Source: Coniochaeta sp. PMI_546 (lineage: Eukaryota > Ascomycota > Sordariomycetes > Coniochaetales > Coniochaetaceae). From it: a DNA stretch of 64,000 nt. Position numbers and translations under genes: made by a program. Where the stretch lies: the NCBI GenBank assembly GCA_021432605.1, contig MU271146.1, forward strand, positions 2,356,001-2,420,000, given 5' to 3'. Under the pieces are notes generated by a model. It did not search any database and was not told the origin of the DNA. It worked only from the letters and a program-made list of their open reading frames with translations. This document shows, piece by piece, positions 1 through 64,000 of this stretch. Every line of letters begins with the position of its first letter. Positions within the stretch are counted from its first letter, which is position 1.

Positions 1-3000
1 ACCCTGGCATATGACAAATAGGTGCACCTGGTTGACCTTTTTGAGCTCGCGTGTCTCGGAGAGCAGTAGAAGGCACAGTCTGATAGATACACAACATGTG
101 GCGGGGGTTTGCATTTGTGAGGGAGAGAGACATGCGCGTACCCGCCAGATCCTAGAGGAGGCTTGCAGGTAATACATAGCTATATATGTACGCTGCGTGT
201 CCACGGGTAGGTTATATTACCTTCAGCATAGCGAAAGGCATGCAAAGTGTCGCAGATGTGGAAGGAGACCGTCCTTTTGGAGATGGCAGAACCATACCAC
301 AGTTTTCTATCAATCTGTGGTCGAGGTGAAGCAGGCCCTTACTCAGATACTTGCTGATTTTGACACACGTCTTTGTGCGATGCGAGCGTCTACACCTAGA
401 TCTTTCGTCCTTCGGTGTGGTCGCCTGTGGCCTGAAGCACACCTTGAACTAATGCAGGAGCGCGACTGGATGCACAAGAAGTGGCTTTTTTTTTTTTGTC
501 TTCAACCCCTGTCTGGATAGAACAGCGCCTCGTGTGCCATCCAGTATTATGAGTCCTCCTTGCCATCGTGCCTACACGTACTGATCACCAACAACGGTCG
601 TCACCCCCAACACCACGGCTGCGGATCAGCCCGACCGCTTGATTGGGACGACAGCGGACGCTTGTTCCAGAGGTTCTAGTGTGTGATGTGTTGTGACTGG
701 AATGGGATTGTCTCGTGCAATCTTGATGGAGTGGCGACCTTGGAGCTTGTAACATTGAGCATCGAAAGCCAACAAATTTCAGCTCTGGTCTCGCATTGCT
801 TCGACCTGACAGACCAGCATGGAAGTCTCTGCAGAATCAGGTTGCTCAGCAGATCAGCCAAAGTTTGTTGACTGGAGGTCCTCGAAGGGCTGGACAGTGG
901 ACATAGCTAGGTAGCTTACTACGCAGTAAGATGTGGATGTTTTAATCGACGGACCCATTGAATTTGGCTTCGGCTGCCGAGTCCTTAGCGCCTACCCAAA
1001 CTCCGTCTCGAAAAGGGCACATGAGCAAAAGAAGCCCCCAGTCTGGCGGGTCTCCATTGAGAAGCAACAAAAGCCCACCACCGGCCACATCCCCAGCTTC
1101 AGCTAACTTCCCTCTATTTACCTTACCTGATCTGCCTGCCTCTGCAGCCCTGAACCGTATCGTCCTGGCCTTCGTTTTCTCCCGAGATCCTCCATTGACT
1201 CACATTTGACTCGTTTTCGCCAGAGTCAGGCCAGGCAGAATCACGCTTGACCAAGCGTTCGACACTTGGTGTACCGGCCCCCCGGCTTACTGCGGACCGG
1301 CCAGGTGACCTCGAAAGACTCCATCGTCCTCATCGAAGCGGGGCAGTCTAGAGAGAGACGAAGACAAAGATCCTTGAACCAACGTCACTGGTCTGCGCGA
1401 CACACCTGGTATTTGCACAGTAACCGCTACTACGCAGAAAGGTAGAGGCAGCACATTCAACAGCAACAAAGTCGTGAAAAGGTATGAGCAAGACAATATC
1501 ATCCGGTGGTTGCAAACTGAGATTGGAAGTCAAAGTCACTGCACATCTCCATGCCTCGTACCTGACGTTGTCGTACCTTGCCTTACATCATACAGATTAC
1601 TGACCTCGCCTTGCCTGCTAGGTAGGTTCGTGCCTGACGTACCTTTCTCCCTCTACGTGGACACTCTGGAGCTTCTGCCCAGTCACGTCACAGTACTTGG
1701 CCGTCGTTTCGCATTGGATCACGCTCTCAGTGCTGCAAGCTTCCACTTTTTTCCCTGCATCACACGATCCCAAATCTCGGTACCCTTTCCATTTGGGTGC
1801 CAACAATAGCACTGCCCTACCTTTTACATCACCATCCTAGATTCCTACCTTGCACAGTATCCTACACGATAGAGCTTTCTATTCTCTCATCTCCTGTTAT
1901 AGGCCTTTGGTTCTCCTCCTTTTCTCACGCTTCACTTGCCCTATTTTGCACCTCACTTGCACATCCAGGCCCAACTTTGTGGGGCTGTTTTTTTGACAAG
2001 CGTTGCGGCTGCCACTAAGAAGCAACCCCTCCACCTCTCCTTCTCCTCACCATTGGATCCTCGTCGTCGAGTTTACCCCTCCAAAACAAAGAGCTGGCCA
2101 ACCAAGCATCAACCATTTCCCACCACCTCCCCGTCAACCGACTACACCACTACAACACCTTCCATCATTCAAATTCGACCCGTTGCTGATACTCTTTGCT
2201 CTGGTTCACCAGATTATAGGGAAACAGCAAACATAGCAGACTCTCGTACCGCTTGCAACAACTTTTGCCCTGGCAATTGGAGCGACTACGTAAACCACGT
2301 ACTCACAGCCCTCGCTAAACAAGCCAATATCTTCAATTCCAGACATTGGTCGGAGCCAGCTGGCTTCCACCTCTCTCTCCCCGTCTTGTAACTGAGACTG
2401 AAACATCACCCATTCCATGTAAGTTCCTTTTATTATTTTGATTTTCTTACAGCTCATCTCCTCTCGGTGTACTCGGGTCCATGCAAACCTTCCGGCTGTC
2501 CCCATTTCCTAGGCATTACTGCCTCGGAATCGCTGCTCTTGCTCTTTTTGCCGACTAGCGGACGGGGTCCAACGCCTTGTGCGCTTGTGCAGAATCTCTG
2601 GAAACCTCAAAGCACCACCGGGGCAGTCGTCGTTTTCGGCGCATCACGTTGGAACGGAACGAGGAAACGAGAAACACCGGAGCCAAGGCCAGGTCAGGAC
2701 AGGTGCGGAATCAAAACTCAAACGGCGCGACCCTGAACTTTTCTGCCTTCCAATATGGTCTGTTAAGGTGAAGTCATGGGCAATCGATGGCCAGAGACTC
2801 ATCTCGTCGAGGGTGGCACAACGGCCGCGCGCTTGTGTCTCATGCACACAACCCACTCGAACCCACCAAAAGTTTGTTGCGAGCTTGTGCTGCAAGCAAC
2901 ACCGTCTGCCGCTTTGGAGCTCCTGTCTGGTTGCCACCTTTTTTCGCCCAGTCCAACTCCCCGCAGTCAATCTCTACGTTGGATGAGCTACTTAACCTGT

Positions 3001-3562
3001 TCCACGGCTACCGGGCCTACCCACTGCCCGCCCCTCTAAATTCACTTCTCCGGACATCTCGATTCGGTTCCCGCAGGCCTTTCCCCCATGTGCCTTCACT
3101 TACTTTCCCCACCCCCTCCGTCACCTGAATCCCTACATTTTACCCTCATCACATTGTGCGAACTTCTCAAGAGCTGCCTCTAATTAGGGAGTCATCTCGT
3201 ATCACAGAACTCGATCACTTGTCGCTGTTTGCGCGAGTCTGGCCATTGCGCTTCTTTTAAAGCACGTCCATCTGCTATTTTACCCCGCCAATCGACCCGT
3301 GCTCCTTCGATACTGCGCACCTCGAGCTCTCTTCTAGTGCATCGTCACTGCAGCACATCTACACCACCTCTACCAAGACACAAAGTCGGCATCTAAACGA
3401 CTTTTGACGATTTCACGACTATCGAAGAAGCGAGGCTCTTGAAATTTAGCCCTGCTTTTGCCTAGCCAGGCACATCGACTACCCTCGTCCTTGACCTGAT
3501 CTCTGACAATCTGGATCAATCACCAGAGCAATAGCACGGACACGAGCCGCTGTTGAGCAACC
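1..3562. other. Upstream region of the GSK3 gene, no convincing gene
   Basis: No reading frame here resembles a known protein, and most short ones lack an ATG. From about 1.5 kb onward the plus strand becomes pyrimidine-rich with many CT and CCA runs, which is typical of fungal promoters and long 5' leaders. A good donor-like GTAAGT lies at 2419-2424, so the GSK3 leader may carry an intron; this is inference and no acceptor was fixed. The first 1 kb shows nothing I can name. Confidence 0.5.
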
Positions 3563-5044
3563 ATGGCGTCAAATCGCCCCGCAGCATTCAATACCCTGCG
3601 GATGGGAGGTGAGCTCTGCCCCTTGTCGCGCCTCTTGCGATTGGACAACGCTAACGTTGGAGCAGAAGTCATCCGCGAAAAGGTTCAAGACGGAGTAACC
3701 GGGGAACAGAGAGAGATACAATACACACAGTGCAAGATCGTCGGCAACGGATCTTTTGGTGTCGTCTTTCAAACCAAACTGTCGCCCTCAGGGGAGGATG
3801 CCGCCATCAAGCGTGTCCTTCAAGACAAGAGATTCAAGGTACGTGGTGTTGGAGGACCTTTGATGTAGATGGAAGATGGACTTGGACATATTGACTGACC
3901 CTTGCAGAATCGTGAACTCCAAATTATGCGAATCGTGCGCCACCCGAATATTGTCCAGCTAAAGGCATTTTACTATTCTAATGGCGAACGCGTAAGGACA
4001 AACCTCACCGTACTAGGCGTGGCTAAGCACTGACAGTCGGAGCAGAAAGATGAGGTATATCTCAACCTAGTCCAGGAGTTCGTTCCGGAGACAGTGTACC
4101 GGGCCTCCAGATTCTTCAACAAGATGAAGACCACCATGCCCATTCTGGAGGTCAAGTTATACATCTACCAGCTCTTCCGAGCTCTGGCATACATTCATTC
4201 GCAGGGAATATGCCATCGCGACATCAAGCCACAAAATCTGCTCCTCGATCCCAGTACTGGAGTCCTCAAACTCTGCGATTTCGGAAGCGCAAAGATTTTG
4301 GTGGAGAACGAACCGAACGTTTCATACATTTGCTCTCGATACTACAGGGCGCCAGAGCTCATCTTTGGAGCCACGAACTACACCACGAAGATTGGTAAGT
4401 CAAGCGACGCACGAAACCGCGGTCGGAAGTGTGGCTAACATTCATCGCCTTTTAGATGTTTGGTCGACCGGTTGTGTCATGGCGGAACTCATGCTCGGAC
4501 AGCCTCTATTCCCCGGCGAGTCAGGCATTGATCAGTTGGTGGAAATCATCAAGGTGCTTGGGACGCCTACAAGGGAGCAGATTCGCACAATGAATCCCAA
4601 CTACATGGAGCACAAGTTCCCCCAAATCAAGCCGCACCCATTCAGCAAGGTCTTCCGCAAGGCTGATAACAACGCCATTGACCTGATTGGCAGACTGCTT
4701 GAATACACCCCAACAGAACGCCTAGGGGCCATCGATGCAATTGTTCATCCATTTTTCGACGAGCTTCGCGATCCGAGCACGAAACTGCCCGACTCCAGGC
4801 ATCAGACTGGCCAGCTGAGGGATCTGCCTCCCCTGTTCGATTTCTCTCGTCATGGTAAGAGTGATGTATCATGATCTGCTGCAGTACAATTGCTAACCCC
4901 GCGACCGCAGAGTTGTCCATCAGGCCATCGCTCAATCACCAACTTGTGCCACCACACATGAGGCCTATTCTGGCCCAGCAAGGCCTAGACATTGACAATT
5001 TCACACCCATGGCGAAGCAGGACATGATGGCCAGATTAGACTGA
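3563..5044 (+). CDS. gsk3: Glycogen synthase kinase 3 (GSK3/shaggy-type Ser/Thr kinase)
   Basis: Six exons (3563-3608, 3666-3838, 3908-3991, 4046-4394, 4456-4854, 4911-5044) encode 394 residues, the usual length for fungal GSK3. The protein shows the glycine-rich loop GNGSFGVVF, the ATP-binding lysine in AIKRV, the catalytic loop HRDIKPQN, the metal-binding DFGSAK and the activation segment [12 protein letters not shown]. The last contains the tyrosine whose phosphorylation activates this family. GSK3 kinases phosphorylate primed substrates and act in development, stress response and, in plant pathogens, virulence. The start ATG sits in a good context (accATGG) and gives the conserved fungal N-terminus [16 protein letters not shown] once the first intron is removed. 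All introns are 54-69 nt with GT-AG ends. The identity is near certain; regulation is not visible beyond a long leader. Confidence 0.97.
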
Positions 5045-6490
5045 GCCAGGGGTTTTTAGCCCATCGGATAACCCCGTAAATAGCATTAACGTGGTCGGCG
5101 CCGTCATATTCTTCATCCCTTTTTGAACCAAGCTGTGGTGGCCTGGCCCGCGGGAACACGTCGGCACGGTCACTTTGATCTCAGAGGCAGCGGACTCTGA
5201 CAGCCAACTTGTCCCGATCTAATAAGCTGAGACGGTCGTGGTGTTGGATTAGAGAATCAAAAGGAGACCATGGCGAACGGATGGCACGATGAAGAAGCGA
5301 AATGGACCGAGCCATTGGCCAGATATGGTCTTGGAACGCTGTCCGGCCTCGCATGTTGATCTGGGGAGAAGACAGTTCCACAGACCGGCCAGCAGCATGT
5401 GGAAAGCAGGTCAATCCTGCTTAATACAGCTGGGCGACGTGTGGATGAGCACTCCACGGACCAACCAACGTCTTCTCTTTTTAGATTTTCTTTTCTGCAT
5501 CACCGATGGTCTTTTGCTTACACTTGGACGACCCCATGTGCGCTTAGGCCTTCATCTTGTGGCCGGACACAACAACGTTGGCTGGGGCATGTTCCTGGCT
5601 CCAGCGGCTTCGGTTACGACAGTGTGCTTCCGGACAGACAAATGACACAGCGTCGTATATGTTAGCACCTTCTGTTTGGACTTTTGGGTGCATGGAGTTT
5701 GCCATGCCAGGGCATTGAAGCAGGTGGCTGCGGGGGTAGAGGGTAGCACGGAAGGACAAACAAGGGCTAGGGAAGGGGGGCTCAAGGGGGATCTTTGACG
5801 GACTACAGGAGATCATTGAACTCCTTCATGACGGCAGGAAAACGGAAACGAGGCACGCGTCGTACCCATGGCATGATTCAAAAAGATGTTAGTGTTTCTA
5901 TCAGAGTTTATGAGGATACGGCCTTGGCCTCGCGCTGTCGTACAAGTCCCGCTTTTGACGGGTTTCGTCGAAAATAGAGAGGGGTGTCCCGGGCTGTTAT
6001 ACCTTGATTTTCGAGACAAGCAGTGCCTAGACCGTGATATTTGTTATTTGTCACTTGAAAAAGTCAAGCCGTTACTACAGACAGTAGTACAACGTCACTG
6101 CGAGCAGGGTCAGGCCAACCGTTGACCGCTTTAGACTCTGGCGGGCACGAACTCATGAGCTTTGTACACAGACATTGAAGTATTGAATAAGGTCGTCTAG
6201 GTACCTTACAAAGGTACGCTACATGTAGCTTTACGTCGTGAGCATTATGACTAAGCAGCCCCACTATGCTGTTTCCTCTCGCCTACCTAAGTTTGCACCA
6301 TTCCACTTCTGGCTGGTCGCTTTTTCGCATCGTGTTTCCGGCCTCGATAGTACTTTCCTAGCTAGTTGCACTTAGTCTAGATGGTACAGACCCAGCTCTC
6401 ACCCAGAACAAGCAAAAGGCTGCGGCATCTGCATCATCAACGCAATCCATCTCAACCTCAACCTCTGGCTCCTTCACTCGTCGCATCATT
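5045..6490. other. Intergenic region, GSK3 to CBP80
   Basis: This holds the 3' flank of the kinase gene and the promoter of the cap-binding gene. Open frames up to about 118 codons occur, but none resembles a known protein or has a plausible splice structure. I see no RNA gene or repeat. Confidence 0.5.
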
Positions 6491-9220
6491 ATGGCGGACT
6501 ACGAGCGACGATACGGCAGAGGCGGTGGTGGTCACCACAACTCGCGTAAACGGAGGTACAGAGGTGAGCCAGCTTTACTCCGGTCGATAGCTTTCGATAC
6601 AGTGGCCTGGTGCCGTCTTCCTTGGGTCAATTTGCTGACGAGACCTCTCAAACAGATGACGACGACCATGATCAGCGCGGACCGCGTCGCCGCTTCGATG
6701 CTCCGCCCCACGTACGAGTTCGCAAGGGCCTGCTGGCCATCGCCGAGAACCCAATGCGCCCGTGGCACGAGGAGGTGCAGTCCATCGCCAACCTCATGAC
6801 GGACAACTACGACGACGAGCTGCTGCGCGGTAACTTCGTCGACCTCGTCCTGCAGCTGGCGCTCGAGCAGCCGCTCAAGACGCCCTTCACAGCTGCTGTG
6901 GTGCTGGTCGCGAATACCAATAAGGCCGAGCTTGTTGACCTGCTGCTCACGAAACTGGCAGGTGCCATTGAGGCTCGGATTGCCGAGGGCGAGTGGCGCG
7001 ATGTTAAGCTGTACCTGAAGCTGTTGGCGTGCTTGCAGAGCCTTCTCGAGGGAGACGGTGTATTTCCCGTTCTCGAGGAGCTATTCTCCCGCGCTGTAGA
7101 TCTGCAGACTGCCAGCTCGGACGACGTGAGTGGTTCCCCTATGCGCGGAACATGTTGCAGGGTGGTCAGTCTCGTACTAACATCTACTTCTAGACGATCG
7201 GTACCGAGCTTGTCAAGATCATCTTGCTTACGATACCATACGTCATGGCCGCTGCGTCCGGCAACTCTGCACAGAAGGCTGCGGAATTGATGGACAAGAC
7301 CGATATCATTGCGTCAGAGCCACACGCGCTGCAGGCCTTGATCGACCCATATCAACCGGACGCTCACGAGGAGAGCCCGACTGCGTCGATGAGTCTGATC
7401 GGCCTGCTCCAGAAACAACTACAGCAGGAAGCGAGCAACGGGTGGGAGCTGAAATGCTTGCCTAGGCCCTGGAAGTTTCCGCTGGAAGATATCGAGCAGC
7501 AGACCAAGCTTGACGAATGTCCAAAGCATGCTCTGCCAGCCATCAAGGTCCCCGAGACGGTCGTCGCTGGACCCCGGCCTCTGTTCCCAGAGATTTACTC
7601 TTCCGTATACTCGGGTCAGGAGGTTGAATCCGTTCCACCTCTGACGAGCATTGCCGCATCGCTTGTCCGGGATGCCCTCCTGGATGGGATTAACGTTCTC
7701 GACTTCAACCGGCATGCCGTGGCCCGCAACCTCATCGAGGTTGACTGCTATTTCGCACCCAAGACATTCGCCGCACGCGCGACGCCCTTCGACCGGCTCC
7801 GCGATATTGAGCCGGGCAAATCGACGTGGAAGCCCGAGGATGTGGCCGTCGACGCAGTGTTCTCACAGCTGCTGCAGCTGCCTACTCCAGAGCACAAGCT
7901 CGTGTACTACCACTCCGTCCTGACGGAAGCCTGCAAGCAGGCACCGGCTGCGATCGCGCCCAGCCTTGGCAGAGCCATCAGATTCTTGTACAGGAACCAG
8001 CCTCGCATGGATCTGGAGCTGGTAAGCCGGTTTATGGACTGGTTCGCGCACCATCTCAGCAATTTCGGCTTCACTTGGAAATGGACTGAATGGGTTGACG
8101 ACGTGGCCCTGCCGGACCTGGATCCGAGCAAGGCCTTCATCAGGGGTGCCATCGACAAGGAGATCCGGCTCAGTTTCGCCCAGCGAATCAAGAACACCCT
8201 GCCCGAACCTTACCAGCATCTCATCTCCGCTGACACGGAGAAGGATGTGCCAGACTTCAAGTTTGCCAACGACGGTAAGCATCATCTTCTTCTGTCTGGG
8301 AAAGAAAATTTGCAATGAAATACTAACACCGCCACGCAGACGTCCCCTTCGCAGCCGAAGGCCGCGAGCTAGCCTCCATGCTCCGCAAAAAGGTGGCCGA
8401 GGAAGACATCCAGCCGATAATCGACGGCATCCAGTCAGAAGCGCTCGACCGCAACCTGGACCCGCTCGTGACGTCGACCGACGTCTTCGTCACGGCCGTG
8501 CTGCACATGGGCTCCAAGACGCTGTCGCACGTCCTCGCGGCCATCGAGCGCAACAAGGAGCGCCTGCTGGACATCGGGGCCGCGTCCGACGCCGCGCGCG
8601 AGCAGATCCTCGACAGCGTGGCCAACTACTGGGCCGCCCACCCGGGCGTGGCGGTCACGATCGTGGAGAAGCTGCTGAACTACTCCATCCTGCAGCCGCT
8701 GACCGTCATCCGGTGGGCGCTGGTCACCAAGGCCGGCAAGTCGACGGGGGAGGCGCTCGCGCAGGCGCACATCTACGAGGTCGTCTTCAACACCGTGGTC
8801 AAGGTCTCTGCTCGCGTGAGGCAGCTCGTGTCGTCGCCCCCGGCCGCTAAGACTGACGGGGACACGGCCATGGGCGGTGCCGGCGCGGAGGAGGCGGAGG
8901 TGAGGGCCATGCGGGACTTGTTCCGGGGCATCGAGGATGCGCTCGTCGCATGGGCGGACGGGAGCAAGGATGAGATGATCGAGGCTGCGTATGGGGAGGG
9001 TGATGGGAACAGTGAGAGGGATAGGCTGGTGAGGAGGTGGGGGAGCCGGTGGCTGAGAGTCTTCCGCCGGAGGGCGGCGATCGAGGAGGCTTTTGTGCAG
9101 GAGGCTGAGAGGAAGAGGGCGCTTGCTCCTCCTCCTCCTCCTCCTGCGGCTGTTGAGACTCAAGGAGAGGGGCAGAGCAATGGTCAGGGTGCCCAGGATG
9201 TTCAGGACGGGATCGAGTAG
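6491..9220 (+). CDS. cbc1: Nuclear cap-binding protein subunit 1 (CBP80)
   Basis: Four exons (6491-6563, 6656-7125, 7194-8274, 8340-9220) encode 834 residues, normal for CBP80. After an Arg/Gly-rich N-terminus comes an all-helical MIF4G-type repeat domain, including PMRPWHEEVQSIANL and the segment ALEQPLKTPFTAAVVLVANT, and then the two C-terminal helical domains. CBP80 is the large subunit of the nuclear cap-binding complex. It grips CBP20, which contacts the m7G cap, and links capped RNA to splicing, 3' processing and export. The start ATG opens with MADYERRYGRGG. The last intron carries a perfect TACTAAC branch site. The C-terminus ends in a short proline run followed by a Gln/Gly-rich tail. 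Phase is consistent across every junction. Confidence 0.95.
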
Positions 9221-10199
9221 GGTCCTTGTCTCGTGCTCTGGAACGGACGTCTCTTTTGCATCGTATTTCTTTTATCCTGCCCTACTTCAGTTTCACGTGG
9301 GGAAAAAAGCATCTGCGGAATCATCTACCAAGCTCGGGGAATTGGAGCTACCAGAAGTGGTTCTTGATTACCACTGCCTGTACCATTATGCGGGTTGGAA
9401 AGGAGGGTAAGGAAAAGAGATATATGCTGCGACATTCTGAGGTTAGGAATACAACAGGCATTGATTTCATCCTATGCGTCGCGCGGTGTATGATGGAACG
9501 GGTGAGAATCCCACATCGGGAGAAGTTATGGGTATCAAGATTCCAAGCTGTGACTATTTTCTCCTACAATGTTCTAGTCTCTGGTATTTACGCGGATAAG
9601 CATCCTTGCGTAAAACACCTGCCTCCCTCTGTAAAAGCTCCAACTTTTGCCTTTGGTCCACGGTAGACTTCTCCTGATAGCCACGAGGCTCTTGTAGGAG
9701 GTGCGATACCGATCCACCAGTGACGGCTGCCCAATTGGAGTGTTAGCCCTCAGCAGTCCCTTGGATTGATGGTTCTGAGGGTGATCTATACCATTTAGAG
9801 AGCTTCTTGGAAAGCTTCTTTCTTCTAAAGACTCCTTCAAACGTTTGCATGATTGCGTTGATGCGCCAGCCAGATAATCTCTTACTGCCGGAGCTCTCTT
9901 GAGAGGGATTGCTGATAAATGAAGATCACGCCGCTTTGAACGGGACGTAATCATTCCCCCGTCTCTCTGTCTCTGAGGTTGGGGTGCTGCCCACCGTTCT
10001 CGCCGTCCTTCTTCGGCAAGCAATCTCCATTGCCGGACACGTCCTTCGGCAAGCCTCGTCAAGTAATGCCTTTGCCTCAACAGATTTGGTAGAAGCTCCA
10101 GAGCAGGATATCCTCCTCCGCGTTGTGGGTCATCCAGCTGAATCCTGAACCACTTGTTTGTCCTCCTTTTCCCATCGTCTGACTTTTTTTTCAGTATCT
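9221..10199. other. Convergent intergenic region, CBP80 to SAP49
   Basis: This contains the 3' flanks of two convergent genes. A minus-strand open frame at 9574-10080 (168 codons) and a plus-strand one at 9226-9666 are both open only from TTG codons, and neither gives a protein I recognise. I call no gene. A decayed element cannot be excluded. Confidence 0.45.
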
Positions 10200-11489
10200 T
10201 TACCTGAAGCCATTAGGCGGCGGCGGCGCAAACCCCGGAGGCGGGACACCACCCGGCACTCCGAAGCCCGGCGGCGGTGCGAAACCAGCCGGCACGCCGT
10301 TTGGGGGAGGCACGCCGCCCGGGAACCCGACGACGGGGGGCACGGCGGCGCCAGGGGGTGGGATGCCTGGGTAGACGGGTGAGCCGCCTGGCGGCGGTAC
10401 ACCTCCGAAGGGCGGGGGGGCGGCTCCGGGGTGGAAGTTGGCTACCGGACCGCCAAAGCCGGAGTGGCTTGGTGGTGGGCGCGCGGGGAGACCTGATGGT
10501 GCGGGCGGCAGGCCGAGGGCGCCGCCTGGCATGCCTGGTGGGCCGCCCGGTCGGATGCCCATGGGTGGTTGGGGCGGGAAGCCGCCTACTTGTGCTTGAA
10601 GGTAAGGGGCCGGGGCGCGAACTGGCATCGGTGGCGGGACGCCGAAGCCGGCTGGTGGCATGCTGACGGGTGATATGGATGGTGGGAATGGGGGGATGCC
10701 TGCTGCTGGGGGAGGGCCGGTGGGCGTCGCTATTGTTGCGTCGGATAGGCCTGGTGGTGGGACGGCGGCAGTACCCGGCGCGGACATGTGGAAGGCTGGC
10801 GGGAGGACTTGCTGCTCTGGCACGATGTTGTGCTTCTTTCCCTCTGCTGCCAGCTTGCGCTCCGCCTCGTCGCCGTGGCGCTCACCCTTGCCGTCTTTCT
10901 TGTATGCGTACTCGACCGTGATCTGCTTGCTGAGAAGGTACTGGCCGTTCATGTTGTCCCGGGCGGCGTCGGAGGCCTCGAAGCTGTCGAAGCTGACGAA
11001 GCCGTAGCCCTTGGAGATGTTGTTGTCGTCGCGGATGATGTTGGGCTGGCGCAGGATCTGGCCGAACTGGCTGAAGGTATCGTAGAGGATCTTCTCGTCC
11101 ACCTGGGGGTCGAGGTTGTTGATGAAGAGCTCGGCGCCGATGTCGACGGCCTTCTGCTTGTCGGCGCTGGCCTTGTTGACGCGGATGGGCTTGCCCCAGA
11201 CGCGGATGCCGTTGAGGACCTTGGAGGCGTAGTCGGCGCTCTCGGCCGTGTCGAACTCGACGAAGCCGTAGCCTTGGTGGGTTTGAGACACGCGGTCTTG
11301 GGGCATGTGGACTTGGCGGACGGGGCCGACTTGGGTCATGAGCTCCGAGAGGAGTTCTTGTGTGAAGCGCTCGTCGATGTTGCCGACGTAGACGGTGGCA
11401 TCTTTGTTTTGTTCCCTATTAACACAATATGTCAGCCCGGGACCCGATCGCTTGAGACTCCTGTGTCTGACTTACCAGTGCTTAGACAT
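10200..11489 (-). CDS. sap49: SF3b complex subunit SAP49/SF3B4 (splicing factor, two RRMs)
   Basis: Exon 1 is only 14 nt (11476-11489, MSKH plus part of a Trp codon); exon 2 is 10200-11415, giving 409 residues. Splicing out 11416-11475 restores the expected start [23 protein letters not shown]1 runs through [15 protein letters not shown], and RRM2 contains ELFINNLDP and the RNP1 motif [11 protein letters not shown]. The C-terminal half is a Pro/Gly-rich tail of PPPG-type repeats. SF3B4/Hsh49 is part of SF3b in the U2 snRNP and contacts pre-mRNA near the branch site. The frame is open upstream of the first in-frame Met of exon 2, so the short first exon matters for a correct start. It is transcribed divergently from TOM7. 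Confidence 0.95.
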
Positions 11490-11904
11490 TGTGAGAAATG
11501 CCTTGAAATATGTGCCTAGGGGTTATGTTATGTGGTTACTCTTGAGGTTGCTATGCAGGCAACTTGAAGCTCTGGCTGCTGTTATTTTTCTTTTGCTGGA
11601 GCTCAGAGTCCAGAGTACGTACCTGCTTGAACAGGACTAACAGGGATTAGCGTTGTGCTAGCGCCATATGTCGGAATAACTGGTAAAAGGTGGGCTCTCG
11701 CCACTGGCCAATGAGAGAGACGGACAGACTTTGTGGACTCTGCATGCTGAACGAAGCCGCCATCAATCTTTTGAGCCGACTTTCGATCAACTCCCATCTC
11801 CGGTCAAGGCTAGACGTTTCAATCACCAACGTCCTGTCGTCAACGCAACATCCTCTAACCCATATCAAGATCAGTTCTATAGCAACAGACTGACTACAGC
11901 CAAG
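11490..11904. promoter_or_regulatory. Divergent promoter shared by SAP49 and TOM7
   Basis: These 415 bases separate the start codons of two divergently transcribed genes and must hold both core promoters and both 5' leaders. No clear TATA box or named operator was found. Assignment as a shared promoter is inferred from layout alone. Confidence 0.55.
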
Positions 11905-12325
11905 ATGTTCACCCTTTCGGAAGAGTCGAAGGTACAGACAGAGCCATCCCCAACCTAGGTCACCCGACAACGACGGACGTCATGCTAACGAGCTGCAACA
12001 GGAGCGCATCACCAAGCTCATCGAGATCTCTCGAGTGGCTATTCACTAGTACGTCTTCCTGGCCGCTGGTATAGCCTAGAAGACCGAAGATGGCTAACAT
12101 GATCCCCAGTGGCTATCTTCCTCTGATCCTTTATCTCGGTATGTTGCTGCACTTGCCTCTTGCAACAGCACGGCGCACCAGCTAACATCATTCGTCACAG
12201 GGTACACGCGTAGCGAGCCGCGCCCACCCGTCATCCGGTGTGTCCCAACAATTCGTCCGAATCACGTTGCCCCGTCGTGCCTGTTCTAACATGTCACCTA
12301 CAGCCTCCTGTCGCCGATCGGTTAG
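11905..12325 (+). CDS. tom7: TOM7, small subunit of the mitochondrial TOM import complex
   Basis: Five tiny exons (11905-11931, 12002-12048, 12110-12138, 12201-12237, 12304-12325) join in phase to a 53-residue protein. It starts MFTLSEESKERITKLIEISR, continues [20 protein letters not shown] and ends PRPPVIRLLSPIG. This is the Tom7 pattern: a short amphipathic N-terminus, one outer-membrane helix around [11 protein letters not shown] and a short C-terminal tail. Tom7 modulates assembly and stability of the outer-membrane protein translocase. All four introns are GT-AG, 61-70 nt long, two with CTAAC-like branch sites. The gene has 162 coding bases over 421 bases, so gene finders easily miss it. 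The frame stays open for about 75 codons beyond the TAG stop, which I regard as non-coding by default. Confidence 0.93.
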
Positions 12326-13172
12326 ACGCTCCTCGCATTGGGGTTGGAAGTGGGCGGTATGTGGAGGAGCATCGAGGTCGGTGAATGGATGGAGAGTTTT
12401 TGGCTATCATCACTACACTTCTGGCACGGTTTACAGCCGGTTTATGATCGCGTCGACGAATACATTCATGAACGGCGAAACGCTTATTTTCCCCCACTCG
12501 ATGATGAGGATGAGGATGAGGAGGATGAGGAGGAGGATGATGAGGATATGTGAATTCTGTTCATGCTTCTGAGAATGTTCACCACGCCGGATGAGTGGTC
12601 GGATCGTTAGCGTCATGATTCCAAGTTCCAAAAGGTGGCCTTCCTCATTTACAGGGCGCATCCTGGTTACGATCCTTTTCGGTTATCTGAGGGCTCCCAA
12701 GACAGCTCCGAAGATGACATTCAGGCCGGTGTGTTATTCTAGGACTGAGCGGCACAGTGCTGAGCGAGATTTCCTATCTTAAAAAGCGTCTAGGTGTCCA
12801 GTCCTCAGGCAGCTGCTGTAATATTATCTATCATGATGCGCTTCAGACATAGAAGCGTTGTATACCACTCAATAGACAAACTTCCATAATCTTCTCTAGC
12901 AGGTGTCGTCGTTGCCATGCTTAGTGCAGTGAGTCGGGTCGAACTCGTGTTTTCCGATTTCTGGTTTTATCTGGTTTCGGCTGGACTCGGTGATTTTTGA
13001 CCGAGAACTTTTTTGATGCTTATCCATGATATCAGAGCTCACCTCGCACCTCATCACATTCAAACTCACAATACAGCACTTCTGCCGCTCATGCCCGGAA
13101 CACAGGATTTTCCTCAACTGTGATTCCTTTTCTTTGCTTCCTTCCTTTTCCTTTCTCACCGGGATGTAAGAT
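12326..13172. other. Intergenic region after TOM7, with an open acidic reading frame
   Basis: Directly after the TOM7 stop the same frame stays open to 12553. It contains ATGs (first at 12359) and ends in a run of Asp/Glu encoded by the GA-rich repeat. The remainder to 13172 is the promoter and leader of the next gene, with CT-rich stretches. No separate gene is called. Confidence 0.45.
12501..12548. repeat. GAT/GAG-rich simple repeat
   Basis: An imperfect run of GAT, GAG and GGA triplets lies in the 3' flank of TOM7. In the open frame it would encode an Asp/Glu tail. Confidence 0.8.
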
Positions 13173-14269
13173 ATGACAGATGTCAAACATGCGGGCCTCT
13201 CTCCCGCCCTCGTCGAGACCCTGGCCGGTCTTTCGGCCGGCTCCATCGCGACCCTGACCGTCCACCCGCTGGACATTGTCAAGACCCGAATGCAAAGTGA
13301 GGACACACATACACACTACCACGCTCAACCTACAGAATCATCTTAACTAACCCACCCCCTCCTCATCACCCAGTCCACCGAAGCACAACCTCCCCCTCAA
13401 CACCACTAACCACAATCTCCCTCCTCCGCAGCCTGACCAGCACAGGCCACCCCATCCGCGCCCTCTACCGGGGCCTCACCCCAAACCTAATCGGCAATGC
13501 CTCCAGCTGGGCGTCCTTCTTCTTCTTCAAGTCCCGCGCCGAGCGCGCCCTCGCCTCCCTCAAGGCAGGCCAGGGCCTGGCCCCCTTTTCCTCCTCCTCA
13601 TCCTCGGAGGGCGGCAGCACCCCGCCGGCCCTCTCGGCCCTCACGCCGACGGACTTCTTCCTCTCGAGCCTGTTCGCCGGCGCCGCAACGCAGCTCATCA
13701 CCAACCCGATCTGGGTCCTCAAGACCCGCATCGTGAGCTCCGACCGCACCGCCGCGGGCGCCTACCCGGGCATGCTCGCCGGCGCGGCGCGGCTGTTCCG
13801 GGAGGAAGGGGTGCTGGGGTTTTATCGCGGCCTGGGTGTGGGGTTGCTGAGCGTCAGTCACGGGGCGGTGCAGTTCGCCGTCTACGAGCCTGCCAAGCGG
13901 GTGTATTTCGCCAGGCGGGATAGGCTGGCTGCTGCCACGGGGATTTTGGCGGGTGGTGGTGGGGAGGGCAAGGGTGGCGGGAAGATTACGAATGATGCCA
14001 CTATTGTGCTGTCGACTGCGTCCAAGCTGGTGGCTGGGGCGGTCACGTATCCACTGCAGGTGCTGAGGAGCAGGTTGCAGAACTATGATGCCGAGGAGCG
14101 TTTTGGGAGGGGGATACGCGGAGTGGTCAACCAGCTGTGGCGGGAGGAGGGCGTCAGAGGGTTCTATAGGGGGATCATGCCTGGTGTGGTGAGGGTGTTG
14201 CCTGCTACGTGGGTTACGTTCCTGGTGTATGAGAACGTGAAGTATTACCTGCCCAGGTGGGTTGGGTAG
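13173..14269 (+). CDS. flx1: Mitochondrial carrier of the FAD/folate group (FLX1-like)
   Basis: Two exons (13173-13296, 13374-14269) encode 339 residues. The three solute-carrier repeats are plain: PLDIVKTRMQ in repeat 1, PIWVLKTRI in repeat 2 and PLQVLRSRLQ in repeat 3, each on the PX[DE]XX[KR] plan with variants. Matching second halves include LYRGLTPN, GFYRGLGVG and GFYRGIMPG. Trp in the second signature (PIW) is characteristic of the folate/FAD/pyrimidine/NAD branch of the carrier family. The N-terminus and the short WASFFFFKSRAE segment fit Flx1, the inner-membrane FAD carrier of yeast. Ser-rich and Gly/Lys-rich insertions enlarge two matrix loops. The substrate is inferred from the family; a folate or pyrimidine nucleotide carrier is the alternative. 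Confidence 0.88.
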
Positions 14270-14492
14270 GTATGGATATGAGACGTGTACATGTACGATG
14301 GAGACCTCAGATATTTTGATACTCAGATATCATCAAACGACCATCAATGGCGAGGTTAAGCAGGGGCACGTCAAAAACAGAAGAGAATCGCATGAGATCG
14401 AGAGTCATGAGAATATTCAAAATCATCATTTACCAACAACACTAACGCCACATAACATCGTCTCTACATGCACGCTAGATACACCCAGCACA

Positions 14493-16469
14493 TCAGCTCA
14501 TATACAACCTCTCCTCTCCATCTAGACTCCGACTCTTGATCTTAGAAGGGCCAGCCTCCATAACCTCCCACTCGCCCTTCTCGTTCCACACTCCGGCCTT
14601 GGTGTAGTCATCGCTCTGGCTGCCCTCCACATATGCGAAGCGGAAGTACTCCCTGATCTCGAGGGACGCATTCCTGCTCCACGTGAAGTGGTCCTGCGAG
14701 TCGTACTCGTTGAAGTACGTCCGGAAGCGCTCGACGTCGTTGACCAGCACGCTGATGCCATCGTAGCGCGGTCCCGGCGGCGGGCCCCACCTGAAGGTTA
14801 TGGACGAGAGGTTCGCTGCGAGTGTTATGGCGGGTGCGAGGATGGTGGGCAGGGGCGAGTCGAGCTGTGCGTCGCCTTGGAGGGAGTAGGCGGTCTGCAG
14901 GATCGAGTCGAAGTCCCACCGCGCGATGCCGTTGATGAATAGACCTATCAGCAGCCCTTGGTAGAGCAGCGATGGACGGGTCTGCATGGATGTCCCAGGC
15001 AGGAGGAGCAGCGCAAGGATGTAGTGGTGGATGCGGAGGCTCAGGTCCGGCAGGCACAGGCAGATGATGAGCCCCGCGGCGAAGAGGGCGTAGAGCTTCA
15101 GCATGCCGATCAAGCGACCCTCTTGCCGGAAGAAGAACACCTGTGTCGCAGCTACGGCCAGCAGCACAATGATGATGATGGCCAGCGCCGCCCGGGCACC
15201 TGGTTGCTGTGCCAGATCGTGCGGTGTAAGCCGCTGGATGGGGATGAAGTCGAAGGTGTAGTTCGTCAGGGCGCCGACCCAGCAGCCGCCGAGCCAGAGG
15301 ATCGTCTTCTCGAACTGTGCGGTCAGACCCTTGAGGGTGCGTCTGATGCCCATCTTGTCGTACATGACCCATGCGACGAACATGGCCGGCAGGAATTTGT
15401 GCACGATGTCGGAGATCAGGTCCGGGATTGTCGAGTGTGTCGGCGGATCGGTCGCAAGGCCGGTATTCCAGAAGATGCCGATGAAGTTGCCGAAGAAGAA
15501 CAGCGCAGGTGATGAAGTAAATACCGAAAGAACGGTGGTGAATGCCACCGACAAGCCCAGCAGCGACCAGCGCATGTCCTTCGATGTACAGTCGACACTC
15601 CGATCGAATGTATACGACAACGGGAAGTACGAGTCGAAACCGACACTCTCGATACCGTGCCTCTTCGACCCGACAAAATCGCTCTGCTTGCCGATGAGAT
15701 TGACAACACCGCAGCCGCCCTTGGCGTCAGAGATGATGCCCGCATGGATTGCAGCCCCGCAAATGAAAGAATCGCCACGATAGACCGGGTTGGCATCGCT
15801 GTCTTGCTGCGGCGGTCCGCCAACGATCAACGGTTGGTAGATGACCTCCTGCTTACCGACAGCCCGCGGATTGAGCACGGAGTAGCTGGAGCAGCTGGAA
15901 GGGCACTTGAAAGCAAACCCGCTGCCATTGAAAGGCCGGCAGTCGTTGCCGTCCAGCCCGCACGAGTTGCCCGGCACCCAGTAGGTATTTCCGCACCCAA
16001 TGTCAGCCGGCGCGCCCCATCCTTCTATTTCGGTCGCCTTGAGGCCCTGGCGCATAACGAGTGCGTATGATACGATCCAGACGGCGAAGTAGGCGAGGAT
16101 GAGCCATATCCTGTGCGTCCTCTGGGGGATGAACCTGTCGAGCAATCGGAGGGGCGAGTGCTGTACGATAGGAAAGAGCGGCGTTATCTTGTAAGCGCGA
16201 GCGTTGGGTGGCCCTCTCGCCCACCTTGCGACGGTTTTGCACGTCCGCCGGACCGGATATGGCACCCATTTCCAATTCTTCCAGGCGCCTTCGTCCTGCA
16301 GAAAGCGCGGGGTCGGCGGAGAGGAGTCGGAGTCGTCGTCATCACGGACAACTACTTCTTCGATGGTGCCGTCTGTCTGGGAGGTGCTGCTGGAGCTGGC
16401 TGTGGCGGTGATGTCCTCGCTGTCGGTCGACCGAGTATGCTCTTGCGGTTTGACCGTGGAGTCGCCCAT
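14493..16469 (-). CDS. LCCL-domain multi-pass membrane protein
   Basis: A single exon encodes 658 residues. After an acidic disordered N-terminus and a basic stretch comes a first membrane helix near residue 120 (IWLILAYFAVWIVSYALV). A Cys-rich extracytoplasmic region follows, with CGNTYWVPGNSCGLDGNDC near residue 160 and FICGAAIHAGIISDAKGGCG near residue 230; the latter is the LCCL signature. At least seven further hydrophobic segments follow, then a soluble tail. LCCL is named after Limulus factor C, Coch-5b2 and Lgl1. In fungi this architecture is widespread but its function is unknown; binding of a lipid or glycan at the cell surface or in the endomembrane system is only a guess. The frame is open further upstream but only from TTG, so the first ATG at 16469 was chosen. 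Confidence 0.88.
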   Translation of the reverse strand: MGDSTVKPQEHTRSTDSEDITATASSSSTSQTDGTIEEVVVRDDDDSDSSPPTPRFLQDEGAWKNWKWVPYPVRRTCKTVARWARGPPNARAYKITPLFPIVQHSPLRLLDRFIPQRTHRIWLILAYFAVWIVSYALVMRQGLKATEIEGWGAPADIGCGNTYWVPGNSCGLDGNDCRPFNGSGFAFKCPSSCSSYSVLNPRAVGKQEVIYQPLIVGGPPQQDSDANPVYRGDSFICGAAIHAGIISDAKGGCGVVNLIGKQSDFVGSKRHGIESVGFDSYFPLSYTFDRSVDCTSKDMRWSLLGLSVAFTTVLSVFTSSPALFFFGNFIGIFWNTGLATDPPTHSTIPDLISDIVHKFLPAMFVAWVMYDKMGIRRTLKGLTAQFEKTILWLGGCWVGALTNYTFDFIPIQRLTPHDLAQQPGARAALAIIIIVLLAVAATQVFFFRQEGRLIGMLKLYALFAAGLIICLCLPDLSLRIHHYILALLLLPGTSMQTRPSLLYQGLLIGLFINGIARWDFDSILQTAYSLQGDAQLDSPLPTILAPAITLAANLSSITFRWGPPPGPRYDGISVLVNDVERFRTYFNEYDSQDHFTWSRNASLEIREYFRFAYVEGSQSDDYTKAGVWNEKGEWEVMEAGPSKIKSRSLDGEERLYMS

Positions 16470-17130
16470 GACGGCGAAGTCTGGAGGAGGAGGAGGAGAA
16501 GGAGGACGGCTGGAATTCGCAGAGGCGCAGCGGATTCTGGTCGAAGTGAACGAATGTGTGGTATGTCGCAAATGGAGAGTTTATTCAAGATATATAGTCT
16601 ACAGTGCTCTACAACATATAAATGACGAACAAGAACAGAAGGACATGCAGGTAGTTGGACACGGCGAGAGAGGGTGCCGTATAAGCCGAAACTGTGGACA
16701 TAAGCCAGGATCCGAGACAAGTAAAGGCGGGCTTTTAGACTCTACATTGTACTTTGTACCTGCCTTTGACGACGGGAGTTGACAGACCCCACGACATGGC
16801 TTAACCTGGAGGTGTGGGGGGCAAGCAGAACAGTGATTGGCCGCAGGGAAGTTCTGGCTGTTCTGGATTTCGAGGTGGATCTGTGGACATAAGAGCTGCA
16901 TTTTGACTTATCGAAGCATTTTGCAGTGAGAATGAAGCTGTGAGGATATGAGATGAACATAAGATTCACCATATTACAGCTCTAGCTTTCTCATTATAGT
17001 AGTACCAGATACTGACCTAAGATCTATCTGACCACACTTAACTTCCGCGTCTGGATTGCTATGTGCTGAACCACAACCGCGCATGTTGACGTATTGAAAG
17101 CTCATCTTCACATCTCATGGAAGAGTCACC
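16470..17130. promoter_or_regulatory. Divergent promoter of the LCCL gene and QTRT2
   Basis: The 661 bases between the two start codons contain no convincing coding frame. It should hold both promoters; this is inferred from gene orientation. No motif stands out. Confidence 0.5.
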
Positions 17131-18700
17131 ATGACAAGTGACACTGAACAAGACATCATGAGGTTTGACCTTCTGAAGGCCGGTCTAGCAGATGGTGCCG
17201 GAGCACGGCTAGGCCGTCTTGTATCCAGCGGAACCAGGACTGTCGACACTCCCAACTTCTTCGCCGTCACATCCAGGGGTGCTGTGCCGCATGTCACTCC
17301 AGACAACCTCTCAAAACATGTCCCGGTCCAGGGCGCATATATGGCTCTCGAGGACTGTAAGTCGTCTTACACATGTCCACTATCAATCTCTCAAACTCTC
17401 AAACTCTCAAACTCTCACTAACCATTCCGCAGTCGTCGAAAGATCCCAAGCAAACCTAACAAGAACACCCTCAATCTACAAGACTCCCGCCACTCCATCA
17501 CGCCCGCGGCCCCTCCACAACTTCACAGTCACACCGTCCTCCACACTCACACTCCTTGCCGCCCGCCGTCTCCCAGCAGTGGCATCTCCCCAAGGCAACA
17601 GCGTCTCCGGCATATCCATCTTCACCTCAACCGGCTTCCAGAACCTCTCAACCACAGACTATCAGACTGCCGTGGCCACCCTCAAACCAGACATGGCCAT
17701 TCCCCTCGCAGACCTGACCAACAGTGCCACAACCCCAAACTCCAAGCGCGCCACGCGCATGGCCGAGCGGACAGAGGATTGGCTGGCCAAATGGTTTTCC
17801 TCCCCTCAACCCGCCGAGATCGCCATCTTTGCACCCACGCTCCCCATCCCCTACGCCATGCAATGGGAATACCTCACCCGCCTCTCCGAAGACTTCGCCT
17901 CTTCTGTCTCTGGTCTGGCAATTTACTCATCCGACATCATCCCCGACCTGTCCAACCACCCCGCCCTAGCAGCCAAGCCGCGTCTATCCCTCGACGCACC
18001 GGCGACACCGCACCACATCCTCCGGCAGGTCGCGTTGGGGGCAGACATCTTCCTCCTCCCCTTCCTGAACAGCGTCAGCGACTCCGGCGTGGCATTCACC
18101 TTCGAGTTTCCCGCACCACCCCCCCCATCAACAGAGAACGGAACCGGCACCTCCCTCCTGCCGTTGGGGAGAGACCTGTCCGACCCCTCCTTTGCCGCCA
18201 GCGTCACCCCGCTCAAGGAAGGGTGTGGATGCTACACCTGCACCGCGCACCACGCGGCCTACGTGCACCATCTGCTGTCCGCGAGAGAGATGCTGGGCTG
18301 GACGCTGCTGCAGATACACAACCACGCCGTCATGGCCGATTTCTTCGCCGGGGTCAGACGGAGCCTCGCCTCTGGCACTTTCGCGGAGGAGAGCGGCGGG
18401 TTTCAGCTGCGTTACGACGCCGAGGTGCCTGCTGGCACTGGCGAGCGGCCGAGGGCGAGGGGGTATCATTTCAAGAGCGAGGGGGCGGAGGGGAAGAGGA
18501 ACAAGAAGGCTTGGGAGAAGTTGGGCCCTGATGGCGGCGATGGGGCAACTGGGGTGGTGGAGGCGGAGGGGGTGGAGGGTCTGAAGATCGAGGAGGTCGC
18601 GGAGAGGTTGGATCGGGATCTGACCGAGACACCTGTTGTGCCGGATGGTAGTGCTAGGGAGTTGGAGGAGGGAGGGTTTGCTGAGGTTGAGAAGAATTAG
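17131..18700 (+). CDS. qtrt2: Queuine tRNA-ribosyltransferase accessory subunit 2 (QTRT2)
   Basis: Two exons (17131-17356, 17433-18700) encode 497 residues. The N-terminal part has the TGT fold opening, with GARLGRLVSSGTRTVDTPNF. Near residue 340 sits a perfect zinc site of the family, C-x-C-x2-C-x25-H, in GCGCYTC followed by the His of QIHNH. QTRT2 forms a heterodimer with the catalytic QTRT1 and exchanges guanine for queuine at the wobble position of GUN-anticodon tRNAs. The C-terminus carries a Gly/Glu-rich extension not typical of animal proteins. Eukaryotes cannot make queuine, so the gene implies salvage from the environment. The intron carries a short tandem repeat and a CTAAC branch site. 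An alternative ATG at 17117 opens only a five-codon frame and was rejected. Confidence 0.92.
17393..17416. repeat. Three exact 8-bp tandem copies in the QTRT2 intron
   Basis: The unit AAACTCTC is repeated three times immediately before the ACTAAC branch site and acceptor. It forms most of the pyrimidine-rich part of the intron. Confidence 0.85.
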
Positions 18701-19197
18701 ATATAAACAACGAAGAGGATTAGAAAAATAGAATCTGTGACACACATACACATGAGTGCTTGTTGGACATGGCTGGGACATGGCGGATGCGACATCTCGG
18801 TCAGTCATCCAGACATAGTAAAAAAAAGATCAAGATATCTTGCACAGTGAGGCAAAAGCTCACACCAGGGCAAGCCCTGATGCTACGAAACCTGCACCGA
18901 GGTGCGTTTCATCGTTTAACCTCGTCAGGTTTGTCGTGTGTCGTTTTGTCGTTTGTCGTTTTTTCGGTTGCTGCGGCGGTGATTCGAACTCGGGTCTCTG
19001 GGTGCTGTTGAATTATTCCATCGGCTCGACCAGTGGGACTTTCTTTACCACTCCGATACACCGGTACCCGATGTGTGGCTGCCTGCCCTGTCGGCGAGAG
19101 AACAACTCAAGATTTTGAACTATATGGTAGGGTCTTTGCTCAGATTGCTAATCGATAAGGTGACTATCTAGCTCGAGCCTGGACCTGGACAAACCGC
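18701..19197. other. Convergent intergenic region, QTRT2 to AP-3 delta
   Basis: This holds the 3' flanks of two convergent genes. The only structured element is a tRNA-like relic on the minus strand, listed separately. No coding frame is supported. Confidence 0.55.
18975..19065 (-). pseudogene. Degenerate tRNA-like sequence
   Basis: Read on the minus strand, the segment starts ACCGGTG and ends CACCGCC, which pair over five of seven acceptor positions. It contains a B-box-like core GAGTTCGAATC where the T arm should be, and a D-loop-like AGTGGTAAAG near the 5' end. The T stem and anticodon stem do not pair properly and no anticodon can be assigned. I read it as a decayed tRNA or tRNA-derived element rather than a working gene. 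Confidence 0.4.
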
Positions 19198-22100
19198 TCA
19201 CGGTTGAACAGATGTGTCCTCGTCCTGACCATCAAGTTTGACCACCTTCTTCTTCTTCCTCCTTGGCTTCGGCGCCGTCTCTCTCGCTCCATCCTCAGTA
19301 ACTGGCCCTGCGCCCTCTCCACCACCACCACCACCCTCATCAATGACAGCAACCTTCTTCTTCTTTTTCTTCACCGTCTTCACCTCCCCATCCTCACCAG
19401 CAGCAGCAGCCTTCTTCACCTTCTTTTTCTTCTTCAGCACGGTGCCCTCGTCCGGCACACCCTGCGCCACCTTTATCCTCTCATTAGCCCTCAGCATCTC
19501 GAGCCGCAGCCGCTCAACCTCCTTGACCGCCTGCGCCATCTCGGCGTCTTCTCGCTTCTGCCTCTCGTAGTCGAAGCTCTCAGGCTGCTTGTCCGGATCC
19601 AGGCTGAGGCTGCCGATCACGCTCGAGTCGACCTGGAGCAGACTCGCCCGCAGCTTCTTGCTCCGCGCCCGGGTGAAGCTGTCCGAGTTGTTGTTCTCCG
19701 AGTCGTACTGCCGCGGCGTCGGCGGACCGGCGCTGACGCTGCCGGAGGGGATTGTCTCGTCTGCCGCGATGACGATCTTCTGCCGAGGTTTCGGTCGAAT
19801 GGCGTTGTGCTTCTTCGCTGCCGGCTCGTCGAGTCCGGCTTGCAGTTTCTCGAGATCGAGCTGCATGATGGGTATCGAGTCAATGTCCAGATCGGGCCCG
19901 TTCTCGTGCCGCAGGATGTTGTGGATCGGCGTCGACCTCCCCGGTGATATGGACGAGTCGGGTATGTAGAACGGATCGTCCTTGTTGCGCTCTCGTCGCT
20001 CGGCCTTGCGTCGCGCCACGATGTCCGGGTCGAGATAGCTCTCCTCTCCCGCACGCTGGTACGAGCCGACGACTTCCTCGGGTGTTTCCGCCAGCCGGTT
20101 TATGGCCGGCTCATTTGCGATGGCTGTCGGTGGTGGTTTCTGGTTGTAGTAGACTTCGAACTCGTCCTCTTCGCCGGCTACTGGAAGGCCGATCGAGTCG
20201 GCAGCGGCAAGGAGGGCGTTTAAGTTCGGGTGGATAGGTTCGTCAAGATCGAGGCCGTCCGGAATCTGCACTTTTGTTTGTTGACCAGGCTTCACTGAGT
20301 TTAGTTCCCAGCCGCTGAAGAGAGAGGGTATGGCCTGAGTTAGCAGGAGAGGCGGATCTTGGTGCAGCTCGTCTGTGGCCGCTGCTTGGCCGGATACTGC
20401 TTCTGCTGTGAGTTTCAACAGCTCTGCAAACTGGACTGCGCGTTCCTGAACTTCGAGATACGGATGCATAGTCAGCGGTTCCAGTGCATGGATGACGCGC
20501 GCCATGAGGAGCGATATCCTCGACTTGCGTTCCGAGGTCCACAGTGCTTGCTCATCCCCTGCAATGGCTGCAAGGATCTTGATGGCAGCTTGTACGCATG
20601 TTGCTAACGCTTCTGGATATTTCGTCTTGGGGATGAGTTGTAGCAAATAGCCGAGCGTATCCTCGGGCGACGACAGCTGTGGCCAGAACTCTCCGACAAC
20701 GAAAGCTGCTGGTTTTATTACCCCTGACAAGATGTAGTTGGTGGATAACTCAGTGCTCATCTGCTGAAGAATGGAGTCCGCCGCTGCAACGGCGGCATAC
20801 CTTATGTCCCTCACCTTGACAGCTACATTTCGGATCTCGTCGCCGATCTTCTCAGAGACGTCGTCTAGCTTGCTCCTGCCATTGGGGCTGGATGACTCGG
20901 ATTCATACTCGCGCGCTCGTGGCACTGGTGCAACACGAACCAGTTGTATCAGGACGTCGATGTACCATTCAAAGTCCACTAGATGCTCGTAGTTGTTCTT
21001 AGAACACATGTCAAGGATCCTACCAATGACATCGGTCGTGTAGTCTTCGGGGAGTGGAGCAGCAGGTTGGTCGGCTTTAGACGACGTAGGCCTCCTCAGC
21101 GAGGCCTCGTCGTCCGAAGTCGCATCAGGATCTTGCAGCGGCGACCCGTTCCTCTGATTGACGGCTGCTGCCGATGACGATGCCTTGAGTTGTCTCATCA
21201 GGCGGCTGACGATCGAGACAAGGTTGTCGCTGCTGACCATGCCTTGTACCAGGTCGAGCGCTTTCATGCGGATCGTCATGTCCTCGCTGTCTATGCAGTC
21301 TATAATGACGTCCTCCTGCTCGGCGACCAGTTGGGGATGAGTCAAAACGATCTTGTTGAATGCTAGTAGGGCGACGTATTTTACTGCGTTCTAATATTAA
21401 CGCATGTCTCGCATCGTTTGCCGGTGGTTGAGAACTCACAATTTGAATCGTTGTGGACCATGATCATGCTCCGGAGCTTGGATACGCAAAGAGTCGCTAT
21501 CTCTTCAGTTCCAGTAGCATTGTCTGAGTCTCCAAGGATTCCGCCTTGGATGACGCCATTGATACATTCGTACAACAGAGACATTGCTGGTGTTGTACGG
21601 ATGAGGTCCATCAGGGGTACCTGGAGCTTGCGTATGAGCCGTGGCTCCAGCGGCGTGAGGGTTGCAAACTGAAACTTATATCAGCAATACTTCCTCGACG
21701 GTTTCGGGGACTATGGGTACTCTTCATACCAACTTGACCAACTTTATTGCCATCCAGTTGTTGTTCCCCTCCACCAAGAGCTCGAAGAACCTGGGCGCTA
21801 GGGGCAGAAAGTCGCTCGGCCTTCGCCACCCCAACTCACAGACAACATTCACGATAGCAGCGGTGACGCTAGGATCTTCGTCTTTGTCCATGAGTCGCTC
21901 CTTTATCTTTGGCCAGGCTGCGCGGAGTGTCTCGGGATAGACGAGTGCTAGTCGGTAGAGCGTCACTATCGTCTTCTTTCGAATCGCTGGGAGGTTGTGG
22001 TTCATTCGTGGCAGGAGGTCTGCAAGCACAGAGAGGGCCAGGGAAGGTGTGATGATATGAGGTAGAGCAGCAATCGGAAGTGCGATCGTCGTCGGCATGC

Positions 22101-22610
22101 CGGTTGTCAAGTCCTATATTCATAGTTAGTATATGCCTGTTGTCAGAAGTGTGCCGCGGGGCATGAGGGCATGCCTTCTTCAGGAGGTTTGTTGCCAACA
22201 TCAGCACCTCTGTGTCCGGTCGGAAGCTTTGAACGGCTCCCAGGTAGCCAACGCGCTTCTGATGGTACTTGGGCGAGGACATGACCTCGAGAACATGGAA
22301 GGACGCCCACGACATGTCATGTCCGACCATCTCGAGGTATATGAGCTTCAGCAAGGCGGTGGCCTTGAGATCTGTTCCGTGAGTCTCAGCATATGCGTCC
22401 AAGCAATGAGTGCCCATCCCCCTGACGAAGACTAACCCATATCCTGGCTGCGAATCTCGGACCGACATTCTTTCAAGCAGTTCTGTATGTACTCCTTCTC
22501 ATTACCCTTGTGGTTACGCAGACCTCTAATGAGGTCGTACAGCGACTTCTCGAACCTGTAGAAGTGTTAGACTGCGTCCATAGGCCAGGGGTATCGAGTT
22601 CAACGGACAT
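19198..22610 (-). CDS. apl5: AP-3 adaptor complex subunit delta
   Basis: Six exons on the minus strand (22609-22610, 22437-22555, 22175-22371, 21730-22113, 21440-21668, 19198-21383) join in phase to 1038 residues. The adaptin HEAT solenoid is clear: FEKSLYDLIRGLRNHKG at the start, then FHVLEVMSSPKYHQKRVGYL and TTPAMSLLYECINGVIQGGI, then SDNLVSIVSRLMRQLK. The C-terminal hinge is charged, with several KKKKK clusters. AP-3 sorts cargo from the Golgi/endosome directly to the vacuole. Two oddities: the initiator appears split as AT|G by a 53-nt intron with donor GTCCGT, and the third intron (22114-22174) has a GC donor (AAG|GCATGC) with a good ACTAAC branch site. The GC-AG call rests on the conserved junction NLLKK-DL. 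The family is certain; the start is less so. Confidence 0.9.
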
Positions 22611-23137
22611 GGCTGCGGCTTATGTCGCGGTGACGGCGCTTGTGGCTCGTGATTGCGCTTCGCGCACTTCTGCCGCACTGTTCAGGTCGGTATCGCGGTG
22701 GGGTTTCGATAAGATGATCTCTCAAGAGCCACATGCATCTTGCAATAGTCGTGGCACGTCAAGACATTCGGGTGATGTTGCCTGCTTGTGAGTGCAATAT
22801 CCCATCACTGACGCTGGTACTATCACGACAGTCGAGGAAGTCGCGACCCCACGTACAGCGTAATACAGTGCAAGTACAGTATGCTATGTCGTGTAGAGCC
22901 CCCCCTGCACTGTCTGCTCTCCAGGTCAGCTCGGTGATCGGCAGGTGCTCCCGCCGAACTCGACACCAGTCATTCATTGGCCAACGGTAACGGGAAGGAG
23001 CTCCCAAGCTTCCCCTGCGCATCAACGTCAACTCCTTTTTAACTTGCAGAGGCACCACCATCCATCAGAATAAACACCTCTGCTTCAAGGCGGAACGAAC
23101 GAATTGCTTTTTATTGAAGTTACCCAAATTTGTCACG
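22611..23137. promoter_or_regulatory. Divergent promoter of AP-3 delta and EMC2
   Basis: The 527 bases between two divergent genes contain no supported frame. A shared promoter is inferred from layout; no recognisable motif was seen. Confidence 0.5.
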
Positions 23138-24298
23138 ATGGCTCCCTCACTGCTACATCCTCCTAGCCATCTTTCGCCAGCAGCAGCGCTGCAACTGTCC
23201 CAACAAGCGCCATCCGTCCTCCAAAGCTCACCGGCTACAGTATCATCAGCGCCGTTGGCGTCTCTCTTCTCGACATCCGAGTCGCCAGACCTATGGCTAA
23301 AATACGAGAACCTACTTCTGTCCTGTCTGCGGACGGGTGACGAGCACGCTGCGCATCAATGTCTAGACCGGCTTGTGGCACGGTTCGGCGAGAATAACGA
23401 GAGAGTTCTAGCGTTGCAGGGTCTGGTGAAGGAGGCAGATGCAAACAACAACGGTGCCTTGGAGAAAGTGCTCAAGGAGTATGATACTATTCTTGCTGAG
23501 AATGAGACGAATATAGTGAGCCTTCTTCGCATCGTATGGAAGCGCGTCGGACCTTGAAATGCTAACGAGCGGTCAGCCCGTGATAAAACGACGGATTGCG
23601 CTACTACGGTCGATGGGTCGGATACCGGAGGCAGTGACATCATTAATAGAGTTCCTCGACTTCTCTCCCACAGACCCCGAAGCTTGGTCGGAATTGGCGG
23701 ACTTGTACTTGTCGCAGGGCATGTACCCGCAAGCCATCTTTGCGCTGGAAGAGGTCCTCGTAATGGCGCCCAATGCGTGGAATGTCGGTTCCCTTGTCCA
23801 TTTGCGTCACAAGATCCTTGCTGACATTCCTTCTTTCAGATTCACGCCAGGCTAGGTGAAGTGCAATACATGGCAGCCTCTGCCACGGGGGCCACCGATG
23901 CAGCTGCCCAGAAATACCTGGCTGAAGCCTTGAAACGGTTCGCTCGGAGCGTCGAGCTGTGCGACGATTATTTGCGAGGATATTACGGGCTGAAGCTGGT
24001 GAGATCTACAGCTAAAGTCTGAAAGCTGGGAAACATGGTATACTGACGGGTTGCCTAGGTCACAACCAAGCTTATTAAAGACCCTCCAAAGCCAGCAGTG
24101 AAGGCAACAGACTTGGACGAATTTGCTGTACCTACCACATCTACGGTTGAGAAGCTCAACGAGCTGGCCACTGAGAAGCTTTCCGAGATTGTCCGGCGGT
24201 ATACTGCCAAGGAGCGGCAATGGCGTGGTTATGATGAGGCTGAGGTTGCTGCCGCGCGCGAGCTTCTCTCTAAGGATACGTCGCAGACTGAGAGGTGA
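23138..24298 (+). CDS. emc2: ER membrane protein complex subunit 2 (EMC2)
   Basis: Four exons (23138-23515, 23577-23783, 23840-23998, 24059-24298), all in phase 0, encode 327 residues. The protein is a TPR superhelix: HQCLDRLVARFGENNERVL, then RRIALLRSMGRIPEAV, then PEAWSELADLYLSQGMYPQA, then YLAEALKRFARSVELCDDYL. EMC2 (TTC35, Oca3 in fission yeast) is the cytosolic scaffold of the ER membrane complex, which inserts tail-anchored and multipass proteins. An Ala/Ser/Pro-rich N-terminal leader of about 45 residues precedes the repeats. The second intron has an unusual donor, GTCGGT, but phase and homology (NAWN-IHARLGEVQYMAA) support it. Divergent from AP-3 delta. Confidence 0.93.
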
Positions 24299-27200
24299 TG
24301 CCGACCACTTGGATGTGTGCCTAGTGAAAACTTCAAGTCCAGTGACTCTTCAGGCATGCCAACACCAGCGTGAGTCATGATCAAGCGTAAACCCGAAACC
24401 TGGGATGATGCATCATCTCATCAAGGGTGAACAGAGGACCTAGGTTGGCAGCAGAAGACCCTTTGGATCCATTTGTGCCTCACAGGAAGGGATATGCCGG
24501 GGTGATGGATCTTGGGCAGGAACGGACCTTATGGATGACGGCAAAGCACGTGGCTCCAATAGGGCTGGGTTGAGGCCTGTGGCACCCATCTGGGAACAGT
24601 CGAAGAGGATGGTCGGGCATCAAGACCAACCGGAGCATGGCTTTACACCGAGATGGCATATGTACTCCGCAGTGACGGCCTGTGTCCCGTTTGCTGGCGG
24701 GTTCCCGATGGGTCCTCACTCTACAACAAACACAGCCTTGAAGTCCGTATGAGAGATGTTTGGGCAGAGATTCTCAAGCTCAGTGGATCCCCTCTTCGAT
24801 TGGGCTCTGTGATTGTATCCACTTTCGAGGACGTCAGGTCTTGTTGAACTTCACCCTATTGACATCCTCGTATCTCAAATGTCTGTCTATTGGGGCCATG
24901 GGTGCAGCCGTCCTGCAGCGCGACCGTTTTGTCAAGTCCTGCCGAACTCAGGGTCCATGCTATGTGTCGACACCTTGTGGAAAACATACAATCAATGTTC
25001 CGTGCTGGTCTTACTGGCGACCCAGTCAACCCCGAGCCCATGTTCAGCTTATGGTATACACTAGTAGCGCAATGAGCCCAGAGTAAAAAGGAGGGTCAGC
25101 TCGCGATGCGTATAACCAAATACTGGCTGCCCAACTCTAGGCTGTGTAAACCAGGACAGTTGGAGATGTTGAGGCTTGGCTTTTGCTGATAAGTCTTATT
25201 TTCCCTTGACAACTTGACAAGTCATCTGAATACAGATCACTTCGACCCTCACTGCGACTACCACCACGGTAGTCTGGATAGATTTCCAACGAACCGAGAA
25301 GCGTGTATTACTGTTACATCTGCAGTGGCTGCCTTTTGAATGTTGATTTCTACCCTGTCGTTGTCGAGTCGCAGTCTTTGGTACAAACTACCAAGATGGC
25401 TCGGATTGGCTGCCGACAGACAATTGCCTGCAGCAATCGCTCCTTCCTCGCCGAAACTTCGTAGGCTGTAGGCAGGGCAATGCTCCGCCTCGCAGGTGCA
25501 GAAAGCATCAAAATCTGCCTCTACAGGAGTAAATAAGGTATTCTTCTGCTCAATCGTTCATAGCTGGCGATCCCTCGTAGTGTTTCGCCTTTTCTTGTGT
25601 CTTCCCCTCAGCTGTACATGCTGGACCGCTCAAAAAGCAAAGATTGCATGTCATTATCCCATCGAGACTTCACTCTTGTTGGTGCCCTCCTGTCTTGTGT
25701 CCTTTCCGGAGTTCCTGTCCGAGCCACACATCGGTGGTATCGTCAGCGGCAGCGTCCACGACCTGAAATCGAGAACCTTCCACCGCCATATTGATTTTGA
25801 CCACGACCCCCACGAGCATACCATCAGTGAGGTAGGGTAAATTTCACCTTTTTTGGTTTTGTTTCACTTGTTGCATAGTGTACTTTTGCATACTTCATGT
25901 TGCATCTATCGATCTCCTGAAAAGGTACCTCTAAGTTCTGGAATTTGTTGATCTGGCTTGAGCATAAAGATCGAACATGTTGCCAGACCTGAAGGTCGAG
26001 AGGCCACGAATGGGAAGCATCGCGCCTTCCAGATACCTACCACATGTATAGTGTACATATTGCTCTGCCTCAACTGGCATCTCCGTAATCCCTGCCACCT
26101 TGATCAACGTCATTCAAGTTGTCTGGGAAGGTCGATGCCCCTCTTCGTGCAGATTGAAAGTGCCTACTGCATAGAAAGGCACCTCTGGACCTAGACCGCC
26201 TGCGGATGACCCTTCCCGTCATCCACACCACAGCAGTGTCGCAGTACCAACAGCAAACAACAACAGATTCAGAAAGATCGCAAAGATTTCGTTGACCCCG
26301 CCAGATGAATGATGATCTTCACATTCGGTCCAGGCCACCACCCCCTCAGTCACATCCTTGACATTCCATCCCTGTTTGAGTATCCTTGTACTGAAGTTTT
26401 GATAACAGGCCGTCTTATTACACACGTCCTCTTGCTTTTCAAGTACTCATTGCCGCCAGCACAAGACCTCGTCGCGCGAGCTGGTTCCAATCATCCGTTT
26501 TCTGATCCTTTGGAGAGCCTGACGTTTCACAATCCTGATCTGTCCTTTCGATCTGGAGCGGAAGCCTGCAACATCTCGTGGCCTGCACATAGCGAAAGCC
26601 GCCTCCCTCAAAGCTTGCCTAATTGCATAACATCGTCCTGACAGCTGGTCGTCCAACTTGAAGTCAAACGGCCCGGTCCGTCGCACAAAGAAAGCCCACC
26701 GTTCTTTGTTCGTTCGTTGCTCATCCCCCCCCTGCAAGGTGCTCACCGCAGCGGGACTTCAAGATAGGGCCGCCAATCGCTCCATATTTGTTTTGCGCCC
26801 AACAGGAGTCTGACTCCCTGTCGCGACGACCTTTTGTTGGTCAGTTTGGTCTCTTTTGACCTCTGTGTTACCGTGCATTCAGCCCAGTCAAGGCCGACTT
26901 CCAGAACTGCGAATGCTATTTGAGGGGATCATCAACGCTCGACAGCCTGCCGCTTTCTACCACTTACTAGCCTCTTCTGACTTTTGGCAGGGCACCTGTC
27001 ACGATCACGATCACCAGACCGCCCATCGTCCCGTCCGGTCGGTTTTCTTTCCACTTCCCGCGTCTCTCCAAGCCGCCATCCCTCCCTTCCGACCCCTCCT
27101 TGGATCGATCCGTCAACAACAACAACCCGCCGCAAAGCTGAATCAAGGTTTCGATAGAAACGCCCGCGCCAACTCAAAGCTTATTAGAAGGCCACACACA

Positions 27201-27453
27201 GACACACACACCACACCACATTAGAAAGGCACAACACCGAAACAATAGCACCCCCTTTTCTCAGAATCTTACCGCACAAACCCAGCAAGACAAAAAGGCA
27301 GCTGCGTTCCAAAGGCCGACCACCATCGCAAAAAAAACCGCGCTAGGCAATTAAGCCATATCGTCGCAACCTGTTTTCGAAAGAGTAGCCTTTGCTCCGA
27401 CTTTCTCCCTGAGGATTGTCGCGAGTTGAAGCGTATTTTGGCATCATTTACCA
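24299..27453. other. Gene-poor region, 3.2 kb
   Basis: Only short overlapping frames in different phases occur (for example between 24530 and 25090). None resembles a family I know or can be joined by plausible splice sites. The last kilobase is pyrimidine-rich with CA and CAA runs, which fits the promoter and long leader of the next gene. A decayed gene between 24.5 and 25.1 kb is possible but unsupported. Confidence 0.45.
27193..27220. repeat. CA-rich microsatellite
   Basis: An imperfect (AC)n tract lies in the leader region of the following gene. Confidence 0.75.
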
Positions 27454-30110
27454 ATGTCGTAAGTTGCTTACGCTCGCAGCGGTTTCCTTCTCTTGACCTG
27501 CGGCTGGGAGATTTGTTGCGACGCCTTACTGCTGTCGTAGCTCCCTGTGCCGCACTCCTCCTCCATCCTGGCTACCCATGCTTGTTTGGCAACTTTGGCC
27601 GTCCGCAGACCGCATTAGCATAATTTACAACGTTCCTGTCACATTCTGTCTTTTTTAACCTGGTAACTAACCCATAAATCCCCAGAACCTCGCGGCGCAG
27701 CAGTCGACACATAAATATTACCGTTGACGGCGGCGGCTACACCACAGGCGCCAGCTCATCCAGCTATTCGGAAGACGACGAAGGGGAACCGTCTCGTCAA
27801 GGAAGTCGCGAGTACGTCTCGTCGCGACCGCCCGGGGAGGAGCATTGGGATCAAGGATACGGCGAGGTCGATCCGTCCGACTCCGCATCAGCTAGCGCCG
27901 AATACTACGAGCAACATCATCGACGACCGCAGAGCGCCCGCCCCCGCAGCAGCTCGCGCCACCACAGAATCCCGTCCGGACGTCAATCATACACGGCCTT
28001 CCGCGCTCCGATACCACCCGCAATGAGTAGCGAACCGTCAGAGGAGTACGACTACGGTCCAGGATACGGCCGTGGCGCTTATGGCCCCCCACCTCCACAT
28101 GGCCACGCCGCCTTTCCCTACGGCGGTCGAGGACACCATGCTCCCGCATATCCTCAAAGTGTCGGTCCCTTTATGCCGCCAGCCCAGTACGGCGGCTCCA
28201 TGGTGCCGTTCAATCCATTTTCTCCCATGTCATCCAACGGTGCAAACTACTTCGACCGTGCACCCTACGATATGGTGCCGTACCACCAAGGTCCTCAAAG
28301 CTACTATGGCGGCCCAGGGCCGGGACCGGGATATGGTGCACACCAACTCCAGCAGTACATGTACGGACCACCACCGGCTCCGCCAACTGAAGCACCTGGA
28401 CCAAGGTCAGCGACACCGGCACCACCGGCAGAGAAGAAACCTGACCCCGAAGTCGAGGCAATGAAAGCCAAGCTCGAGTTGTTCGAAAAGGAGCGGCGCA
28501 GAAAGGAGGAGGAAGAGAGACGGAAGGAAATGGAGGAAAAGATACGGAGAGACACCGAAGAAGCACTACAAAGACGGATGGAGGACATACGAAAAGCGCA
28601 GGAAGAGGCGAAGAAGGAGATTGAAAGGGCCAAGGCCGACGCCGAGCGTGCTGCAAGGGAGAGGATAGAAGCGGAGCGCAGGGCGGAGGAGGAACGACAA
28701 AAGCTTCACGCCGAGGCCATGAAGCGGGCAGAACGCGAGGCGAGGGAGAAGCTTGAAGCGGAGATGAGGGCCATCGAGGAGCGCAGGAAGCGCGAGGCTG
28801 AGGCCGAGGCGGAAAGGGCACGGCTCCACAAGGAAGCACTTGAGAGGGCTGAACGTGAGGCCAGAGAGAAACTGCAAGCCGAATTGAGGGCGATGGAGGA
28901 GAAGAAGAAGAGGGATGCGGAGGAAGAGGCGGAAAGGAAGAGGTTGCACGACGAGGCTGTCAAGAAAGCTGAGGAGGCGGCAAAAGCCAAGATGGAGGCC
29001 GAGTTCAAGGCGGCCGAAGAGAAGAAGAAGGCTGAAGCCGAGGCTCAAGCCAAGGCCGAGGCCGAGGCCAAGGCCAAGCTCGAGGCTGCCATAAGGGCAG
29101 CAGAAGAGGCCAGGTTGGCGGCCGCCAAGAAGGCGGAGGAGGAGGAGGCATGGAAGAAGAAGCTTCAGGAGGAAGCCAACCTCAAAGCTGAAGTCGAGGC
29201 CCGGACGAAACTGGAGGCTGAGAGAAAGGCGGCCGAGGATGCGAAGGCGGCCGCAGAAGCCAAGAAGAAGGAGGAAGAGGCATTGAAGAAGAAACTGCTC
29301 GAAGAGGCCAAGACCAAGGCGGAGGAGGCACAGAAGAAGGAGGACAAGGCGCCGATCAAGTTCAAGGATGCTGTGGGCCGGAAGTTCAGCTTCCCCTTCC
29401 ACATCTGCAAGACGTGGCCTGTATGTATACCGAGATTTTGCCTCCTGCTTGACCACTTGCTAACCGACTCTCTGCAGGGCATGGAAGACCTGATCAAGCA
29501 AGCCTTCCTCCACGTCGATGTCATTGGCCCCCACGTCCAGGAGGGACACTACGACCTGATCGGCCCCAACGGCGAGATCATCCTCCCCTCGGTATGGGAG
29601 AAGGTCATCGAGCCCGACTCCAGCATCACGATGCACATGTGGCCGATGGACAAGGCCCCCCTGCGAGGCCAGATGCATCCGGGCGGACCTCCAGGCATGG
29701 CAGCCGGTATGCGACCTGGTCATCCCGCCGGCATGCGAGCCGGTCATCACCCTCAAGTCCGACCCATGCATCCCGGAATGATGGGCGGGATGCGTCCGGC
29801 AGGCACGAGACCGGCAGGTGCCGGAGGCATGGGCGCTCCTCCAGTTCCGCCGCAGTTTAGGGGAATGGGTGGTATGGGACCACCTGGCGGGATACCGATC
29901 CGGCCTGGCGGCGGAGGAGTCACTCCGATGGTGATTGGTGTCGAGCCGCCAAGGAAGAAGAGCAGTTCCAAGTCTGGCGCCTCACTGATGGGGTGGATGG
30001 CCGGGAAGCCCACGAAGAGCGGGCATAAGAAGTATGTTGAGCTGTGTGGTTCACAGTATCCGTGGTCGCAACGAGTACTAATTTCTTCTCACAGGAAGAG
30101 CGGCAAATGA
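27454..30110 (+). CDS. Coiled-coil protein with fungal ubiquitin-like domain
   Basis: Four exons (27454-27458, 27686-29420, 29478-30031, 30095-30110) encode 769 residues. The first exon holds only ATG and two bases; joining it in phase gives MSTSRRSSRHINITVDGGGY, and the frame then runs without a break into the long ORF. Residues 1 to about 250 are disordered and rich in Gly, Tyr, Pro and His. About 255-555 form a very long Glu/Lys/Ala/Arg coiled coil. About 558-640 (KFKDAVGRKFSFPF, GMEDLIKQAFLHVDVIGPHV, ITMHMWPMD) match the ubiquitin-like domain seen in many filamentous-fungal proteins. A Gly/Pro/Met-rich tail follows, ending KKKSGK. The biochemical role is unknown; a scaffold role is only inferred. 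An internal ATG at 28023 would lose 114 residues of plausible coding sequence. Confidence 0.85.
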
Positions 30111-30950
30111 ACGAAGTCCATCCTGGGCGACGCCGAGCGGATGATAGCAGCATGCCACCTGACACATTCGATGATACCCGGACAGCATGAGCATACCAAA
30201 AGTCCACTACGCCCAAACGAGACGGGCGCCGCAGCAAGCAGGCTTTTGGTCCTGCATTTGGCAAGTCGTCCTGAGGCTTGATTTTGGCTATCTTGTTCTT
30301 GGCAGCATATTTGGATGTGTTTCCTGCCATCTCTTCTTTCTTTTATTTTATTTTGTGATACCTTGTCGCTACATATTCTTGTTTGGCGTTGCTTTTTAGG
30401 ATTCCCCTCTCCTGCGGGTCTGTCTTTGATTTCCATCTACTGTTCATGTGGTCACGGATAATGCGTTGATGTTGGAGCATGAGGCATGAAGAGGTTGTTG
30501 TGCTTTTGGAAAAGCTGTGGGGAGGCCGCTTGGTCCGGCGCCGAGTTGTCTATCGTTCAGAGTGGCGCCGCCACGACATAACTGAACAGGCCTCGGGTCA
30601 GCGAGAAGTCGCAGCTTGAGAGTCTGACTCGGTGGCCCCTTATGGCGAGGCGCGAAAGGGGGCGTACAAGGTCGAAGCGATGTTTTGTTTCGGCAAGCGT
30701 GGCGGAAAGCGTTTTGCGATTCCCTTTGTTTTGGTTTGGCTGATCTAGAAATACTGATATCCACACATCTTCGATTTGCTCTCTTGGTGTCTATGATGTC
30801 CTGCCGTCTATATGCCTGTGCAACCTGCTTGTATGTTTTGTACCTCTAAGAACCTCGTGAGAGGAGAATGTCTTTCCTGCTTCGACCATGACGCCGGACA
30901 GGAAGCTATAAAAATGCCAATGCAACTGCCCACAACGTTGTCTCCGGGTA
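30111..30950. other. Convergent intergenic region before COQ10
   Basis: This holds the 3' flanks of two convergent genes. It is T-rich near 30300-30400, as expected for 3' ends. No frame or RNA gene is supported. Confidence 0.5.
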
Positions 30951-31670
30951 TCACTTCGCTTCTCCATCCTTCCTCCTCCTCCAATTACTATACAGCTTCT
31001 CGGCCCTCGACTCGAATGCGCGGATCATCTTGTCCGCCACCTGATCCGCAACACCGCCAACAGCAACCTGATGTATGGGGTTGGCCAGCAGATAGTCTAT
31101 CCTCAGGTCCACGTCCGTTCTCTTCCCCCTTCCCCCTGTCTGTCCCTCATCCACAGGCTTAACAGTCCACTTGGTGACTAGGGTCTTGAACAGATCACCG
31201 TCGCCGGCTCGCCTGTCCACCACCCCGCCTCTCCCCTCATCATACCCGTACCGCCGTAGCACCTCCCAGGCCGTGCTCGGCCCGGCCTCGCCGCTGACCG
31301 CCTCGACCACCGAGCCGGGGACGCAGTAGACCCGGCTTGTGTAGGACTCTGCGGCGAAGGGGCCCCAGCCGACGGTCAGAGTGGCCAGGGAAGGGTTGGG
31401 TGGGGTGGTGGGGGTCCAGGCGTGCACGACGGAGGAGGTGCAGAAGGGGAGGAAGGAGGAGTAGGAGGATATGTCGGATATTATGGCGTAGAGCAGGTCG
31501 GAGGGGTAGGGGAGGTTGCGGCTGGCGCGGAGGGTTTTTGGGGTCGCTGGGGAGGCGAGGCTGGAGAGGTCTGGAAGGGAGAAGGCCCGGGTCTGCTGGG
31601 TGGGCGGCGGTTTACTGGGCAGGGCGAGGAGAGGTCGGGCTTGTCGCAGCCCGAGCCGCGGGAGGGACAT
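30951..31670 (-). CDS. coq10: Coenzyme Q-binding protein COQ10 (START-domain, mitochondrial)
   Basis: A single exon encodes 239 residues starting at an ATG. The first roughly 40 residues are Arg/Pro/Leu-rich without acidic residues, fitting a mitochondrial presequence. The START/polyketide-cyclase-like domain follows: LPYPSDLLYAIISDISSYSS, FLPFCTSSVV, then VDLRIDYLLANPIHQVAVGG and a C-terminal helix VADKMIRAFESRAEKLY. COQ10 binds ubiquinone in a hydrophobic tunnel and is needed for efficient Q function in respiration. The middle of the domain carries a Gly/Arg/Asp-rich insertion, common in filamentous fungi. Divergent from the Trm140-like gene. Confidence 0.94.
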   Translation of the reverse strand: MSLPRLGLRQARPLLALPSKPPPTQQTRAFSLPDLSSLASPATPKTLRASRNLPYPSDLLYAIISDISSYSSFLPFCTSSVVHAWTPTTPPNPSLATLTVGWGPFAAESYTSRVYCVPGSVVEAVSGEAGPSTAWEVLRRYGYDEGRGGVVDRRAGDGDLFKTLVTKWTVKPVDEGQTGGRGKRTDVDLRIDYLLANPIHQVAVGGVADQVADKMIRAFESRAEKLYSNWRRRKDGEAK

Positions 31671-32200
31671 GGTTTGATGTAGAGGGTTGGTTTGAGCTCT
31701 TTAAGGTCGTGGATGTGAGGATGGGAGGGTGTTTAGTCTCTGGTTGAGAAGGGGCAAAAGAGTGGACTGGAGATTCTAAAGGTGAAATCTATGAAAAGAG
31801 AGTGATTCCAATCAAAAGGAGGGCATGGTTTATTAATATTATTTGTCTTTGATATCTAGTCAAGAAGTCCCAACCGCAAGTCGCGAAGTCGTGCTGTCAT
31901 AGCAATCCAAGATGCGCCGGGTAGATCCGCTGCGATGCCCCACCACTAACTAGACTAGACTTGGGTTTAAATTCAACAGACTTTTTTTTCTCGATCCCAT
32001 CATACTTCCCCCTCCCACACAAACATCCGTGTTTGCACAACACTCAGCAGCTCCTGCGACATGCTGCTCTGGGTCGACTTCTTGCCAAGTTGACGATCGG
32101 GACTGGCTAGTCTCTCGCTTCATCTTGCGAACTGACAACGCCCATAGAATTTTCTGTCTTTTTCCCTTGATCAGAAATTGGTCTACAACATTCACTTTCG
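31671..32200. promoter_or_regulatory. Divergent promoter of COQ10 and the Trm140-like gene
   Basis: The 530 bases between the two start codons lack a supported coding frame. It should contain both promoters; no specific motif was recognised. Confidence 0.5.
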
Positions 32201-33542
32201 ATGGCATCCTCGGGCGCAACCACCGCCGTCCAGGCTTCTCCTGCAGCTGAGCCCGTCAAGGAGCTCGCCGCAGAGATCTCCTCCCTTGAAATACAGCATG
32301 GAGAGAAGCCATCTTTTGACGGCCAGGTGCCTCCTCACCGCTCGCACGACCCGCAGTTCAACCAGAAGAGGAGCGATCCCTTCCAGTTCGGCTCGCGCTA
32401 CCTGAACCAGGACGACGACGAGTTCGAGTTCAATGCTTGGGACCATGTCGAGCCTGACGACGTGTTCAAGGAGTACGCTGAGAAGCAGTACGCCATGCAG
32501 CGCGAGGCGCCCGTGTCTGACTTTGACAAACGTACGTGTACCACATTCTTTTTTTTGCTTCTTCACAAACAACCGTTCTCTATGGCCTCTGGCCAGCGTA
32601 AAGTGATGATTTACTTCCACAAGCATAGTTCATCTGATCTATAATGAAGACAACAATGTACCATCAAACGTCTTTCGCTCCCATCTGATTTTTTACGCTC
32701 AAACTACCATCTCTTCACGCCGCAATGTTATATGTTCTGCTTGCTGGGACAGCGAAAGCTAACATGTGTGGATTCGGATAGAACGCTTCAACGGCGACCC
32801 AGCCAAGTGGTGGAACCTGTTCTACAAGAACAACACGGCCAATTTCTTCAAGGACCGCAAGTGGCTGCAGCAGGAGTTCCCCGTTCTGGACAGGGTCACG
32901 AGCGAGGGCGCCGGCCCCGTCACCCTCCTAGAGATAGGAGCCGGGGCGGGGAACACGGCCTTCCCCATCCTGGCCAGCAACAAGAACCCGCAGCTGAAGA
33001 TCCACGCCTGCGACTTCAGCAAGAAGGCGGTCGAGGTCATGCGCGCCCACGAGGCGTACGCGTCCGAGCAGATGCAGGCCGACGTGTGGGATGTCGCCGG
33101 CGACGACCTGCCGCCCGGCCTGGGCGAGGGGAGCGTCGACGTCGCGCTCATGGTGTTTATCTTCTCGGCCCTGTCGCCGAGGCAGTGGAAGAGGGCCGTC
33201 GAGAATGTCTACCGCGTGCTCAAGCCTGGCGGCGAGGTCTGCTTCCGCGACTATGGGAGGGGAGACCTGGCGCAGGTGAGGTTCAAGAAGGGCAGGTACC
33301 TAGAGGAGAACTTCTACATTCGGGGAGACGGCACGAGGGTGTATTTCTTTGAGATTGAGGAGCTTGCTTCGATCTGGAAGGGAGAGCTTGGTGAGGCGGA
33401 CGGCGGTGAGGTTGGTTTTGATACCCCGAGGTTTGAGATTGAGGCGCTCGATGCGGACCGGAGGATGCTGGTGAATCGTGCTAAGAAGCTGAAGATGTAT
33501 CGGTGCTGGCTGCAGGGGCGCTTCAGGAAGCCGATGAAATGA
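32201..33542 (+). CDS. trm140: tRNA N3-methylcytidine methyltransferase (Trm140/METTL2 family)
   Basis: Two exons (32201-32531, 32782-33542) encode 363 residues. The family N-terminal signature WDHVEPDDVFKEYAEKQ and the junction segment FNGDPAKWWNLFYKNNTANF are present, the latter completed by splicing. The SAM-binding motif LLEIGAGAGNTAFPI lies near residue 160, and VALMVFIFSALSPRQW and RVLKPGGEVCFRDYGRGDL form the later methyltransferase motifs. Enzymes of this family make m3C at position 32 of tRNA-Thr and/or tRNA-Ser. Unlike budding-yeast Abp140 there is no actin-binding N-terminus, only about 40 disordered residues. The single intron is 250 nt, long for this window. The frame stays open for 37 codons into it, so intron retention would give a 147-residue product without the methyltransferase core. 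Confidence 0.93.
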
Positions 33543-34381
33543 AATCATTGAACGATGCTGTACTCTTTTGTTCTTCCTGGCTTGTGCATGTGTGCTATCT
33601 ACTGCCATGCTCCCTTACCGTTATCAACCTCCACTGCAGACGTTCGTCAATGCTGTAAGAGACAGATGATATTGTGAATTTGTGCTGTACATTCCTGTAC
33701 ATTCACTGGCCTGACTGGATTCTTGGATGGCAGACAGTGATGGGGTAATACTGGTCCTTCCTTGCGTGCCATCCACCAGCATATCTACTGTGCCCATTGG
33801 CCATGTACAGCAGCCTGCATCGTTCGATGACAGCGAGCCATCGACGGGCGCCCTCGCTCGGTTACCAAGTCAAGGTCTCTTTACCGTAGGCTTGGAAAGT
33901 CAATGGCAATAAGGGATGAGATGCTGAGCTAAAACCCAGGGGAGGCATAACTGGACAACCAAGCCACGAACTTGGCATATCTGAAAATGCTTCCGACACT
34001 GGCCTGGTGAGTTGACGGTGAGTTGACGGTGAGTGTAAGCTTCACAAACCCAGGGGTCTAGCTAGATTCGGCCTACAGTTGCCTGGTGTACCATTCCCTG
34101 ACGATTTTCAAGGTGAAGGTCTTGTGAGGGCCTTCTGAGTGTTGGCCTCACCACGCTAGCACCCTCGGCAGCCTCTGGCCTCTGGGAGCACTTGAACAGA
34201 AAGTTACAGGAAATTCTGATAGAAAGAAATACAACCAACCCACCACCTCTTCGTACCTCACACGATTCACAGTAACTTTGATACCATACAGTATTGCGCA
34301 TCATACATCCATCAGTATCAAGCCCAAGACGATATCATCGTCAAAGTGAATCCCAGACCGGTTCTTCTCAACACCGGAAAG
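33543..34381. other. Intergenic region with a short tandem repeat
   Basis: No supported gene. Around 34007-34034 an 11-base unit containing GTGAGTTGACG occurs about two and a half times in tandem. The rest is presumably the promoter of the following gene. Confidence 0.5.
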
Positions 34382-35296
34382 ATGAAGGGGAGATTCGGAG
34401 AGCTGCTCAGCCAGCTGAAGGGCAAGTGTTCGCTTGCGCCAAAGGCAGCGGTTGCTGCTGAGTCATCCAAGGCGACAACCCCGGCGGCGCCAAGCAGCAG
34501 CGCACGGGCCGACCGGCCGGAATTCAAGGCTGGTCGCGCCGACAAGACATCGACCAAGGTCAGGCCGGCGACAACCACGGGCCGTATCTCGAAGCCTTCA
34601 AAGAAGGAGAAGGGCAAGCCGAAGCAGTTCGCCAAAGCAACGGCAAAGGTCCTAGGTCTTCTACCAACATTGAAGAAGGCGGCACCAGTCCGCGCCCTTA
34701 AACAAAAGCCCAAGGCTGAAGACTTCCCGTGGGGGAGCAACAAAGAAACAACCACCATCCCTTCCTCCTCCGACAATACCTCCATCTCCGGACCGTCCGT
34801 CACCCCGGTCCCCAGTATCACCAAAGCCCAGGCTGGTCCCCTGGCGAACGACAGCGACGAGAGTTTCACTTCCTCCCTCGTGCAGCTCATTGTGAGCACC
34901 GCAGACCGGTTCGAGCCCGTGTCAAAACCAGCAGACCGGTTCGAGCCCGTCTCAGTATTACCGACCACCTCCCCTGCCGCCGCCGCCGCCAACCCGTCAC
35001 TGGCCAACAATCGACCGTTTGACGACGACGTAGCTCTCGCAGACGCGCCGACGGCACTCCCTGTCCCAGACTTCGGGCCGTATCGCGACGTCCCCGAGGA
35101 CGACGATTCGGAGAGCAGCAGCAGCAGCAGCAGCGACGATTCCGACCCCGAGTCCAGCGAGGACGAGGAGGAGGATACGAACGAGGAGTCCAGCGACTCC
35201 GATATCGAGAGCAGCGAGGACGACGATAGCGACGTCGTGCTCGCGGACGCACCGGAACCAGCGAAGGAGCCAGCCGTCCCGCAGTCCACTGCCTAG
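34382..35296 (+). CDS. Uncharacterised disordered protein, basic then acidic; possible N-terminal part of SAC3
   Basis: The frame from the first ATG (34382) to the TAG at 35294-35296 gives 304 residues. The first 120 are basic (KPSKKEKGKPKQFAKATAK). The rest turns acidic and Ser-rich (DDDSESSSSSSSDDSDPE), with a duplicated DRFEPVS motif. I recognise no domain. The same frame remains open after the TAG all the way through SAC3, and acidic motifs similar to those before the stop continue after it (VVLADAPEP before; VELPDY and VEIELKDYEDD after). It may therefore be a separate small gene, or the N-terminal extension of SAC3 cut off by a nonsense change or a sequencing error. No splice sites that would remove the TAG were found. 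The frame is also open on the opposite strand, so coding status itself is moderate. Confidence 0.5.
   Translation: MKGRFGELLSQLKGKCSLAPKAAVAAESSKATTPAAPSSSARADRPEFKAGRADKTSTKVRPATTTGRISKPSKKEKGKPKQFAKATAKVLGLLPTLKKAAPVRALKQKPKAEDFPWGSNKETTTIPSSSDNTSISGPSVTPVPSITKAQAGPLANDSDESFTSSLVQLIVSTADRFEPVSKPADRFEPVSVLPTTSPAAAAANPSLANNRPFDDDVALADAPTALPVPDFGPYRDVPEDDDSESSSSSSSDDSDPESSEDEEEDTNEESSDSDIESSEDDDSDVVLADAPEPAKEPAVPQSTA
34901..34950. repeat. Direct repeat of 20 bp, period 30
   Basis: Two exact 20-bp copies (34901-34920 and 34931-34950) encode the repeated ADRFEPVS motif of the disordered ORF. Confidence 0.85.
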
Positions 35297-35347
35297 AAAG
35301 CAGAGGACGCGGAGGTTGAGTTACCGGACTACGTCGAGGAGGAGAGT

Positions 35348-35350
<3 letters not shown>

Positions 35351-35377
<27 letters not shown>
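35351..35377. repeat. (CAG)9 microsatellite
   Basis: Nine CAG triplets are followed by an imperfect extension. In the SAC3 frame they encode polyglutamine, between the amber codon and the first SAC3 ATG. Confidence 0.9.
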
Positions 35378-35379
<2 letters not shown>

Positions 35380-35518
35380 ACAGCAGCCGGCGGTCCAGCA
35401 GGCACAGGACGTCGAGATTGAGTTGAAAGATTACGAGGACGACGGGGTTGTTTCTGCTTCCGCTACTGCTGGGAATGCCGTTGTCGATACTGATGCCGAT
35501 GTCGATGCTGATGTTGAG

Positions 35519-38500
35519 ATGACGCCGGCTGGAAACCCTTTTGGGGCGCCTTCGGGTGCTCCTTCCAGTTCTGCGCCCATGTTTGGTGGCCCCGTCTCAA
35601 CTTCACCATTTGCCAGTGCCAGTGCCAGCGCCAGTGCTCAGCAACCGCCCACACAACAGTCCGCAATGGCCACAACCTTTGGAGCTTCGCCCTTCAGCGC
35701 GTCGCCCTTTAGCAACCCTACTACACCAGTAGCACCCTCGGCTCCGGCCACGACAACACCGGCTTTTGGAGCCACACCATTCGGTCATCTGTCAAAAGCA
35801 GTGGCGACGACCGCATCGATCTTTGGCGCACCCAGCGGCCTGCCTCTGCCGAATACCTCGAACCAGGCACGCCAGCCATCACCCGGTCCTATTGCCAACC
35901 CATTCGCGCCATCTGCGCCATCGTTCAGTCCTCAACAGACCTCTTCCTCGAATACCGCAGCGCCTGTGTCGTCACCTTTTGGCATCTTCACGAACTCACT
36001 CTCAGACGGCGCTCAGATCGGAGTCACCAAGCCGAATCCCTTCGATGCGCTGAAGAATACCTCTGCCCAGCAGAGTGCGGCTTCGAAGCCGAATCCTTTC
36101 GATGCCTTCAAGAGCCAACAACAACCCTCACCTGCCCTCTCTGCTAATCCTTCCTTTGGTGGAGCGAAGAAGGTCGTCCACTTCGCAGATGACGTCCAGA
36201 CCAACACCCTACCAGCTACTAAGATGGGCGAGGGTCGCTTTGCCCCGCAGCCTAGCGAAGGCACAAGGAAGCTGAGTTCGATCGCCGTCGACTACGCCCA
36301 GAAGGTCCATTCCCGACTCCGCAGCGATGGCATCACGGCGCCTAGGTGGCCGTCGGATCCCGGCAACCCGGCCCAGCGCCCGGCGATGGAGAAGCTCAAA
36401 GAGTCCTACAAGAAGTACCGAGCCAGGGCATATGATTCGCTACGGAAGGCCGAAATCATCGACCATCCCGATCACAAGCGGAGGCTGGAGGATGCACTCA
36501 CGTTCAAGGGTATCTGCGAGGACATGTGCCCGGACTACGAACAGGTCACGCGTATCTGCGAGTACGATGTCAAGAAGGAAGAGAAGCGACCCGCGCCCAA
36601 CGGTGGCGACCCTTGGCCCGAGCCTTCCAAGATGGTGAAGAAGTTTGCTCGCTCGGCCGCTGGTATCGAGGAACCGCTTCCCATGGACGTTCGATCTATC
36701 GATGCCTTGAAGAGGTCGACCGACTACCTACTCGGCGAACTTCTCAAGACAGACGATCAGCTGCCCTCGCTGCACAGCTACCTCTGGGACCGCACTCGAG
36801 CTGTCCGGAAGGATTTCTCGTTCCATTCGCAAAAGACCTCGGAGGAAATGCAGGTCATGGTCTACATACTCGAGACCATCGCTCGATTCCACGTTGTCTC
36901 TCTCCACCTTCTCTCCCGCAAAGGTGTCGCGTCCGACGATTTCGACCAGCAGCAAGAAGTCCAACAGCTTGGTGCCACACTTTTATCCCTCAACGAGACC
37001 TATGATGACTGCCGTCCTCGCAATCTAGTCTGCGAGAACGAAGGCGAATTCAGAGCCCTATATCTGCTCCTCAATATGCACGACACTTCCGTCGTGGAGA
37101 AGAGTTTGGAGTGGGCGTCCCAGCCGTGGTACAACTCGACGCACATGGAGAACGCCAAGTCCCTCATCGCCGCCCTGCAGAGCTTTGATCAGGTTACCGG
37201 TCCCTTCCACCCGCGCTCGCTCGGCGGACATTTCGCGGCCACCGCCTTCACCAAGTTCTTCGATCTTGTCGGCAGCAGGACGGTCTCTTATACCATGGCT
37301 TGCATGTGCGAGATCCACTTCACCTGGCTCCGTCAGCGCATTCTTCAGACTCTCGTCAAGGGGTTTGCCCGGAGGAGGGACTGGCCCAAGGACATCACGC
37401 CGCGCATCCTCAACCGCATGCTCCGGTTCGACACGGACGAGGAAGCCGTCGAGTTTGTCAAGCTTCACGACTTTGAGTTTGAGACGCGGCGGGTTGACGG
37501 TCGGCAGGTGCAGTTCTTGCTTCTGAAATCGAAGCGCCAGCATGTTCCATCCCCTCGGGTTTCGCAGTCTCACTCGGCTACTATTGTCGAGGCGAAACGC
37601 AACGGGCAGCCTCTCGCTGAAGTTTTCCGGAACTCGATCTATGGCGACAAGGACATTGAGTTCAACGATGGAGACGCAGAGAGGAGCAGTATCTTGCCCG
37701 ACATCACTGCCGACAATGTTGACTCTGACGACGGAGATGACATGTTTGTCGGCCAGTCGTCGCGTGAGAAGTCTTCCCAGTCCACTAAGGACATCAATGG
37801 CACGCAGCAGCAAGCTCCACAACCAACGTCGTTTTTTGGCGCTCCGAGCGCCTCGCCCTTTGCTGCGAATACCTCACCTTTCGCAAGCAATACTCCATCC
37901 ATAGGAGCAAATACCTCCCCGTTTACTTCCAACACTTCGCCCTTTGCAGCAAAGACATCTCCCTTTGCCCCGACAAGTGCAGCTTCTGTTGTCTCTCAGC
38001 CTTCAGAAGGCATCTCGCAGAATGGTACAAAGGCCGAGCCTACTGCCAAGCCTTCTGCACCACCAGCCTCTCCTTTCATGCAAGGCTCCGGCCAGCCATC
38101 TACAAATTCATTTGGTTCATCGACACCGGCTGCTCAACAGCCTGCTACCAACAATGGACCTTCTACTCCTGCCTCGCAGCCAGCAAAGGCACCGGAGACC
38201 ACTGGTTCTTTGTTCTTCGGTGCTACGCAGAAACAAATACAGGCCCCAGTATCGTCAGTCTTTTCTGACGTCGGCAAGACGGCTTCTCCTTTCCAGGGCT
38301 TTGCTACTGGGGGCAGCCAAACGAGCACACCGACTGCAGCGACGCCTTCCACCGTGAACAAAGACACGAGCATTTTGGGCGCAAAGACATCAACTCCTCA
38401 GTCGTCTATCTTTTCGTCTTTGACATCAGAAAAGTCCACGCCGCCGTCGGGAAGCTTCTTCCCTACAAGTGCCCCTGCGGCCCCTTCATCTTCTGGTGTC

Positions 38501-40357
38501 CAGGCATCTGCGACATCGACAACTCCGGCGACCAGCATCTTTGGGGCCGGCAGTTCTGCACCTGACAAATCATCCACGTCAGCTCCGGCATCTACTACCT
38601 CTGTCTTTGCCCAACCTCCTGCCACGACGAGCAGCACATCGGCACCCACTTCTCAGCCTCAGACATCGCAAGTCGGATCTAGCTTGTCCCATAATGTTGA
38701 GAAACAAACTAAGCAGACTGCTGCAACACCCGCTGTTCCATCTCCGAGTACAGCACCACCTCCTGCAAAACCCGACCCGATGGCCGGCCTTACCAGATGG
38801 TTCGTCACAGGAGACGGCGGCCTCATCGAAGAATTCACCGAATACACAGTCGAAAACATCCTCGCCGACACCTTCGAGCAGTTCCAGGCCGAGGAAGCAG
38901 AGCGCCGCCGCAAAGAAGAAGACGAGGCCTCCTGGGCCGAGGCGCGCAGACACATGACCCACAGGCTGAGCGTCAAGTACTTCTACCGCTGGCGCGAGAA
39001 CGCCAGGGAGATGGCCATGCGGCGCATACTCCGCGAGGGAAAAGCCAAGTACAAAGCCGCCATGGAGGCCAGCGCCAGAGCCAAGCGGGAGAAGCAGCTG
39101 GCTGAGGCGAAAGCGGCCGAGCGCAAGAGGAAGGCCGAACTGGCTGCCAGGGAGGAGAGGCTCCGGAACTTCACCGCCGCCGACGAGCTGGAGAAGATCA
39201 TCGCCGAGGCCCACCGGTCGAGGCAGTCGAGCGCCGAGGAGGCGCTGCTGGCGAGCGGGGTATTTGCGGGCGTGCGCGACGAGAGGCAGGCTGCGAGGCG
39301 GGTGGTCAAAGAGGCCTACCTGCCCGTCGTCGCCCGGGGGACGACGACGTCGTCGCGGTCCAGCCAGCAGAGCATCATGGCCCCGCCGCCGGACACGTCG
39401 GCTCCGGCCAAGAAGGAGGGCTGGAAGACGCGCTCGCTGCGCGAGAAGCTGCATCTCTCCTCCCGCCGGGACTCGTTCAGCAGCTCGTCCGCAGTCGGCA
39501 CAGGTGTCTCGAATTTCAGCCAGAGTCTGCCTGTCGGAGGAAGAGGAGGCAGCAACAAGATGGCCAGGGCTCCAAAGGTGACCAACTTCTCTGCGTCGTC
39601 GTCCCGCAAGCGGAGCGCCGAGACCTCCGACGACGAGCCGGAGCCGAAGAAGGGCAAGATCCTGAAGAGCGGATACACGCTCCACTGGGAGCTGCGGCGG
39701 AGGGGCCTGGTGCAGATGCCCGACGGGCAGTGGCTGCCCGAGCGCATCGCCACGCAGATGTACGAGGGGAAGCGGTTTGCGGGGTACGGCGACTGCGGAC
39801 TCGGGCCCGGCAAGGCAGAGGGCGACGATCGACCGGCCGACAAGCATGTGGCAGGCAAGGAGCAGAAGACCATGAAGGCCAAACCCGCGGATTCTTCTTC
39901 GAGACAGTCGAAGCTCGATGCCCTCGCGCAGCGGTTTGGGTTCCCTCCTACCAGGCGTTACCGCCGCGAGAGTCTGGTCAGCGCCAGCGGAAGCTACAAC
40001 GCCGCGTCGCTCCTGTCGTCGTCCTCGCCCGGCGGAGGGGGCAAGCGCAAGCGCGGCGGAGAGGAAGATGATGACGGGTCTCCGACGGCCAAGAAGGCGT
40101 ATGTCATCGAGCCGAGCTCGGAGGAGTCTGGTGAGGATGACGGCGAGGCCACCCCGGCAAGTAAAGTCGAGCGCGCCCTGGCCAAGATGAGGAGGCAGCT
40201 TAGGGAGCTGAACGAGAATATGGACGTGCTCGAGGCGGAGGACAAGCCGTGGATGAGGGAGCAGACGAGACGGCTTGCTGGACAGAAGGGTGCTGCTGGC
40301 CTTGGAGGAGGGTATGGCGAGCTGAATGGGGGGGTTAGGGATGAGGGAGGATTGTGA
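35519..40357 (+). CDS. sac3: mRNA export factor SAC3 (SAC3/GANP family, TREX-2 scaffold)
   Basis: An intronless frame encodes 1612 residues from the first ATG (35519). Residues 1-290 are rich in FG/PF motifs (NPFGAPSG, FGASPFSASPF, FGATPFG) that in Sac3 dock export receptors and pores. The SAC3/GANP domain spans about 330-670 (TFKGICEDMCPDYEQ, SLHSYLWDRTRAVRKDFSF, FMVYILET-like helices, FRALYLLLNMHD). A second low-complexity stretch at about 770-1060 is built from SPF-type repeats. Residues 1090-1270 form a long charged helix (YFYRWRENAREMAMRRI) matching the region that binds Sus1 and Cdc31. The tail is basic with a final coiled coil. Sac3 scaffolds TREX-2, coupling transcription to export at the nuclear pore. 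The frame is open 222 bases further upstream to an amber codon, so the true N-terminus is uncertain. Confidence 0.93.
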   Translation: MTPAGNPFGAPSGAPSSSAPMFGGPVSTSPFASASASASAQQPPTQQSAMATTFGASPFSASPFSNPTTPVAPSAPATTTPAFGATPFGHLSKAVATTASIFGAPSGLPLPNTSNQARQPSPGPIANPFAPSAPSFSPQQTSSSNTAAPVSSPFGIFTNSLSDGAQIGVTKPNPFDALKNTSAQQSAASKPNPFDAFKSQQQPSPALSANPSFGGAKKVVHFADDVQTNTLPATKMGEGRFAPQPSEGTRKLSSIAVDYAQKVHSRLRSDGITAPRWPSDPGNPAQRPAMEKLKESYKKYRARAYDSLRKAEIIDHPDHKRRLEDALTFKGICEDMCPDYEQVTRICEYDVKKEEKRPAPNGGDPWPEPSKMVKKFARSAAGIEEPLPMDVRSIDALKRSTDYLLGELLKTDDQLPSLHSYLWDRTRAVRKDFSFHSQKTSEEMQVMVYILETIARFHVVSLHLLSRKGVASDDFDQQQEVQQLGATLLSLNETYDDCRPRNLVCENEGEFRALYLLLNMHDTSVVEKSLEWASQPWYNSTHMENAKSLIAALQSFDQVTGPFHPRSLGGHFAATAFTKFFDLVGSRTVSYTMACMCEIHFTWLRQRILQTLVKGFARRRDWPKDITPRILNRMLRFDTDEEAVEFVKLHDFEFETRRVDGRQVQFLLLKSKRQHVPSPRVSQSHSATIVEAKRNGQPLAEVFRNSIYGDKDIEFNDGDAERSSILPDITADNVDSDDGDDMFVGQSSREKSSQSTKDINGTQQQAPQPTSFFGAPSASPFAANTSPFASNTPSIGANTSPFTSNTSPFAAKTSPFAPTSAASVVSQPSEGISQNGTKAEPTAKPSAPPASPFMQGSGQPSTNSFGSSTPAAQQPATNNGPSTPASQPAKAPETTGSLFFGATQKQIQAPVSSVFSDVGKTASPFQGFATGGSQTSTPTAATPSTVNKDTSILGAKTSTPQSSIFSSLTSEKSTPPSGSFFPTSAPAAPSSSGVQASATSTTPATSIFGAGSSAPDKSSTSAPASTTSVFAQPPATTSSTSAPTSQPQTSQVGSSLSHNVEKQTKQTAATPAVPSPSTAPPPAKPDPMAGLTRWFVTGDGGLIEEFTEYTVENILADTFEQFQAEEAERRRKEEDEASWAEARRHMTHRLSVKYFYRWRENAREMAMRRILREGKAKYKAAMEASARAKREKQLAEAKAAERKRKAELAAREERLRNFTAADELEKIIAEAHRSRQSSAEEALLASGVFAGVRDERQAARRVVKEAYLPVVARGTTTSSRSSQQSIMAPPPDTSAPAKKEGWKTRSLREKLHLSSRRDSFSSSSAVGTGVSNFSQSLPVGGRGGSNKMARAPKVTNFSASSSRKRSAETSDDEPEPKKGKILKSGYTLHWELRRRGLVQMPDGQWLPERIATQMYEGKRFAGYGDCGLGPGKAEGDDRPADKHVAGKEQKTMKAKPADSSSRQSKLDALAQRFGFPPTRRYRRESLVSASGSYNAASLLSSSSPGGGGKRKRGGEEDDDGSPTAKKAYVIEPSSEESGEDDGEATPASKVERALAKMRRQLRELNENMDVLEAEDKPWMREQTRRLAGQKGAAGLGGGYGELNGGVRDEGGL

Positions 40358-41235
40358 GAGTGGTGATCTGGTGGTTGAGATGGTGATCTTGATGGTCTGG
40401 AAAGGAAACAGACGGGTGATTTGGAAAAGTGGTTGAGAAGGAGTACTCGGCCTACGGCCTTGTTCTATCGAGAGAAAAAGCGGAAAGGAGAAGGATTCAA
40501 AGCACACAAGAAGAACCAGCAGCAGCTCAGGGTGTGGCGAGCTTGTACATACAAACCCCCATCAAGGAGAAGGGGAAACGGTATCAGGGCCAAAGGGCAT
40601 GCATGGCCTGGCATGGCGCGGCGTTGGAACTTGCCGTCATCAGTGTTTTCTTCAGGGGAATTGGTCTCTTTTTCTCGTTTCAAAAAAAACAAGGAACAGG
40701 ATATGGAAGGCAAATCTGTTTTTTTTTCTTCTTCTCTGGTGAAGTCGGATATACCCGCTCGTAACTGAGCATCAGGTTCCATAGGCAATCAGCTCTTATG
40801 ACAGTTTGGGCAACGACCATGGCTTTGCTTGAATGTTAAATGAAGTTGAGTGAAGAACGATGCGTAAACTGTAAGGGTTATAGGGGTATACGAAGAGTCT
40901 GACGTTAGGTGGGTTATGAATCTCGGGGCTGTTGGCGATCACTACTCCCTTAAAAGAGAAGAGAGAGAGAGAGATTTGCTTAAATATGGCATGAAACAGA
41001 GGATACGATCATTTTATTAACAGAGTGTAAGAAATGCTGGGCAATGTCCAGATGCCGCTCTACCTCCTACCGGCTTAACATCAACGAGCAATCGACAAAC
41101 TCCATGCTTCCTAACCTCCCAAGCCAAAACTCCAGGCCAGATCATTTGCAAAACCCATTATCGGTGATGATCTTACACCATCCCCGGCAGGCGCGATATT
41201 TACACACAAGACAAAAAAAAGAACCGTCACAGTCA
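40358..41235. other. Convergent intergenic region, SAC3 to the LPXTG-type gene
   Basis: This holds the 3' flanks of two convergent genes. A (GA)7 tract lies at 40961-40974 and a T-rich run near 40720. No coding frame is supported. Confidence 0.5.
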
Positions 41236-42959
41236 TCACCGCCTCGGCGGCGGCGGCGGAAACACAGTCGGCATCTTCCTACTCTCGACCGGACTCCCGC
41301 TCTCCCTCTCCTTCTTCTTCAGCAGCGGCGCCTTGAACCTGACCACGCCCTCGACCCCGTCTACCGCGACCCCGACCGTCATCCTGGGGCTCTTGGGCGG
41401 CGGCGCGGGGGGAAGCGTCGAGGCCGTGCTGTCCCTCTGCTCGCGTCCGAAGCTCGCGGCGCCCCTCAGGAGCGGACTGGCGTTGTTGGTTGTCGTTGCC
41501 GTCCCGATCGGGGTGGAACTGATGTTGTGCGGGCCCCGTAGTGACGGGTTGGAGGCGTGCTGAGCCGGGACGTAGGGAAGGAGAGGCGCGTTGGAGCGTG
41601 TCGATACTGCGCTTGTGGGCGTGTAGGAGTCTGGGGAGAAGCGAGATTGGGAGCCGGACATGGGCGAGGCGTGGGTGGGTGTTGGGTAGGAGGGGAGGGT
41701 TGTCGTGTTTAGGCTGTGGAGGGGCACGGGCTGGTTTGCCGGATGGTATTGCAAGGGATTCTGGTGGGAGATGATGCTCGGGTTTCTGGGCTGTTGCTTA
41801 TTTGGGGGTGACTCAGTCACGGCGGAGATGTTCTGGAAGGATGACACCGCGTTCTGGGGCTTCCAGAGGGACGGTTTCCTCCCAAGGCCGTTGGCTGAGT
41901 AGGAGTTGTGGTCTTCGTTGTCATCGGCGCCGTCGGGGAAGAAATTCGGTGATGTCGGGCCTATGTGTGTTTGGCATTGGAAGGACAGGGGAGACTGCGG
42001 CATCTGGCTGCTGCTGCCACCCCAGGCATTGAACTTGGTCTCGTAGCTGGCGCGCTTACGGCGATTTTGGCGCTTCTTGATGCGGATGAAGACAAAGGCT
42101 GCTAATATTAAAAGGACGACGATGACGACGACGGTGATAGCAGCAATGATGGACGAGGGGAGGCCGGTGGCCCCGCTGTTGGGGGTGGCAGTCGGCGTGA
42201 TGAGCGCCGGATCAACGATGCCAATGGCAGTCGGGGAGAAGACACTGCCGTTGAGACCTAGGATGTGGCCTGGTGTTGGCTTTTGGGTGCAGCCCGCGTC
42301 AAGGGCAGTGAGGTCTAGGAAGGGTGAGACAGGAGCTTGAGCTTGCTAGGACAGGGGTACTCACAGTTGGCGAGATACTGTGTCTCTCCACCTGCCGCAA
42401 TGCATGACGAGCATCTGTTGATCGTCTGGTGCGTTGCGACACCGTTGTCGACCGAGCAGTATCCATACTGGGCCGAGCCCTGGGGAGACAGGATGCCGTC
42501 TTCGAGCGGTTTGGCTAGAGGCTCGCAAGCGAACGACGTGATACAAGGTGATGTCTGAGCGTTGGTGCCGTTTGGGAAGCCGAATATACAGTACGACAAG
42601 CTGTATCTCATATTGTCTGTGTACAGCGTAAGTACATGGTGAGCACCAAGTGATATACTAGACGTACATAGAAACCACATCTGGTCATTCTCGCTTCCTT
42701 GCGAAAAGGTGCTGTTCTGTAGACATGACATGCAGTTTTGCCACTTGATGCTAGCTGTCGAGCTCCCATAGTGAGCGTCTTGGCAGGTGATGTCTGCGTT
42801 CCTCGTGTTGGATGAATTGGGGTCCGACGGATCCAGAGTGGTTGAGTCTATACAAATCGAAGCACATGGAGAGTTTGGTGTGACTTGTAGGGCTATGACG
42901 CCGAACTTGCTAAGCAAACAACACAGGAGGAGGAGTTTCAGAGGCGAGCGGGACGCCAT
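41236..42959 (-). CDS. Secreted/type I membrane Cys-rich surface protein (fungal LPXTG-type family)
   Basis: Three exons (42668-42959, 42365-42616, 41236-42314) encode 540 residues. A signal peptide (SPLKLLLLCCLLSKFGVIAL) is followed by a Cys-rich ectodomain of about 170 residues (SPCASICIDS, DITCQDAHYG, QNCMSCLQNSTFSQGSENDQ, SLSYCIFGFPNGT, CSSCIAAGGETQYLAN, LDAGCTQKP). A single membrane helix (ITVVVIVVLLILAAFVFI) and a basic stop-transfer KKRQNRRKR come next. The cytoplasmic tail of about 270 residues is disordered, Ser/Pro-rich, and ends in polyproline. Filamentous ascomycetes have many such proteins, often labelled LPXTG-domain or glycoprotein; no function is established. The topology suggests a cell-surface sensor or anchor, which is inference. 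The polyproline tail could bind SH3 or WW proteins. Confidence 0.87.
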
Positions 42960-45549
42960 GATTTGTTGGATTAAGTGGAAGTCGTAGGATATTATGAAGC
43001 ACGAATCAGTTCGGGACCAGCCTGGACTTGGGCTGGAGTACGGATTACAAGATATCGGAAGCCAGCCCTGATGAATGGTAGAGAAGATACGGTCCTCGTC
43101 GAGAGTGCCTGATTGCCTCTGGCCTGGAGGTACGGAAGAAAAGAATGGTATTAGGAAGAAGTAAATCGAGATACAGCAAACACATAGAAGCGTCAGAACG
43201 AAACTACGAAGAGGAGCGAACGCGAGAGAGGACAGCCCATGTTTCAAATACCCTCTCCCTATCAGCGAGGACGCATGAGTGCCGCCCATGGTCAGTTAAT
43301 ATCGATGAAATTCTCCGATGCAAGCGTGGGCAGAGTGGTTTACAGATATGTCTCGATGTGGTCAGACTGGACAGGGGTCGTGAGAGGAACAGGCAAGTGG
43401 AGTACGGCTGAGCCAGTGGGGAGAGCAGCTTGGCCGCTGGATGGTCTCCGGCCGCATCTGGGGTGTGACGGGATGGTGAGCTTCGACCCCTCGTGCCGCC
43501 GCCGATGCATGTACTGTAGTCTGTACGACTCCTCCTTGTCTGCTATCTGCCGCGAACCTTGACCGGGAGAAGGGGCCACTTGACCGGCAGACGCGCAATT
43601 TGAGATATCGCTCAGAATGTAACCCATCAAGATAGGTGTCGAATCCGTCTTTCCGCTTGCAGGAGATGGGACGTCGTAGGGACGAAGGGCAACTGCACTA
43701 CGGTAGACTTCTCCAGACAGGAACTGGGGAGCAGATTTACCAGCATCTTTCAAAGACTTGGTACCTGCATTCGAAGCGCTTGAGGGAATATGACTGGCTG
43801 TACAGTCTGATCATCAGATGGCACCATGTCGCCCTCTCCGCGGCTGGCCCCAAGATGTGGCCAAATGGCGTTGCCATGACCAACAGAACGGACCACAAAC
43901 TAGTCCCGATAGACTGGAGGAGGCGGTTGGCCGCAGCGCTTGGGGGCGATCTTGCTTGGTGTTCGCCAGCAGGGGAGATTGGTGTGAGCGTCTGGATGCT
44001 GTGATATCGACATTCTGGGCGCTTAGAGGTCGGATTCACACGAGGCAGGGGCGACTTGGCCGACCACAGAGAGGCCCCTGCCCTAGTCCGCGGTGGGGCC
44101 GCGATCGAACTAAGCCAACGTGGGGTTAGCTGCCGGGAGCTTACACAGTACACTACACTATCTATCTAGACCTGGTATAAGCGACGTCTTCTCGACATAC
44201 CGTCACCACCAAGCCTAGGTACAGTCCAGACCCTGTCTTTCCGGATCCGACAAACGACGACAGCGTTTATGTTTTGGTTCTCACATTGAAGTCAACAGGA
44301 GCAACGATAGATGGTCCGTATGCCACACTCTTACAATGCCACATCAAGCGGCGTACCTCAGGCACATGCCATCCTGTGTTTTCTCGTCTGCGAAGCGACC
44401 ATCCTCGCCAGTACCACCTTCAGAAAGCACCATTCGCACCGACTCGTACCGGTTCCGCGAATTCGAGGAGCTCGTAATGATGAGTACCAGAACAGTGTCG
44501 TTCTGATCGTCTGTCTGATACACACCTTCCATGAATCGGGGTACCTGGGTCCGCCAAGTTCTGCGATATAGACTGATTATTTGCATCCTTCGCAGGCTCT
44601 CGTGATTTACGCCGGACTCTGTTCCCGAACCCTGTGGCGGAAAACTTTGTCACCCGCCGTTGATAAGGTCATGGTCTTATGTTGATTTCTTCAAAATATC
44701 GACATAACAACCTAGGTGTGTTGCGTAGGCTCGCATACAACAACACATTTTGGTCTCCGGGATTTGACTCAGCCCGTTCCCGCATGTTGGCGTGACGGTG
44801 ACATATAAAACTGTGCTTTTCGTTGGATCAGTGTCCCATTTAGCCCAATGCCTTGGTTAGTCGCTGATATTCTAGAACGCTATACTCTCAAGGCTCGAGA
44901 TTTCAGTGTAGCACTCTTGGGGAAGTACATCTACCCCGCACCTCTGCGTCAACATACTTCAGTACCTACCTATCGCTACCGCAATGACCACCAACAGAGT
45001 CGCCCGCTAACTTACAGCAAAGACCCATTCTACTACCAGCTGTCTGAGCTGTGAGCTTCTCGCGCTGCCGCATCACCAAAAGTGCCTTTTCCATGTTGTC
45101 AGATTCGAAGGCGCGCTTGGATATTTGGCGAACGAGCTGTTGTCGAGACCAGATTCAGGTGGTCGTCAGTTTATGACGGTTGTTTGGAACGACTGTGCTA
45201 TTATGTCCGCGAAGGAGGTCAATGACGAGCTTTACCGTCACTGATAGCCACGTTAAGGTGCGGTTGATGCCAACGATTCTACCAGAGACGCGCCGTCCAT
45301 CACAATTATCAACCGCCTTGTCAGACACGCTCTGTCGCAAATATTGATGGACCTGCTCCAACAACCGTGGTGCCGTCGCTCACGCCGGCGCTCAAACCAT
45401 CGTCTCTTGCAGTGGGTCAAGAGTGGTCAGGTCCTCCACGCGCACTGCAGAGCCGGTGCCGGAGGCACGAATCTATCCTCTAGCCACTCGCCCTGGTCTC
45501 CGCCACACCAACTTAGGGCACACTAACTTGCAAACTTTCAAGCTCATAT
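42960..45549. other. Gene-poor region, 2.6 kb
   Basis: Several frames of 60-140 codons occur on both strands, but the longer ones (such as 43340-43753 minus) open only from TTG or GTG and look like no known protein. A 68-codon ATG frame at 44848-45054 is unassigned. The first few hundred bases are the promoter of the surface-protein gene. I see no repeat or element. Confidence 0.45.
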
Positions 45550-45656
45550 GGTGAGATGGCCGAGCGGTCTAAGGCGCCACGTTAAGGTCTTATAAACCTT
45601 AAAACATCAGTTATCCGTGGTCCGAAAGGGCGTGGGTTCGAATCCCACTCTCATCA
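45550..45656 (+). tRNA. tRNA-Leu(AAG) with a 27-nt intron
   Basis: The acceptor GGTGAGA pairs with TCTCATC (one G-U), followed by discriminator A at 45656. The D arm reads GCCGAGCGGTCTAAGGC. The anticodon stem CCACG/CGTGG encloses loop TTAAGG with anticodon AAG at 45584-45586. A long variable arm (TCCGAAAGGGC) marks it as class II, and the T arm GTGGGTTCGAATCCCAC is perfect. The intron at 45588-45614 starts after position 37 and contains CCTTAA, complementary to the anticodon loop, as usual in eukaryotic pre-tRNAs. The 3' CCA is not encoded. Confidence 0.95.
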
Positions 45657-46247
45657 GTTACTTTTGTCTCTTCCTCTCATGTTCTGAGCTTCAGGAGATG
45701 CTTCACTTTTGCTGATTTGAAGTGTGGACGTGCCCGTTATGTTTAGGATCATGGTTGTTAGGTGTCAGTCCGAGGCTAACAGAGAGCGTCTGGAGATCGC
45801 GCTGCCAATAACAAATTATTACTTCAGAACATAACTATCATTCAACGCTGTCCTTGATCTCCTTGTGATATAATCTACTCAATCGCAGCGGTCCTACGCA
45901 CGCCATCACTCCACTGAGTCCACTCACACGAATTACATCTTGGCAGGCTGAATTCAGCCCCAAGCCGGCCTAGCTGAGGTCTTCGGTTGCATCAACATGC
46001 GAATTCGAGCACTTCACCAATAGGAGCCGCTGAAACTCGGTATCGGACGCCACACCATGCATTGGTGCTATGTGCTATGCGGACTGGGACCTGCTCCGGG
46101 TTTCAGTCACAGCCTCGCCTGAACGACAAACCCCTCTCGGCTTTCGCGGCCATGAAGCAGGCCTAGAATGACTATCAAGTGATGTGCTAGCTGCCGTTGT
46201 TAAATGCAGACTGCTTTCTAGAAATACAAGTTCGCAAAACAAGGGCA
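45657..46247. other. Intergenic region, tRNA-Leu to the hydrolase gene
   Basis: A T-rich stretch directly after the tRNA (CTTTTG at about 45660) could serve as polymerase III terminator. The rest should be the promoter of the hydrolase-WW-ZZ gene. No coding frame is supported. Confidence 0.5.
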
Positions 46248-49200
46248 ATGGTATGTTCAAATCACCTTCTTACACGTTTCCCCGCTAGTACATGTATGAG
46301 TTAAGCTAACCCGGCTTTGCGGACAGGCGGTCTCCGGTGCCTACGCACGATATGCTGAGCAAGACGAACCCGGCTTATATCTGGTATATCCCCCAGATGA
46401 TCGCGTGACCTGTACTTGCGAGTAAGTCGCTCCACATGAACAGCTTAGCTCGAGGCTCAGCTCGTTCGCCTTGATACTGTCCAAGATACCGATGCTGACC
46501 TGGGGTGTCTAGCGTGTTCGTCATCCATGGCCTTCATGGCGGCGCAACAAAGACATGGAAGCATCCCGACTCCGGAACCATTTGGTTCAGGGATATGCTT
46601 CCTGGCCTCATCCGTTCTGAGGGTCAAGGGGCTAACGCGCGCATCTGGACGTATGGTTATCCGGCGAATGTCGCTTTTCAGACATCCTCAATCTATGACT
46701 TCGCCCAGACTCTTTTAAACAGGGTCAAGGACGTGAGGAAGGACAATAATGTGAGTGAAGGGTGTCCGACGGGCAGTGGGGACATCGATCTCTGATCAAG
46801 AAGCAGGACAGGAAGATTGTATGGGTGTGTCACTCGCTAGGGGGCCTGGTGCTTAAGCAGGTATGCTACCGTGACCCTCATACTGTTATTCGCGCAGTCA
46901 GCACAACCTAACCAGCGACATAGGCTCTGATCGAGGCAAAGATACACCCTCGGTTCAGCTCCATCAGTACCGCCACGGCCGGTATCGTATTCATGGGGAC
47001 TCCCCATCATGGCTCTGGTATGGCAGATCTAGGGACTATTGTCTCGATGGTGGTCTCCTCGGCTGTGCCTGGCAGCCGGATTTTCAACCGTGATATCCTC
47101 AGGGACCTCAAGAAGAACAACAACACGCTCTTTGGAATCTCTAGTCAATTCTCGAATATCTGCTCTGGCATGACCATTCATTCCTTTCATGAGACGATGC
47201 CCCTGGGCCCGACGATTGTGAGTCATGCCCCTCATGTTACCAAGAACGAGCTACTAACGTCCGCAGATTGTCGACAAAACTTCGGCCATAATGCATTTGG
47301 AGAATGAGCAGAAGAGGTACGGTCTATACGCAAATCATAGGGACATGTGTAGATTTAGAGACGGGCTAGATCAGAACTGGCTTTCCGTCGGATCGAGTGT
47401 AGTAGAGCTAGTGTCTCTATCTGCTCCTACTCGCTCACGAGGTAAGTCTCAACCCTGGTTCAAGCTTAAGGAATCGGTGCTTATGTACACACAGATAATC
47501 CTAACGTCCGACGTCAAGCAGCTGCGCAGCCAGCCTGGGTACAGCGGCAGACACCAGCATACTACCCCGTTCCACCGGCTGGCACTTACCCCCGAGCTGC
47601 GCAACCTAATCCAGGGCCTTCTTACGCGACACAGAATATTCCGCGGAGGGTTCCAGTACCAACAACTTCAATATACACAAGCCCTCCGGCCCAGCGGAGT
47701 GCAACACCGACATACGCACCCCCTCAACTACCTCCAGGCTGGGTGGCACAGTGGGACGTCGAGACAGGGAAGTATTTCTTTGTCGAGAGAGCAACCGGAG
47801 TGGTCGAATGGGAGCCGCCACAACCACGTCAACCCCAGTATGCGGCGCCTTCGCAGCGCAACGACAGACTGCACGTTCCTAGCTCGAGTCACCACCGGTC
47901 TGCGTCGGCAGACGCAACCCCCTCAAGACCGGCATATCCTTCTCTAAACAGGGCACATTCCAGGGAAGACTTTGGCGCAAGCTATCGATCTCAACCCGCA
48001 ACGTCAGCGCAAGCATACCAAGCATATCAGCCTCAAACCTCGTCGCGACCACCGCCCCAAAGCTCCGTCTCAGCAGCACCGACCATACCGCCCAAACAAC
48101 CACATGTTCAAGTCCCCGAAGACGACGAGTCCAGTAACCGCGAGTCAGCAACATGCGACGGTTGCATGCACGGAATCAAGTGCTCGGAGCCACGGGTGCA
48201 GTGCACAGTCTGCTACGATTACGACCTCTGCATCAAGTGCTTTCAAGCAGGCAAGGAGACCAAAACCCACAAGAACACCCACAAGCTCAGCCACATCCTG
48301 AACACGGCGTTGATACAGACCGACGACTTGATACCCGTCAAGGACATCGTGAATCCGGAATTCAGCGCCGATAAGACGCGGACCAACTGGTCCATCTCCG
48401 ACATCAAGGACGAGAACACGGGTGAAATGAAGAGCTATCGGTTCATTCACATGTACGACAACGACTCCCATGCCAGATTCTTGACCAGCGCGAGGCCGGG
48501 ACACTATGCGGTGTCTGTAGTGTTGCTAGTCAAAGTGGCCGCAGACATCAACGCCGCCGGTTTAAAACAACTACAGGAAGCCGGAGCCGGCTCCCTCCGG
48601 GTGTCGCTTGGTACAGTAAAAGTCAAAAAGGATTTCTTCGGCGCCGCCCTCGCAAACGAGGACACGTTCAACTCTACCGCGCTGACGAAGGAATCCCTGC
48701 CCCATCGGCTGCTGAACCACTACTGGTGGGACGTAGTGCAGATCGTGGTGGACGCGCCGTATCTCCATGTGCAATCCGATGCTCTACTCAACATCGAGGG
48801 TGACGAGAGCGGTTCGTTGACGGATCTGGGTCTCCTCCTGCAGTGGAGCGGATGTCATGCTTTTGCATCGAGCAACGATCCCGTTGTGTCGATTAGTGTT
48901 GAACATATACGGTTTGTGCCCCCCTCCCCCTTTTCGTTCCTTTCCCTCGTTGAGTCTAACGAGCAACAGAATGGACAACCTCCTAGACTACAACGAACCG
49001 CACATCCGCGCTCCAGCGCCAGCACCACCCAAGCCCGCCCCTGCCCCAACCCCAGCCCCGGCACAGGCAGAAGCAGAGGTAGAAGAAGAGCCAACCGAGG
49101 AAGAATTCAAGAACATCCTCCTCGGCATTCTGAGAGAGGCAGCCACCGCGCAAGAACGAGCTGCCCTACAGGCGAGGCTGGAGCAGCAGTACCGCGAGGA

Positions 49201-49477
49201 GGAGGCGGCGAAGCGTGAGCTGGTGGCAAGACTGTTCATCCAGGCTTTGGGGGAGGTCGCCGAGGAACAGGAGAGGCAGGAACGGGAGAGGCAGCAGAGG
49301 ATCGCGGCGCAACTGCTGTTCCAGCAGCAGCAGAGGGAACAGAGGGAAAGGCAGGCGCAGGCGCAGGCGGCGGCGAGGGAGCAGGCTAGACAGCAAGCCC
49401 AAATCGAAGCGGCGGTGCAGGAGGTCTTTGTGGAGGCTTATTTGGAGCAGTATATGAAGAACCTGGGGCTGAGATAG
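46248..49477 (+). CDS. SesB-like alpha/beta hydrolase fused to WW and ZZ domains
   Basis: Eight exons (46248-46250, 46327-46421, 46513-46750, 46807-46860, 46924-47217, 47267-47441, 47495-48911, 48970-49477) join in phase to 927 residues. Exon 1 is the ATG alone. Residues 20-285 are a lipase-like domain of the SesB/SERAC1 type: LYLVYPPDD, the oxyanion motif VFVIHGLHGG, the nucleophile elbow VCHSLGG with Ser122, MGTPHHGSG, and the histidine motif YANHRDMCRF with His252. A Pro-rich linker leads to a WW domain (about 365-395, Trp369 and Trp392). A ZZ-type zinc finger (about 505-552, CDGC, CTVCYDYDLCIKC, two His) is next. An unrecognised domain of about 200 residues follows, then a Glu/Gln/Arg coiled-coil tail. 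SesB-like domains are effectors in fungal NOD-like immune receptors; here no NACHT or NB-ARC is present. Substrate unknown. The exon joins rest on phase and motif continuity. Confidence 0.83.
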
Positions 49478-50469
49478 GAGGAGGTGGTGACTGCGTGGTG
49501 TTAGAAGGCTTGGAGTTTGGTCTTAGCAGGTGTCTCGCATGGGTCCTTCCTGTAATCAAGCATCATTTATGTTGTTGACTTTGCCAGTGGAGTTGGAGTC
49601 TAGGAGTTCTGAGCCAGCACTAGCTTTGAAGCCGATCAGGCGGATTGGTCGGCTTTGTCAGAAACAGCTATCACGAATGCATATTGTGTAACACACGTTT
49701 CGTGCAGTCTCATTGAATTGTTGGATGGGGCTCAAGCTCGATCACGTAGATGGGCAGGGTCTCTTCACTTCATTCCTACACTTCTTCCTCAATCGTCGTC
49801 TGGTTTAGTTCTGTCAACCTACCATGGCCCTAAAGGGAGCTCCTGCGCCCACGCCGTGATACAAGGTTGACCGGAGACATAACAGTGCTGTCGCTCACCT
49901 TTCTCAACGCAATTAGCTTTGACGTCCCCTCAACTATCACCCGCGAAGAGCGACTCACATCCTGGCGGACCGCGAAGGTCTGAACTTCGCTCCAGAACTC
50001 ATAACCGGTGAGTATGGCAGCGGCTGCGCCTCAACACCAGCGCGGGCCATAAGCCAAACAGGACGGTTGAAGCAATGTATCAGGACGACACGCGTAAGTT
50101 GTGGAGCGCTCTGGGCCGGGGGTCAGAACCCCCTAGAGAAGGGAAGATGTACCGGTATCCCGAAGGATACCACGTTGCTTCTGGTGATTATGGGTTTAGG
50201 GGGGGCCGAACGGCCATAGAGACAGCAGTGTGACATGCCCGCGGCTTGTAAACAGATGTAATCACCTGGTACATCCAGAAAAATCAAAAGGGAAAGACGG
50301 AGGATACGGGTACAACACAAAATGGGAGGCTCTGGTTACACTTGGGACACGAAAGCAGTCTTTGGAGAATGCTGCGAATTTCTGCCACAGTAAGGGTATG
50401 AACCACGCAAGAGCCGAGTTGGAAAATAACGGGTAACACTGTACAGGAACAAGGATGCTATCTACCCGC
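49478..50469. other. Convergent intergenic region, hydrolase gene to HRD1
   Basis: This holds the 3' flanks of two convergent genes. Short frames of about 70 codons are present but resemble nothing. No RNA gene or repeat was seen. Confidence 0.5.
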
Positions 50470-53268
50470 TCAGGTATCATTCTCGCTCTGGTCGTCCTCA
50501 ACAGTAACAGCCTTTGCCTTTCCTTTATCTTTATCCTTATTCATGCTATCGTTCGAGCTTCCACCCTGCCCGGTAGTATCTCCATCATGCGGCGTTTGCT
50601 CCTGGCTTATAGGAGACGCCGCCGTGTCCCTTGCACCCGTGCCACCTCTGCCAAACAACTGCGCAGGACCGCCCCAGTTGGGTAACACTGGTGTCGGGGC
50701 GGCGACTTGTGGCGTTTCGGTCCTCCGTGACTCCTCTGCTGGACGCGAAGATGGTTGTACGGGAGGTGAACGGCCCCGCTGTTCCTGTTCCGCAGAGTGT
50801 TGTGCCGAAGGTGTCGAGCCGAAGCCTGCAGCAGCGCCGTTTTCCCTTCTTGAGGTTTGGAGGGCGGCGAAGTCAGTTAAGAACTGGCTTTGAACGGCGC
50901 CGGTTGTGCTGTCCGGACGAGGATCGACTTGAGGCACGCTAGGAATTGGGGCCTGTTGTTGCGTTCCGCCGTCAAGGGGCTGAAGTGGGAGGAGGGACCA
51001 CCCCGGCGGAATGACAACGCCTGGTGGCAGGTCCGGGCTACCGGCTGGGATGGCCGCCGAGAATGACGCGCCGCCATGCCTAGTGACGGCGGGAGCCTGC
51101 ATTCTAGAGGCTGCGAAGGGGTTGAAAGGTTGCATAGGGGGAAACTGAGCGAAGTGTCCTGGATATCCTGCGGGGTAGTGATACGGTTGTACGTGCTGAG
51201 GAGGTTGAGGTTGAGGTTGAGGAGGTTGCACCTGGATAGGGGGTTGCGTCGATGGTCCTGTTTGTGTGGTATTTGACTGGACACCATTCTGCTGCGCTGG
51301 CTGCTGTTGCTGTTGCTGTTGGAATGTCTGTCCAATGTGGTTCAGACGAGCCATTTCCTGGAGTAGCAAGTTCAGCATCGAGAGCTGAGCCTCGGCAATC
51401 TGTAGCTGCTGCGCGTCCTGCTGCACCCGTTGGCCAGCCGAAACAACACGCTGATTGACATCAGCGAGTTGGTGCCGGATACCGTCGAGAACTCCGTTCG
51501 TATCTTGATCATGCGCGGGTGCTTCTCCGGCTACCGTTGGAGCATTGGCGGCGTTCGGTGGTACTCCCATCTGTTGAGCCATGTCCCGTATGACCCCTTC
51601 GTCGCCCTGAGCGAATCCTATTCGTACTGGTCCGAAGTTGAACATCCGAACCCTTCCATTACGGTTTCCCTGTTGGTCGTTCTGCCCTCCAGGCTGAACG
51701 CCCTGCGCACCGGGGGCAATTTGAGCGCCAGCGGGGGCCGCACCGTTGGCCGGTGGCTGCTGGCCGGGATTCCTAGCGGGGAAGTTGAGGCCGAAGCGGA
51801 AAACCATGGGGTCTCCATTACGGCCCTGGGGTGGAGCGTCCATAACGACAGAGCGACGACATGTCGGGCACACCTGCTGGCGCTCCAGCCAGCTCTTCAG
51901 GCAGCCGAAGTGAAGAATGTGCCCGCAGGGAAGCTTCTTCGGGCGGGAGCGCTCCACTTGACCTGGGTTCGCCGCATCCCATGGCTGCATCTCTTCTCTG
52001 CAAATGATGCAGGTATCTTCACGACCTAGCTCCTCGGCAGTGGCATCCGGGTACTTGTTCATATCCCGCAAGGCTTGGCGGTAACGGAGCAAGGCGTGCA
52101 GTCGCTTCACGAACGATCTCGTCGTCATGAACACATCCCGCATAATGTGTATCGGTAATCCGTAAAATGTGAATAATACGCAGAAGAAGGCGGTGTATAT
52201 GCCCATCTTGATAAAATCTGTACGGTGTTAGCCGGTGTCATGCATAAACAGGCGAGTGGTCCTACCTGCGAGAAGATCCAGTCCCAAGACCCATTGACCC
52301 TTTGACTCCCAACCGGGGACTTCGATGTCCATTTCATCGACATCATCCTCGCTCGGGAGAGGCTCTGCAGCTTCTCGCTCGGTCTCTGTAACGCCCTCTG
52401 TCTCTCTTCTTCTCAGAATCTCTGCCCTCTGCTCTCGGACTTGTCTCCGGCGGTCCTCCAGTCGCTGCGCGGTCTGCTGTTTGACGACCCGCGCCTCTAC
52501 CAGCGAGATTATGTAACGGCAGCCCGTGTGGAAGGAGCTGACGGCCTGGACGGCGAACTCGAACAGGAACATGACCATCATAGTGGGCCGAGCCTGTTGT
52601 ACGACGGTATTGACGGCGTAGTTGAGGAGCCAGAGGTTGTAGGCGAAGCTGAGGATGAGGGAGATGCTGAGTCGCGTGTGGAATAGGCGAGGGTTCGCCG
52701 GTGGTTGCTGCTCGAGAACCTCGACGCGACCCTCGCCGATCCAGCCCCAGACCTTGCCAGTGACGAGGGCGGTGAACATGACGAGGAAGAAGGCGCCGAC
52801 TTCTTCGCGGAAAATGGTCATCGCCAAACAGGTCTCGGTGACCGCGAACCATGCTTTCTCATACAGCTGCTCGATCTCGACGGGGCGGAGCTGTCCAAAG
52901 CACAGTCGTTGGAGGCCGTACATAAAGGATCCGTAGACTAGGAAGATGAGGTTCACGAGGATCTGTACGAAGACCGTGGTTAGTTGTTCTCCTCGATGGT
53001 TGCTGTATAGCCTTCGTGCTGCTGTGGAGGACGACGTACCATAAGTGACAAACTGCTTTGAGCAAGATGCACCATAGCAGAGTAGAAGTTGGCACGCTGA
53101 TGAAATGCGGATGCTACCACGGCGCCGGCGAGGGCAGCCGAAGCCTGTGAGGTGACATTTCTGTTAGCCATGCCGACTATCCCATGTGTGCCGGTCGCAA
53201 TAGCTCCCAGGCGAGCTCGAAGCCCTTCAGTGGGGACAGCTTACTCCTGCATACCAAGCCAACCGCAT
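50470..53268 (-). CDS. hrd1: HRD1 (synoviolin), ER-associated E3 ubiquitin ligase
   Basis: Four exons (53245-53268, 53040-53144, 52266-52962, 50470-52217) encode 857 residues. Exon 1 gives MRLAWYAG, and splicing joins it to [20 protein letters not shown], the first membrane region. Further helices follow ([87 protein letters not shown]). The RING-H2 finger lies at about 345-400 ([33 protein letters not shown]). The C-terminal half is a disordered Gln/Pro/Ala-rich cytosolic tail. Hrd1 forms the retrotranslocation channel and ubiquitinates misfolded ER proteins. A cytosolic loop between helices carries a charged Arg/Glu coiled stretch. All junctions are in phase. Divergent from the CMD-like gene. 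Confidence 0.95.
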
Positions 53269-53963
53269 CTTGATCGGTTCGCGAGGAAGATAATTGGCAA
53301 AAGGGACCAAGTCAATAATGATGAGGCAGCTAGGTGCCCATTCTCAAGTGGTGTATCGCGGCGCTGTGTTGGCTGACATTGATGGAACACGGGGGTCGCG
53401 GAAGATCGTTTGATGACATGCTCGTGCCAGCAGTTGATGCCAGCGTGGAAGATACTCCGTGCGGAACAATGACGCAGGTACAGTACCGTGGCCTCCGGCG
53501 CTCTGGCCACCTACTACCTTCTACCGTACAGTACAGTGGACCGATGAGAGACTGTGGCTAGAGGAGTCATAGTGTAATGCGTAAGCCACTTCTGTAGAAA
53601 CCGTCGATCTGCCGCTGTGGCTGTGCACCCCGGGCTCAGTTCTCGGTCCCGGATCTTTCCCTTATATACCACATCTGCCCCATAAGTTCGGGACTGTAAT
53701 TACGCGAAGACCTCGGGACTTCGGCGGGAACATAGATATTTGTCCGGAGATATATATTCCAAGGTGAAGAAATCTTGACCATGGTAAGAGATGTCTGTGT
53801 CCATGTGCGCAGTATATGATTTGTTTTTGCTTCTTCACTGTGAGGGTTTTTACTAGATCCATCCGTCCGTGACTCATTCACTATCCATGCCGTTAGTTAC
53901 TGAAATGCTTACTTTGTCGATGAGAAGGAGTCAAGTACAACAACGCCAAAACAGCAGCCAGCC
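53269..53963. promoter_or_regulatory. Divergent promoter of HRD1 and the CMD-like gene
   Basis: The 695 bases between start codons lack a supported coding frame. Hrd1 genes are commonly induced by the unfolded-protein response, but I could not identify a UPR element with confidence. Confidence 0.5.
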
Positions 53964-54829
53964 ATGACTCCCCTTCCAGCTATAATTACACCTTCTCTCA
54001 TATCCTCCATTCGGAGACATCCGTATCTCCCGAGGAACACATGGTACTTCATAGTCGCCACCACCCTCTCCATACTCAACCGGCCAGACGAGATACAGAA
54101 GGTGTACAAGCATGCCATAGACAATGGCGGGGACTACTTTGATGTTACGCCAAGCGAGGATGAACAGCGTAGGATATCTCGCAGGATACGTGAGGCACTT
54201 ATAAAATCATCCGCAATCGGCGGTGTCCCAAAGGTCAGTTACCGTTCTTGTGTGTACTCGATACACGAGACTGACCAGAATGCAGACCATCAACGCCCTG
54301 CTTGAACTGAAGAAAGCCACACCAGCACACCTACTGGACGAGTCAGGCGGCTGTTCGCCGACTGGGAGAACGTACGATATCCATGATATCTCGACTAGTG
54401 TCATCCTAGAACGCGGCCAAACGTTCTTCAACAAGATTTACGGCAAGATATCGCGCCGTATCATGGGCCAGATGGACAACTCGGGCACTGAAGACCTAGG
54501 TCTCCTTGCGAGGCTGACGTACGGCTACGTACTCAGCAACACCAAGGTATTATCGGCGGTTGAGACGTCATATGTGCTCATTGCTGGGCTCATACCACAA
54601 GATGTAAGTTCCACACAGAAAGAGACTAGCCAGCCGTACTGACAAGAGATAGGTCAACCCTCAACTAAAAGGGCACCTGAGAGGAGCAATCAACGGCGGC
54701 GCGACAGTGGAGGAAGTGAGAGCTGTGCGAAACATTGTGATTGAGATATGTGAAGCGTCAGGGATGAAGATGCTGGATGAGGGCGTCCCAGCGGGTTGGG
54801 GATGGAGGACCGAAGTAGCGACCTTATGA
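53964..54829 (+). CDS. Carboxymuconolactone decarboxylase (CMD/AhpD-like) family protein
   Basis: Three exons (53964-54233, 54286-54603, 54653-54829), all phase 0, encode 254 residues. The conserved CMD helical core lies in the second half: LGLLARLTYGYVLSNTKVLS, VETSYVLIAGLIPQDVNPQL, GHLRGAINGGATVEEVRAVR. The central part includes FFNKIYGKISRRIMGQM, typical of the fungal branch of this family. No CxxC redox motif of the AhpD type is present, so a peroxidase-type role is unlikely. The family covers decarboxylases of aromatic catabolism and many members of unknown activity, and the substrate here cannot be told. No localisation signal is obvious. Confidence 0.85.
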
Positions 54830-55722
54830 CCTTCGTTTCTCAACGCCACGAAATTGTACCATACCCGTGCCGCGATGCTTGTGCCGGACAGAAGAGGCAG
54901 ATATGCCTATGGGTCGTGCCAAGCGCAACTATCGGCGACAGCCATGAAGGTGCACATTGCACCATGCCATGCTTACGCGGCAAGGAGCACGTATACTTCC
55001 TCACGCACGACCCTTTATCGATACTCCCGTCTGTTGTGTTATTATGCGGACCAACCGTGGTCAAGCGCCTCCCGCGCCATGCTGGCTATCGCCTTTGTCA
55101 ATAGTCACGCGATATTCCCTTCGTCGGCCTCCTCCTATCTCCAACATCACGAATCAGCCGGCGGCATTGTTCCTCCGTCCACGGCCCATACTAAGCAGCT
55201 TTCTCGTCCGACAAGGTTTTGGCGACGCCACGGGACCCGCTTTGCACCCAATAACGCCTAGTGACATCGTGGGCTGAACCTCAGCCGCAAACCGTCGTTG
55301 CAGGACTCGATCACCGTTATGTGTAGTTCTCGGTTGCACTTTCCTTCGACCGGGAATCAGACGGGTTGTGTGGACATGATTGTTGGGTGCGTGGTCGGTT
55401 GAGTCGGTTGGTGTGAATATCAGAACGCTTAGTGTGCTGATGCTGCAAGCCACGCCCGTTTGCATCAGTAGTTCTTTTGGTACATGTCGTATTCGCACTT
55501 CGGAGTGTGATATATAGCCAACGCCCACCATGGCCTGCGAACATGACTGATTTTCCTCCTGTTTGCGAATCGGAAACCCCTCGAAGTCAGTCCTGGCCAT
55601 ACCTCGAGTCGCACATGGTCCCTCGGCCTATGATGTCGACCTGTTGATCCAATAATATGGTCGCCTCCTCCCAAGGATGGATGGATAGACCATCTTGATC
55701 CCATACTGGTGTGAAAACTTGA
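54830..55722. other. Convergent intergenic region
   Basis: This holds the 3' flanks of the CMD-like and methyltransferase genes. Frames up to 148 codons occur on the minus strand but resemble no protein. Nothing else was seen. Confidence 0.5.
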
Positions 55723-56721
55723 TCAAGTATGCCCGGGTTTGATCCTCTTCAGAATTGCAACAACAAGCCACCTCTTTCTCTCGTTCTCGTCCTCCCGGCC
55801 CCGATCCCAGACCCATTCCCTCTCGACGCCGCTGCAATCCACCTCCCATATCCTTTCCACTTCTAGACCGTCCTTCCTCAACTCCTCCTCCCCAAAGAAG
55901 CGTCTCATCTTCTCTCTCCCCGTGTGAAAGCCAGCGACGACCCAGGCCCTTGACTCATCTACCTCCCTCAGGAACCACGCGATCGACTTCCTCAAGTTAC
56001 CGTGCTGCCACGGCATCCACAGACAGTCACACGCGATGACCCGGTCATACTTTCCCTTGTTCTCCAGCGCAAAGGGGGAAGATAGAACACCCCACTCGTG
56101 GCCTTCAACGGAGACGGGAGAGGCGGTCCCGACAGGGGAGTTGGAGGGTATACAGTTCCGAGCGACCACCTGCCGGAGGTTGGCGATCGTGGCCGGGGAT
56201 GGGTAATCTGTTACTTGCACGGCAGCACCGCCGAGCAGGGAGGACATGACCGAAGGGAGCGCAGTGCCGGCACCGAGCTCGAGGGTAGTGAGCCCCTTCA
56301 CCGAGAATGTTGAGAGAGGAGGACAGATTCGGGCGGGAGAAAGAGGTGGATTGTGGGATCCTGTTGAAGCTGGAGGCTGAGGGTTACTACACGACACCGA
56401 CTCCCGTCCCGCGTCATCGGCCACCCAAGAATCCAACCGGTCCAAACCCAGCGTCCCGGCCTCGATCAGCTCGGCTAGCTGCAGCGATGCGTTCCATAGG
56501 TAGTGGCTCATCAGTTGACGGTCATCCTCACCCTGCGGATCGGCCAGACTAATGTGTAGGGGGTTGGGCAGGTGAGGGGATGTGTACAGCAGGCCATGTT
56601 CGTGGTCACCGTGCAGGTTCATAATGTCGTCTGGGAAGACGACGCCTAAAGAGTCGGCCAGGAAATCCTCTGGGTCGTCAGCCGGCGGGCCGGTGAGTGT
56701 TATGCGGGATGTGAGCTCCAT
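55723..56721 (-). CDS. Family-16 class I SAM methyltransferase (Nnt1/EFM7-like)
   Basis: A single exon from an ATG encodes 332 residues. The N-terminal segment PEDFLADSLGVVFPDDIMNL and the SHYLWNASLQLAEL helix precede the SAM-binding motif LTTLELGAGTALPSVMSSLL. The acidic VTDYPSP and the late motif DRVIACDCLWMPWQHGNL follow. This is the order in lysine methyltransferase family 16, which includes yeast Efm7/Nnt1 (eEF1A N-terminal methylation). A Ser/Pro-rich insertion of about 35 residues sits before the SAM motif. The true substrate, protein or nicotinamide as older names suggest, cannot be read from sequence. Confidence 0.86.
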   Translation of the reverse strand: MELTSRITLTGPPADDPEDFLADSLGVVFPDDIMNLHGDHEHGLLYTSPHLPNPLHISLADPQGEDDRQLMSHYLWNASLQLAELIEAGTLGLDRLDSWVADDAGRESVSCSNPQPPASTGSHNPPLSPARICPPLSTFSVKGLTTLELGAGTALPSVMSSLLGGAAVQVTDYPSPATIANLRQVVARNCIPSNSPVGTASPVSVEGHEWGVLSSPFALENKGKYDRVIACDCLWMPWQHGNLRKSIAWFLREVDESRAWVVAGFHTGREKMRRFFGEEELRKDGLEVERIWEVDCSGVEREWVWDRGREDENERKRWLVVAILKRIKPGHT

Positions 56722-58160
56722 CTTTGTGGGCTGCGCGACGTGGTGTGGGAGTCAAGAGGAGGAAGGTCTCGAGATGAGAGAGGTTGGGAGGGATGAAAGC
56801 GCAAGAAGGAGCCAAATGGGAACGCGAAAGTTACGCCGAGCAGCCGATGATGTCCCTTGGAGACAAACCGGATAAATCGTGGCCCAGGCGAACTAGTCAA
56901 CGTCCGCTCGACATTGGGTTAGCAGAAGCAGCAGCGAATTTCTACGGTCTCGTCGAAGGTGAAGCTCAGGTTCAAGGTGAGCAGCATCAAATGTTTAGCG
57001 GGGCATTCTTGGGGGTGGGGCATGATCTCGCCGTCAGCGACCGCTTGCCAAAAAGGCCTAGCGGCATCCTGGGACTTGTGTAAGTTGTGTTGTCGCTCCG
57101 GTCCGCAACAGGTCCACAAATCCGGGTCATCGCAAATGGATGGGTCCGATGGTGTGATGACGACGGGAGCGGAGCTAACTCGGGACGGGAAGGGGTAGCC
57201 GGCTAAAAGTTCCATGGTAAGACATGAGAGCGACAGTGACCCCACCAACGTTGACACCGCCACCCACATCTTCAGCAAGTCCACTGCATCTCACCTCATC
57301 ATGCAATGGAGGGACCGAACGACACACGGTAGTTGCATTGGTCTGGTCTGCTTGAAGCTGGAAATGATGCGGTCAGAGTTGCATTCTAAACGCCCGGTTC
57401 GGCTTCGAGCCCAAGATGACCGATACAACCTGGAATGGACTGATCAACGCGGGTTGGGTTACAATTAGATAGACATTAGCGGGAAGTTACTGCCCATAAC
57501 ATGATTGTAAGACAGGAGCAATGCCTTTGGATACGTGAAACATACATGACCAGTGCGGTCTAGCAAGCAAAGACTGGCAAAAAGACATAATCTGGTAACC
57601 ACTTTGGACTTTTACAGGCAGATACAAAGTTTTCAGTTGCAAGGCAGACTTTTGGATGTATCTCGTGCGCATGCGGTCTGCAGAGAAGATAGGACGAGAT
57701 GAGAGAGAGGAAAATATTTCCTTTGTATTTGGCCAAACATGCGGATGGACACTGCATCCAAAGTGATATCCATCCTTCGGATTAGGTCCGAAAGTGACAG
57801 GAAGAAGTAAAAAGTCAAGAACAGGGTATCGTGCCACCGTGGTAAGGTGTTCAAGGAAAGAGGAAAGGAGAAACCACTCCGCGCCCAGTTTACTTGTTTT
57901 CCAACCGTCCATATAGCAAATCATAAATCATTAGGCCCTCCCGAAGATGAGGGAAAAGATGTCGGAAATCAATGAACCTCTGCGCGCCGGTCATGCCATT
58001 ATACCAGACTTTTGATCCCCCCTTTGACGTATTATCAGATGTCCACCAAGGAGAGAGTTAAAACGTTGTCCAGAGCTGGGAGCAGAAGAGTACATATTAC
58101 GGAGGATTGACGAGGTGTCGAGATTAGACCCTGAGAGCGGGATAGGAAGGGTTGGGTTAT
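56722..58160. other. Intergenic region between two minus-strand genes
   Basis: This holds the methyltransferase promoter and the long 3' flank of the zinc-finger gene. A minus-strand frame at 57487-57924 (145 codons) has no recognisable content. No RNA gene or repeat was seen. Confidence 0.5.
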
Positions 58161-60500
58161 CTATTGCTGAACGCTGATCTCAGGACTGCACTCGAGCATC
58201 TTCTTCAGCTCCTCCTCGGTAGGATCGTCTGAGACCCACGGGCCCTTCTCTTCTTCGGTGGCATCGAGGAAGCCGTGCGCGCGCTTGAGCGTCTGGATGT
58301 CCAGGTCGGTAACGTATGACTTGCCGTCCCGTAGTGGCACGCGGACTTCATGGTCGGTTGATAGCATCATGTCGTCCTTGGCCAGGCGGCGTGGCCCATC
58401 AAAGACGGCCATAACGCGCTTCTTCATCGTCATCTGGCCCTTGTCGAATCCCCATGATGAGGGATAGTCGCGTCTGTTCTTGCGCCCCCGGCTCTTGCCT
58501 GTGGGCAGGGGAACGCCGCCGCGCGAGTGTGTGAGGCCTCGCGACTTCTGGACGCCGTTGGCAGGGTTGCCCTTGGACTTCTTGGTCGGCGATGTGGTTG
58601 AGGTTTTGATCTTGAACTCGTCATCGTCCTCGTCGGCGAGCAAGTCGTCGTCGTCTTCGTCCATAGCTGTAATCATGGTCGTCGTTGGGAGGTTGTTCTT
58701 CTCCAGCGTATTGTGCACATCCCGGTCATGCTCAACCTCGGCCAGTCGCTGAGCATTGATGGCCTCGGCCGGGTCCTCTTGCTGCACAATGCGCAGCACA
58801 CAGTCGTCCAGATGTTCGTAGAAATCCTGGGCGTTGGAGAAGGTTGCCGAGCAGGTGCTGCACTTGCCCGTGGCGTCGGGGGCGTAGCCCGTCAGCTTCT
58901 TGGCCGCACCTCCTGCGGTCTTCTTGCGGCTGTTGGGCGGCGTCTGCTCGACTCCGTGCACCGCGGTCAGGTGTCGCTTGAAGACATCAGCCCTATTGAA
59001 GGACTTCTCTGCCGCGGAGCCGGAGCCTGGGCAGAACCCGCACACCATTGTGCCCTTGTAATGCGTCAACGTGTGACGGTTCTTGTCATACTTGCGCGCG
59101 AAGCCCTTGACGTGGTAATCGCATGTTTGTATCGGGCACTTCTCCGGCCTCTCGGTTTGGTGCGTCAGCATGTGAGCCTTGAGGTCCTTGAAGGTCCGGC
59201 CGCATTCCGGGTGGGGGCATCTTTGCTTCTCTCGGGATTCGTCTCCGCTGACTGTCTGTTCGCCGGAGTAGTTGGAGTGGTATGAGATGAGACTTGGTCG
59301 CCTTTGGGAATCGACAGGCGCTGGGTATGGGCTGAATTGTGGGTAATTGTTGTTGTGCATGAATGGCGACACGCTGCCATTGCGGAGCTGCGGAGAAGGT
59401 GAGAGGCCCGGCGATCCGGGATACGGAGGGTTCTGATGCGGGAATGGGTGGTTTTCGAACGGCATCGCCATGGGCCGGTTAATGTGTTCCGGGTGGATCA
59501 GTGAAGGGTCTGGCCGAGAGAAGGTCAGGTTAGCAAACCCAGTTCCCTGGCGCGGATCGGAACTTGACAGAGGAAACCAACAAGAAGCTCCGAGCGGTGC
59601 GACAAAATGACCACTGGATTGAGAGAAAAACGGAGAAACGAGACGGCCTGATTGACATTGATTCCGTGCAGTCGGACTCATGTCATTGCGACCCGAGTTG
59701 GCACTCCAGGCTGGCAGTGGGGGGGAAGAAAATGAAGAAGTGGAGGTCGCTGGGGACGCGAACACAAGGCTCGCTTTTCTCGACGCCGCAGCACTCGAGA
59801 TTGGGGACGGCGTCACCGACGCTTGCGCGAGCTGCGTGTCCAGCGCCAGAGCTAGACCCGCGCCAGCGCCAGCGACGATATTGCGGGTCGCCGACCCACG
59901 GGAAGTCATGACAGACGAAATGGAAGCAGACTTGGGGGTTTGCCCTTTACGAGACGAAGACTGAGTTGACCGAGGAATCTGCGAAAACTCACCAACAAAA
60001 CCAGGGCCTTTGGCAGGCACGAACTCAAACTGAGCATTGTATCCTTCGATACCATGCCCGAATGAGTAATCGTGTCCAGACGGAAAGTATTCGTTCTGAT
60101 CAACGATGCCCGGGCTGACTCCGAGGCCGTGTGGTGCTGCCCACTCGGTCATGGGCGCGAGCTGGCCGTGGTTGGAGAGAGGCGAGCCCATGTTCGACGA
60201 TGAGGCCGAGGCTGTGGACAGGTTTGAGGAGGGCACCCGCATGTCAGAGTCCTCGGCGTACATGCCCGGTGATGACCGCCCGGCGTTGTACATGTATGGC
60301 GCCTCAGCGGCGTAGATGGTGGTGCCGTCGTATGCCATCGTTGTGGGGAAGGCCTCGCGCTGGGGGTATGCGCCGTATGACTCTGGTGAAAGGTCCATCT
60401 CCAGAGCCGGGTCCATCGGTGGGGATGCGAAGTGTGAAGGCTGAGGGTAGCTCATGTTGAAGTTGTCTCGCTCGTGGCTCATATGTGCCAGCGAGACCAT
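58161..60500 (-). CDS. C2H2 zinc-finger protein, putative transcription factor
   Basis: From the ATG at 60500 the frame gives 779 residues without a break. The N-terminal 400 residues are disordered, rich in Ser, Pro, Gly and Tyr (MSYPQPSHFASPPMDPALEM). Four zinc-finger-like units follow at about 426-566: CPHPEC with a short HMLTH, CPIQTCDYHVKGF with RHTLTH, CGFCPGSG with RHLTAVH, and CSTCSATF with EHLDDC, the last lacking a normal final His. An acidic patch (MDEDDDDLLADEDDDEF) and basic stretches (KSRGRKNRRDYP) come next, and the C-terminus is acidic. I infer a DNA-binding regulator; targets are unknown. A small unrecognised intron near 59520-59700 is possible, because that segment is less protein-like. 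The true start is probably upstream, through a 56-nt intron at 60580-60635. Confidence 0.82.
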   Translation of the reverse strand: MVSLAHMSHERDNFNMSYPQPSHFASPPMDPALEMDLSPESYGAYPQREAFPTTMAYDGTTIYAAEAPYMYNAGRSSPGMYAEDSDMRVPSSNLSTASASSSNMGSPLSNHGQLAPMTEWAAPHGLGVSPGIVDQNEYFPSGHDYSFGHGIEGYNAQFEFVPAKGPGFVGEFSQIPRSTQSSSRKGQTPKSASISSVMTSRGSATRNIVAGAGAGLALALDTQLAQASVTPSPISSAAASRKASLVFASPATSTSSFSSPPLPAWSANSGRNDMSPTARNQCQSGRLVSPFFSQSSGHFVAPLGASCWFPLSSSDPRQGTGFANLTFSRPDPSLIHPEHINRPMAMPFENHPFPHQNPPYPGSPGLSPSPQLRNGSVSPFMHNNNYPQFSPYPAPVDSQRRPSLISYHSNYSGEQTVSGDESREKQRCPHPECGRTFKDLKAHMLTHQTERPEKCPIQTCDYHVKGFARKYDKNRHTLTHYKGTMVCGFCPGSGSAAEKSFNRADVFKRHLTAVHGVEQTPPNSRKKTAGGAAKKLTGYAPDATGKCSTCSATFSNAQDFYEHLDDCVLRIVQQEDPAEAINAQRLAEVEHDRDVHNTLEKNNLPTTTMITAMDEDDDDLLADEDDDEFKIKTSTTSPTKKSKGNPANGVQKSRGLTHSRGGVPLPTGKSRGRKNRRDYPSSWGFDKGQMTMKKRVMAVFDGPRRLAKDDMMLSTDHEVRVPLRDGKSYVTDLDIQTLKRAHGFLDATEEEKGPWVSDDPTEEELKKMLECSPEISVQQ

Positions 60501-60892
60501 GCTTGGGGACTTGATTGGCTTTTGCGTAACCGGTGGGCGGTTTCGGTGTAAGTGGTGAAGTGTCGATGTTTTTGCACCTCTGCGCCAGGCGTCAGTGTCC
60601 AAGGCTCAGTCAACACCGAGCTCTGAGCTGCCTACCTTTTCACCACCGCATGCGAGGCCAAGCTATCACGAATTGGTACAGGTCGACTAGGCTTGACTCG
60701 GCGTGATCTTCCCCAGATAATGGACTTCGATATCTCGCGTTCGTCCTGCCAAGGCAGTACTGTATGCCTTATACCAAGATGAAGGGTGCTTGTGTGTGTC
60801 TGTATGTGTAACGAGAGACAGGAAACCGGCACGCTGGCTACCTTTACCGAGGTGCAGTCAAGACGACTGACTATAAGAGAGGCAGACGGCAA
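60501..60892 (-). other. Probable 5' coding exon(s) and intron of the zinc-finger gene
   Basis: Removing 60580-60635 (GTAGGC donor, GCGCAG acceptor) joins the zinc-finger frame in phase to an upstream frame reading KSIIWGRSRRVKPSRPVPIR, then DSLASHAVVKR, then GAKTSTLHHLHRN. This looks like genuine coding sequence. The upstream frame contains no ATG back to its stop, so at least one more exon is needed, or the gene starts at 60500 and this is leader. Confidence 0.5.
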
Positions 60893-63800
60893 ACAGTGAC
60901 GATATGACTGACGATGAATGCAGGAGATGTGAAGACTGTCCTCGGGGGCCGTCCGACGCTATATACATTTGATCCTCACCAACCCGATCTGCTGGTAAGA
61001 AACGAACGAGGCGAAGGCAGGACTAGCACAGGAGCAGGGGTTCACACCCTGCCTCCCCCCCAGTCGTATACCTTGGTACATGGGTGACTTTGCTTTTGGG
61101 CTGCAGGGGCCCACAACATTGGAGGGTACGTGGGCGCCCTCATTTTGCTGCCAGATGTGTGGGCCGCAGCCTTTCCGCGCTTGGGATGGTGCGAGAGCAG
61201 GGGTTCGAAAAGGCAGGGAGAGACGAAGAAGGGGGGGAAGCACAAAGGTACCTACCTCCTCCAGGGGAGTGTTCCCCGACGGCTTGGGGGCGTGCTTAGC
61301 AGATCACTTGCGCTGTGGATGAGTGGTGTGTGTGCTCATGAGGGAACAGCCGGGCAGTGAACGAAGACCTACACCCGCGATACCTGTCTAGTGCTACTGA
61401 CCGTGGCGAGCAGCCCCGTACCCGCGCGGTATCTCAGCAAGTCGTCGGGTACCCGTCCCTCCATCATTTCCCAATCTTGCAGAGTCTGGGCTTTTCTTTA
61501 TTGGCATGGTCGAGATATGATCCTTGTTGGCGTTCTTCCCAATGTTATCTGGTCATTTTTTGGGGATCTGGACCTTAACTGCTGCGTGTCAAGAGGTATC
61601 GCATCCGTCATTCCTGGGTGAGGAGGCTTTTGCGAGCCGCATCAGACAAGATCACCAAGACAATATCAGGAGACATCTCTCTGCAGGTCTATGGCCTAGA
61701 ATCTACAACCTAGAACGAATTATGGAAATCCGGCCATGTCTCGAGGTAAAGTGCCAATGTAGAGTTTAGTGTTACTGGCTCGGAGAGCCTCGTCTATGGC
61801 GCGCCTGGGAGCCATGGTATGTATGCTACGGTCAAGAAAAGGGTTGTCATCCTGGATCTCGATAGTTTCCAGACCGTAACTGATGTGTGGAAGGCACTGC
61901 GGAGGTCACAAGCGCACAAGAGTTCGCGGCAAGTCGACTCTTGGCTCGGTGGAGGCTCTGCTGGCGGTGATTATTTTTGTTCGCGATTTCTGTGCTGTGC
62001 TGTGCAGTGCAAGCATTCCAACAACACCACGACACCGTCAGGGATGTTGTGACAGCGAACAAGGTGGCAGAGTGCAGTGCCTGGCATCTCGAAGTTGACC
62101 AGTGGCTTGTCTTGTGGTGCTTGCAGCCAATCGTGGGCGCTCGCCCAACGTGGGGTCGGGGATGTGCATAATCCCAAAATAAGGTGCACAGCCCTACGAA
62201 GCACATCCACTTTTTGGCTTGCCAATGCCATACTGTGGTATTGGGATCGTGGCTTCGCATCTCTGCCTTGCAGCATGAAGTAGAAGTCTGGCTATGACGT
62301 TACGGAGAGAATATCTCGCGATCACGGCCTCGTTGAGACCCCAGGACGACATGGACAGAACGCGTGAAAAAGTCCTACAAACTCTGTCGGTGAAGAACCT
62401 TGGACTCTGGAAGGTGATTCCGAGGTACGTATCACGCCTTGAACGATCGATCCACCCTGCGCAACCACGACAACAAATGGCCGAGACACTGAAGAAGCAG
62501 CTCATAGTCCCAAGTGTCCAAGAAGATAGGGAACATGAAAGTCGCCATCAATATTATGTCAGACGGTAGAGACGGCTTGACGTTGGTAGTTTGGGATGAT
62601 GTTGAGCTGTTGACGCAGGTCAGCATCTTATCTAGGCGACATTTCCCAATCGGGAAGGGACGCAGCGCAATGCAGCATCGCTTTGTCCGGCTCGCATCTG
62701 CCTACTTCCAGGCGGTCAAACAGAAGTATCAGACTGCAACTGTGGCCGTCATTTGCCAGCGATCAGTTCTCGTCTCTGTCCTGAATCAGCGTGCCGTGCA
62801 AGAGGTCGAGTCCATCGTCTGCTGCACCTGCTGAATTGGCATCTTTGGGGTAACTTGATTAGGTACAGTACATGCCTGCCTTACACACTTTGTGCACCAG
62901 AAACTCATCTCCGCCCTCGCCTCATGTTGTGCAACTCCTCTCGTCTTTCCACATCGCTGGGTTCCAGGATCCATCAGCAGCAGCCCGAATAGCGTATTCT
63001 ATTTGCTTAATTTCTTTGAAAGCACAAGACGACGTCTTTGCTTGGAAAAGCAGGATCTTATGGTGGTGTTTTCGTCCTTCGTCCTCGACACCTACCTTAG
63101 CTCTTGCGTTCCGTAGTGTGTAGATCCGTTACATGGACAAGTGGGGAAGGACAGACATGGGACGCAACCAAGGTCGCGACGCTGGCGACGGTCCAGGGAT
63201 CAGAGTAACATCGATTCCCTGCGACACGGGAACCTTGAGGATCACCTGGTCCTGTTCGGCGATCACTATTTTTTGCAATGACATAAAAACTTACGGAACA
63301 TTGACCACGGTATAATTCGCTCAGAAGACCTCACCGACAATTCTGCCTGTCCGCCTCGCCGGCCCACGCTAATTTGGCGTCCTCTTTCCCACGCGTTGCA
63401 TCGTCTTTCCTAACGGTAAGCTCGCTCTCACGGCCCTATACCAAAGTAGCTCAAAGATCTCAGTAAGTGTCATGGCCTCGGGACCACATCGAGAACCCAC
63501 TTTATGTTTAAGATTTCAGTGCATGTAAGTACTGCAGGATTCTCATGATACTAAGAAGCGGCCAATGCCACGCTGAAGTCGGACTCTTCACGTAGCCCTG
63601 GGCATATTGTGAAGGTTCTGTCGCTCGGGCATGGGAGCTAAGGTACTTGTCGAGCATCAACACTCCCTCACACAGACCATGGAATAGTGATAGCATGGCC
63701 TTAGTAACGGGATCACTTCAGAGGTCGAGCATCGCCAGTTATCGCATCTCAGTCACACGGGTGGAGCTGTTCGGGCTTCCGACTCAATTAGTACTACAGT

Positions 63801-64000
63801 AAGCGAGCTCAGTTATCTCGGTCTTGGAATGACCTGTTATCCATGGGAGCGATATTGCAGATTTCAATAGTTTCGGAATGCGCAATCGCAAGATTGGCTG
63901 GGAAGTTTGGAAGATGGGCAATCTATACCCGCTTGTCACAAGTTGGTTTGCACGTGTGACCGCCGTAGCTCACGAGCCGGCAAACGCTTGTGGTAATGTG
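60893..64000. other. Gene-poor terminal region, 3.1 kb
   Basis: Only short frames are present; the most protein-like is an ATG frame at 62294-62569 (91 codons), with no recognisable domain. A perfect 6-bp stem hairpin lies at 61034-61052. The first part may be the promoter and leader of the zinc-finger gene. I see no tRNA, rRNA or element. Confidence 0.45.

What the first reader, a model, noticed from the sequence alone, without database searches (positions are those of the whole stretch)
46248..49477. SesB-like hydrolase fused to WW and ZZ modules: possible immune-type effector without a NOD
Seen: eight exons join in phase to one 927-residue protein with a lipase-like domain (HGLHGG, CHSLGG, GTPHHG, NHRDMCRF), a WW domain, a ZZ zinc finger, a 200-residue unrecognised domain and a coiled-coil tail. 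Known: SesB-like hydrolases act as N-terminal effectors of fungal NACHT/NB-ARC receptors in non-self recognition. Inferred: here WW and ZZ protein-binding modules may replace the nucleotide-binding switch, giving a different way to gate the lipase. The 200-residue domain between ZZ and coiled coil is the part most likely to be new.
Basis: partly seen in the sequence, partly recalled or inferred. Interest (0 to 1): 0.75.

Follow-up and report, generated by a model that had tools for sequence, protein, structure and literature searches.

The report
NOD-free fungal lipase with ZZ sensor
A fungal gene encodes an apparently intact lipase-type enzyme, of the kind that fungal immune receptors carry, joined not to the usual receptor switch but to a zinc finger, a predicted β-sandwich and a coiled coil; the same combination occurs in other fungi and its function is untested.

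Summary
Eight exons give one 927-residue protein: SesB-like hydrolase, linker with WW, ZZ finger, ~200-residue domain, helical tail. The deposited Coniochaeta sp. PMI_546 protein equals it minus 32 residues that hold Ser122 and His252, probably an annotation error. It is no chance fusion: six further named species carry hydrolase-linker-ZZ-domain-tail (P0007's nucleophile segment is disturbed). Their hydrolases form one clade among hydrolases mostly from NOD proteins. In this genome 15 of 18 other SesB-like loci have a NACHT/NB-ARC domain just downstream; here there is none, and no such hit on the contig. The WW is an add-on (2 of 22 members). The unknown domain has no Pfam match and was seen only beside this ZZ, in searches that demonstrably miss some members; its model is a galactose-binding-like β-sandwich, weakly matched. 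The ZZ most resembles KCMF1 and keeps its N-terminus-reading aspartates. Best reading: an oligomerising, ligand-gated lipase without NOD, function untested.

The parts
46248..49477 (+). Whole gene, 8 exons, 927 aa (introns 46251-46326, 46422-46512, 46751-46806, 46861-46923, 47218-47266, 47442-47494, 48912-48969)
   Evidence: branch motifs; P0001 identical apart from two missing segments
46248..47440 (+). SesB-like α/β-hydrolase domain, residues 1-286 (exons 1-6)
   Evidence: Pfam DUF676 over cut-off; family alignment; fold of homologue P0004
46807..46860 (+). Exon 4, 54 nt, residues 113-130 with nucleophile Ser122 (46834-46836) in CHSLGG; absent from deposited model P0001
47191..47193 (+). Proposed catalytic acid Glu220 (HSFHET)
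   Evidence: Glu in 7 of 7 family rows, 24 of 24 other database rows, 5 of 7 own-genome rows; coordinates
47336..47338 (+). Proposed catalytic His252 (NHRDMC)
   Evidence: His in 7 of 7 family rows and 24 of 24 other database rows, 4 of 7 own-genome rows (two of the pieces end before it, one aligns badly); coordinates
47728..47820 (+). WW domain, residues 365-395; lineage-specific
   Evidence: 2.9e-08; 2 of 22 members
47935..47973 (+). Conserved short linear motif in the linker, residues 434-446 (YPSLNRAHSREDF)
48139..48285 (+). ZZ zinc finger, residues 502-550, with Asp508, Asp528, Asp530
   Evidence: nearest solved relatives KCMF1; Asp conservation
48301..48909 (+). C-terminal domain, residues 556-758: predicted galactose-binding-like β-sandwich, no Pfam family
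   Evidence: family hits; single copy
49085..49474 (+). Helical, probably coiled-coil tail, residues 798-927
   Evidence: sequence; homologue P0004 modelled with one 77-residue helix 712-788

Best explanation
A conserved, NOD-free member of the SesB-like effector hydrolases. Shown by sequence or model: an α/β hydrolase with a complete Ser122-Glu220-His252 set; a long Pro/Ala/Ser/Gln-rich linker with one conserved short motif; a ZZ of the KCMF1/p62 type; a β-sandwich found so far only next to that ZZ; a helical tail. Inferred mechanism: the ZZ plus β-sandwich binds a protein ligand, most likely a free N-terminus (an N-degron or the new N-terminus of a cleaved protein); ligand binding and the tail cluster the protein, and clustering brings the tethered hydrolases to act on a membrane lipid or other ester. 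This would replace ATP-driven NOD oligomerisation by ligand-driven oligomerisation, as described for p62. The WW is probably a later add-on in the Coniochaeta lineage.
Confidence: 0.33

Rival explanations
1. A constitutive housekeeping lipid esterase (PGAP1/SERAC1-like work) whose ZZ, β-sandwich and tail only place it on a protein scaffold; no gating and no immunity.
For: Domain single copy; neighbours mostly housekeeping (MIF4G-like, TGT, adaptin, SAC3, Hrd1-like RING; 10 of 29 large ORFs scanned); hydrolase about as conserved as the ZZ (mean pairwise identity 0.54 and 0.56); model of the homologue close to PGAP1; trees fit inheritance as one unit.
Against: Only seven named species, scattered over Coniochaeta, Sordariales, Metarhizium and Coleophoma, were found (a lower bound, since the search scored only its best candidates); sequence relatives of the hydrolase are mostly effector domains of NOD proteins.
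Confidence: 0.27
2. A NOD-free incompatibility or defence executor that works with a separate receptor binding its linker motif or ZZ, like SesB of Nectria.
For: SesB is a NOD-free hydrolase working with sesA, and a neighbouring STAND protein shares its C-terminal motif (PMC3321046 passages); a short motif stands out in an otherwise poorly conserved linker.
Against: No NACHT/NB-ARC hit on the contig, so no adjacent partner of that kind seen; none of four regular expressions that I wrote from the published σ and PP motifs matches.
Confidence: 0.2
3. A quality-control or selective-autophagy factor: ZZ and β-sandwich recognise cargo as in p62/NBR1/KCMF1-UBR4, and the hydrolase edits membranes around it; Tyr434-Pro-Ser-Leu437 is an Atg8-interacting motif.
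For: ZZ closest to KCMF1, with p62 and a fission-yeast ZZ protein (Nbr1, recalled) also hit; a [WFY]xx[LIV] core at residue 434, present in 14 of the 17 members whose motif was matched.
Against: No PB1 or UBA domain; the core is lost in P0005, P0007 and P0009; three further such cores occur in the linker and tail, so the pattern is not rare.
Confidence: 0.15
4. The deposited model reflects a real isoform: splicing removes the Ser and His segments and yields a regulatory dead enzyme.
For: Deposited P0001 lacks exactly two in-frame segments, which hold Ser122 and His252; P0007's model is disturbed at the Ser segment too.
Against: A 54-nt exon is easily missed by gene finders; the 42-nt 'intron' lacks a branch motif while both introns around exon 4 have one; P0002-P0006 include both segments.
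Confidence: 0.05

Closest known systems
SesB-like effector domains of fungal NLRs (PMC4986451, PMC12258605, PMC9815663: passages)
   Same: Probable lipase/esterase of α/β hydrolase type at the N-terminus; the related database rows share HGLxG, HSLGG, GTPHxG and (N/D)H motifs with few exceptions
   Different: Followed by linker, ZZ, β-sandwich and tail instead of NACHT/NB-ARC and repeats; the 2025 Sordariales survey worked from genes with an NB annotation (passages), so a NOD-free family would hardly be counted there
SesB of Nectria haematococca (PMC3321046: passages)
   Same: NOD-free SesB-type hydrolase
   Different: SesB has a C-terminal amyloid-type motif and a neighbouring STAND gene; neither was seen here
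KCMF1-UBR4 (SIFI) (PMC12286842: passages)
   Same: Closest solved ZZ, with the N-degron aspartates; the ZZ region works with a DOC-type β-sandwich
   Different: Ubiquitin ligase in a giant complex; no lipase; homology of the β-sandwiches not shown
p62/SQSTM1 and NBR1
   Same: ZZ; in p62 it reads N-termini and drives oligomerisation (PMC5524641 passages)
   Different: No PB1 or UBA found here; a hydrolase instead
Fungal NLRs with a ZZ (17 in a survey of 84 Sordariales assemblies, PMC12258605 passages)
   Same: ZZ in one protein with fungal NLR parts, proposed there as sensor
   Different: Those are NLRs with a NOD; the present family has none

Membership tests
SesB-like α/β hydrolase | Nucleophile elbow and catalytic set (Ser, acid, His) | tested here: met
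   Ser122, Glu220, His252; the acid is inferred from conservation
SesB-like α/β hydrolase | α/β hydrolase fold | tested here: met
   model of homologue P0004, (two stretches of it under pLDDT 50); Pfam DUF676 over cut-off in the window protein
SesB-like α/β hydrolase | Lipase/esterase activity | not testable with these tools
   needs enzyme assay
Fungal NLR | NACHT or NB-ARC domain | tested here: not met
   none listed at E up to 10; 0 of 45 and 0 of 11 hits lie on contig C4
Fungal NLR | C-terminal ANK/TPR/WD40 repeats | tested here: not met
SesB proper (σ system) | σ or PP amyloid-type motif | tested here: inconclusive
   none of four regular expressions written from the published consensus; no profile was available
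SesB proper (σ system) | Adjacent STAND/NLR gene | tested here: not met
   (NACHT-type and NB-ARC models, six frames)
N-recognin-type ZZ (p62, KCMF1) | ZZ domain with its zinc-binding Cys/His | tested here: met
N-recognin-type ZZ (p62, KCMF1) | Pocket aspartates (KCMF1 Asp29/Asp31) | tested here: met
   Asp528/Asp530; such aspartates are common among ZZ fingers (recalled)
N-recognin-type ZZ (p62, KCMF1) | Binding of free N-termini | not testable with these tools
   needs binding assay
Galactose-binding-like / DOC β-sandwich | Fold match well above unrelated folds | tested here: inconclusive
p62/NBR1 autophagy receptors | PB1 and UBA domains | tested here: not met
p62/NBR1 autophagy receptors | NBR1 FW domain | tested here: inconclusive
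   no Pfam hit, not among the rows

The most novel reading that the evidence does not exclude
A separate class of fungal immune or damage sensor without any NTPase: a lipase effector switched on when a ZZ plus β-sandwich module captures a newly exposed protein N-terminus (of a cleaved or mislocalised protein) and the tail clusters it. Surveys that start from the NOD would miss it, and the deposited protein of this strain lacks its catalytic Ser and His.
Probability: 0.13. Interest if true: 0.82.

Novelty: new variant of a known kind. Interest (0 to 1): 0.5.

Why it matters
Surveys of fungal immunity that begin with the nucleotide-binding domain can hardly see effectors wired in another way. 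Here a SesB-like effector hydrolase occurs, in several fungal groups, with a ZZ and a β-sandwich in place of the NOD. If the ZZ reads N-termini, this would be a lipase gated by protein damage or cleavage, which is directly testable. It also carries a plain warning: the deposited protein of this strain lacks both the nucleophile and the catalytic histidine, most likely because a 54-nt exon was missed and a false intron was called.

Tried and rejected
Two-gene model: rejected on full-length relatives and P0037. WW as core part: rejected. Amyloid-type σ/PP motif: none by four regular expressions. NLR partner next door: no NACHT-type or NB-ARC hit on the contig; both searches score best candidates only and ignore introns. 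Domain 560-760 in other contexts: the region search (8 hits from 3,650 candidates) and the profile search (20 hits from 7,994 candidates) gave only proteins with a ZZ-type Pfam domain. Both queries held the ZZ, and both missed known members (P0002, P0005, P0007; P0002, P0003, P0005, P0007, P0037), so 'only beside this ZZ' is weak; the domain alone was searched in the own genome only. NBR1 FW and DOC/APC10 domains were not among the fold rows shown, which excludes neither. Hydrolase against solved structures by sequence: only weak lipases (best E 0.014).

Rows left out. Tree: own, P0002-P0007, 24 other database proteins and pieces of 7 of 18 own-genome loci; 11 loci (split over frames or not fetched) and P0001, P0026, P0035, P0037 were left out; it has several long branches whose place is unsure and no outgroup. 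Five of its 24 database rows (P0014, P0015, P0018, P0032, P0033) have no NACHT/NB-ARC Pfam listed. One search used 18 NOD hits that I picked by hand out of 45 + 11 and found 14 of 18 loci (hits at E up to 0.01) with one 127-1,021 bases downstream; locus C12:60688 was added as the 15th from the NB-ARC match; C2:2695746 and C12:702235 have only weak STAND-type signals and C3:2913356 none. Tree left out P0001 as the own protein. One search's identities use the seven full-length proteins only.

Literature: eight answered searches (open-licence PMC only). I saw listings with title and start of abstract, and passages of seven papers; none of these described a hydrolase-ZZ fusion.

Full report
Observation. 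The eight exons join in phase to 927 residues with GT-AG introns of 49-91 nt; six of seven introns have a well-placed CTRAY branch motif. Pfam gives DUF676 (just over cut-off), WW and ZZ; residues 560-760 match nothing, and no NACHT or NB-ARC is listed at E up to 10. The nearest database protein, P0001 of Coniochaeta sp. PMI_546, equals the translation after removal of residues 113-130 and 246-259; I infer that the window comes from that strain or a very close one. The removed pieces are exon 4, with Ser122, and a segment with His252. Relatives have these segments (P0002-P0006 both, P0007 only the second) and the splice signals favour their inclusion, so the deposited model is probably wrong there.

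One gene, one family. P0002 (Coleophoma), P0003 (Lasiosphaeris), P0004 (Schizothecium), P0005 (Cladorrhinum), P0006 (Podospora aff. communis) and P0007 (Metarhizium album) carry hydrolase, linker, ZZ, domain and helical tail in one protein. Environmental protein P0037 starts just before the catalytic-His segment, runs through the ZZ and domain, and ends in sequence unlike the family, as an unspliced ORF would. Mean pairwise identity among the seven full-length proteins: hydrolase 0.54, linker 0.26, ZZ 0.56, domain 0.40, tail 0.37. WW is in 2 of 22 members scanned, ZZ in 22 of 22; the 22 were collected partly with queries that hold the ZZ. In the linker a motif YPxxxxxxS(R/Q)xx(L/F) was matched in 17 of 25 members and stands in P0039 with Lys; P0042 and P0051 show part of it, and the other five begin too close to the ZZ to hold it.

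Context. The own genome has 18 other loci with SesB-like hits at E up to 0.01. Fourteen have a NACHT-type or NB-ARC hit 127-1,021 bases downstream and one more has NB-ARC by Pfam. Of the remaining three, two have weak STAND-type signals and one none. None of the 45 PF24883 hits and none of the 11 NB-ARC hits lies on the window's contig C4 (counts are lower bounds). Of 29 large ORFs in the window, 10 were scanned; most that matched are housekeeping types. The C-terminal domain occurs once in the genome.

The ZZ. Its best solved relatives are KCMF1 chains (E 3.7e-9), then CBP, p300, Ada2, HERC2, p62 and a fission-yeast ZZ protein. Aspartates 508, 528 and 530 are D/D/D in 21 of the 22 members that cover them and E/D/D in one; three of 25 are cut short. 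In KCMF1, mutation of Asp29/Asp31, which align with 528/530, abolished recognition of a substrate with a new N-terminus (done once), and a DOC-type β-sandwich of UBR4 binds that region (PMC12286842, passages). In p62 the ZZ binds N-degrons and this promotes oligomerisation (PMC5524641, passages).

Mechanism. Shown: intact catalytic residues, ZZ plus β-sandwich as a conserved unit, no NOD found, helical tail. Inferred: the ZZ-sandwich captures a protein ligand, probably a free N-terminus; the tail clusters the protein; the tethered hydrolase then works on lipid or another ester. Rivals are a constitutive esterase, an executor that needs a separate receptor as in the σ system, an autophagy or quality-control factor, and an isoform effect. 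The present data do not separate the first three from my reading well.

Known or new. SesB-like hydrolases as NLR effectors and NOD-free SesB are known (PMC4986451, PMC3321046, PMC9815663, PMC12258605; passages). ZZ fingers inside NLRs are known: 17 in the Sordariales survey, which worked from genes with an NB annotation, so this family would hardly enter it. Nothing in the listings named a hydrolase-ZZ fusion. I file it as a new variant of a known kind.

Noticed in passing
46807-46860 and 47317-47358: The deposited protein BR93DRAFT_936666 lacks 32 residues in two segments that hold Ser122 and His252; P0007 of Metarhizium album is also disturbed at the Ser segment.
   Followed up: yes
45550-45656 (+): tRNA gene (Rfam RF00005, 46.7 bits; intron-containing tRNA-Leu by eye) that ARAGORN as run here did not call.
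   Followed up: partly
47935-47973: Short conserved linker motif YPxxxxxxS(R/Q/K)xx(L/F) in an otherwise divergent stretch; partner unknown.
   Followed up: partly
L025:1761-2723 and L026:1244-4777: Two SesB-like loci of the same genome have CHGxGG: Gly in place of the nucleophile Ser, so these look like pseudo-enzymes; L025's ORF shows no Pfam match.
   Followed up: partly
27678-30110 (+): ORF with a ULD_2 ubiquitin-like domain.
   Followed up: no
P0007 (Metarhizium album): Groups near Coleophoma rather than with the other Sordariomycetes in both trees; possible horizontal transfer or old paralogy, moderate support, no outgroup.
   Followed up: no
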